Below are positions 1 to 32,372 of a stretch of DNA of 32,372 nt, piece by piece (position 1 is the stretch's first letter; each line of letters begins with the position of its first letter). The stretch covers positions 1 through 32,372 of the forward strand of contig CALCUN010000065.1 of assembly GCA_937906975.1 (NCBI GenBank). Reading direction: 5' to 3'. Below the pieces are notes generated by a model. It was given only the letters and a program-made list of their open reading frames with translations, searched no databases and was not told the DNA's origin. Source of the stretch: an uncultured Bacteroidales bacterium. GTDB lineage: Bacteria; Bacteroidota; Bacteroidia; Bacteroidales; P3. Made by a program: the position numbers and the translations under genes.

Positions 1-854
1 CTTGTATTATTATCTATATCTATTATTGTATTATTATTCTTAATTATATTAGATAATATATATCTTATATTTTGTGGTATTTCATATTTATCATATAATA
101 AAGAATTAAATAATAAAGGATGTGAATTACGTATATCTACTTGAAATTTAATATTCAAAAAATACTTTAATTCTCTTGGTGTTGATGTTAAAATATGATA
201 TATTCTATTATCGTTTTCGTTTGGTACTTTTATTTTAAATTTCTTTCTTTGATAATCTTTTAAAATGTTTAAGTGATAATTTTTCGGTTTTTTGTCCCCT
301 CTCTTTGCGTCCATAAAACGTATATCTATGTATTCTTGTGCTTTTGTATAGTTTATTTTTAGTTTTTTTAGGGCATTTAGGTATTTTCTATAAATAGGTT
401 TTGTTAAATTTTCTTTTGTCTTTTTAAGACTTTCTTTCCCCTCTTCTTTTAATACCTTTTTAAGTCTTTCTACATAAACACGATAAGGATAGAAATAAGG
501 CTTTTCACTATAAATAATGTTTTTCTCTAAATTAACAACCCTATAACCCCTGCTATGCTTACCTATAATAGCTTGTGAAACTACTTTAATTTTCTTGCTT
601 TCTATCAAGAATTCAAGTATTTCTTTATACTCATCTCCCAAAACAGACCATAATACCTCTGCATTAAGATATGCTGTATCATTATAAGAATAGATTTGTC
701 TTGAAATTAGATTGTGAATCAAAAAACTACACTTCTTTTCCATAGTTTCTTTTGATTGTCTTTTGTCTAATTCCACCTTTTCTTGATAACTTTTGTAAAA
801 CCCCTCAATGTTGAAGTCTTTTAAGCTATAATATAACTTATTTTGTGTCATATT
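1..854 (-). CDS. Partial hypothetical protein, probably of a mobile element
   Basis: An open frame of 284 codons runs from an ATG at 854 to the left edge with no stop, so the C-terminus is missing. The protein is rich in Lys, Tyr, Asn and Ile, has no signal peptide and no membrane segment, and looks cytoplasmic. The only distinctive stretch is FQVDIRNSHPLLFNSLL near residues 242-258; from memory, VDI-NS-(Q/H)P-like motifs recur in uncharacterised proteins on phages and integrative elements of Bacteroidota, but I cannot name a family. A small HTH gene is transcribed divergently from the same intergenic region, the arrangement common at the edge of integrative elements. Function not assigned; replication or mobilisation is only a guess. 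The reading frame was translated by hand across the whole stretch and has no internal stop. Confidence 0.7.
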
Positions 855-876
855 TGTATGTTTTTTATATCTACAA

Positions 877-905
877 AAGTACAAAAAAATCATCAAAAAA
901 ACAAA
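877..905 (-). promoter_or_regulatory. Candidate Bacteroidota promoter for the partial gene
   Basis: On the minus strand TACTTTTG (884 to 877) fits the TAnnTTTG -7 element and lies about 22 bp before the ATG at 854. A TTTG (905 to 902) lies 17 bp further upstream, slightly short of the usual 19-21 bp. Confidence 0.45.
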
Positions 906-959
906 TTTTTCGCCATTAAAAAAGCACTTTTTTTATGTTTAACTTTTCTTGTGTAAATA

Positions 960-991
960 TTTGGTAATCAGAAAGATTTTTTGTATATTTG
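960..991 (+). promoter_or_regulatory. Bacteroidota promoter of the HTH gene
   Basis: TTTG at 960-963 and TATATTTG at 984-991 are separated by 20 bp, the consensus arrangement. The expected start of transcription is near 997. It is followed by a full AGGAGG Shine-Dalgarno at 1012-1017, four bases before the ATG. Strong Shine-Dalgarno sites are uncommon in this phylum and this one differs from almost every other gene in the window. Confidence 0.75.
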
Positions 992-1021
992 CATGTATTA
1001 ATTATTAAAATAGGAGGTTAA

Positions 1022-1210
1022 ATGGCAGAGAAGTTAAAAACTAGTAAAGAAGTATGTTTGGAACTTGGGATAAGTTATTCTACATTGTATCGTTTAAGAA
1101 AAGAGATAGGAATGTTTACAACCGAAAAGAAGTTGAAAAACTACTATTCGGAAGCTGATATCAAAGAAATTGAACTCCAATTAAAAAAGGAAAACGCTTG
1201 TAGAGGCTAA
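1022..1210 (+). CDS. Small helix-turn-helix DNA-binding protein, excisionase/MerR-like fold
   Basis: A 62-aa cytoplasmic protein. Residues 7-30 (TSKEVCLELGISYSTLYRLRKE) read as a helix-turn-helix of the excisionase/HTH_17 type: a T-S-x-E-V start, a turn at LGIS, and a recognition helix ending in basic residues. The rest, including YSEADIKEIELQLKK, resembles the wing and last helix of such domains. It has its own consensus promoter and a strong AGGAGG site, and it points away from the partial gene at 1-854. Directionality factors and small regulators of integrative elements look like this, so it may control excision or expression of the neighbouring element. It could also be a local regulator of the operon at 1389-11475, whose end it faces. 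The fold is fairly sure, the role is inference. Confidence 0.7.
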   Translation: MAEKLKTSKEVCLELGISYSTLYRLRKEIGMFTTEKKLKNYYSEADIKEIELQLKKENACRG

Positions 1211-1291
1211 AAAAAACAAAGAAAAACCAAGAAAAAGCAAAGGATTTTTCCAAAAAAGCAAAGAAAAATTTAAAAAAAGTAAAGGAAAAAA
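1211..1291. repeat. A-rich degenerate repeat containing CAAAGAAAAA units
   Basis: The stretch between the HTH gene stop and the terminator is a series of short degenerate units of the form (A)n-GCAAAGAAAAA. The block at 1251-1269 (CAAAAAAGCAAAGAAAAAT) recurs almost exactly at 32352-32371. Related CTAAGAAAAAA units occur at 16641-16703 and, on the other strand, at 26757-26815. Confidence 0.55.
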
Positions 1292-1321
1292 GGTTCGGTT
1301 AATTCGCCGAACCGTTTTTTA
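1292..1321. terminator. Bidirectional intrinsic terminator
   Basis: A perfect 7-bp stem, GGTTCGG (1292-1298) with CCGAACC (1307-1313), has an 8-nt loop and is followed by T-rich 1315-1321. An A-run at 1286-1291 provides the U-tract for the other strand. It can end both the HTH gene (plus strand) and the eight-gene operon (minus strand). Confidence 0.85.
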
Positions 1322-1334
1322 TTTGATTTTATCC

Positions 1335-1361
1335 TTTCCTTTTACAACTGCAAAATACAAT
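1335..1361 (+). repeat. Left copy of a short direct repeat outside the operon
   Basis: TTTCCTTTTACAACT at 1335-1349, then GCA, then AAATACAAT at 1353-1361. The same 15-mer followed directly by the same 9-mer lies at 11832-11855, beyond the other end of the operon and in the same orientation. The sequence is AT-rich, so chance is not excluded, but 24 identical bases with one 3-nt gap is more than expected for two specific boundary regions. Confidence 0.45.
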
Positions 1362-1388
1362 TTACACGAATTAATTTAGTGTTTGTTT

Positions 1389-1910
1389 TTAGTAAAACTC
1401 TATAACGTTATTTTTATAATCAATATTAACTCGTCCAAAATTTTCTAATGCAGATTGTCCAAATAAAAGTGGTGCGTCTATATTATCCACAACTGTTGCT
1501 TGTACATCCTTAATAACCACATCTCCTATTTGGACAGTTTTAAGATTAATGATAGTTCCAACAGCAATACTTCCATCAGCAATTTGGTAATATGCTTCCC
1601 CTTGAATATCCTCTTTCAATAATTTACCTTGTTTTTTCATAAAAAGAGCTTCAACCGAAGATATTACTATATCGGAAGCTCCTGTATCAAATATAACTTC
1701 CATATCAACACCGTTTATACGTACAGGTATATATAACACTCCATTTGCTTTTCTAAATGCTATTCTACACCCATTAGAAAATTTGGCGTTTGGTCTATTT
1801 TCGCTTTTTGATGTATTGGTTTTTTCAGATGCTGGATGTATTTTTGACCTTGGTCCACATGCAAAAAACAAGCTAATTATCAATAAATGTATAATAATCT
1901 TCATTTTCAT
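1389..1910 (-). CDS. Retropepsin-like (clan AA) aspartic protease, predicted lipoprotein
   Basis: A 173-aa protein starting at ATG 1910. It opens with a lipoprotein signal (MKMKIIIHLLIISLFFAC, candidate lipidated Cys18), a Ser/Lys/Asn-rich linker to about residue 45, then a single retropepsin domain. The active-site motif is VIFDTGASD with Asp75-Thr76-Gly77, and the end carries LLFGQSALENFG, where the family usually has a hydrophobic-hydrophobic-G motif. One DTG per chain means activity would need a dimer, as in retroviral and bacterial clan AA proteases. A longer upstream start at 1991 would remove the signal peptide and overlap the preceding gene by 119 nt, so it was rejected. The chosen start still overlaps the preceding OmpA-like gene by 38 nt, suggesting translational coupling. 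It is the last gene of the operon; periplasmic processing of an envelope component is inferred. Confidence 0.82.
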   Translation of the reverse strand: MKMKIIIHLLIISLFFACGPRSKIHPASEKTNTSKSENRPNAKFSNGCRIAFRKANGVLYIPVRINGVDMEVIFDTGASDIVISSVEALFMKKQGKLLKEDIQGEAYYQIADGSIAVGTIINLKTVQIGDVVIKDVQATVVDNIDAPLLFGQSALENFGRVNIDYKNNVIEFY

Positions 1911-2568
1911 TACTATTAATTTCTTCAACAAAATTACCTGGCTTAGGAATGATATGTATAACAAAACGCTGATTAGCCTTATTGCCTGCAATATCTGGTT
2001 TTATTCTAAATTTACTGCTCACTCCACTTCCTGAAACAATAAGTTCACAAGGTAATCCTTCAAACTCAATCCCTTCATTTTTCCAATAATTAACCAAAGC
2101 CAAAGCCCTTTTATAGCTCAAAACATCATTATCATAATAATTATCTCTCGAGCTTTGACCCTCAATAATCACTAAATATTCCGCATCAGGTAGAGTCTTT
2201 TTTGCATGTTCCATAAAATTAACAATAGATTTTCCAGCAGACACAATACGTTCAAGATTGTTTTTGTCTATATCATAAATATTAGGAGAGGCTGGCTCAA
2301 ATTCAATAGATATATTTTTTAGTGTATGCCTTTTGTATTCTTCATTGTATTGAAAATATATTGTGTCTATATTTTTGATAGAATTTTCTAATTGTCGAAT
2401 TTTTTCTAATTGTTTTTCTGTTGCTTTTCTCCCTTTTTCTATTTCAACAATTTTATTATGTAATAAAGCTATAGCAAGTATAAACAATATCAACATAACA
2501 AAAAACATTGAAGTCATCAAGTCCGAATAACTTGTCCAAAAAAAAGATTCTTTTTTATTTTTGCCCAT
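1873..2568 (-). CDS. MotB/OmpA-type stator subunit (ZorB-like)
   Basis: A 231-aa protein. After a short basic N-terminus comes WTSYSDLMTSMFFVMLILFI (residues 11-30), the single membrane helix typical of MotB/ZorB, with Asp16 in the place of the ion-binding aspartate. Residues 38-68 form a charged coiled coil. Residues about 85-208 are an OmpA-like domain: a beta strand ending IEGQSSRD (135-142), the LSYKRALALVNYW helix (150-162), a GSG turn, and the closing NQRFVIHII (199-207) with Arg201. The Asp usually found after IEGHT is replaced by Ser, so peptidoglycan binding may be altered. A short acidic Asn/Glu-rich tail follows. It starts 9 nt after the MotA-like gene and should form an ion channel with it. 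Known stators of this fold are MotB, ZorB and TolR-like proteins. Confidence 0.88.
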   Translation of the reverse strand: MGKNKKESFFWTSYSDLMTSMFFVMLILFILAIALLHNKIVEIEKGRKATEKQLEKIRQLENSIKNIDTIYFQYNEEYKRHTLKNISIEFEPASPNIYDIDKNNLERIVSAGKSIVNFMEHAKKTLPDAEYLVIIEGQSSRDNYYDNDVLSYKRALALVNYWKNEGIEFEGLPCELIVSGSGVSSKFRIKPDIAGNKANQRFVIHIIPKPGNFVEEINSNENEDYYTFIDN

Positions 2569-2577
2569 TACTAAAAT

Positions 2578-4197
2578 CTAATTATTCCCAAATAATGATA
2601 TGATATTCAATACTAATTGCCAAATACAGTAAGTGCAAATAATTACTCCTCCTGCTATTAAAGGAATTTTCACCCAAATAGATAATTTTTCTCTTTTAAT
2701 AGTAATATTACCAGCTGCCTTTTGGGTTGCTAAAATTCTAATTTCTTCTACAAGCGAGTTTATTGATTGACTTTGTTGTTTGGCTGAATTATTAAGATTC
2801 TCTATCATTTTGGAGATAGAGGAGAAATTGCTAACAAGTTGAGAAATCTCTTTCGTTTTTTGTTGTAACACATTGTATTGTTCATCAATAGCCTTTTGTA
2901 ATCTTTGTCCTTGTTCTGTTGTATATGCAGTTAATTCTGAGATTTCTTTTGTAGATACTTCTTTTAGATTTTCAATAGTGTTATGCAAACTATTTTCAAT
3001 AGCTCCAACAGATTGATTGATACGACTATTCATTTGTTCAAGGTTTGCTCGTTCCTCTTTAAAGAATATAGCCATATCTTCAATAGCTCGTGTTCGTTGT
3101 TCTGAAGCATCTAATTTTTCATTTAGCGCTTTTACTGAATCTAAGTATTCTCTACAAGCACTAATATGTTTAGCAATCATTCCTATTTCATCAGTACAAT
3201 TTTTTAATTTATCATAGACTTCTATATTAGCGGTAACAACTTTTTTAATTTTTAATTCATTAATTGTTTGAAGTAATTGAGCCTGTCCTGCTGTTGCTTG
3301 ATTAACATCATTTAATACATTATGTAATTCTTTTGCATTTGTAGCAAATGTTTTATTAAATTCATTAAGATTAGCAGATACTTTATCCAAGACACTTCCA
3401 AAATCATTATTCAATTTCGGCAAAAGTTCTGCTTGTATCCAACTTAAAACATTATGCTTTCTTTTTTCAACAATGATTTTTTCTGTTTTCATTTTTGTAG
3501 TACCCCAAATTGTCATTCCTATACCGACGGCACTACATATCATTGCTATTGCTACTCCTCCAAGAAGTCCACTTATACTATCTGTTGCAGTTTCGAATTC
3601 ATTTATACTAAGTAATGAGTTTAATCCTCCTGAAACCCACAAATAGCCAACCCCTATAACAATACCCGCCATTGTTCCGATTAAACCATAGTAAAGAGGT
3701 ATAGGAATTTGAGATTGAATTGCCTCTTCTTCTGCATCACAATTTCTATCAACAATATCCTTTATGAGATGAAAATCATTAACATTACCATTATTTTTAT
3801 CTAAATATTTATTGATACCTTTAACTATTGTTTCCCAAACTTCATTTCTTTTTACTTTCTTATTTACCTTTTTTATATTTTCTATTTTTTCTTTTAATTC
3901 TTTTTTTTCTTTATATTTATACTCTTTTTCCATATTTGATAATGGAAATGTTACTTTTTCGTCCCACTCAATGAATTCAATCTCTTTTTCTACGTCACGT
4001 AATTTTGTTTTTAGAGTTTGTAGTTCTTGGCTTTCTTTATCTTTTATTATACCTTTTTGTCCTATTACATATTCTTTCTCTATTGAGGTTGGAAAAATTT
4101 CACTATAACTTTTTAGACGTTGTTTTATACTTAAATAATTTTGTATTTGTAATACAAGAATTACTATAACTGCGACTATAATTAAAACGTAATGCAT
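2578..4197 (-). CDS. MotA/TolQ/ExbB-family ion channel with long coiled coil (ZorA-like)
   Basis: A 539-aa inner-membrane protein. Segments in order: a membrane helix at 2-18; a highly charged coiled coil at about 50-115; a helix at 168-188 carrying PIPLYYGLIGTMAG, the conserved GxxGT turn of MotA/ExbB/ZorA channels; a helix at 208-232 (GLLGGVAIAMICSAVGIG), the pore-lining helix of that family; about 270 residues of heptad-rich coiled coil; and a last helix at about 511-533. A long cytoplasmic tail is characteristic of ZorA, but returning to the membrane through a C-terminal helix is unusual. The next gene encodes the MotB-like partner. Together they should conduct protons or sodium and turn or push the arm. 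The sequence does not show which ion is used. Family call is strong, the process driven is unknown. Confidence 0.87.
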   Translation of the reverse strand: MHYVLIIVAVIVILVLQIQNYLSIKQRLKSYSEIFPTSIEKEYVIGQKGIIKDKESQELQTLKTKLRDVEKEIEFIEWDEKVTFPLSNMEKEYKYKEKKELKEKIENIKKVNKKVKRNEVWETIVKGINKYLDKNNGNVNDFHLIKDIVDRNCDAEEEAIQSQIPIPLYYGLIGTMAGIVIGVGYLWVSGGLNSLLSINEFETATDSISGLLGGVAIAMICSAVGIGMTIWGTTKMKTEKIIVEKRKHNVLSWIQAELLPKLNNDFGSVLDKVSANLNEFNKTFATNAKELHNVLNDVNQATAGQAQLLQTINELKIKKVVTANIEVYDKLKNCTDEIGMIAKHISACREYLDSVKALNEKLDASEQRTRAIEDMAIFFKEERANLEQMNSRINQSVGAIENSLHNTIENLKEVSTKEISELTAYTTEQGQRLQKAIDEQYNVLQQKTKEISQLVSNFSSISKMIENLNNSAKQQSQSINSLVEEIRILATQKAAGNITIKREKLSIWVKIPLIAGGVIICTYCIWQLVLNIISLFGNN

Positions 4198-4203
4198 AAT
4201 TTT

Positions 4204-5010
4204 CTAATTTAAATATTCAATAATTGCTTTTTTTGTTACTTGCCATTTATTATTTGCCTTTCTCTCACATTTCCCTTTTTGCAAGGTTTTTATTTGTTTT
4301 GCAGTATTACTATTGCCTTTTATATCACAAACGCCTTCAAAAACAGAATCCCTATTATTTATAGCCATTTCAACATCTCCTTTAAATTCAAATTCACCTG
4401 TATTTCTTCCAGAGATGTAACTTATTTCATAATAAGCATCTATCGCACACTGAACTTCTTCAAATTCTCCATTTTTAAAATGTTTCACCAAACAAGTTTC
4501 AAATGTTACTGTATTTTTCGGTTGATTGATTACAAACTCTGGCTGACAATTATTTGAAGATACGTTTTGATTTTTTTGTACTATCTGAGGTTTTACTAGT
4601 TGAGCCTTTTTTATTTCATCTACAACTTTATTTATTTCACCTATAATTTTATAGAAAGTATCTTCAGAAATATATTTAGATTTCCTAATACCCCTTTCTT
4701 TATCTAATTTCTTTTCTAACTTTTTTAACCCACAAAATAGTATTATAATTAACACACTCAATACAACAACCACAACAATTAATCCCCATAACAACAGATT
4801 ATTTTCATTATCATTTGGTAGAGAATCTAATATATTGTCACTTTTATTTACAACAGTGACATTAGTTGTTGTATTCTTAGCAGTATCTATTTCTGAAATT
4901 TTATCCGTGTTTGTTACATTTGATATATCTTGTATAGGAACACTTTTTTTATCACAAGCACTTATCACAAAACATATTAAAGATAATATTATCCAAATTC
5001 TTTTTTTCAT
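4204..5010 (-). CDS. Predicted lipoprotein with an additional membrane helix, function unknown
   Basis: A 268-aa protein from ATG 5010. It begins MKKRIWIILSLICFVISAC with a good lipobox and Cys19, then a 50-residue Thr/Asn/Asp-rich linker, a strong membrane helix at about 72-94, a basic coiled segment (KKLEKKLDKERG), and a C-terminal domain of about 115 residues. The positive charges after the helix suggest the C-terminal domain is cytoplasmic, which would make this a doubly anchored inner-membrane protein. An earlier ATG at 5034 adds MKILKIKC and overlaps the upstream gene; the 5010 start gives a cleaner signal peptide and a 4-nt gap. I do not recognise the C-terminal domain. Its place between the actin-like ATPase and the channel suggests an adaptor linking the two; that is inference. 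Confidence 0.75.
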   Translation of the reverse strand: MKKRIWIILSLICFVISACDKKSVPIQDISNVTNTDKISEIDTAKNTTTNVTVVNKSDNILDSLPNDNENNLLLWGLIVVVVVLSVLIIILFCGLKKLEKKLDKERGIRKSKYISEDTFYKIIGEINKVVDEIKKAQLVKPQIVQKNQNVSSNNCQPEFVINQPKNTVTFETCLVKHFKNGEFEEVQCAIDAYYEISYISGRNTGEFEFKGDVEMAINNRDSVFEGVCDIKGNSNTAKQIKTLQKGKCERKANNKWQVTKKAIIEYLN

Positions 5011-5014
5011 ACAT

Positions 5015-8000
5015 TTAATTTTTAATATTTTCACTTAATTCATGCAACATTCCTATCATTGGATAGAAGAATAATGTTTCTTCAATAGGGTCATTATCTT
5101 GATTTTCTTTTTGTTTTTCTGTTAATCCATTATCAAAGAAAGTGCCTAAGTCTTTTTGGCAAATATTAAAAGCCCTTTCCATAACATCATTCTCTATTCC
5201 AAAATTATTTTTAATAGAAAAATGTGTCTTGTTTTTGAATATAAAATCAAGTAAATCCCTTACATCTTTTACAACACTTTGTTTTAAGGTGTCGTTAATA
5301 AGTTTGTAAGTATCATTTTCTGTAAAGAACATTTGTTCATTGATAGTTCTCAATATCACTTTATCACCAACAGATACATTTATATTGTTACGCAAAATGT
5401 TAATTCCTCCTTTGCAGGTTGCTATCTTTGGATTATCCATAAGAATAATGTCAAGTCCATCTATATCATATTTGTCATATCCAAATACTCGACAGAAAAT
5501 ATCCTTAGTATATTCAGCCAAAGTATTATTATTAGGACTTAGAATAGAAACAACCTTTGCTCCATTTCCAGAAAATGCAATATGACGAGGAAGTGCAAGT
5601 CCTTTTAATTTCATAATATTAGCAATGTGATATATGATTGCTGTATAGAATATTAAAAACACTACTTTAAAATCATTGTCTTGTTGTAACATAACATTCC
5701 AATCCAATAAATTTGCAATGTTTTTTTCTTTCACTTTATCATCATTTTTTAGAGAAAAATAGAATGAAGCCAACTCTGTTGATAATCCTTTATTTTTTAA
5801 TTCATTATGTATATTCTCTAACTCTGACAAATCATTACTGTTTAATATATTTGAAATACGATTAGTATAATCATTCACAATACCATTAAGAGTTGCATTG
5901 CTTGTATAACCATCTCCAAATATCGTATTTGCAGCAAAACGGAAAGATGTTGTATAATTAATTTGTCCTTTTTCTGCAAAAACTACATCCGTTGTTTCTC
6001 CTCCAATATCAACACTTACCATTCTTGAAGCTGCTTGGGTAGTTGAACGAAAATGTTCGTATGGAGCAACAGATTCCATTACAGATTTAATATTTTCAAG
6101 TTGATTGCCGAAATATTTTTGATAAGAGGATTGCCATAACCTTTCATAAACATTACGTCTTGCTACTGTCATTGAAGCAGGATAGAACCATACAATTTGA
6201 GTTTTATCTAATGTTCCTCCTCCTATAAGAACTTTGTTTCTCATAAGAATCATTAGATTTTCTATATAACTTTCAACTCGCCTGCTATTTTGTGGCTCAT
6301 TACTCCATTTCAAATCTGTTGTTATTTCATTATATTTATGAATAACCCTATGTCCGTAAACAATAGGAACATTGGTTTGTGCCATAGGAATTACATTGGT
6401 TTCCCAATTAACATTTCCAGCTTCTGATAATACCGTTCTTGCAGGAAAATTAAACTTGTTTCCTATTTCTTTTGGAACTAACTCTGCTTCAAGAAGCTTT
6501 TCTGTTGCCGCAGAAAAATTTGCCCAAAATACTAATTGCTTATCATTTTCATTTATATCAAATGCCGAAGCTGCATTTATTCCATCTGAATATTCGATAT
6601 GAGTATTTGTAGTTCCAAAGTCTATTGCAAATGAATATGTTTTATTTCTGCAAGAATTATTACATAATGGAATAACAAAGCCATAAACATGACCTACACA
6701 AACTCTAATAGAATCAATGGATGTTAAATCATAAGCAAAAATATGGGCTTTTAAATAACTATTGTCATTAGTATTTCTAATAATTTCTTCTCCATTGCTT
6801 AATTTTTGTCCATTGCGATAACATTCTATTTGATGAATAGAAGTGTCTCTAAATTTATGTGTTATTGCTATACGATAACAAGTATTATCAGATAATACTA
6901 ATGGCATCATTGCCAATCCAAAATCAGAATCAAGTATTTTAATTCCTCCTCTATTACAATTTACATCAGGAGTTGAATTTTTGTAATAATTTCTTGTATA
7001 AGTAATATTACCAGATGAAACAGGTATTGTCAATGTAACACTAATATCTTCTCCATTTATAGTCTTCATAGACAATATAGGTACTCCATTAATTCCATTT
7101 ATCAACTGATCTATTGAATAAAATTCAAAAAATAAAGGTTTTATTGGTAACATTACACTTGTATTCCTTGTATTATCCCAATTGCCAAAAAAGAAATCTT
7201 GATCATTTGCTAAATGAGGATACATTAAAATTGTATCTTCCAAAAAATCATCAATAGTTAAATATGGGTATGGTATTCCAGAAAAAGGCAAAGTACGGTT
7301 TTGCCAATTGTTTGAGTCAAAATATGGTGCTTTATTTTGATTTCCCCAATTTGCTTGTACATAAAATACATTTGCATATTGATTACCCGATTCAACAGGT
7401 AATACCAAAGGCATTTTACTTCCTTTAAAATGTGTTTGTGAAATTTCAAAACCACTTGAAATATTTGTTTGAATAGGTTTTGTATGATAAGGGTAACCTA
7501 ATATATCAACAGTATTTGCATTATTGAAGTTAAGGATTTGAAAATTTTGAATAGAATTAGCATTTAAATTATCTACATCTTGCTTTAAATTAAATGGTAA
7601 TGCATTAAAGGTTTCATCTAAATATTTATTCATCTCTTCAAAATATTGTGCAAAATTTGTTGTTCCATAAGATTGACGAAACGCAAATAAATATTCTATA
7701 AATTTAGAATCACGTTTATATAATGGTTGATATTCTCCATCAAAAGGGTGGTCGTTGCCAAATGATATTTCTTGAGAAATATAACTTAAATCATTTGCAG
7801 GAGTAAAGAAAAGAGTTGCAGGAGATGTTGCTCCCACTACGTCCATTTGACTTTTTCTATTAGGTCCCATATACACTAAAATGTACAATCTTTTCATCTT
7901 GTCAAAATTATACACTTTATCATCTTGCTTAATAAATATATCAAGAGCATTATAAACTTCTGGGTGAGTATTTTTTAAACTTTCAAGATCGGTTAAATCC

Positions 8001-8314
8001 CAAGTAATAATTTGAAAAAGGTGTTTTAAAGTATTAAAATTGAAGAAAATTTCTGCTACATCTAAAGCATCTGACACCATTTTGTGATAAATTGTATCAC
8101 CATCCATATTTTTTGATTCGACTACTTCTTTAAACGCATTTTTTACTAATGCAATACGAGCAAATGGAGAAGGTATGGATGTTATTTCTTTTCTTGCTGT
8201 TGATCCATTCGGTGCAATAATTTGATTTATTACATTCGTTCCATAAGGCAAACTGTTATTCCAATCTGTATTTGTATTTGCTCCATTATTATGAAGTCTA
8301 AATATATGTGCCAT
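5015..8314 (-). CDS. Large protein with C-terminal actin/Hsp70-like ATPase domain
   Basis: A 1099-aa protein without signal peptide. The C-terminal half has the three nucleotide-site motifs of the actin/Hsp70/ParM superfamily: phosphate-1 FAIDFGTTNTH (Asp565), phosphate-2 VSVDIGGETTDVVF (Asp769), and the adenosine motif IAFSGNGAKV near 912-921. About 560 residues precede this, far more than in Hsp70 or MreB, where the ATPase starts at the N-terminus. That region begins with a short Asn-rich stretch and ARKEITSIPSPFARIALVKN, then mixed alpha/beta sequence with many Asn, Phe and Tyr; I recognise no domain in it. The ATPase is followed by about 180 residues. The gene starts 3 nt after the tubulin-like gene and is followed closely by the lipoprotein, so it is made with the GTPase and the stator. 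Filament formation or a switch role is inferred; a chaperone role cannot be excluded. Confidence 0.85.
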   Translation of the reverse strand: MAHIFRLHNNGANTNTDWNNSLPYGTNVINQIIAPNGSTARKEITSIPSPFARIALVKNAFKEVVESKNMDGDTIYHKMVSDALDVAEIFFNFNTLKHLFQIITWDLTDLESLKNTHPEVYNALDIFIKQDDKVYNFDKMKRLYILVYMGPNRKSQMDVVGATSPATLFFTPANDLSYISQEISFGNDHPFDGEYQPLYKRDSKFIEYLFAFRQSYGTTNFAQYFEEMNKYLDETFNALPFNLKQDVDNLNANSIQNFQILNFNNANTVDILGYPYHTKPIQTNISSGFEISQTHFKGSKMPLVLPVESGNQYANVFYVQANWGNQNKAPYFDSNNWQNRTLPFSGIPYPYLTIDDFLEDTILMYPHLANDQDFFFGNWDNTRNTSVMLPIKPLFFEFYSIDQLINGINGVPILSMKTINGEDISVTLTIPVSSGNITYTRNYYKNSTPDVNCNRGGIKILDSDFGLAMMPLVLSDNTCYRIAITHKFRDTSIHQIECYRNGQKLSNGEEIIRNTNDNSYLKAHIFAYDLTSIDSIRVCVGHVYGFVIPLCNNSCRNKTYSFAIDFGTTNTHIEYSDGINAASAFDINENDKQLVFWANFSAATEKLLEAELVPKEIGNKFNFPARTVLSEAGNVNWETNVIPMAQTNVPIVYGHRVIHKYNEITTDLKWSNEPQNSRRVESYIENLMILMRNKVLIGGGTLDKTQIVWFYPASMTVARRNVYERLWQSSYQKYFGNQLENIKSVMESVAPYEHFRSTTQAASRMVSVDIGGETTDVVFAEKGQINYTTSFRFAANTIFGDGYTSNATLNGIVNDYTNRISNILNSNDLSELENIHNELKNKGLSTELASFYFSLKNDDKVKEKNIANLLDWNVMLQQDNDFKVVFLIFYTAIIYHIANIMKLKGLALPRHIAFSGNGAKVVSILSPNNNTLAEYTKDIFCRVFGYDKYDIDGLDIILMDNPKIATCKGGINILRNNINVSVGDKVILRTINEQMFFTENDTYKLINDTLKQSVVKDVRDLLDFIFKNKTHFSIKNNFGIENDVMERAFNICQKDLGTFFDNGLTEKQKENQDNDPIEETLFFYPMIGMLHELSENIKN

Positions 8315-8317
8315 AAA

Positions 8318-9709
8318 CTAAAAGTTTAAGTTATTATTTGTTATTTGTTTTGTGGAATTGTAAAATAGTTCAACAAACCATTGTTCTTTACTAATTCCTG
8401 TCGGTCTTTTCTCTCTATTTAGAGTAGCATCAAAAAGAGCATAATTAGATAATCTACTCTTTTTGTCTGCAATATTCTTAACCATTTTCAAAACATTGCG
8501 TTTTTTGTCTAAATCAAAAGGAGAAAAAGCCCTCATATTATCATTTAGTTCTTGTAACCAATTAACATAAAGTTCAAGAATGTTCTCTACATCTTTTTCA
8601 AATCCATTTCCAAAGAAAGATTTATCAAACTCAGGGTCAATCGCCCATGGTTGATGTTTATACTGAGAACTACGCTCATGACGTAAGTATTTATCAAATA
8701 ATAAGAATTGTGTTAAGGGTTTTGCTATTTGATTGTATGTTACTTTCCCTAAATCTGAAAAAGTAATTGTATCTGTTGTTTGATTTATACCATATTCCTT
8801 GCAAACGGTTCTTCCTGTTTGCGGATTTTGCATATTAGCAAAATCTATTATAGATAAAGCACTAAATAATTCTACTACGTGAGCAGAATTATTTTGAGAA
8901 TCTCCACCTTCGCTATTATTATAAGTAGGATTTTGAGTATCTGCGATATAATATAATTGATCAATACTATTTGTTCCTGTTATATTAGTATCGTAATACG
9001 CAAGAGCTGCTTTAGTTTTGTCTATAAAAGAAGAAGAATCTATTGCACTACTTTCATCTACTGCTACTGAAAAATATGGTAACACAGTAATTGCTCCAAT
9101 AGGAGAAGTATTTAATAAATTAAATTTTGGTAAAGTTTTATTCCCACGTAAAGTTTTTAGAAGTAATGGGAAGCCACTTGCTCCTGTTCCTCCAAATATT
9201 GAGCTAACTATGAAAATTCTATCTCCTTGATTGAAAGAATTGGCAAATTGTTGAAAGACGCTTGAATTTACAAATTGATTTAGCACTATACTTCCAATAT
9301 TTGGGTTTCCCTTAAAACCAACATTCATATTAGAAGACAAATTGTCATTTGAAAACAACATTCTCATCAATGCTTGATTATTTTCAGACATTGTTGTCAA
9401 AGAAATATAATCTTCAAACTTTTTGTTGTCTGTTTGTTGTAAAGGAATAAAAAATCGATTTACATCTTCATTTATTTTTGTTCCAAAAAAATGTTCTGAT
9501 GTCGTTGCATAACTAAGTTGTTGTCTAACTTTGATGTAAGCATCAAACGAAGCCACTGCACGAGTAAGACTATCTGCACTACTATCAGGGTCTATTATTA
9601 TTGGTGATATTTCCATCTTGCAATCTACTCCAGAAGCAAGAAGCATTGTTAATGAACGTAGAACACGGGCTCCTGTTCCTCCTATTCCAAATACATATAA
9701 TTTACTCAT
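8318..9709 (-). CDS. Tubulin/FtsZ-like GTPase (Tubulin_2-type)
   Basis: A 463-aa cytoplasmic protein. The N-terminus KLYVFGIGGTGARVLRSL (residues 3-20) matches the first nucleotide loop of the FtsZ/tubulin fold, and IFGGTGASGFPLL near 170-182 is the tubulin signature loop GGTGxG. IIIDPDSSADSL near 36-47 fits the strand and acidic residue after the second loop. The C-terminal part, rich in aromatic and charged residues, does not show the usual FtsZ tail. Bacterial proteins of this kind are annotated tubulin-like and have been grouped with vWA and OmpA-family neighbours in predicted membrane-remodelling systems, which agrees with the genes here. It sits between a small membrane protein and the actin-like ATPase gene with gaps of 10 and 3 nt. 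GTP binding is very likely; polymerisation cannot be judged from sequence. Confidence 0.88.
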   Translation of the reverse strand: MSKLYVFGIGGTGARVLRSLTMLLASGVDCKMEISPIIIDPDSSADSLTRAVASFDAYIKVRQQLSYATTSEHFFGTKINEDVNRFFIPLQQTDNKKFEDYISLTTMSENNQALMRMLFSNDNLSSNMNVGFKGNPNIGSIVLNQFVNSSVFQQFANSFNQGDRIFIVSSIFGGTGASGFPLLLKTLRGNKTLPKFNLLNTSPIGAITVLPYFSVAVDESSAIDSSSFIDKTKAALAYYDTNITGTNSIDQLYYIADTQNPTYNNSEGGDSQNNSAHVVELFSALSIIDFANMQNPQTGRTVCKEYGINQTTDTITFSDLGKVTYNQIAKPLTQFLLFDKYLRHERSSQYKHQPWAIDPEFDKSFFGNGFEKDVENILELYVNWLQELNDNMRAFSPFDLDKKRNVLKMVKNIADKKSRLSNYALFDATLNREKRPTGISKEQWFVELFYNSTKQITNNNLNF

Positions 9710-9719
9710 AATTATTTTT

Positions 9720-10223
9720 TTATTTATTTCTTTTAGGGAATATACTCTTCCAAGGTGTATGTCTGCAATTTATACTCCAACGTTTACCAATTATAGATAC
9801 TATTCCAAATAATACAAATGATATTATTCCGTTTGCAACACCAAACATCCAACAATGATAGCTATATATATTTTGTATAACTTCACCATTTGGTTGTGTT
9901 GTGTATAAAAGGCAATCTGGTATTAAACCATCTGCTAAATAATAATTTGCACAACATCCCGCAAATAATAAATTTATTACAAACGCTCCAAGTCCTACTA
10001 TTAGCCAATGCCACCATTTATTAAAGCGTGGATGATTGAGCCAATAATAGTAAATTGCAAATAATAATAAAGTTGTTAGCAACATCACCCAACCTATCAT
10101 TAAATAATGATTCGTTGCTTCCCAACTATTTGTTTGACAATCATAGCCCCAAAGAAAAGAATGTAAATATTCTCCAAACAAATTTACAAACCAATAATAA
10201 ATGTTTCCAAATAAATTTCCCAT
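9720..10223 (-). CDS. Small polytopic membrane protein, function unknown
   Basis: A 167-aa protein with about three clear membrane helices (residues near 42-60, 71-90 and 126-146) and an aromatic N-terminus, GNIYYWFVNLFGEYLHSFLW, that may be a fourth membrane or interfacial segment. The tail is basic (GKRWSINCRHTPWKSIFPKRNK region) and probably cytoplasmic. Five of the cysteines (CQTN, CCAN, PDCLL, YHCW) lie in loops expected to face the periplasm or lie at the membrane, so disulfides are possible. It has no family I recognise. Its gap of 7 nt to the vWA gene upstream and 10 nt to the tubulin-like gene downstream puts it firmly in the operon, perhaps as the membrane anchor for the GTPase; that is inference. 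Confidence 0.72.
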   Translation of the reverse strand: MGNLFGNIYYWFVNLFGEYLHSFLWGYDCQTNSWEATNHYLMIGWVMLLTTLLLFAIYYYWLNHPRFNKWWHWLIVGLGAFVINLLFAGCCANYYLADGLIPDCLLYTTQPNGEVIQNIYSYHCWMFGVANGIISFVLFGIVSIIGKRWSINCRHTPWKSIFPKRNK

Positions 10224-10230
10224 AATAATA

Positions 10231-11475
10231 TTATTTTATTGTTATTTTTAATTCTGCAAGATTATCTGTATCAAATGTATAAGCATCAAATAGACCTCCT
10301 ATTAGATAAGAAAAACCATAAGTTTTTTGAATTGTATCATCAGGATTAGGAAATCCTCCGTTCTCATCTGATAATTCAGTAATCCATCTTGGCTTTATAT
10401 TTTTTAATTTAATAGTAATATCACCTCTTTGCTTTACAGAAGATTCAATAGTGATAATGTATTCTGTATCGCTTTGTTTAGAAACTCTACTTACCTTCCA
10501 TTTTGAATTAGATGTTTCATAATTAGATACGTCTAACAAATATTCTTCGCATTGTAATAAATTAGAAAAGTCAGCTTTAACCTTTATTTGATATAATTCC
10601 CCTTGTGCGGTTTTTGTCTTTTTTAAATTTTCTACTGTATTTGACGCATCATGAGATAGTTTATATCTTCCACCAGCTACAATATTGTATTTTATATCTT
10701 TTATTCCATTGCTTATCATACATATTTCATCAGGCTGAGATTTTATCTTTTCTATTGTAGCATTATGGATTTGTTGTAAATCTTTAACATTCCCCATTAA
10801 CCACAAATAATATGGTCTTTTGCCATCAAAATATTGTTTATTATCAACTGTATCATAATAATTGCCTTTAAAACTTCCCAACATTCTATATACAATCATT
10901 CCTGTTGAGTTGAAATTATGTTGTTTTCTCAAAAATGATTTAATACCTATTTGTTGATTGACTAAATATTCAGACGCATTTTTACCTCTACCTGGCGAAA
11001 ATATACAATCAGACACTAATAAACTAATAGTATCATCTTGGGGATAAACTTTTACTAAAATTTCAGCAATATCTGTAGCACCACTATTTCCACCTGAGAC
11101 TTTAAATGTTTTAGGTTCTAATTTATCTACAAAATCTTTTATCACAGAACCTTCTTTAATAACATCACTATTTATAAAGTTTAAGTTTAATTCTGAAACT
11201 GTGATTGAACTTTCTATATCACTCAGATAATTATATACAGTATTGCGAAATTCACTATTATTTCCTGCACCAACATATCCATACATGCTTCCAGAATTTT
11301 CTACATAAACATTTAACACAGGCGGATTATCTTCTATTGGAGTAGAAATTATTTCTGTTGATGTTTCTGTTTTTCCCTTTGGATTTTGATGAGGATTACC
11401 ACAACTGCTCACTATAATTGCAAACAAACAAATATAAGTTCTAATACTATTTGTTATTTTTAATTTATTTCTCAT
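10231..11475 (-). CDS. vWA-type lipoprotein with atypical MIDAS
   Basis: A 414-aa protein, first gene of the operon. The signal peptide ends IVSSC with Cys25 as the lipidated residue. After a Thr/Pro-rich linker, VLNVYVENSGSMYGY (residues 54-67) is the start of a von Willebrand A fold: the DxSxS metal site appears as Glu59-x-Ser61-x-Ser63. GGNSGATDIAEIL supplies the MIDAS threonine (Thr134) and LLVSDCIFS its aspartate (Asp156). The vWA region runs to about residue 250. The remaining 160 residues, mostly beta-strand-like with ITIKLKNIKPRW, form an unrecognised C-terminal domain. Glu in place of the first Asp could weaken or change metal binding. vWA proteins accompany tubulin-like GTPases in known predicted systems. 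Ligand sensing or scaffolding in the periplasm is inference. No Shine-Dalgarno is seen; the leader contains a structured RNA. Confidence 0.82.
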   Translation of the reverse strand: MRNKLKITNSIRTYICLFAIIVSSCGNPHQNPKGKTETSTEIISTPIEDNPPVLNVYVENSGSMYGYVGAGNNSEFRNTVYNYLSDIESSITVSELNLNFINSDVIKEGSVIKDFVDKLEPKTFKVSGGNSGATDIAEILVKVYPQDDTISLLVSDCIFSPGRGKNASEYLVNQQIGIKSFLRKQHNFNSTGMIVYRMLGSFKGNYYDTVDNKQYFDGKRPYYLWLMGNVKDLQQIHNATIEKIKSQPDEICMISNGIKDIKYNIVAGGRYKLSHDASNTVENLKKTKTAQGELYQIKVKADFSNLLQCEEYLLDVSNYETSNSKWKVSRVSKQSDTEYIITIESSVKQRGDITIKLKNIKPRWITELSDENGGFPNPDDTIQKTYGFSYLIGGLFDAYTFDTDNLAELKITIK

Positions 11476-11528
11476 TTCTGTTATTGTTTATTAAATTTTA
11501 ATTACTAAACCACTTGACTTATGGGCAT

Positions 11529-11605
11529 AAAAAAACGTGGGACTTTTTTCTTACTATAATGTGAGGTCCTGGAACTACCTATCAATCGAATAAGAAAAGC
11601 CCACG
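11529..11605 (-). terminator. Candidate terminator fold at the end of the structured RNA
   Basis: On the minus strand, bases 11605-11591 (CGTGGGCTTTTCTTA) pair with 11553-11536 (TAAGAAAAAAGTCCCACG) in 15 bp with two small bulges, and a run of seven U follows at 11535-11529. The 37-nt loop contains half of the other fold, so the two structures exclude each other. Confidence 0.5.
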
Positions 11606-11675
11606 ATATTACTCGTGAGCATTTTCGGCTTATCTTCTCGATTGATTGCATGAAATTTTCCAGGTTTCACATTAT
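11536..11675 (-). ncRNA. Structured RNA: 6S-like long hairpin or regulatory leader
   Basis: A long interrupted hairpin: ATAATGTGA (11556-11564) pairs with 11667-11675, CCTGGAA (11568-11574) with 11658-11664, then a large asymmetric bubble (11575-11580 against 11647-11657), then ATCAATCGA (11581-11589) with 11638-11646, and short upper stems ending in CACGA/TCGTG with loop 11607-11612. A closing stem, a central bubble and a terminal stem are the plan of 6S RNA, which mimics an open promoter. I favour the minus strand because TATACTTG lies directly before it and a U7 run directly after it. Because it lies between the operon promoter candidates and its first gene, it could instead be a cis-acting attenuator. 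No match to a specific RNA family was checked. Confidence 0.5.
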
Positions 11676-11683
11676 CAAGTATA
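11676..11683 (-). promoter_or_regulatory. Possible -7 element just before the structured RNA
   Basis: TATACTTG on the minus strand differs from TAnnTTTG at one position and would start RNA inside the first arm of the long hairpin. No clear -33 TTTG is seen. Confidence 0.3.
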
Positions 11684-11786
11684 AGCAAAAATGCTTTTAT
11701 ATGTCGTTAAAATTTGTTAAGTCTTAATGTTTTTTATTCTTTTTCTCCTTTTTGTCCTCCTTTGTTAAGGTTTAACTACTATTTTG

Positions 11787-11794
11787 CAAATGTA
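11787..11794 (-). promoter_or_regulatory. Candidate promoter for the eight-gene operon
   Basis: TACATTTG on the minus strand is a perfect TAnnTTTG. Transcription from about 11780 would give a leader of roughly 300 nt to the ATG at 11475, passing through the structured RNA. The -33 region is only T-rich. Confidence 0.45.
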
Positions 11795-11831
11795 TAAAAT
11801 AAATATTAAAGGAAAAAATCTCTTTTTCTTT

Positions 11832-11855
11832 TTTCCTTTTACAACTAAATACAAT
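11832..11855 (+). repeat. Right copy of the short direct repeat outside the operon
   Basis: TTTCCTTTTACAACT (11832-11846) directly followed by AAATACAAT (11847-11855). It matches 1335-1361 apart from a 3-nt insertion there. The two copies enclose the whole operon and its leader, about 10.5 kb. Confidence 0.45.
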
Positions 11856-11891
11856 ATTAGTATTTCAAACTCTTTCAAAGGCTTTTAAGTC

Positions 11892-11923
11892 TTTGTTTTA
11901 TAGTGATTTAGTGTGTATCTTTG
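11892..11923 (+). promoter_or_regulatory. Bacteroidota promoter of the HU-like gene
   Basis: TTTG at 11892-11895 and TATCTTTG at 11916-11923 with a 20-bp spacer. The start of transcription should fall near 11929, leaving a leader of about 50 nt. Confidence 0.8.
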
Positions 11924-11927
11924 CATT

Positions 11928-11940
11928 GTGATTTAATCAC
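11928..11940. promoter_or_regulatory. Palindrome at the start of transcription
   Basis: GTGATTTAATCAC is a perfect 5-bp inverted repeat with a 3-bp centre, placed exactly where the HU-like mRNA should begin. It could be an operator or a 5' hairpin protecting the mRNA. Confidence 0.45.
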
Positions 11941-11978
11941 ATAGAGGTTTTATGTTTAATTTTTAAAATTTACAGATT

Positions 11979-12386
11979 ATGGCAGTAGAGTATGTCAAAG
12001 TGAAAAGAAACATCAACTTTGGGGAGAATCCGGGTGAGAGATTCGTAGCGAGAATTTATAGAAGTCAAGACGTGGAGCTTGACCAAATTGCTAAGGATAT
12101 TTCGGAGAGTACAACTATTGGTTATCCTGATGTGTTGGGTTGTTTAAAGGCGATGGAAATTCAAATCAGCAAGTATATCTTGCAAGGACAGTCGGTTAAA
12201 CTTGGCTTAATGGGTAGTTTTATTCCTTCTATCCACGCTAAGAGTCAAGAAAATGCTGATGATGTTGATGCAAGTACTATCAAAAGATTTACTTGTCGTT
12301 TCTTTCCTTCATCAACTTTTAAAGCTCAATTTGCTAAATGCTCGTTCCGCGAAGCTAATTTAGAGGTTAAGGGCTTGATAAAGTAG
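11979..12386 (+). CDS. HU/IHF-family DNA-binding protein (Bacteroidota HU-like)
   Basis: A 135-aa protein of the HU-like group widespread in Bacteroidota (longer than the 90-aa canonical HU). The N-terminus MAVEYVKVKRNI is typical. The helical pair is at about 30-70 (LDQIAKDISESTTIGYPDVLGCLKAMEIQISKYI is split by a turn at TIGYPDV), followed by VKLGLMGSFIPSI, which corresponds to the HU strand leading into the DNA-binding arm. The RFTCRFFPSSTFKAQF part closes the fold. It should bind and bend DNA in the nucleoid or act as a local architectural factor. It has its own consensus promoter with a palindrome at the start site and ends in a terminator that overlaps the last codons, so it is a single-gene unit. 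Such genes are often linked to mobile or invertible DNA; nothing here shows that directly. Confidence 0.78.
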   Translation: MAVEYVKVKRNINFGENPGERFVARIYRSQDVELDQIAKDISESTTIGYPDVLGCLKAMEIQISKYILQGQSVKLGLMGSFIPSIHAKSQENADDVDASTIKRFTCRFFPSSTFKAQFAKCSFREANLEVKGLIK

Positions 12387-12406
12387 TTTATGGCTTTATC
12401 AATCTT
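12375..12406. terminator. Intrinsic terminator between convergent genes
   Basis: TTGATAAAG (12375-12383) pairs perfectly with CTTTATCAA (12394-12402), with a 10-nt loop and TCTTTT after it. The left arm is the last coding triplets of the HU-like gene. Confidence 0.7.
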
Positions 12407-12868
12407 TTAGAAAGAAAAACTAAATGGTAATAAGGAGTCTGCGTTTTTTAATCTTAGAACTTCGCTTTCATTTAAAAGGATTAGAACGCAGATTTCTTTT
12501 TTGCCTCTCATTTGATTTTCTTGCAAAACTTGGCGACAAGCACCGCAAGGGAATGCTTTTGTCCATTCATCTTTTGCATTTCTTGCGGCAATGGCTAATG
12601 TGGTGATTTTTTCTTTTCTTGTGCCGGCCGCAAATAAAGCAACTCTTTCTGCACACAAGCCAGAAGGATATGCAATGTTTTCTTGGTTGCTTCCGATTAT
12701 GATTTCGTCATTTTCTAATCGTACTGCGGCTCCAACTTTGAAAGAAGAATAAGGAGAGTATGAAGTCTCCGTAGCCTTTTTTGCAGACTCGATTAACTCT
12801 CTCTCCTTATTGTTTAATTCATCTAAACGAAGTAAATCATAATTGATTGATAGAACTTCGTGTTTCAT
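12407..12868 (-). CDS. cdd: Cytidine deaminase
   Basis: A 153-aa cytoplasmic enzyme that deaminates cytidine and deoxycytidine to uridine forms in pyrimidine salvage. The zinc site is complete: GLCAERVALF with the Cys-Ala-Glu that holds zinc and the proton-shuttle Glu, and AFPCGACRQVL with the PCxxC pair. The substrate-binding region YSPYSSFKVGAAV lies before them and matches the homotetrameric T-CDA form in length (130-160 aa). The ATG at 12868 is one base after the mscL stop, so both are read from one mRNA. The C-terminus SLLPFSFSF is the expected hydrophobic end of the family. Nothing unusual was seen. Confidence 0.95.
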   Translation of the reverse strand: MKHEVLSINYDLLRLDELNNKERELIESAKKATETSYSPYSSFKVGAAVRLENDEIIIGSNQENIAYPSGLCAERVALFAAGTRKEKITTLAIAARNAKDEWTKAFPCGACRQVLQENQMRGKKEICVLILLNESEVLRLKNADSLLPFSFSF

Positions 12869-12869
12869 C

Positions 12870-13295
12870 TTATTTGTTATTTTGTTCTTTTAATAAATCT
12901 CTTATTTCTGTTAATAACAATTCTTCTTTACTTGGTGCAGGTGGGGCAGCTGGTGCAACGACTTCTTCTTTTTTTGATTTAAGTTTTGTTAATAAACGAA
13001 TAAAACAGAAAATCGAAAAAGCAATAATTAGAAAGTCGAAACAAACTTGCAAAAAGTTACCATAATTTAATGTAACTGCGGCAAGGTCGCCTTCTGCTGC
13101 CTTTAACGTGATTTTTAGGTCGGTAAAATTAACTCCACCTATTAACACACCCAACGGAGGCATGATTATGTCGTTCACTAACGAAGTAATGATTTTACCA
13201 AATGCGCCTCCGATGATTATACCTACTGCCATATCAATCATATTTCCCTTTATGGCAAATTGTTTGAATTCATCAATAACTTTTTTTACGTTCAT
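12870..13295 (-). CDS. mscL: Large-conductance mechanosensitive channel MscL
   Basis: A 141-aa inner-membrane protein forming a homopentameric channel that opens under membrane tension to release solutes during osmotic downshock. The N-terminal amphipathic helix and TM1 are recognisable: [26 protein letters not shown] is the family hallmark (here split only for length), followed by [14 protein letters not shown]2 is at about 79-100 ([19 protein letters not shown]). The tail has a Pro/Ala-rich stretch ([14 protein letters not shown]) and the C-terminal helical bundle [12 protein letters not shown]. Length is normal (about 130-150 aa). It is the first gene of a two-gene unit with cdd. Confidence 0.96.
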
Positions 13296-13318
13296 AGCTT
13301 TTTGTTTTTAAATTTTTA

Positions 13319-13326
13319 CAAAAATA
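13319..13326 (-). promoter_or_regulatory. Candidate promoter of mscL-cdd
   Basis: TATTTTTG on the minus strand fits TAnnTTTG, 24 bp before the mscL ATG. No exact TTTG is seen at -33. It shares a short intergenic region with the divergent purC promoter. Confidence 0.5.
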
Positions 13327-13334
13327 CTACTTTT

Positions 13335-13366
13335 TTTGCTTAAATTTAAATTTAACATTATTTTTG
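13335..13366 (+). promoter_or_regulatory. Bacteroidota promoter of purC
   Basis: TTTG (13335-13338), a 20-bp spacer and TATTTTTG (13359-13366), 20 bp before the ATG. Full consensus. Confidence 0.8.
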
Positions 13367-13386
13367 CAACATAAATAGATAAAAAT

Positions 13387-14334
13387 ATGAAAGCATTAGT
13401 AAGTACAAATTTTAACTTTGTTGGACAAAAAAGTCATTATGTTGGAAAAGTAAGAGACGTTTATAATATAAACGATGACGTATTGGCTATGGTCGTTAGC
13501 GATAGAATATCAGCATTTGATGTGGTTTTGCCAAAGGGAATACCATTCAAGGGTGAGATATTAAACAAAATAGCTGCTAAGTTTTTGGATGCAACTTCTG
13601 ATATATTACCTAACTGGAAGATTGCTATGCCTGATGCTATGGTAACTTTGGGAAAACTTTGCGAACCTTTCAAAGTGGAAATGGTTGTTAGAGGATATTT
13701 AGCAGGAAGTGCGTGGAGAGAATACAAAGCTGGGATGCGTACACTTTGTGGCGTGCAATTACCAGAAGGAATGAAAGAAAACGATAAATTTCCTACGCCA
13801 ATCATAACTCCAACAACGAAGGCTGATGAAGGACATGACGAAAATATTAGCAGAGATGAAATAATTGCGTCAGGATTGGTTAGCAAGGAAGATTACGAAC
13901 AGTTAGAAAAATACACATTAGCGTTATTTGAAAGAGGAACTCAAATAGCTGCTGAAAGAGGTCTAATACTTGTTGATACAAAGTACGAGTTTGGTAAATA
14001 CAAAGGCGAGATAACGCTTATCGATGAGATACATACACCAGATTCTTCTCGCTATTTCTATGCGGAAGGCTATGAAGAACGTCAGCGAAATGGTGAAAAA
14101 CAAAAACAATTATCAAAAGAATTCGTAAGAGAATGGCTAATGGAAAATGGTTTCCAAGGAAAAGAAGGACAGCAAGTGCCAGAAATGACAGACGAAATCA
14201 TAAGTCAAATTTCTAATCGTTACATGGAACTTTACGAACAAATAATTGGAGAAAAATTTGTTGCGGAACAATCTGACGAAGATTTAGAAAAAAGAATAGA
14301 ACGTAATGTTTCTGAATATTTAAATAAGAGATAG
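13387..14334 (+). CDS. purC: Phosphoribosylaminoimidazole-succinocarboxamide synthase
   Basis: A 315-aa enzyme of de novo purine synthesis that joins CAIR and aspartate with ATP to form SAICAR. GKVRDVY near the N-terminus is the nucleotide-binding loop, [20 protein letters not shown] covers the conserved PurC signature, and [21 protein letters not shown] and [14 protein letters not shown] are the substrate-binding signatures of the longer class found in Bacteroidota and fungi (about 300 aa, against 240 aa in E. coli). It has a full-consensus promoter and heads a three-gene unit: gldH begins on the base after its stop. Complete and ordinary. Confidence 0.96.
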
Positions 14335-14829
14335 ATGAGTAAAATTTTAAAAATAGCTTTTGTCTTTTTGCTTGTAGCGACACTTTCTTCGTGTAATAAA
14401 TCGCAAGTTTACAAAGAATTTAAAACCTTGCCGAATTACACTTGGGATAGAATAGAAGAGGGGAAGACTTTAAAGTTTAGCGACATCAATATCGAAAACG
14501 AAGAAGATGTTTACGACATTTCTGTTCATGTACGCCACACTCCGTATATTACAGAAGATGAAATAAAATTCAAACTCAAAATAACATCACCTTCTTCCAT
14601 AGTAAGAGAAAGCGTACACACGATAAAACTAAAAGATAAAGAAGGAAAAGAATGGTTAGGTGAAGCAATGGGAGATATAATTGACTTAAAAGTAGATGTA
14701 AAAACGTTCTTTACTTTTGTAGAACGTGGAAATTACACCATAGAATTAGTGAATATGGGAAGCAAATACTCATTGCAAGGAATAATGGAAATAGGTGTAG
14801 AAATAAACAAATCAGATTTAGATAGATAA
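14335..14829 (+). CDS. gldH: GldH-type gliding motility lipoprotein
   Basis: A 164-aa lipoprotein with a clear signal peptide and lipobox, LVATLSSC, Cys20 lipidated. The mature part begins SQVYKEFKTLPNYTWDR and contains ISVHVRHTPYI and KDKEGKEWLGEAMGDI, which fit the GldH pattern of an N-terminal Y-x-W region, an R-x-T/N strand and a D-x-x-G-x-W-x-G motif. GldH is needed for gliding in flavobacteria and is also kept in non-gliding Bacteroidales, where its role is unclear. It starts directly after the purC stop and uvrC starts directly after its own, so the three are translationally coupled. The 14335 ATG is the only sensible start. Family call moderate. Confidence 0.72.
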   Translation: MSKILKIAFVFLLVATLSSCNKSQVYKEFKTLPNYTWDRIEEGKTLKFSDINIENEEDVYDISVHVRHTPYITEDEIKFKLKITSPSSIVRESVHTIKLKDKEGKEWLGEAMGDIIDLKVDVKTFFTFVERGNYTIELVNMGSKYSLQGIMEIGVEINKSDLDR

Positions 14830-16647
14830 GTGTCAAATCAAACACCGAAAGACGAACATATAGAAACGATACTTAAAACCCTGCCAGCAACGGCAGGGGT
14901 TTATCGTTTTCTTGACGCAGAAGGCACAGTAATTTATGTAGGTAAAGCAAAGAATTTAAAAAATCGTGTACAATCTTACTTTAAGAATGACCTATCTCAT
15001 TCACCTAAAACACGATTATTAGTAAAAAAAATCCACGATATTAAGTTAGTTGTAGTAGAAAACGAAACGGAAGCACTACTCCTTGAAAACAATTTCATAA
15101 AACAATACAAACCACGTTACAATATCCTATTAAAAGACGACAAAACCTACCCTTGGATTTGTGTCAGTAACGAAGAATATCCCAGAGTATTCACTACGCG
15201 AAAGAAAGAAAAGGATGGCTCTCTTTATTTCGGACCATACCCAAACGGAAAGTTACTTAAAGAATTGCAAGACTTAATTGGCAAACTCTATCCTTACAGA
15301 CGTTGCAAAATCCCTATGACGGAGCAAAACATTTTAAAGAACAAATATCGTTCTTGTTTGAATAAACAAATGAAAATATGCTCTGCACCATGCGAAGGCT
15401 GTGTTAGCAAAGACGAATACCGTAAAATCATAAATGATATTAAAGGAATACTGCGAGGAGACTTCTATCAAATAAAAAAAGACTTAAAAAATCAAATGAT
15501 GGATTACGCAAATAATCTTGAATTTGAAAAAGCCCAAATAATAAAAGAAAAGATACAACTTTTAGATGTTTACACTGCAAAAACTTCTATCGTAGCCAAC
15601 AGTTCGCTTAACGCAGAAATTTTTGCATACGAGGAGATTGAGAAAGGAATAATCGTAAATGCGATGAAGGTAGTAAACGGAAGTGTAATCTCTTCTATAT
15701 CTCAGATTGTTAAAGCACAAATCGAAGAAGAGAACAACGAGATATTCACAAGCGCTATCATACAATTACGTTCCCAAATGGCGTGGGACAGTAATTTACT
15801 AATACTTCCAGAAATACTTCCTTTGCCTGAGGACTATGCAAGACAAACCTTAGCAGACACAAACGAAAAGAAAACACTATTAGACTTGTGTCAAAAAAAC
15901 GCACTCTTTGCAAAAAATAACAAAATCAAAAGAGATACAATTCTTAACCCAGACCGTTGGAACGAAAACTTAGTTTTGCAAATACAAAAAGAGTTAAATC
16001 TTCCAAAACCACCTTATCACATGGAGTGTTTTGATAACTCCAACATACAAGGAGCAAACGCTGTTGCAGCCTGTGTGGTATTTCGCAATGGAAAACCCTC
16101 AACTAAAGAATATAGACACTTTAATATAAAAACGGTTGAGGGACCTAACGATTACGACTCTATGCGTGAGATATTGCATAGACGATATAGCCGTTTGGTA
16201 AAGGAGGAAAAACAGTTGCCTGACTTGATTATAATTGATGGAGGAAAGGGACAATTAGCCGTTGCAGTAGAAACCTTAGAAGAATTGGGACTTTATGGAC
16301 AGATTCCAATAATTTCTATTGCAGAACGTTTGGAAGAAATCTATTATCCAGGCAATCCTTATCCACTTTGCTTGGATAAAAGAAGCAATAGCCTAAAAAC
16401 CATTCAACACATAAGAGATGAAGCACACCGCTTTGGTATAACACATCACAGAAATAAAAGAAGCAAAGAAACTTTCCATACAGTATTGACTCAAATACCG
16501 GGAATAGGGGAGAAAACCGCGATAGATTTATTGTTGAGATTTAAAAGTGTAAAGCAAATCAAAGAAGCACCACTTTCCGAAATAGAGAAATGTATAGGAA
16601 AAGCCAAAGCAAAAAAAGTATATGAATACTTGCAAAAAAAAGTCTAA
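14830..16647 (+). CDS. uvrC: UvrABC excinuclease subunit C
   Basis: A 605-aa protein that makes both incisions in nucleotide excision repair together with UvrB. Domains in order: GIY-YIG nuclease (LPATAGVYRF at about 18-27, VIYVGKAKNLKNRVQSYF at 35-52); a Cys-rich region (KYRSCLNKQMKICSAPCEGC); a UvrB-binding UVR motif near 215-240 (NNLEFEKAQIIKEKI); the RNase H-like 5' nuclease (MECFDNSNIQGANAV, LIIIDGGKGQL); and a C-terminal helix-hairpin-helix pair (LTQIPGIGEKTAIDLL). The start is GTG at 14830, right after the gldH stop. The stop lies inside the first unit of a tandem repeat. Length is normal. Confidence 0.96.
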   Translation: MSNQTPKDEHIETILKTLPATAGVYRFLDAEGTVIYVGKAKNLKNRVQSYFKNDLSHSPKTRLLVKKIHDIKLVVVENETEALLLENNFIKQYKPRYNILLKDDKTYPWICVSNEEYPRVFTTRKKEKDGSLYFGPYPNGKLLKELQDLIGKLYPYRRCKIPMTEQNILKNKYRSCLNKQMKICSAPCEGCVSKDEYRKIINDIKGILRGDFYQIKKDLKNQMMDYANNLEFEKAQIIKEKIQLLDVYTAKTSIVANSSLNAEIFAYEEIEKGIIVNAMKVVNGSVISSISQIVKAQIEEENNEIFTSAIIQLRSQMAWDSNLLILPEILPLPEDYARQTLADTNEKKTLLDLCQKNALFAKNNKIKRDTILNPDRWNENLVLQIQKELNLPKPPYHMECFDNSNIQGANAVAACVVFRNGKPSTKEYRHFNIKTVEGPNDYDSMREILHRRYSRLVKEEKQLPDLIIIDGGKGQLAVAVETLEELGLYGQIPIISIAERLEEIYYPGNPYPLCLDKRSNSLKTIQHIRDEAHRFGITHHRNKRSKETFHTVLTQIPGIGEKTAIDLLLRFKSVKQIKEAPLSEIEKCIGKAKAKKVYEYLQKKV

Positions 16648-16703
16648 GAAAAAATAAAATAACTCTAAGGAAAAATAAAATAAGTCTAAGAAAAAATAAA
16701 ATA
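16641..16703 (+). repeat. Three tandem 21-bp A-tract repeats
   Basis: Three units of 21 bp at 16641-16661, 16662-16682 and 16683-16703, sharing the core CTAAGAAAAAATAAAAT; the middle unit differs at two positions. A decayed fourth unit (TCAAAGGAAATG) runs into the start codon at 16715. The first unit includes the uvrC stop. The 21-bp period places the A-tracts in helical phase, so the DNA is expected to be curved. Confidence 0.9.
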
Positions 16704-16714
16704 AATCAAAGGAA

Positions 16715-17749
16715 ATGAAAATACACTTCGAGACTGATTACATGGCGGGCACGCATCAGGAAATTTTAGAGCGATTAGTGGCTACTAATTACGAGGAAAC
16801 AGTTGGTTATGGCTGTGATGAATACACTCAAAAGGCAGTTGAGTTGATTAAAAAGGCGTGTGGAAAAGAGAATGCAAGAGTTCACTTCCTTGTAGGTGGC
16901 ACTCAAACAAATTCTACCGTGATTGATGGATTGCTTGCAAGACATGAGGGAGTGCTTGCTGCGGAAAGTGGACACATAAACGTGCATGAATCTGGTGCAA
17001 TTGAGGCTTGTGGACACAAAGTCTTAACCCTGCCACAATATGATGGAAAAGTAAAGGCGGAAGATGTAGAGAAATATATTTCAAACTTTTATGCAGATGA
17101 CACTTATTTACACATGGTAGCACCGGGCATGGTTTACATATCTTTCCCTACCGAATATGGAGCGATTTACAGTAAAAAAGAATTAGAAGACTTGCAATCG
17201 GTTTGCAGAAAGTGGGAGATACCTTTGTATATTGACGGAGCAAGATTGGGTTATGGGCTTGCAGCAGAAAATTCTGATCTAACACTAAAAGATATTGCTA
17301 ATCTTTGCGATGTATTCTACATTGGAGGTACAAAACTTGGAGCTTTGTTTGGAGAAGCAGTAGTTGTGTGTAACGATTCTTTGCTTAAAAATTTCTTTCC
17401 TTTAATAAAACAACACGGAGCCTTGCTTGCAAAGGGTAGATTGCTTGCAATACAATTTGAAACCTTGTTTTCAAATAATTTATATGAAAGAGTAAGCAAG
17501 CATGCTGTTGAAATGGCAGTGAAAATCAAGCAAGCATTCATAGAAAAGGGCTATATGCCGATTGTAAATTCAACAACTAATCAACAATTCTTTCGTTTGC
17601 CAAATCAGGTGGTAGATAAGTTAAGCGAAAATGTAGGTTTTGAACTTTGGGGCGCAAGAGGAGAGAAAGAAAGTGAGGTTAGATTCGTTACCTCTTGGGC
17701 AACGAAACAAGAAGATGTAGAAATGCTAATAAAAAGACTGAATTTTTGA
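16715..17749 (+). CDS. Low-specificity L-threonine aldolase family (PLP lyase)
   Basis: A 344-aa cytoplasmic fold-type I PLP enzyme. FETDYMAGTHQEILERL matches the N-terminus of the beta-eliminating lyase/threonine aldolase family, HFLVGGTQTNSTVI holds the phosphate-binding turn, LYIDGARLGYGL carries the PLP-ring aspartate, and FYIGGTKLGALFGEA contains the Schiff-base lysine, Lys207. The usual reaction is cleavage of L-threonine or L-allo-threonine to glycine and acetaldehyde. Length is typical (330-350 aa). The gene begins 12 bases after the tandem repeat and no TAnnTTTG was found in the short gap after uvrC, so it may be read through from purC-gldH-uvrC. Substrate preference cannot be told from sequence. 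Confidence 0.9.
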   Translation: MKIHFETDYMAGTHQEILERLVATNYEETVGYGCDEYTQKAVELIKKACGKENARVHFLVGGTQTNSTVIDGLLARHEGVLAAESGHINVHESGAIEACGHKVLTLPQYDGKVKAEDVEKYISNFYADDTYLHMVAPGMVYISFPTEYGAIYSKKELEDLQSVCRKWEIPLYIDGARLGYGLAAENSDLTLKDIANLCDVFYIGGTKLGALFGEAVVVCNDSLLKNFFPLIKQHGALLAKGRLLAIQFETLFSNNLYERVSKHAVEMAVKIKQAFIEKGYMPIVNSTTNQQFFRLPNQVVDKLSENVGFELWGARGEKESEVRFVTSWATKQEDVEMLIKRLNF

Positions 17750-17774
17750 TATTTAAATAAGTTTTGTATCTTTG
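17745..17774 (+). promoter_or_regulatory. Promoter that sets the start of the next lipoprotein gene
   Basis: TTTG (17745-17748), an 18-bp spacer and TATCTTTG (17767-17774). Transcription should begin near 17781, after the upstream GTG at 17774, so translation must use ATG 17801. Confidence 0.7.
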
Positions 17775-17800
17775 TGGTGTTTAATTTAAAAAGATTTGTT

Positions 17801-18352
17801 ATGAAGAGTTCAAAACATTTTTTGGTTTTAATTTCATTTTTTCTATTATTGTTTTCCGCTTGTAAGGATAAGCCTACTTCAACTACAGATGATTTTCTTG
17901 AGGGTAAGGAGTTGATTTATTTTTCACAAGACTCTGATGTTTGGAAAGAGGAAATAAAAGATTTAGGTAGTTGTTATGCGGTGGTAGATAATAAAGAAAA
18001 TCCATCTTGGTGTGATATTGTTGTGTGTACAGAGGATGTGAAAGATTTTAATATAGATTTATATCACAAATACTTGTTTGTGCATTTTGAAGTCTCAGAA
18101 AACTCTGCTCCAAAGAATATAATTGCAGAATTTTATAAAAACAAATCAACTAATCAAGCAGGGGTGTTTGATTTAATGCTTGTTGGAAAACGATTAGAGT
18201 TGATTGTGAAAGATTTTAATCAAGAAACAATAAGCGGAAAACTCTTTGGACAAATGCAAAGCAAGGTAAATTCTGCCGATGTTAGAGATGTGGTGTTTGT
18301 CTTTAAAGATATTGAACTTAAAACTACCGATGAATTGAAAAAATGTCGTTAA
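17801..18352 (+). CDS. Predicted lipoprotein, function unknown
   Basis: A 183-aa protein whose signal MKSSKHFLVLISFFLLLFSAC has a good lipobox with Cys21. The mature part is acidic and mixed alpha/beta, with LSELIYF-like strands, CYAVVDNKENPSW, and a late VNSADVRDVVFVFKDIEL. No family is recognised. The start at 17801 is preferred to a GTG at 17774, which lies inside the -7 element. Its last 10 bases overlap comF, so both are co-transcribed; a functional link to ComF is not implied by anything visible. Confidence 0.72.
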   Translation: MKSSKHFLVLISFFLLLFSACKDKPTSTTDDFLEGKELIYFSQDSDVWKEEIKDLGSCYAVVDNKENPSWCDIVVCTEDVKDFNIDLYHKYLFVHFEVSENSAPKNIIAEFYKNKSTNQAGVFDLMLVGKRLELIVKDFNQETISGKLFGQMQSKVNSADVRDVVFVFKDIELKTTDELKKCR

Positions 18353-18990
18353 TTGACATATTTTTCCCTCAAAGTTGTGTTTTTTGTGGCGAGAGTTTAG
18401 TCCGTGGAGAGCGGATAATGTGTCTTAATTGCTACAAACATTATCGCTATCAAAAGAATGCCATGGTGGAGTATAAGCATAAGATTACCGAGGTGGCGTT
18501 TGAAAATTTTGATATATTCTTAGATTATGCTCATTGTAAAGAAGCCTTGCATTCTTTTAAGTATGGGGGTAATTTATTCTATGGAAAACAATTAGGTGCT
18601 TTGTGGGCAGAGCATTTAAAGGCTTTTGATTGGATAGAAGATGTGGATTTTATTATTCCGATTACTCTTCATAGAAAGAAACTCTATAAGAGAGGATACA
18701 ATCAAAGCGAAGTGCTAGGCAGAGTCTTATCAAAAAAACTACAAATCCCTATTTTGACAAGCGTAGTTGAAAGAAAGGTGAATAATCCTCCACAAATAAG
18801 AGCAGAAAATCGTTGGGAAAATGTTAGGGATATATTTATTTTGAAGAGAAAACCCAATTTAGAAAACAAACATGTGTTAATCATAGATGATGTTATTACA
18901 ACCTCGGCTACAACCAACTATTTTGTGAAACCTTTACGCCAATTTCCCAAATTAAAGTTATCTTTTGCTTATTTATCTTCTAATTATTAA
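18343..18990 (+). CDS. ComF-family phosphoribosyltransferase-like protein
   Basis: A 215-aa protein with an N-terminal zinc-ribbon-like segment (CVFCGESLVRGERIMCLNC, four cysteines) and a C-terminal phosphoribosyltransferase fold with the PRPP loop HVLIIDDVITTSAT. KRGYNQSEVLGRVLS and NPPQIRAENRWENV are hallmarks of ComF/GntX proteins. ComF is required for DNA uptake in naturally competent bacteria; in most Bacteroidota its role is untested. It overlaps the previous lipoprotein gene by 10 nt. Length is normal for the family (about 200-240 aa). Confidence 0.9.
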   Translation: MSLIDIFFPQSCVFCGESLVRGERIMCLNCYKHYRYQKNAMVEYKHKITEVAFENFDIFLDYAHCKEALHSFKYGGNLFYGKQLGALWAEHLKAFDWIEDVDFIIPITLHRKKLYKRGYNQSEVLGRVLSKKLQIPILTSVVERKVNNPPQIRAENRWENVRDIFILKRKPNLENKHVLIIDDVITTSATTNYFVKPLRQFPKLKLSFAYLSSNY

Positions 18991-19001
18991 TAAATTAGTG
19001 T

Positions 19002-19009
19002 TATCTTTG
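19002..19009 (+). promoter_or_regulatory. -7 element of the GH20 gene
   Basis: TATCTTTG fits TAnnTTTG and lies 30 bp before ATG 19040; no exact -33 TTTG. It lies downstream of the first possible start (18965), which supports the internal ATG. Confidence 0.6.
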
Positions 19010-19039
19010 CCGTTTAATTTAAAATATAATAATAAGACA

Positions 19040-21367
19040 ATGAAAAGAACAAGTGTTTTTATCCTATGTTTGATTGCAACAATGCTTAGTTTTGCTCAAA
19101 CAAAAATAAGTATCATTCCAGAGCCTGTTTCAGTTAAGCAGTTGAATGAAAAAGGCTTTAAATTAACCCCTTCAACACAAATAGAGGTTAATACAAATAA
19201 TCCAGAATTACAATCAGCTAAATTTTTAGAAGAAAGACTTGAAGCAGGATTTAAAAAAGATATTATAGTAAAAAACCTATCTTCTACAAAAGAGGGCGAG
19301 AATAAAATCCTTTTTGTAAGAGTTAGCGATAAGGTCTTAGCAGATGAGGGGTATAGCATAAAGGTTACTGAAAAGAATATTCTTATTCAAGCAAACGAAA
19401 ATGCGGGTTTCTTTTACGCTGTTCAAACTCTATTGCAGTTAATAGACCCTATGTTTGTTGGAAGCAATAATGTAGTTTGCAGTGCTTATGAAATGGTACC
19501 TGCATGTGAGATAGTGGATTATCCACGCTTTGCTTATCGTGGAAAACACCTTGATGTGGCAAGACAATTTATGAAAGTTGAAGATGTGAAACGTTACATT
19601 GATTATATGGCTTTTCACAAACTCAACGTATTGCATTGGCACTTGACAGATGATCAAGGTTGGAGAATTGAAATTAAGAAGTATCCTTCTTTGCAATCAA
19701 TAGCATCGAAGAGAAAATCTACAATTATAGGACACTATAACGACAATGACGCTCGTAATCCTAACTATGACGGATTTGTTCACCAAGGATATTACACTCA
19801 AGACCAAGCAAGAGAAATTGTTGCTTACGCTAAGCAAAGAAATATCGACATTATTCCAGAGATTGAAATGCCTGGACACTCTCAATCTGTGCTTGCTGCT
19901 TATCCTGAATTGGGTTGTAAAGATACTACTTACGATGTGGCTTGTACTTGGGGAGTTATAGAAGATGTTTTGTGTACTCAAGATGAGACTATCGAGTTTA
20001 TGAAAAATGTTTTGGACGAAGTAGTTGAGATTTTCCCATATAAATATGTTCATATCGGAGGAGACGAATGTCCAAAGACACGTTGGAAAGAGTGTCCTAA
20101 GTGTCAAGCTCAAATAAAGAAACATGGATTGAAAGATGAGTTTGAATTACAAAGCTGGTTCTTACAACAAATTACACAATATCTTAAAACAAAAAATCGT
20201 CAAGCTATTGCATGGAGTGAAATCCTTGAAGGTGGAATCAAAGATGAGGTTACAGTTATGTCATGGCTTGGAGAGGCAGACGGAGTGCAAGCAGCAAGAC
20301 AAGGTTATGATGCTGTAATGGTGCCTTGTGCTTATTTATATTTTGATTACTATCAAGCAGAGGCTGATAACGAACCTTTGGCAATCGGTGGCTTTACTCC
20401 ATTGAAAAAAGTTTATCATTACGAACCTGTTCCAAAAGAAATAATGGGAACAGATGCCGAAAAACATATAATAGGTGTACAAGCTAATATGTGGAGAGAG
20501 TACATTCCTACATTTGATTACACAATCTATATGGATTATCCAAGAACTGCTGCAATGTGTGAGTCAGCTTGGACTCCAAAAGAAAAGAAAAACTATGATT
20601 CTTTCTTAGATAGATTGGAAAATCTTTTGAAATACTACGATGCAATGGGAATGAATTATTCTCGTTCTCACTATTCTATTTCTGCTGATGTTAGTTTCAA
20701 TTCTAAAACAAAGAATGTGGAACTAGAACTTAACACTCCTGCTAAAAACTCTGAGATAATCTACACTCTTGACGGAAGTGAGCCAACTCTTTCTTCTCCA
20801 AAATTAACTCAAAAGTTAGTTTTGTCTGAGACAACAACAGTTTCTGCATACGTTGTAAGAGAGGGTAAGATTATTTCAAACTTATTTAAGGCTACTTACA
20901 ATCTAAATAAAGCTACAGGAAAGAAATATGAACTTAAAAATATGAATCCACAATATTCAGGTAGTACAAAAAATGCTTTAACTGACGGAATATTTGGCTC
21001 AGGTAAGAGCTACGATAAATGGATTGGTACTTACGGATATGATTATGACGTAGTTGTTGATTTAGAAAAAAGAGAAAATATAAGTTCTGTTTCATTAAAT
21101 TTCTTGGATAACGTAGGTAGTTGGATTTTCCTTCCAACAAAGGTTCATTTCTACTTATCTGATGATAACAAAACTTGGAAAGAAGTTAGCGAAAGCGATA
21201 TTCAACTTACAAAAGAGGGACAAATATTAAACGTAACTGCAAATTGCAAAGACAAAAAGGCACGTTATGTTAAGATTTATGCAGAAACAGTTAGAAAATG
21301 TCCTGAAGGGCACCCTGGTTGTGGATATGACGCACACTGTTTTGCAGATGAAATAATTATTAAGTAA
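19040..21367 (+). CDS. GH20 beta-N-acetylhexosaminidase, secreted, multidomain
   Basis: A 775-aa exported enzyme. Domains: signal peptide MKRTSVFILCLIATMLSFAQ; a GH20b N-terminal domain to about 150; the GH20 barrel from about 160 to 510, with HWHLTDDQGWRIEIKKYP and the catalytic pair Asp342-Glu343 in HIGGDECPKTRW; a chitobiase C-terminal beta domain around 550-620 (IIYTLDGSEPTLSS); and a discoidin/F5-8C-like carbohydrate-binding domain at the end (ISSVSLNFLD, VHFYLSDDNKTWKEV). It should release terminal GlcNAc or GalNAc from glycans or peptidoglycan fragments by substrate-assisted catalysis in the periplasm or at the surface. The 18965 start was rejected because it removes the signal peptide and lies upstream of the promoter. 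Confidence 0.95.
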   Translation: MKRTSVFILCLIATMLSFAQTKISIIPEPVSVKQLNEKGFKLTPSTQIEVNTNNPELQSAKFLEERLEAGFKKDIIVKNLSSTKEGENKILFVRVSDKVLADEGYSIKVTEKNILIQANENAGFFYAVQTLLQLIDPMFVGSNNVVCSAYEMVPACEIVDYPRFAYRGKHLDVARQFMKVEDVKRYIDYMAFHKLNVLHWHLTDDQGWRIEIKKYPSLQSIASKRKSTIIGHYNDNDARNPNYDGFVHQGYYTQDQAREIVAYAKQRNIDIIPEIEMPGHSQSVLAAYPELGCKDTTYDVACTWGVIEDVLCTQDETIEFMKNVLDEVVEIFPYKYVHIGGDECPKTRWKECPKCQAQIKKHGLKDEFELQSWFLQQITQYLKTKNRQAIAWSEILEGGIKDEVTVMSWLGEADGVQAARQGYDAVMVPCAYLYFDYYQAEADNEPLAIGGFTPLKKVYHYEPVPKEIMGTDAEKHIIGVQANMWREYIPTFDYTIYMDYPRTAAMCESAWTPKEKKNYDSFLDRLENLLKYYDAMGMNYSRSHYSISADVSFNSKTKNVELELNTPAKNSEIIYTLDGSEPTLSSPKLTQKLVLSETTTVSAYVVREGKIISNLFKATYNLNKATGKKYELKNMNPQYSGSTKNALTDGIFGSGKSYDKWIGTYGYDYDVVVDLEKRENISSVSLNFLDNVGSWIFLPTKVHFYLSDDNKTWKEVSESDIQLTKEGQILNVTANCKDKKARYVKIYAETVRKCPEGHPGCGYDAHCFADEIIIK

Positions 21368-21861
21368 TGAAGATTCAAGAAATCACAGAATTTAAAGAAA
21401 TTAACTTGCAAAAAAATAAGAAGGATATGCGTTCCTCCTGGGGGATACGCATTATCCTTCCTTTTTCCATTGCAAATGCTTTGTTCTTATTAATATTTTC
21501 TTTTTTTGGACTATTCTTTAATTCTTTTTCTGTTGATTTTATTTCTTCAACTCATTTTCCTCAAATCATGTACTTTTGGAAAGAGAATTTATTGTACTTT
21601 TTTACTCCCTCATTATTCTTTTTCCTTTTCTTATTTCTGCTAAGTATGTTAGCAATTTATTCATGCCTTTTAATGTGGTTTGGACATAAATCGGGCGTTC
21701 TTTTATATACGGTTAGTAAAGTCGGACTTATTTTTGTTCCTATTTTGTTTCTTGGAAATAGGGGCTTTTCTTATGGAGATATTATGCTGGCATTGTTTTT
21801 TATTGCTTACTACTATATTTATATGATAAAACACCCAATTAAAAAAACAAACAATGAGTGA
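21367..21861 (+). CDS. Small polytopic membrane protein, function unknown
   Basis: A 164-aa protein with four hydrophobic segments (about 33-52, 73-98, 115-130 and 138-154) rich in Phe and Leu, and a polar N-terminus. The ATG overlaps the GH20 stop by one base and the stop overlaps the next gene by 8 nt, which supports translation in an operon. A strong terminator-like hairpin lies in its first codons (21421-21467); if it stops transcription, translation may begin at the internal ATG 21427 from a different RNA, or ribosomes reading GH20 may prevent the hairpin from forming. No family recognised. Confidence 0.6.
   Translation: MKIQEITEFKEINLQKNKKDMRSSWGIRIILPFSIANALFLLIFSFFGLFFNSFSVDFISSTHFPQIMYFWKENLLYFFTPSLFFFLFLFLLSMLAIYSCLLMWFGHKSGVLLYTVSKVGLIFVPILFLGNRGFSYGDIMLALFFIAYYYIYMIKHPIKKTNNE
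21421..21467 (+). terminator. Terminator-like hairpin inside a coding region
   Basis: AAGGATATGCGT (21421-21432) pairs with ACGCAT-T-ATCCTT (21447-21459) in 12 bp with one bulged T; the loop can add CC/GG pairs. It is followed by CCTTTTTCC. It lies 54 nt after the GH20 stop, the usual place for a terminator of that gene. Confidence 0.55.
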
Positions 21862-22561
21862 AGCCGTTTTATACTTATTCCCAACACCTATTGCAGATAT
21901 TGAAATAAATCAATGCTTGCCAGAGATAAACTCACAATTGCTTTTACAATGTGATGATTTTGTGGTAGAGCAAGTAAGGACTGCAAGACGTTTTCTAAGA
22001 AAAGCAGGATACAACAAAGATTTTGAAAACGTAAACTTTTACGAACTAAACGAACATACGGATTTAAAAGAAATAGACTCTTACTTAGAGCCACTAAGAC
22101 AAGGAAGAAATCTTGGATTGATGAGCGAAGCGGGACTTCCTTGCGTTGCTGACCCTGGTGCAGCTTTGGTAAAATTGGCTCAAAAGCAAGGATTTAAAGT
22201 TTGCCCTTTGATTGGACCTTCTTCTTTATTGATGTCTTTGATGGCGAGCGGATTTAATGGACAAAATTTCGCATTCGTTGGTTATCTTCCAATAGATAAG
22301 AGTCAAAGAATAAAGAAAATAAAAGAATTAGAAACGCTTTGCTACAAGATTTCACAGACTCAGATTTTTATAGAAGCACCTTATAGAAACAATCAAATGT
22401 TTCAAGCCTTGAAAGAGGTGCTTTCTTCAAATACGATGCTTTGTTTAGGAGTAGATATAGGGCTTTCCTCTCAACAAATCATAAGCAAAACAATTTCGGA
22501 GTGGAAAAAAACTTCCATAGACCTAAACAAACGAAACACAGTCTTTTTAATTTATAAATAA
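21854..22561 (+). CDS. SAM-dependent tetrapyrrole-methylase-family protein, RsmI-like
   Basis: A 235-aa cytoplasmic protein. LYLFPTPIADIE at the start and LGLMSEAGLPCVADPGAALV at about 86-105 correspond to RsmI TPIGNL and SDAGTPxISDPG; IGPSSLLMSLMASGFNGQNFAFVGYLP is split here only by length and follows the same order, ending with FIEAPYRNNQM. RsmI places the 2'-O-methyl group on C1402 of 16S rRNA. The protein lacks the usual EDTRxT segment near 40 (RTARRFLRK is there instead), so this is the divergent short form common in Bacteroidota, and rRNA may not be its substrate. It overlaps the membrane-protein gene by 8 nt. Confidence 0.85.
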   Translation: MSEAVLYLFPTPIADIEINQCLPEINSQLLLQCDDFVVEQVRTARRFLRKAGYNKDFENVNFYELNEHTDLKEIDSYLEPLRQGRNLGLMSEAGLPCVADPGAALVKLAQKQGFKVCPLIGPSSLLMSLMASGFNGQNFAFVGYLPIDKSQRIKKIKELETLCYKISQTQIFIEAPYRNNQMFQALKEVLSSNTMLCLGVDIGLSSQQIISKTISEWKKTSIDLNKRNTVFLIYK

Positions 22562-22567
22562 TCTACG

Positions 22568-23827
22568 ATGATAAAACCATTAGCAGAGGTTTTGCGTCCT
22601 CAAACTCTTGAAGACTATATAGGACAAGAACACTTAATTGGAGAAGGAGCGATTTTGCAAAGAGCAATTAAAGAAAACAACGTTCCATCTATGATTTTGT
22701 GGGGTCCTCCTGGTGTTGGAAAAACCACACTCGCCAATATAATTGCAAATACCATATCAGCACAATTCTATACCTTATCTGCAATCAATAGTGGCGTTAA
22801 AGAAGTAAGAGAAGTCATAGATAGAGCAAAACTAAACAATGGAAATTCAATTCTTTTTGTAGATGAAATTCATCGTTTCTCTAAAAACCAACAAGATTCC
22901 TTGCTTGGAGCAGTAGAACAAGGCATAGTAAGGCTCATAGGTGCAACAACAGAAAATCCAAGCTTTGAAATCATATCACCACTTCTTTCAAGAGCTCAAG
23001 TTTATGTGTTGAAAAATCTTGAAAGACATCATTTAGAAAAAATAATTCAAAGAGCAGTTTCCTATTTAGAACAAACAGAGAATAGAAAAATAGAAATTCA
23101 AGAAACGGAAGCCTTAATAAGAATAAGCGGTGGCGATGCGAGAAAACTAATCAACGCAATAGAACTTGTATGTTCGCAATTTTCGGGTGATTTTTCTCTG
23201 AATAATGAAACTGTCGCTTCAATAATACAACAAAATATAGCAATTTACGACAAGAAAGGCGAAAATCACTACGATATAATCTCGGCTTTCATAAAAAGTA
23301 TTAGAGGCTCCGACCCAAATGCAGCGGTTTATTGGCTTGCACGCATGATAGTATCGGGCGAAGACCCACTTTTCATAGCACGAAGAATGCTTATCTTAGC
23401 CTCAGAAGACATAGGAAATGCCAATCCTAATGCTTTGCTACTTGCAAATAATTGTTTTGATGCAGTAAGCAAGATTGGCTATCCTGAATGTAGGATAATA
23501 CTTTCACAAACTGCCGTTTACTTAGCAACATCTGCTAAAAGCAATTCCACATATATGGCAATCAACAAAGCAATTGACTTAGTTGAAAAAACAGGTGATA
23601 AACCTGTGCCACTACATCTTAGAAATGCACCAACAAAACTAATGAAAGAAATAGGATATGGTGCAGATTATCGCTATTCTCATGACTATGCAAATCATTT
23701 TGTGCAACAACAATTTATGCCAGACGACTTGCAAGGTGTATCTCTTTACGAGCCGGCAGATAATCGTCAAGAAAACTCCACAAGAGAGCTTTTGAGAAAA
23801 CTATGGCAAGGAATTTATAATTATTAA
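22568..23827 (+). CDS. rarA: Replication-associated recombination protein A (MgsA/RarA)
   Basis: A 419-aa AAA+ ATPase acting at stalled replication forks and interacting with SSB. PLAEVLRPQTLEDYIGQEHL is the typical N-terminus (Met1-Leu23 region), Walker A is GPPGVGKTT (46-54), Walker B is LFVDEIHRF (96-104), and sensor 1 is LIGATTENPSFE. The C-terminal MgsA tetramerisation part includes DPNAAVYWLARMI, EDIGNANPNAL and AGYPE-like KIGYPECRI. It starts 6 nt after the RsmI-like gene. Length and all motifs are normal. Confidence 0.95.
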   Translation: MIKPLAEVLRPQTLEDYIGQEHLIGEGAILQRAIKENNVPSMILWGPPGVGKTTLANIIANTISAQFYTLSAINSGVKEVREVIDRAKLNNGNSILFVDEIHRFSKNQQDSLLGAVEQGIVRLIGATTENPSFEIISPLLSRAQVYVLKNLERHHLEKIIQRAVSYLEQTENRKIEIQETEALIRISGGDARKLINAIELVCSQFSGDFSLNNETVASIIQQNIAIYDKKGENHYDIISAFIKSIRGSDPNAAVYWLARMIVSGEDPLFIARRMLILASEDIGNANPNALLLANNCFDAVSKIGYPECRIILSQTAVYLATSAKSNSTYMAINKAIDLVEKTGDKPVPLHLRNAPTKLMKEIGYGADYRYSHDYANHFVQQQFMPDDLQGVSLYEPADNRQENSTRELLRKLWQGIYNY

Positions 23828-23830
23828 ACA

Positions 23831-24499
23831 ATGAAAATAGTATTAGATTTTTTAAATCAGTTGTCAGAAAACAACAATAAAGAATGGTTTGAAGCAAATA
23901 AATCTTTCTATAAGCAGGCAAAAGAAACCTTTGAGGACTTTGCTCAAAAGTTAATAACAAATATAGAAGAGTTTGACCCAACAATAAGAAATCTAACACT
24001 AAAAGATTGTACCTATCGCATACATCGCGACCTTCGTTTCTCAAAAGATAAAACCCCTTACAAGACTCATTTTGGCGTATATGTGTGTCCGAATGGTAAA
24101 AAGTCAGGATTAGGAGGCTATTACTTTCATTTAGAATCCCAATCAAAGCAATATCTTTCTTCTCATTTGCTTGCAAGCGGTGCGGTATGTCTTCCAAACA
24201 ATATAATAAACAGTATAAGAGAAGATGTATTCTCTTTGCCTGGTGAATTTCAAAATTGCATAAACATAGCAAAGGGTTGGGAAATAGATGCTGAAAACAA
24301 AATGAAGACAGTGCCAAAACAATTCCCAAAAGATGCAATAAATGCAGAGTATTTAAAACTTAAAGACTTTATTCTTAGTAAAAAGATTGATGAGGCTTAC
24401 GTTCTTTCAGACAATCTTTTAGAAAGAGTAACACAGGAGTTTAGAAAAACTATGCAATTCAAAGAATTTATCAATAGAGCAATACAAGCTGTTGATTAA
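23831..24499 (+). CDS. DUF2461 (TIGR02453) family protein
   Basis: A 222-aa cytoplasmic protein of a widespread family of unknown function. FLNQLSENNNKEWFEANKSF, YRIHRDLRFSKDKTPYKTHF and GLGGYYFHLE are the family signatures, in the expected order. It starts 3 nt after rarA and should be part of the same unit. Its last 4 bases overlap the end of the ABC permease gene on the other strand; no terminator stem separates them. Confidence 0.88.
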   Translation: MKIVLDFLNQLSENNNKEWFEANKSFYKQAKETFEDFAQKLITNIEEFDPTIRNLTLKDCTYRIHRDLRFSKDKTPYKTHFGVYVCPNGKKSGLGGYYFHLESQSKQYLSSHLLASGAVCLPNNIINSIREDVFSLPGEFQNCINIAKGWEIDAENKMKTVPKQFPKDAINAEYLKLKDFILSKKIDEAYVLSDNLLERVTQEFRKTMQFKEFINRAIQAVD

Positions 24500-25839
24500 T
24501 TCTTATATTTCAACCATTTCCAAATCTCTGAATAACTTATCTTTTTGCCATACATAAGTATTCCTGTGCGATAGATTTTTGCCGCTACCATAATACTTAG
24601 TATGATAAAGATTATCATTAATCCGCACGACAATCCTATTTCCCACACAGGGACTCCAAACGGTATTCTCACCATCATAGCAATCGGAGCAGTGAAAGGA
24701 ATTATCGAAAGCCAAAAAGCAATATCGCTTGTAGGATTATCCATCAAGATAGGTAAGCAAATAATTGCCAATATTAAAGGCACTGTTACAGGAAGCGAGA
24801 ATTGACTTCCATCGGTATCAACATCTAAAAGCGAACCAATAGCCCCAAAAAGTGAAGCATAGAGTAAAAATCCCATAATGAAGAAAAAGACAAACATACC
24901 TACCATTAAAGGAATATTTATCGCAAAAAGACCTTGTATTAGCTCAGAGGCTTGAGGCATTTGTGTGGCATTGATTTGATCCACCGTTACAATTCTTTGG
25001 TCAATGTTTACAATTTGTTCTTGTTGAGGGGAAAACATTTCAGGAGATGCAACTTGTGCAAAACTTATTATTCCAAAAATTATCACAATCCATAGAGCAA
25101 TCTGAGTTAATCCCACAAGAGCAATAGCAATTATCTTTCCGAGCAAAAGTTGTATGGGTTTAACGCTTGAAACCAAGATTTCAACAACCCTATTCATCTT
25201 TTCATCAGAAACACTCTTCATTACCTGCGTACCAAACAAAAAGATAAAGAAATAGATTAAAAAACCTGCAATAGCACCCAAAGCACTCTTGATTTCGTTG
25301 TAAGAGTCTTGACCAGAAACAATGTTTTTTGTGTAAAAATCTATTGTAGGATTGTTTACCCATGCGATTTGTTTTTCATTCATTCCGTAATCTAAACGAA
25401 GAATGTTGTTTTTTAAAATATTTGTTAATTGATTTTTAACCTCTTCTTGTAAACTTCCTGGAATTTCTGTTTCGTTATAATACATAAATCCTTTGATAGG
25501 AGGAGTGTCGTTAGTCTTTACAATCTCCAAAACCCCATCAATAGCATTTTCTTTCAATATGCTTTGAGCCGCTTCAATGTCGTCTAAATACTCAAACTTG
25601 ATTTTGTCGCTACTTTTAAAGTTGTTTCTAAACAAATATACGCTATCGTTTTGGCTAACGCTAAGAGTTTGATCAACAACCAATATGTTTAATCTTTCTT
25701 CCTCAATATTGGATAAGATAAAGGGTAGAAAAATCAATAAACTCATTAAAATAGGTCCGAGAATAGTCATTACAAGAAAGGATTTCTTGCTAACTCTGTT
25801 AAGATATTCTCTTTTTATTATTATTTTTATTTTATTCAT
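24496..25839 (-). CDS. ABC-2 type exporter permease (NatB-like)
   Basis: A 447-aa inner-membrane protein. MNKIKIIIKREYLNRVSKKSF is a classic cytoplasmic start before TM1 (about 22-43), then a large extracytoplasmic domain (about 45-180) and five further helices between about 185 and 430, with MKSVSDEKMNRVVEILVSSVKP as the conserved coupling segment facing the ATPase. This is the plan of NatB-like sodium or drug exporters. The ATG overlaps the end of the ATPase gene by 8 nt. The exported substrate is not evident. Confidence 0.9.
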   Translation of the reverse strand: MNKIKIIIKREYLNRVSKKSFLVMTILGPILMSLLIFLPFILSNIEEERLNILVVDQTLSVSQNDSVYLFRNNFKSSDKIKFEYLDDIEAAQSILKENAIDGVLEIVKTNDTPPIKGFMYYNETEIPGSLQEEVKNQLTNILKNNILRLDYGMNEKQIAWVNNPTIDFYTKNIVSGQDSYNEIKSALGAIAGFLIYFFIFLFGTQVMKSVSDEKMNRVVEILVSSVKPIQLLLGKIIAIALVGLTQIALWIVIIFGIISFAQVASPEMFSPQQEQIVNIDQRIVTVDQINATQMPQASELIQGLFAINIPLMVGMFVFFFIMGFLLYASLFGAIGSLLDVDTDGSQFSLPVTVPLILAIICLPILMDNPTSDIAFWLSIIPFTAPIAMMVRIPFGVPVWEIGLSCGLMIIFIILSIMVAAKIYRTGILMYGKKISYSEIWKWLKYKN

Positions 25840-26743
25840 TGTTTCTAACTGTTTCTATAAATATGTTATTCATTGAAGGAAGTATCTCTCTGTAAGAAAG
25901 AATGTTAGTATGTTTTAGAATGTGTGATAGTAAATCGGCATTTTTTCCTTGCTCAATGGAGAATTTCAACACAGATTTGTCTTTATCTATGCGTGAATTT
26001 AAGAGTGAGCAACCCTCAATTAACAAATTATCGGTCTTTTCTTGATAAGGAATGATGATTTCAAATTGATTTTGTTTGAATCTTTCCTTTATCTCATAGA
26101 CATTTCCCTCTAAAATTTTCTTAGATTTGTTGATAAGAGCAATAGAGTCGCAAATCTCCTCCACACTCTCCATATTGTGAGTGGAAAATATGATTGTTGC
26201 ACCCTTATCTCTAAGATTTAAGATTTCATTCTTTAAAAGATTGGCATTCAAAGGGTCAAAACCACTGAAGGGTTCGTCAAAAATCAATAGTTTTGGCTCG
26301 TGAAGAATTGTTGTTATGAATTGCACCTTTTGAGCCATTCCTTTTGATAATTCTTCTACGCGTTTGTTCCACCAACTGCTTATTTCAAACTTGTCAAACC
26401 AATATTCTAATCGTTTTTTTGCCTCATTTTTCGATAAACCCTTTAATTCAGCAAGGTAAATTGCTTGCTGTCCAACCTTCATTTTCTTATATAATCCTCT
26501 TTCTTCGGGTAAATATCCAATGAATCTTATGTCGTCTCGTTTCAATTTGTTGCCCAAAAACAAAATTTCTCCCTCATCGGGAGCTGTTATTTGGTTTATC
26601 ATTCTAATTAGCGTGGTTTTTCCTGCTCCATTCGGACCAAGTAAACCAAAAATTTCGCCTTCTTTTATGCTTATTGAGACTTTATCTAATACTTTGTGAG
26701 AAGAATATGACTTACTTACGTCAATGGTTTCTAATATACGCAT
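25832..26743 (-). CDS. ABC transporter ATP-binding protein (NatA-like)
   Basis: A 303-aa protein: Walker A GLLGPNGAGKTTL (34-46), Q-loop at MINQIT, signature VEELSKGMAQKVQF, Walker B LLIFDEPFSGFDP and the switch His in IIFSTHNM. A C-terminal domain of about 90 residues follows, as in NatA and other ABC-2 partners. It works with the permease encoded next. Upstream of the ATG lie CTAAGAAAAAAA-type repeats (26757-26815) and no clear TAnnTTTG element. Confidence 0.94.
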   Translation of the reverse strand: MRILETIDVSKSYSSHKVLDKVSISIKEGEIFGLLGPNGAGKTTLIRMINQITAPDEGEILFLGNKLKRDDIRFIGYLPEERGLYKKMKVGQQAIYLAELKGLSKNEAKKRLEYWFDKFEISSWWNKRVEELSKGMAQKVQFITTILHEPKLLIFDEPFSGFDPLNANLLKNEILNLRDKGATIIFSTHNMESVEEICDSIALINKSKKILEGNVYEIKERFKQNQFEIIIPYQEKTDNLLIEGCSLLNSRIDKDKSVLKFSIEQGKNADLLSHILKHTNILSYREILPSMNNIFIETVRNNE

Positions 26744-26756
26744 ATAATTTTCTATC

Positions 26757-26815
26757 TCTTAGGAAAAAAAATTTTTTTCTTAGCTTTATTTTAATAAGTC
26801 AAAGAAAAAAAACGC
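26757..26815 (-). repeat. A-tract repeats before the ABC operon
   Basis: Read on the minus strand this stretch has TCAAAG-like TTTGACTT, then AAAATAAAGCTAAGAAAAAA and a second decayed CCTAAGAG unit close to the start codon at 26743. The CTAAGAAAAAA core is shared with 16641-16703. Confidence 0.45.
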
Positions 26816-26819
26816 AAAA

Positions 26820-27548
26820 TTAATCTTTAATACATCTTATGCTTCGGCCAAAAGCTCTAAAACCGTATGTTGTGATGTTAGGAACAAGGTCGTCTCTGTT
26901 GAAATCAATACAAGATGAAGTGCCTCTTGCAATTGTATTTGCAGCCCAATAATATCCTCTTGTACCTATGTGAATGAAATGACCTGTATAAGCATTTCTA
27001 AGTCCAGCAGCAGGAAGCAGTAGTTGTCCTTCCGCAACGCTTAGATAATAATAACCATCTTCTGTGATTTTTACTTCAAATCCTAAACTCAATAACGCTC
27101 TCCATTCCTCTGAGGTTGGGAGTCTGTATCCGCAAGGACAAGGATTTGTCAATCCGCCTTCTTTTGACCAAAGGTCTTCATCGGAATTTATCATCCAATC
27201 GTTGGATTTTTTTTCATCAACAATGAATTTGCTGTGTCCTACTTGAAAATTGTTTGCTAAAACCAAGGTTGTGTCAGATAATCTTTTTTCGTGTCCATCT
27301 GTTGCACGTCCCCATTGATATAAATCTCCCCAAGAGTCTGCTGAATTAACATCTGAGGATAACGCACCAAGGTTTCTGTCTAAGAAAATAAGTTCTCCAA
27401 CCGATGTTTTAATAGGAGGGAGTTCATAGTAAGAGAATTTACCTTCCTCTGTTACGATAGGCTTTGAGAATTGTGAGTCGTAATTTTGTGCAATCACACA
27501 AGAAAAACACAACAATAATGATGTAAAAAACGTTATAAACTTATACAT
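26820..27548 (-). CDS. Secreted FISUMP-domain protein
   Basis: A 242-aa exported protein with signal MYKFITFFTSLLLCFSCVIAQ (cleavage after about Ala20; a lipoprotein reading at Cys17 is less likely). The rest is one Fibrobacter succinogenes major paralogous (FISUMP) domain: IFLDRNLGA, WGDLYQWGRATDG, CPCGYRLPTSEEWRALL, LLLPAAGLRN, GYYWAANT and a late SIRCIKD. These domains are common at the surface of Bacteroidota and have a lectin-like fold in some relatives; their role is unknown. It is a single gene, with a TAnnTTTG element upstream. Confidence 0.88.
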   Translation of the reverse strand: MYKFITFFTSLLLCFSCVIAQNYDSQFSKPIVTEEGKFSYYELPPIKTSVGELIFLDRNLGALSSDVNSADSWGDLYQWGRATDGHEKRLSDTTLVLANNFQVGHSKFIVDEKKSNDWMINSDEDLWSKEGGLTNPCPCGYRLPTSEEWRALLSLGFEVKITEDGYYYLSVAEGQLLLPAAGLRNAYTGHFIHIGTRGYYWAANTIARGTSSCIDFNRDDLVPNITTYGFRAFGRSIRCIKD

Positions 27549-27575
27549 TTCAATCTTGTATTAAAAAAAACGTTG

Positions 27576-27583
27576 CAAAGTTA
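27576..27583 (-). promoter_or_regulatory. -7 element of the FISUMP gene
   Basis: TAACTTTG on the minus strand, 28 bp before the ATG at 27548; no exact -33 TTTG. Confidence 0.5.
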
Positions 27584-27665
27584 GCTTTTTTTTACAAAAA
27601 AATGTAATAATTGTAGAGATAAAATGTCTAAATGATAGTAAAAATTAAAAAAAGGAGATAAAAAG

Positions 27666-28025
27666 ATGAAAAAATTAGTAGTATTAATCGCTGCATTAAC
27701 ATTTGCAGGCGTAACAATGGCACAAGAGCCAGTTAAAAAAGCAGAAGTAAAGAAAGAAACAACACACAAATGTTGTGAAGACAAAAAAGCAGCAGCTGCA
27801 CACAAATGTACAGGAGAACACAAACATGATGCAAACCATAAATGCACAGGAGAGCACAAACACGATGCTGCTCACAAATGTTCAGGAACATGTAAAGGTG
27901 CTAAAAAAGATGGTAAACAAGTAAAAGCAGTTAATGCAAAAAAATGCTGCACTGACAAAAAAGCAGAAGCTCACAAGTGCACAGGAAAATGTGATCACCA
28001 CAAAAAAGCAGAAGTAAAGAAATAA
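27666..28025 (+). CDS. His/Cys-rich periplasmic metal-binding repeat protein
   Basis: A 119-aa exported protein: signal MKKLVVLIAALTFAGVTMAQ, then a Lys-rich region with repeated HKCTGEHKHDA-type units (three copies near 46-80) and further CC and CxxxC pairs (HKCCEDKK, KKCCTDKK, HKCTGKCDHH). No globular domain is seen. Such sequence binds soft or transition metals (Cu, Zn, Ni, Cd) and suits buffering in the periplasm. It has a good GGAGA ribosome site but no TAnnTTTG, so it may use another sigma factor, such as the one encoded next. It ends in a strong terminator at 28041-28080. Metal type is not shown by the sequence. Confidence 0.85.
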   Translation: MKKLVVLIAALTFAGVTMAQEPVKKAEVKKETTHKCCEDKKAAAAHKCTGEHKHDANHKCTGEHKHDAAHKCSGTCKGAKKDGKQVKAVNAKKCCTDKKAEAHKCTGKCDHHKKAEVKK

Positions 28026-28040
28026 TAAATTCTGTAAATT

Positions 28041-28080
28041 AGTAGAGGCGAGTTTATAACTTGCTTCTACTTTTGTTTTT
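28041..28080 (+). terminator. Strong terminator between the metal-binding gene and the ECF sigma gene
   Basis: A 14-bp stem with two wobble pairs: AGTAGAGGCGAGTT (28041-28054) with 28058-28071, loop TAT, then TTTTGTTTTT. The sigma gene ATG follows on the next base (28081). TACTTTTG at 28068-28075 also fits the -7 consensus. Confidence 0.85.
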
Positions 28081-28635
28081 ATGACTGAAAAGCAAATTGT
28101 TTCAAGGATAGCAGAAGGAGACGAAGAAGCCTTTGAGATTTTGTTTAATGAATATCATTTAAAAATCTTAAATCTCTCTTATGCAATGTTGCATGATAGA
28201 GATGAGGCTGAGGACTTGACACAAGAGGTCTTTTTAGAGGTTTATCGTTCTATCGGTAAGTTTCAATACAAGTCGCAACTTTCTACTTGGATATATAGAA
28301 TAGCGGTAAACAAAACGATAAATCAAATTAAAAAAAATAAGCTAAGGCGATTTTTCTCTATGGACAATAGTGAGGTTTTAAAGGCAAGCTCTTTTGAACA
28401 CTCAGATTGGACATTGAAAGACAAACAATACAACGACTATCTACATAAAGCCTTAGACAGACTACCAACAAAACAAAAGCAAGCATTTATTCTCTTTACT
28501 TATGACCAATTGCCACAAAAGGAAATAGCAGAAATTATGAATTGTTCTTTGCAATCGGTGGAGGTGCTTGTATTTAGAGCGAGAAAATCAATTCAAAAAT
28601 ATATAGAAACAATAGATAAAGAAATTTTTAAATAA
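28081..28635 (+). CDS. ECF-type RNA polymerase sigma factor
   Basis: A 184-aa sigma-70 family protein with region 2 (about 8-75: EAFEILFNEYHLKILNLSYAM split by length, RDEAEDLTQEVFLEVYRSIGKF) and region 4 (about 118-170: LPTKQKQAFILFTYDQLPQKEIAEIM, SLQSVEVLVFRARKSI). No region 3, as in ECF factors. The next two genes fit an anti-sigma factor and a periplasmic sensor. The ATG follows a U-tract immediately; if TACTTTTG is its promoter, the mRNA would have almost no leader. It probably controls its own operon and perhaps the metal-binding gene. Confidence 0.92.
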   Translation: MTEKQIVSRIAEGDEEAFEILFNEYHLKILNLSYAMLHDRDEAEDLTQEVFLEVYRSIGKFQYKSQLSTWIYRIAVNKTINQIKKNKLRRFFSMDNSEVLKASSFEHSDWTLKDKQYNDYLHKALDRLPTKQKQAFILFTYDQLPQKEIAEIMNCSLQSVEVLVFRARKSIQKYIETIDKEIFK

Positions 28636-28644
28636 AAAGAGGAT

Positions 28645-28935
28645 ATGAAAATAGAAGATTTGATAGAAAAAGATAAACAAAAACAAGTCAATCCTTTTGC
28701 TTTTACGCGTTTGCAGGCTCGTTTGAATGAAAAAAATAAGACAAGTAATTTTCTCTTGCTTCATAGCTTGCAGATTTTAAGTATATTGCTTGTGTTTGCT
28801 TTTTCAATTAATTCTTTTTATCAAGTAAATAAAGAAGAAGAATTGTCTGTTCAAAAAGAATCTTTTGAGCAGTTTGCAGAAGAGAATTGTTTTGATATAT
28901 TAGTTAATTATTATCCTACAATTTTATTTGAGTAG
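28645..28935 (+). CDS. Small single-pass membrane protein, probable anti-sigma factor
   Basis: A 96-aa protein with a charged cytoplasmic N-terminus (about 1-34, KIEDLIEKDKQKQVNPFAFTRLQARLNE split by length), one membrane helix at about 36-58, and an acidic outer tail. It matches the size and layout of CnrY-type anti-sigma factors, which hold the sigma factor through the short N-terminal helix. It lies 9 nt after the sigma gene and just before the sensor gene. No conserved domain is visible, so the call rests on context and topology. Confidence 0.65.
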   Translation: MKIEDLIEKDKQKQVNPFAFTRLQARLNEKNKTSNFLLLHSLQILSILLVFAFSINSFYQVNKEEELSVQKESFEQFAEENCFDILVNYYPTILFE

Positions 28936-28939
28936 TAAA

Positions 28940-29410
28940 ATGAATAAGAAGTTCTTAATTATAGAGGTTGTAATATTGTTAGCTTTAACTGCTGTTAATA
29001 TCTATTTAACTCTTGATAGAAAAGAGCCAAATAAGTGTATGCAGTCTTGTTGTGTGGATACGGAGTGTTATTTGAGTAATGCGATTTCTTTAACCGAAGC
29101 TCAAAAACAGCAATATCAAAAGATAAAAGAAAAATATCAAGATAAGGCGATGTATATTGCCGATAGCCTACACGTTACACAAGAGTATCTTATGGAGAAT
29201 TTAAAGAAAGATTCTCAAGATATGGAAAAGATTAGAGAAATAGAGGAGAAGATTGCAAAATATCAAACAGACCTTTTACATATTTCGGTCAATCAATACA
29301 GAGAAATAAGAACTATATTAACTCCTTCACAAATTCCTGCTTTGGATAAGTTGTTTACTCAAATTTTTGTGTGTCGTCCAACTTGTAAAACACACACTCA
29401 CATTCATTAA
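28940..29410 (+). CDS. CnrX/CpxP-like periplasmic metal-sensor protein
   Basis: A 156-aa protein with one N-terminal membrane helix (FLIIEVVILLALTAVNIYL) and a periplasmic four-helix-like part rich in Gln, Lys and Glu (LTEAQKQQYQKIKEKYQ, LTPSQIPALDKLF) as in the heavy-metal resistance/CpxP group. Cysteine pairs follow the membrane (CMQSCCVDTEC), and the C-terminus CRPTCKTHTHIH is a likely metal site. A TTG at 28928 in frame was rejected in favour of ATG 28940. With the two genes before it, it resembles the CnrYXH type of switch, in which metal on the sensor frees the sigma factor. The last 4 bases overlap the end of the opposing outer-membrane gene. Confidence 0.75.
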   Translation: MNKKFLIIEVVILLALTAVNIYLTLDRKEPNKCMQSCCVDTECYLSNAISLTEAQKQQYQKIKEKYQDKAMYIADSLHVTQEYLMENLKKDSQDMEKIREIEEKIAKYQTDLLHISVNQYREIRTILTPSQIPALDKLFTQIFVCRPTCKTHTHIH

Positions 29411-30603
29411 TTAAACTTCTTGATAAGGAAAGACGGCTCTAAATTTAGCACAACGCCAACCGAAAACGAGAAGAAACCATCTCTTATAACTTTTTCTGAA
29501 AATTCAGGATTGTCTGCTGAATAATCTGGAAGCAATACATCGCCTGTGATTTTGTTTTGTCGCCACAATTGACAATAAAACTTAGCATTACAATTCTTTC
29601 CTATGTTGTAATCATAGTCAATCTTTGCATAGAATTGATTTGCTCTGTCAAATACCAATCCGGGTGTGTTGGTTGAAAAATTACAAAAGTGTTGGCTTCC
29701 TAAAATTGAAATAAAATCCTCACTATCAAAGAAAGCAATTTTAAAATTCACCTTCTTCATTTTAGCTCCTACGTAATAAAATTGTGCAAATCCGTCTTTG
29801 AAAGGCATTATGTTGCCTGTTAGTTGTTTATATTTTAGATAATCTGCTCCAAAATAAAGATTAAGCTTTTCTGATAATTTGACATTGCTTTTCAATCCAA
29901 GGCAAGCATTCACCCAAGAATGAACTTTTGATTCTATTTGTAGGTTTTCTCCTCCTAAATGCTGAACAATAGCGTTTAGAGGTAAAGAAAGTTCAAGTTT
30001 TTCTTTGTTGATAATTTTGGTTTCCGTTGTAAGACCTAAGCAAAATGTTTCGTTGTGTTTGTCATTCTCAAAGATGAAAGTCTGCCAATCAAGCCATAAA
30101 TCAGCCTTAAACCAATTGTAATTTGCCTTTATTTGCAAACCCATTTCAGGATCGCCACTAAAAGTGTTTTCTATATTATATAATGGTTCAATCAATAGGT
30201 GGCAATCTCTATAATCAATATTACCAAAGCTAAACTTTATGTTTTGATTTATAAGCCAAGTAGTTCTGAAAAACGGTACAAGATGTACTCCGCTCTGATG
30301 CTGACTTCCAGCCCAATTAGGCAGGTTGCTATAAACAATATTAGGGTATTTGCTCGCACCCCAAAAATGCAAAAGACTTACTCCGCCTTCTATTGAAATT
30401 TTTTCGTTTAAGGTATAGGAAATTGTAGGAGTAAGGCGAAAGCCTGGCAGTGTGTAGCCAGAAACTCTTTCGCCTTTATATTCGTTGTTTACAAAAAAAT
30501 TATAATTGTAAAGATTAAATCTTAATTCATTAGGAGATAGTTGAGCAAAGCAAAGATTGCTCCACAAAACTATTAGAAAACAAAAAATATGTCTTCGTTT
30601 CAT
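29407..30603 (-). CDS. Outer-membrane beta-barrel protein, function unknown
   Basis: A 398-aa exported protein with signal MKRRHIFCFLIVLWSNLCFAQ. The mature part is a run of alternating hydrophobic strands with aromatic girdles (for example FKADLWLDWQTFIF, NLYFGADYLKYKQL, FYVGAKMKK-like YYVGAKMKKVNF), typical of an outer-membrane barrel of 14-18 strands. It ends VLNLEPSFLIKKFN rather than in a clean Phe. It is the second gene after a lipoprotein-like exported gene (2-nt gap). No substrate can be named. Confidence 0.75.
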   Translation of the reverse strand: MKRRHIFCFLIVLWSNLCFAQLSPNELRFNLYNYNFFVNNEYKGERVSGYTLPGFRLTPTISYTLNEKISIEGGVSLLHFWGASKYPNIVYSNLPNWAGSQHQSGVHLVPFFRTTWLINQNIKFSFGNIDYRDCHLLIEPLYNIENTFSGDPEMGLQIKANYNWFKADLWLDWQTFIFENDKHNETFCLGLTTETKIINKEKLELSLPLNAIVQHLGGENLQIESKVHSWVNACLGLKSNVKLSEKLNLYFGADYLKYKQLTGNIMPFKDGFAQFYYVGAKMKKVNFKIAFFDSEDFISILGSQHFCNFSTNTPGLVFDRANQFYAKIDYDYNIGKNCNAKFYCQLWRQNKITGDVLLPDYSADNPEFSEKVIRDGFFSFSVGVVLNLEPSFLIKKFN

Positions 30604-30605
30604 TT

Positions 30606-31424
30606 TTAGTTAGAAGAAGCGGCTGCTTTTTTATTCTTTTTCTTGAAAATTGAAAATCTCTTTTTAGAAGACTCTTTCTTAACTTTCTTCTCTGCTTTCT
30701 TATCTTTCTTTTCTACTTTCGCTTTTTTCTTTTCTGTTTTAACCTTTTGCTTATCTGCTTTTGCTTTCTCTTTTTCTAATTTTGCTTTTTCCTTATCTGC
30801 TTTCGCCTTTTCTTGCTCAGCTTCTGCCTTTTTAGCATCTTCTTTCATTTGATCTGATTCATACCAATCCTTTGGAGTGAAATCATCTTCCATAATCACA
30901 ATGTTAGGCTCGGTTAAAGGCTTTTCAATCTCTATTGAATTTAATATTTCCTTTATTAAAGCATTTGCTTCTGGGTTATCTTCGCTATAAAACTCAATAG
31001 TATATGTATAACCCTCATCAACCAATCCATAAACTCCACCAATAGAGGCCTCTGTCAAGTGAGTATTTGTAAAAGACAATAACTTGGCTTTCTTATTGTC
31101 AAACTTCACGTCCTTAACTTGGTCAATCAACATATATTCAAAACCCTCTCTTTCACTTCTCTTAGAAGCAATAGAGGTAAGTCTTGTAACAGGTTCAATA
31201 ACTCGTTTAGTGCAATTGATTTCTACGAACTTTATGCCATTTTCTTCCTTAGCTCTAACTCCAAAATCACCCAATTTCTTACCAGTCTTTGAAGCTATCC
31301 AACCATTTGGAATACCAAAAGTAACATTTTCCTCAGTAATTTTATTCAACTCAGTTTTTTGAGCATTAACTCCAAAATAACAGCCAATCAAAAGGCATAA
31401 AAAAACAACTAATTTTCTATTCAT
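30606..31424 (-). CDS. Exported protein with Lys/Ala/Glu-rich C-terminal tail
   Basis: A 272-aa protein from ATG 31424 with signal MNRKLVVFLCLLIGCYFGVNAQ. Residues about 25-165 form a compact domain (VTFGIPNGWIASKTGKKLG, TYTIEFYSEDNPEANALIKEIL split by length) of no family I can name. From about 180 to the end the sequence is almost entirely Lys, Ala and Glu in KAKxEK repeats, then KKRFSIFKKKNKKAAASSN: a long, highly positive, probably helical arm that could lie against peptidoglycan, LPS or nucleic acid. The start at 31538 was rejected because it lacks a signal and overlaps yebC and its promoter. Confidence 0.75.
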   Translation of the reverse strand: MNRKLVVFLCLLIGCYFGVNAQKTELNKITEENVTFGIPNGWIASKTGKKLGDFGVRAKEENGIKFVEINCTKRVIEPVTRLTSIASKRSEREGFEYMLIDQVKDVKFDNKKAKLLSFTNTHLTEASIGGVYGLVDEGYTYTIEFYSEDNPEANALIKEILNSIEIEKPLTEPNIVIMEDDFTPKDWYESDQMKEDAKKAEAEQEKAKADKEKAKLEKEKAKADKQKVKTEKKKAKVEKKDKKAEKKVKKESSKKRFSIFKKKNKKAAASSN

Positions 31425-31449
31425 AATTCTATAAAATAACTTTAAAGTG

Positions 31450-31482
31450 CAAAAATAATGAAAATATTTGTAATTTTGCAAA
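31450..31482 (-). promoter_or_regulatory. Promoter of the Lys-rich protein/barrel operon
   Basis: On the minus strand TTTG (31482-31479), a 21-bp spacer and TATTTTTG (31457-31450), 26 bp before ATG 31424. Confidence 0.65.
31471..31478 (+). promoter_or_regulatory. -7 element of yebC, overlapping the divergent promoter
   Basis: TAATTTTG lies 30 bp before ATG 31508. It sits within the minus-strand promoter, so the two may exclude each other. Confidence 0.55.
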
Positions 31483-31507
31483 AGGAAACAATTAAATATA
31501 CAAAATA

Positions 31508-32218
31508 ATGGGAAGAGCTTTTGAATATCGTAAAGCACGTAAGTTAAAACGTTGGGGAAATATGGCGAGAGTATTCACTCGTCTTGGAAAAGAAATAGAA
31601 ATGGCGGTAAAAGCAGGAGGAGCAGACCCATCAGCCAATTCTCGTCTAAGACTATTGATACAAACTGCCAGAACAGAAAACATGCCGAAAGAAAATGTTG
31701 AAAGAGCTATAAAAAGAGCAATTTCAAAAGATACGGCAGACTACAAAGAAGTAGTATATGAAGGATATGCAGCACACGGAGTAGCAGTAGTTGTAGAAAC
31801 CGCAACCGACAATCCAACAAGAACAGTAGCAAACGTAAGAGCAGCATTCAACCGTTGCAACGGCTCACTTGGAACAAGTGGAATGACAGATTTCTTGTTT
31901 GAAAGAAAATGTAACTTCAAAGTAGCAATGAAAGAAGGCATTGACTTAGAAGAATTAGAATTAGAATTAATCGACTACGGAGTAGAAGAATGCTTTGCAG
32001 ACGAAGGAGAAATATTCATCTATGCCGACTTTGCTTCATTTGGACCAATTCAAAAATACTTAGAAGAAAACGAATTTGAAATCAAAACCTTCAAATTTGA
32101 ACGTATTCCAAACGATCTAAAAGAACTAAACGAAGAACAACAACAAGAAGTAGAAAAACTAATTGCAAAATTAGAAGACGATGATGACGTTGTAAACGTT
32201 TTCCATAATATGAAGTAA
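31508..32218 (+). CDS. yebC: YebC/PmpR-family protein
   Basis: A 236-aa cytoplasmic protein. MGRAFEYRKARKLKRWGNMA is the Bacteroidota form of the AGHSKWxNIKHRK start; KAGGADPSANSRLRLLIQTA, NMPKENVERAIKRA and EGYAAHGVAVVVETATDNPTR-type motifs follow. The family includes transcription regulators and proteins shown to ease ribosome stalling on proline stretches. Length is normal (about 240 aa). Single-gene unit with promoter and terminator. Confidence 0.94.
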   Translation: MGRAFEYRKARKLKRWGNMARVFTRLGKEIEMAVKAGGADPSANSRLRLLIQTARTENMPKENVERAIKRAISKDTADYKEVVYEGYAAHGVAVVVETATDNPTRTVANVRAAFNRCNGSLGTSGMTDFLFERKCNFKVAMKEGIDLEELELELIDYGVEECFADEGEIFIYADFASFGPIQKYLEENEFEIKTFKFERIPNDLKELNEEQQQEVEKLIAKLEDDDDVVNVFHNMK

Positions 32219-32237
32219 AAATCATAACACATATCAT

Positions 32238-32272
32238 AAAAAGCGTAAGTAAAACCAAAACTTACGCTTTTT
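32238..32272. terminator. Intrinsic terminator of yebC
   Basis: A 12-bp perfect stem, AAAAAGCGTAAG (32238-32249) with CTTACGCTTTTT (32261-32272), loop 11 nt, T-run after it. It works for both strands. Confidence 0.9.
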
Positions 32273-32317
32273 TTTATTCGTATTTTGTGAAGTTTTTAAA
32301 AACTATCAATAAAAAAC

Positions 32318-32372
32318 CCTAAGAAAACGCGCAAAAAAGCAAAGAAAAAAACAAAAAAAGCAAAGAAAAATC
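32318..32372. repeat. A-rich repeat at the right edge
   Basis: CCTAAGAAAA then two GCAAAGAAAAA-type units; 32352-32371 nearly repeats 1251-1269. It continues beyond the window. Confidence 0.5.

Follow-up and report, generated by a model that had tools for sequence, protein, structure and literature searches.

Related systems and layout of the operon

The operons of FtsZ-like family 1 (FtsZl1), as presented by Makarova and Koonin (2010; PMC2875224), combine a tubulin-superfamily GTPase other than the division FtsZ with a vWA-type partner and with TM and OmpA-family proteins, and membrane remodelling was proposed for those with vWA and OmpA-family proteins. Zorya (PMC11890865) has a MotA/MotB-like pair that carries an ion-channel Asp, binds peptidoglycan through its arm and extends a tail into the cytoplasm; defence needs the Asp, the ZorA tail and peptidoglycan binding. 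The GTPase-centric conflict systems, as described by Kaur et al. (2020; PMC7159879), associate tubulin and Hsp70-type NTPases with vWA proteins, and these proteins were proposed to be multimerising switches or effectors. Finally, the FtsA-FtsZ and MreB/MamK cytoskeletons resemble the operon described here in pairing, at the inner membrane, an actin-type ATPase with a tubulin-type GTPase.

We analyzed a window of 32,372 nucleotides (contig CALCUN010000065.1, from an uncultured Bacteroidales bacterium), the whole stretch of DNA under study, in which features of these systems occur together in one operon. Its eight ORFs all lie on the minus strand, within 1389..11475:

10231..11475, minus strand: G1, lipoprotein with MIDAS-like motif VENSGSM and lipobox Cys25 ("vWA-like" by motif only)
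9720..10223, minus strand: G2, small polytopic membrane protein with 3-4 predicted TM helices
8318..9709, minus strand: G3, tubulin/FtsZ-superfamily GTPase, with GGTG at 10-13 and FGGTGASG at 172-179
5015..8314, minus strand: G4, 1099-aa protein with an actin/Hsp70-type ATPase core at residues 557-982
4204..5010, minus strand: G5, signal peptide and lipobox, one predicted TM helix
2578..4197, minus strand: G6, MotA/ZorA-like channel subunit
1873..2568, minus strand: G7, MotB/ZorB-like arm, one TM helix with Asp16 and an OmpA-type peptidoglycan-binding domain
1389..1913, minus strand: G8, retropepsin-like aspartic protease lipoprotein (DTGAS), in the terminal exchangeable slot

Judged by sequence context, the likely starts of G5 and G8 are the ATGs at ~5010 and ~1913, downstream of the longest-ORF starts at 5034 and 1991. 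With these starts, the genes from G1 to G7 are separated by 7, 10, 3, 4, 6 and 9 nt, with a 41-nt overlap between G7 and G8, so that the original prediction of eight close-packed genes on one strand holds. In the surveyed loci some gaps between genes are inflated, since the gene caller picks the longest ORFs. No RNA was found in the window by Rfam.

The operon also departs from the systems that it resembles. Unlike the window operon, FtsZl1 operons often include P-loop GTPases or kinases; searching the main text of PMC2875224 by term returns "actin" in other contexts only and neither MotA nor protease, and the unnamed gene families of that survey may include some of the window-operon genes. 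The systems of PMC7159879 are defined by a DO-GTPase and GAP1, both not found in the window operon; in the accessible part of that paper, HSP70 and tubulin are separate themes of GAP1-N2 neighbourhoods, and the terms MotA and MotB do not occur. At E ≤ 0.1, none of the eight proteins has a Pfam match to a P-loop GTPase or to GAP1. Models of GAP1 are presumably included in Pfam. Since none of the eight proteins matches a Zorya effector (ZorC/D, ZorE or ZorF/G) at E ≤ 1, the operon is not Zorya. Our searches of open-access literature listed no account of it, nor did one on SrfABC and other actin-tubulin systems, and we found no experiment on it; the operon encodes a conserved bacterial machine that has apparently not been studied so far.

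Folds, motifs and predicted topology

Tubulin and actin cores had been proposed from nucleotide-binding motifs, and structure models match both folds: G3 that of tubulin-type GTPases (top VIA rows, FtsZ) and G4 the two-lobed actin ATPase fold (top VIA rows, MamK/MreB). The motifs quoted for the operon are all present with invariant key residues, while other motif letters vary. In the G3 family, the T4-loop GGTG is kept in 98/98 tubulins and the last G of GGTGxxG in 89/98. As to the catalytic T7 loop, which polymer-coupled hydrolysis requires, E280 is kept in 98/98 and D289, after the connector helix, in 73/98; the loop itself is not clearly identifiable, a difference from FtsA-FtsZ and MreB/MamK; we do not claim the DF motif of the FtsZ T7 loop in G3, as the apparent DF varies across the family. 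PF13809 (Tubulin_2), which we take to be the FtsZl1-linked family, scores 22.3 bits on G3, under its curated cut-off of 27, and is a precomputed domain of many G3 relatives, such as P0003 at 68% identity. The phosphate and adenosine motifs of G4 (DFGTT, DIGGETTD and SGNG) are present; D565, D769, G771 and G772 are each invariant (101/101), and the E of DIGGETTD is replaced by G in 84/101 homologues. A further difference from FtsA-FtsZ and MreB/MamK is the ~555-residue N-terminal region that precedes the actin core of G4.

At the level of sequence, G6 and G7 have the features of an ion-driven stator (MotAB/ExbBD): a membrane Asp in the arm (Asp16, invariant in 50/50 MotB homologues) and conserved polar channel residues (T175 and S222, invariant in 54/54 G6 homologues). 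The predicted layout of G6 is TM1, a long cytoplasmic loop, TM2-TM3, a ~230-residue coiled-coil tail and an extra C-terminal TM helix; this tail and the NTPase cytoskeletal partners set the operon apart from Zorya. In Zorya, ZorA and ZorB assemble 5:2, and the same ratio would be expected of G6:G7. G7 matches ZorB1 of PADLOC at E 7e-15, but its score for ZorB1 of NCBIfam, 30.9 bits, is below the cut-off of 400. The best solved match of the MotB profile is 8vvn (E 1e-15; named MotB-related), which we take to be a ZorB structure, followed by 8qyd, whose partner chain is labelled ZorA of ZorAB; both precede flagellar MotB. With a G6 profile, ZorA 8qyk is matched in the region of the channel helices (E 0.0013); ZorA matches of the single G6 sequence span the coiled coil only, and G6 also matches coiled-coil proteins of other systems in PADLOC (E 3e-4 or weaker). 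Outside the stator pair, PADLOC gave no convincing match to the eight proteins; that of G1 to PDC-M24A is weak (E 0.01).

G1 had been described as a vWA lipoprotein. Its lipobox Cys25 is an invariant column of the alignment (n=21), and a simple lipobox pattern failed to catch some members; the family motif ExSxSM is MIDAS-like, with E at the first position in 78/87 and D in 9/87. A VWA match was, however, absent for the window protein (Pfam, E ≤ 0.1), for 21 family members (E ≤ 0.01) and in a PDB profile search with the G1 alignment (E ≤ 1), and a proven vWA domain was dropped after these profile searches. Similarly, G5 in the window combines a signal peptide with lipobox, a short predicted periplasmic stretch, a predicted TM helix and a predicted cytoplasmic C-terminal domain, as proposed for a lipoprotein with an extra helix, but the lipobox is not family-wide: by eye, the signal peptide of most relatives ends AQ or GQ. 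Second "G5" genes labelled at E 1e-3 may be HMM drift. The retropepsin assignment of G8 stands, with PF13975 (gag-asp) at 57.5 bits (cut-off 28.2) and DTGA kept in 20/20 homologues. Together, the predicted features give the trans-envelope anatomy that had been read from the sequence.

Conservation, co-evolution and the exchangeable last slot

A contig of a Prevotellaceae MAG (L001) has all eight genes, 33-57% identical (G5 across 77 residues only) and ordered as in the window; this shared order, with the structure models matching tubulin and actin, indicates that the arrangement is more than chance. In 93/93 loci tubulin and actin share a strand, with tubulin the upstream gene; the two are within 300 nt of each other in 84, and a G1 homologue is found upstream in 82/93. 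Carriers include Paludibacter propionicigenes WB4 (Palpr_2046/Palpr_2047) and Runella zeae DSM 19591 (L002), the latter with core and protease but no stator. The core is G1-G4 (lipoprotein, TM protein, tubulin and actin), usually with G5. The eight genes proposed as a unit do not form a fixed set: the stator is present in 46/93 loci and the last enzyme is exchangeable.

Core and stator co-evolve more closely than shared species history explains: given UvrC, the pairwise-distance correlation with tubulin is 0.94 for actin, 0.90 for MotA and 0.62 for MotB. This co-evolution and the gene linkage agree with the original reading of one linked system. The possibility that homologues are scattered elsewhere was tested in 41 chosen system-bearing genomes, where 37 have a MotB match; the best match is in the system locus in 37/37 and is the sole one in 36/37 (E ≤ 1e-3, one query). 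Among 393 unselected genomes, 20 have MotB matches, 12 of them with tubulin, actin or other system genes and the remaining 8 elsewhere or without resolved context. The stator and protease might be passengers beside a tubulin-actin operon and not part of the system. A stator in 46/93 loci, a tubulin tree with nine changes of stator state (FastTree, with several long-branch warnings) and related stators in other contexts would fit this; the regular position and strand, the co-evolution with the core given UvrC and the lack of a second MotB homologue in 36/37 genomes make it highly improbable.

Depending on the locus, the last slot holds a retropepsin, trypsin-like or SNase lipoprotein. A recognised terminal hydrolase is present in only 28/93 loci (SNase in 5); some loci are cut short, some labels are without the motif, and in 2 of the 28 the trypsin label is upstream of tubulin. 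On checking catalytic motifs, the "tryp" labels of L108, L157 and L185 lack GxSGG and are possibly HMM drift (E 1e-3). In 20 carrier genomes, 7/8 strong gag-asp hits and 4/16 SNase hits are the operon copies; these genomes were picked among carriers with operon copies already known, so binomial P-values for the terminal enzymes were set aside, and the counts speak only to how rare copies are elsewhere. The asp, sn and tryp profiles, trained on operon copies, match 0/323 control genes. That the stator and secreted lipoprotein enzymes share one operon would also fit motor-driven export or surface display, like GldLM powering type 9 secretion, with the terminal lipoprotein as cargo; we consider this very unlikely, as the conserved set contains no recognised channel or translocon gene and about half of the loci are without a stator.

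Genomic neighbourhood and proposed function

A location in defence islands was not borne out. Around 20 Cytophagales loci, the flanking genes (103 of ≥150 aa, at most six from each locus) show no defence enrichment: one PADLOC family occurs among them (3/103 genes), compared with nine among 98 control genes ~120 kb away on the same contigs (98 of 120 used). Of these nine families, four are phospholipase models that each have a single member. Stator relatives do adjoin toxin or defence genes: a 54% identical MotB adjoins DarT and a DUF6939 protein, with an integrase upstream; a 39% identical MotB adjoins DarT and an ADP-ribosylglycohydrolase; and another stator relative lies beside an SNF2 helicase and a CHAT protease. 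We rejected stator-DarT as a common cassette, because a stator gene is near 1/15 DarT-like hits (393 genomes, ~1.5-kb flanks); that hit is the already known locus, and a Parabacteroides record is the second stator-DarT instance.

The system is patchy, occurring in 13/394 genomes of a phylum sample, and two species with 93% identical UvrC carry system tubulins that share 44% identity. It is common in Cytophagales (62/251 genomes; actin profile, E below 1e-100); a plain actin-profile count of 243/251 was discarded, since the profile also catches other actin-family proteins.

Based on these observations, our best explanation, held tentatively and at somewhat less than an even chance, is that the operon encodes one trans-envelope sensor-effector, most likely responding when an invader, for instance a phage, breaches the envelope. 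It draws on the one-system linkage, the folds and catalytic residues, the Zorya-like stator kinship, the exchangeable hydrolases with few other copies in the 20 carrier genomes, the stator relatives beside toxin or defence genes and the patchy spread. Against it stand the flanks without enrichment, the PADLOC result beyond the stator pair, the hydrolase in 28/93 loci only, the frequency in Cytophagales, the rarity of stator genes near DarT-like hits and the TerD genes beside one distant member.

The linkage of the genes, their folds and motifs, their co-evolution and the exchange of modules are results of computation; a mechanism that would join them is the following. The MotB/ZorB-like arm on peptidoglycan and the MotA/ZorA-like channel would sense a local wall change and gate ion flow, and the cytoplasmic coiled-coil tail may relay the signal to the two NTPases. 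Like FtsZ and FtsA, the FtsZ-like GTPase and its actin-like ATPase partner would then switch or polymerise at the inner membrane. Three further proteins (bitopic G5, the small membrane protein G2 and the G1 lipoprotein) could bring this state to the periplasm, where the last-slot lipoprotein hydrolase, a retropepsin in the window and a trypsin-like enzyme or SNase elsewhere, would be positioned or enabled to cut protein or DNA of the invader. In stator-less lineages, G1/G5 alone may act as the sensor. A more specific version, which we regard as rather unlikely, is a "cytoskeletal Zorya", a new form of envelope immunity, in which: (i) the stator signals to a tubulin/actin filament switch that fires exchangeable periplasmic proteases and nucleases, so that the attack on the invader takes place in the periplasm ahead of DNA entry, and (ii) DarT toxins are also fired by the stator, as a mobile sensor module.

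An envelope-remodelling or morphogenesis machine is a serious contender, if still on the unlikely side. Here the FtsZ-like and actin-like pair would be an accessory divisome or elongasome, the stator would exert Tol-Pal-like force on the cell wall or outer membrane, and the hydrolases would process envelope proteins. The presence of an FtsZ-like plus MreB/FtsA-like pair, the remodelling that PMC2875224 proposes where FtsZl1 operons include vWA and OmpA-family proteins, the unenriched flanks and the frequency in Cytophagales are all consistent with it, but the patchy distribution with very different versions in close species, a nuclease as alternative last enzyme, which misfits wall remodelling, and the pairing of stator kin with DarT argue against it.

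TerD genes (PF02342, E 1e-70; three TerD labels) follow a distant tubulin-actin pair in locus L095, a neighbourhood that may speak for a role in stress and not in defence, and in L119 a related stator is adjoined by a vWA protein, a CHAT protein and, by eye, a PP2C-like protein. These neighbours would fit a Ter-like membrane complex for chemical or envelope stress, whose lipoprotein hydrolases would clear damaged periplasmic proteins. This is distinctly unlikely, given that the TerD label is found in 1/118 loci (L095; profile built from one sequence), that a TerD-like protein seen by eye in L093 was not confirmed by Pfam and that both loci are distant from the window's clade.

Adjacent tubulin-like and actin-like genes outside the divisome, tied in one operon to an ion-driven wall motor, would put the bacterial cytoskeleton to a new use, and the function can be tested directly through the exchangeable periplasmic proteases and nucleases. 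If the sensor-effector acts in defence, Zorya-type sensing would reach beyond cytoplasmic nucleases and take in periplasmic effectors as well as NTPase switches; if remodelling is true, the operon would provide a mechanistic frame for FtsZ-like family 1, reported in 2010.

No actin-like match was found in 50,697 phage records, and PHROGs gave weak matches only. At least three IMG/VR contigs carry tubulin and actin, in records where host flanks are possible, and relatives are found on cyanobacterial plasmids.

Gene content and layout of the operon

The window operon is a real, conserved machine, and we found no study of it. Its eight open reading frames lie on the minus strand, where the original prediction placed them, and the coordinates agree. 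They encode a lipoprotein that is vWA-like by motif (G1), a small transmembrane (TM) protein (G2), a tubulin-like GTPase (G3), an actin-like ATPase (G4), a lipoprotein with an extra TM helix (G5), a MotA/ZorA-like channel (G6), a MotB/ZorB-like arm (G7) and a retropepsin lipoprotein (G8). With the likely ATG starts (about 5010 for G5 and about 1913 for G8), the intergenic gaps are 7, 10, 3, 4, 6 and 9 nt, the last pair (G7 and G8) overlapping by 41 nt. By Pfam, G8 is a clear retropepsin (57.5 bits), while three matches score under the curated cut-offs: G3 to tubulin, G4 to an actin-family core and G7 to an OmpA domain. The nearest PADLOC family for G7 is ZorB1 (E 7e-15); G6 is placed weakly there, via its coiled coil.

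1389–11475, minus strand: the eight-gene operon
11540–11690, immediately 5′ of the operon: a long, imperfect inverted repeat
1–896, minus strand: a partial open reading frame at the window edge, judged solely by eye to be a possible replication protein

Operon-strand RNA of 11500–11720 folds at −58.6 kcal/mol, much more stable than shuffles (z −5.3); Rfam gave no match in the inverted-repeat region, and neither Pfam nor PHROG matched the partial frame.

The stator pair, G6 and G7, is strongly conserved at its key positions: Asp16 of the arm and the S, R and A of its OmpA-type LSxxRA motif are invariant in 50/50 MotB sequences, as are T175 and S222 of the channel in 54/54. Compared with solved structures, the MotB profile matches 8vvn (E 1e-15), which we take to be a ZorAB structure, and 8qyd (E 3e-9), whose partner chain is labelled ZorA, ahead of flagellar MotB 6ykp (1e-6). 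G6 consists of TM1, a long cytoplasmic loop, TM2–TM3 and a coiled-coil tail of ~230 residues, which in the window and some of the relatives ends in an extra TM segment.

Recurrence and co-variation of the genes

A Prevotellaceae MAG contig (L001) holds all eight genes in the same order at 33–57% identity, with G5 aligned over 77 residues. A single tubulin query matched 13 of 394 genomes from across the phylum and 22 of 393 from the order of genome G001; both figures are lower bounds. MotB occurs in 20 of the same 393, and both occur together in 11, against a chance expectation of about 1.1 (20 × 22/393). Twelve of the 20 MotB matches lie with system genes (8 on a tubulin contig, 4 on truncated contigs that carry actin, G5 or a terminal enzyme); the remaining 8 are elsewhere, unplaced or weak. 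Among Cytophagales (the order of Runella), the actin profile matches in 243/251 genomes, a figure that takes in other actin-family proteins, and by our count 62/251 have a match below 1e-100.

We scanned 118 loci (117 and the window), picked by tubulin, actin or MotB matches, and 93 contain full-length tubulin and actin. In all 93 the tubulin lies upstream of the actin on the same strand, no more than 300 nt away in 84; 82 of the loci also have G1 upstream, and 72 have G2 close by. Stator genes occur in 46, and a terminal hydrolase (the counterpart of G8) is recognised in 28, some loci being incomplete at their ends. As exceptions, tubulin stands without actin in L112, L113 and L104, and no tubulin lies within the stretch examined around several actin matches that are distant or truncated (L187, L190–L194). 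Homologues of G1, tubulin and actin also occur on cyanobacterial plasmids (Gloeothece, Picosynechococcus), where the downstream genes differ and a small membrane-type protein, unmatched by the G2 profile, occupies the G2 position; the G1 homologue of Gloeothece (L124) is encoded on the opposite strand. Core (G1–G4) and stator are also seen on two IMG/VR contigs (L129–L132), 58 and 103 kb long and classed viral in two datasets, either as cargo or as host flank.

Pairwise distances in 32 loci holding all seven genes are strongly correlated overall (tubulin–actin, 0.98). Given UvrC as species marker (30 genomes and the window, L164 left out), the partial correlations are 0.94 for tubulin–actin, 0.90 for both tubulin–MotA and actin–MotA and 0.62 for tubulin–MotB, the lowest being G5–MotB at 0.52. 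Closely related species may differ widely in their version of the system: between L176 and L167, UvrC is 93% and tubulin 44% identical. In 37 of 41 hand-chosen system-bearing genomes we found a MotB homologue, using one query that distant stators escape; the best match lies within the system locus in 37/37 and is the sole match in 36/37. The single-system reading of the original prediction therefore stands, with neither a usual scattering of homologues nor a lack of tubulin and actin folds, although stators of related type still occur elsewhere.

The machine is a variant of the known, uncharacterised FtsZ-like-1/vWA operons, to which a Zorya-type stator and exchangeable periplasmic hydrolases are joined. 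Makarova and Koonin 2010 (PMC2875224) describe FtsZl1 operons that contain vWA proteins, GTPases and OmpA proteins; the main text, searched by term, mentions actin in other contexts only, and neither MotA nor protease. In passages of Kaur et al. 2020 (PMC7159879) on GTPase-centric conflict systems, the themes include tubulin, HSP70 and vWA but no stator. Titles and abstract openings, mostly outside subscription journals, apparently include no paper describing an operon that combines tubulin, actin and a stator.

Exchangeable modules and related stators

Stator state changes at least nine times on the tubulin tree (83 rows classed, 46 with and 37 without), a FastTree of 98 rows with several long-branch warnings. 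The last-slot lipoproteins vary between retropepsin (PF13975), trypsin-like peptidase (PF13365) and SNase (PF00565), and in L105, L157 and L171 an SNase-like stretch is visible by eye ahead of the protease. In 20 genomes (96.9 Mb), selected as carriers with their operon copies known in advance and thus no independent test, operon copies make up 7/8 gag-asp matches below 1e-10 and 4/16 SNase matches (Pfam models); one of the four, in L086, is on the opposite strand. Outside the operon, gag-asp and SNase genes are few in these genomes.

Two further genes recur. One lies 3′ of the stator in one clade (L106 15033–15998, L107 4125–4904, L129), with DUF4357 over the cut-off in viral contig L131 and under it in L106. 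The other follows G5 or the protease at eight loci (L085 15105–16520 and seven relatives), and both members tested (L085, L092) have WG repeats.

Related stators keep other company. In Parabacteroides distasonis (L247, NZ_OY725823.1, 11523–15645), a MotB sharing 54% identity with that of the window, together with MotA, stands beside a DarT protein (PF14487, E 5e-30) and a protein of the DUF6939 family that matches NADAR-DarT1 below threshold (possibly NADAR-like). An integrase lies a few genes upstream, and a YhcG nuclease gene is also on the upstream side; the record is filed as a plasmid, yet carries genes such as lepA and metA. This set may represent a new stator-coupled DarT system. At L117 (6317–11422) a stator (MotB 39% identical) is flanked by a TPR-DarT protein on one side and an ADP-ribosylglycohydrolase on the other, at L118 one is paired with an SNF2 helicase, and at L119 (5809–14416) one adjoins a small vWA protein and a TPR-CHAT protein. 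A further neighbour at L119 looks by eye like a PP2C phosphatase.

Possible roles: defence or envelope remodelling

Kinship of the stator with Zorya, the effector-like swapping of proteases and nuclease, the patchy spread of the system and DarT adjoining stator relatives all support defence or a response to invaders. In Zorya, according to parts of PMC11890865, three features are important for defence: the Asp of ZorB, binding to peptidoglycan and the tail of ZorA. Against such a role, the system is common in Cytophagales and DarT–stator pairs are rare. A location in defence islands, raised with the original prediction, was not borne out by PADLOC, which showed no enrichment in the flanks (3/103 flank genes match, to one family, versus nine families in 98 control genes). 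Weighing this evidence for and against, we therefore consider defence or invader response a tentative reading, somewhat short of an even chance, and envelope remodelling somewhat less likely than that. A gene at L093 7877–8455 is TerD-like by eye, without a Pfam match, and one distant member has TerD, identified by Pfam at L095 4297–4863, downstream of a distant tubulin–actin pair.
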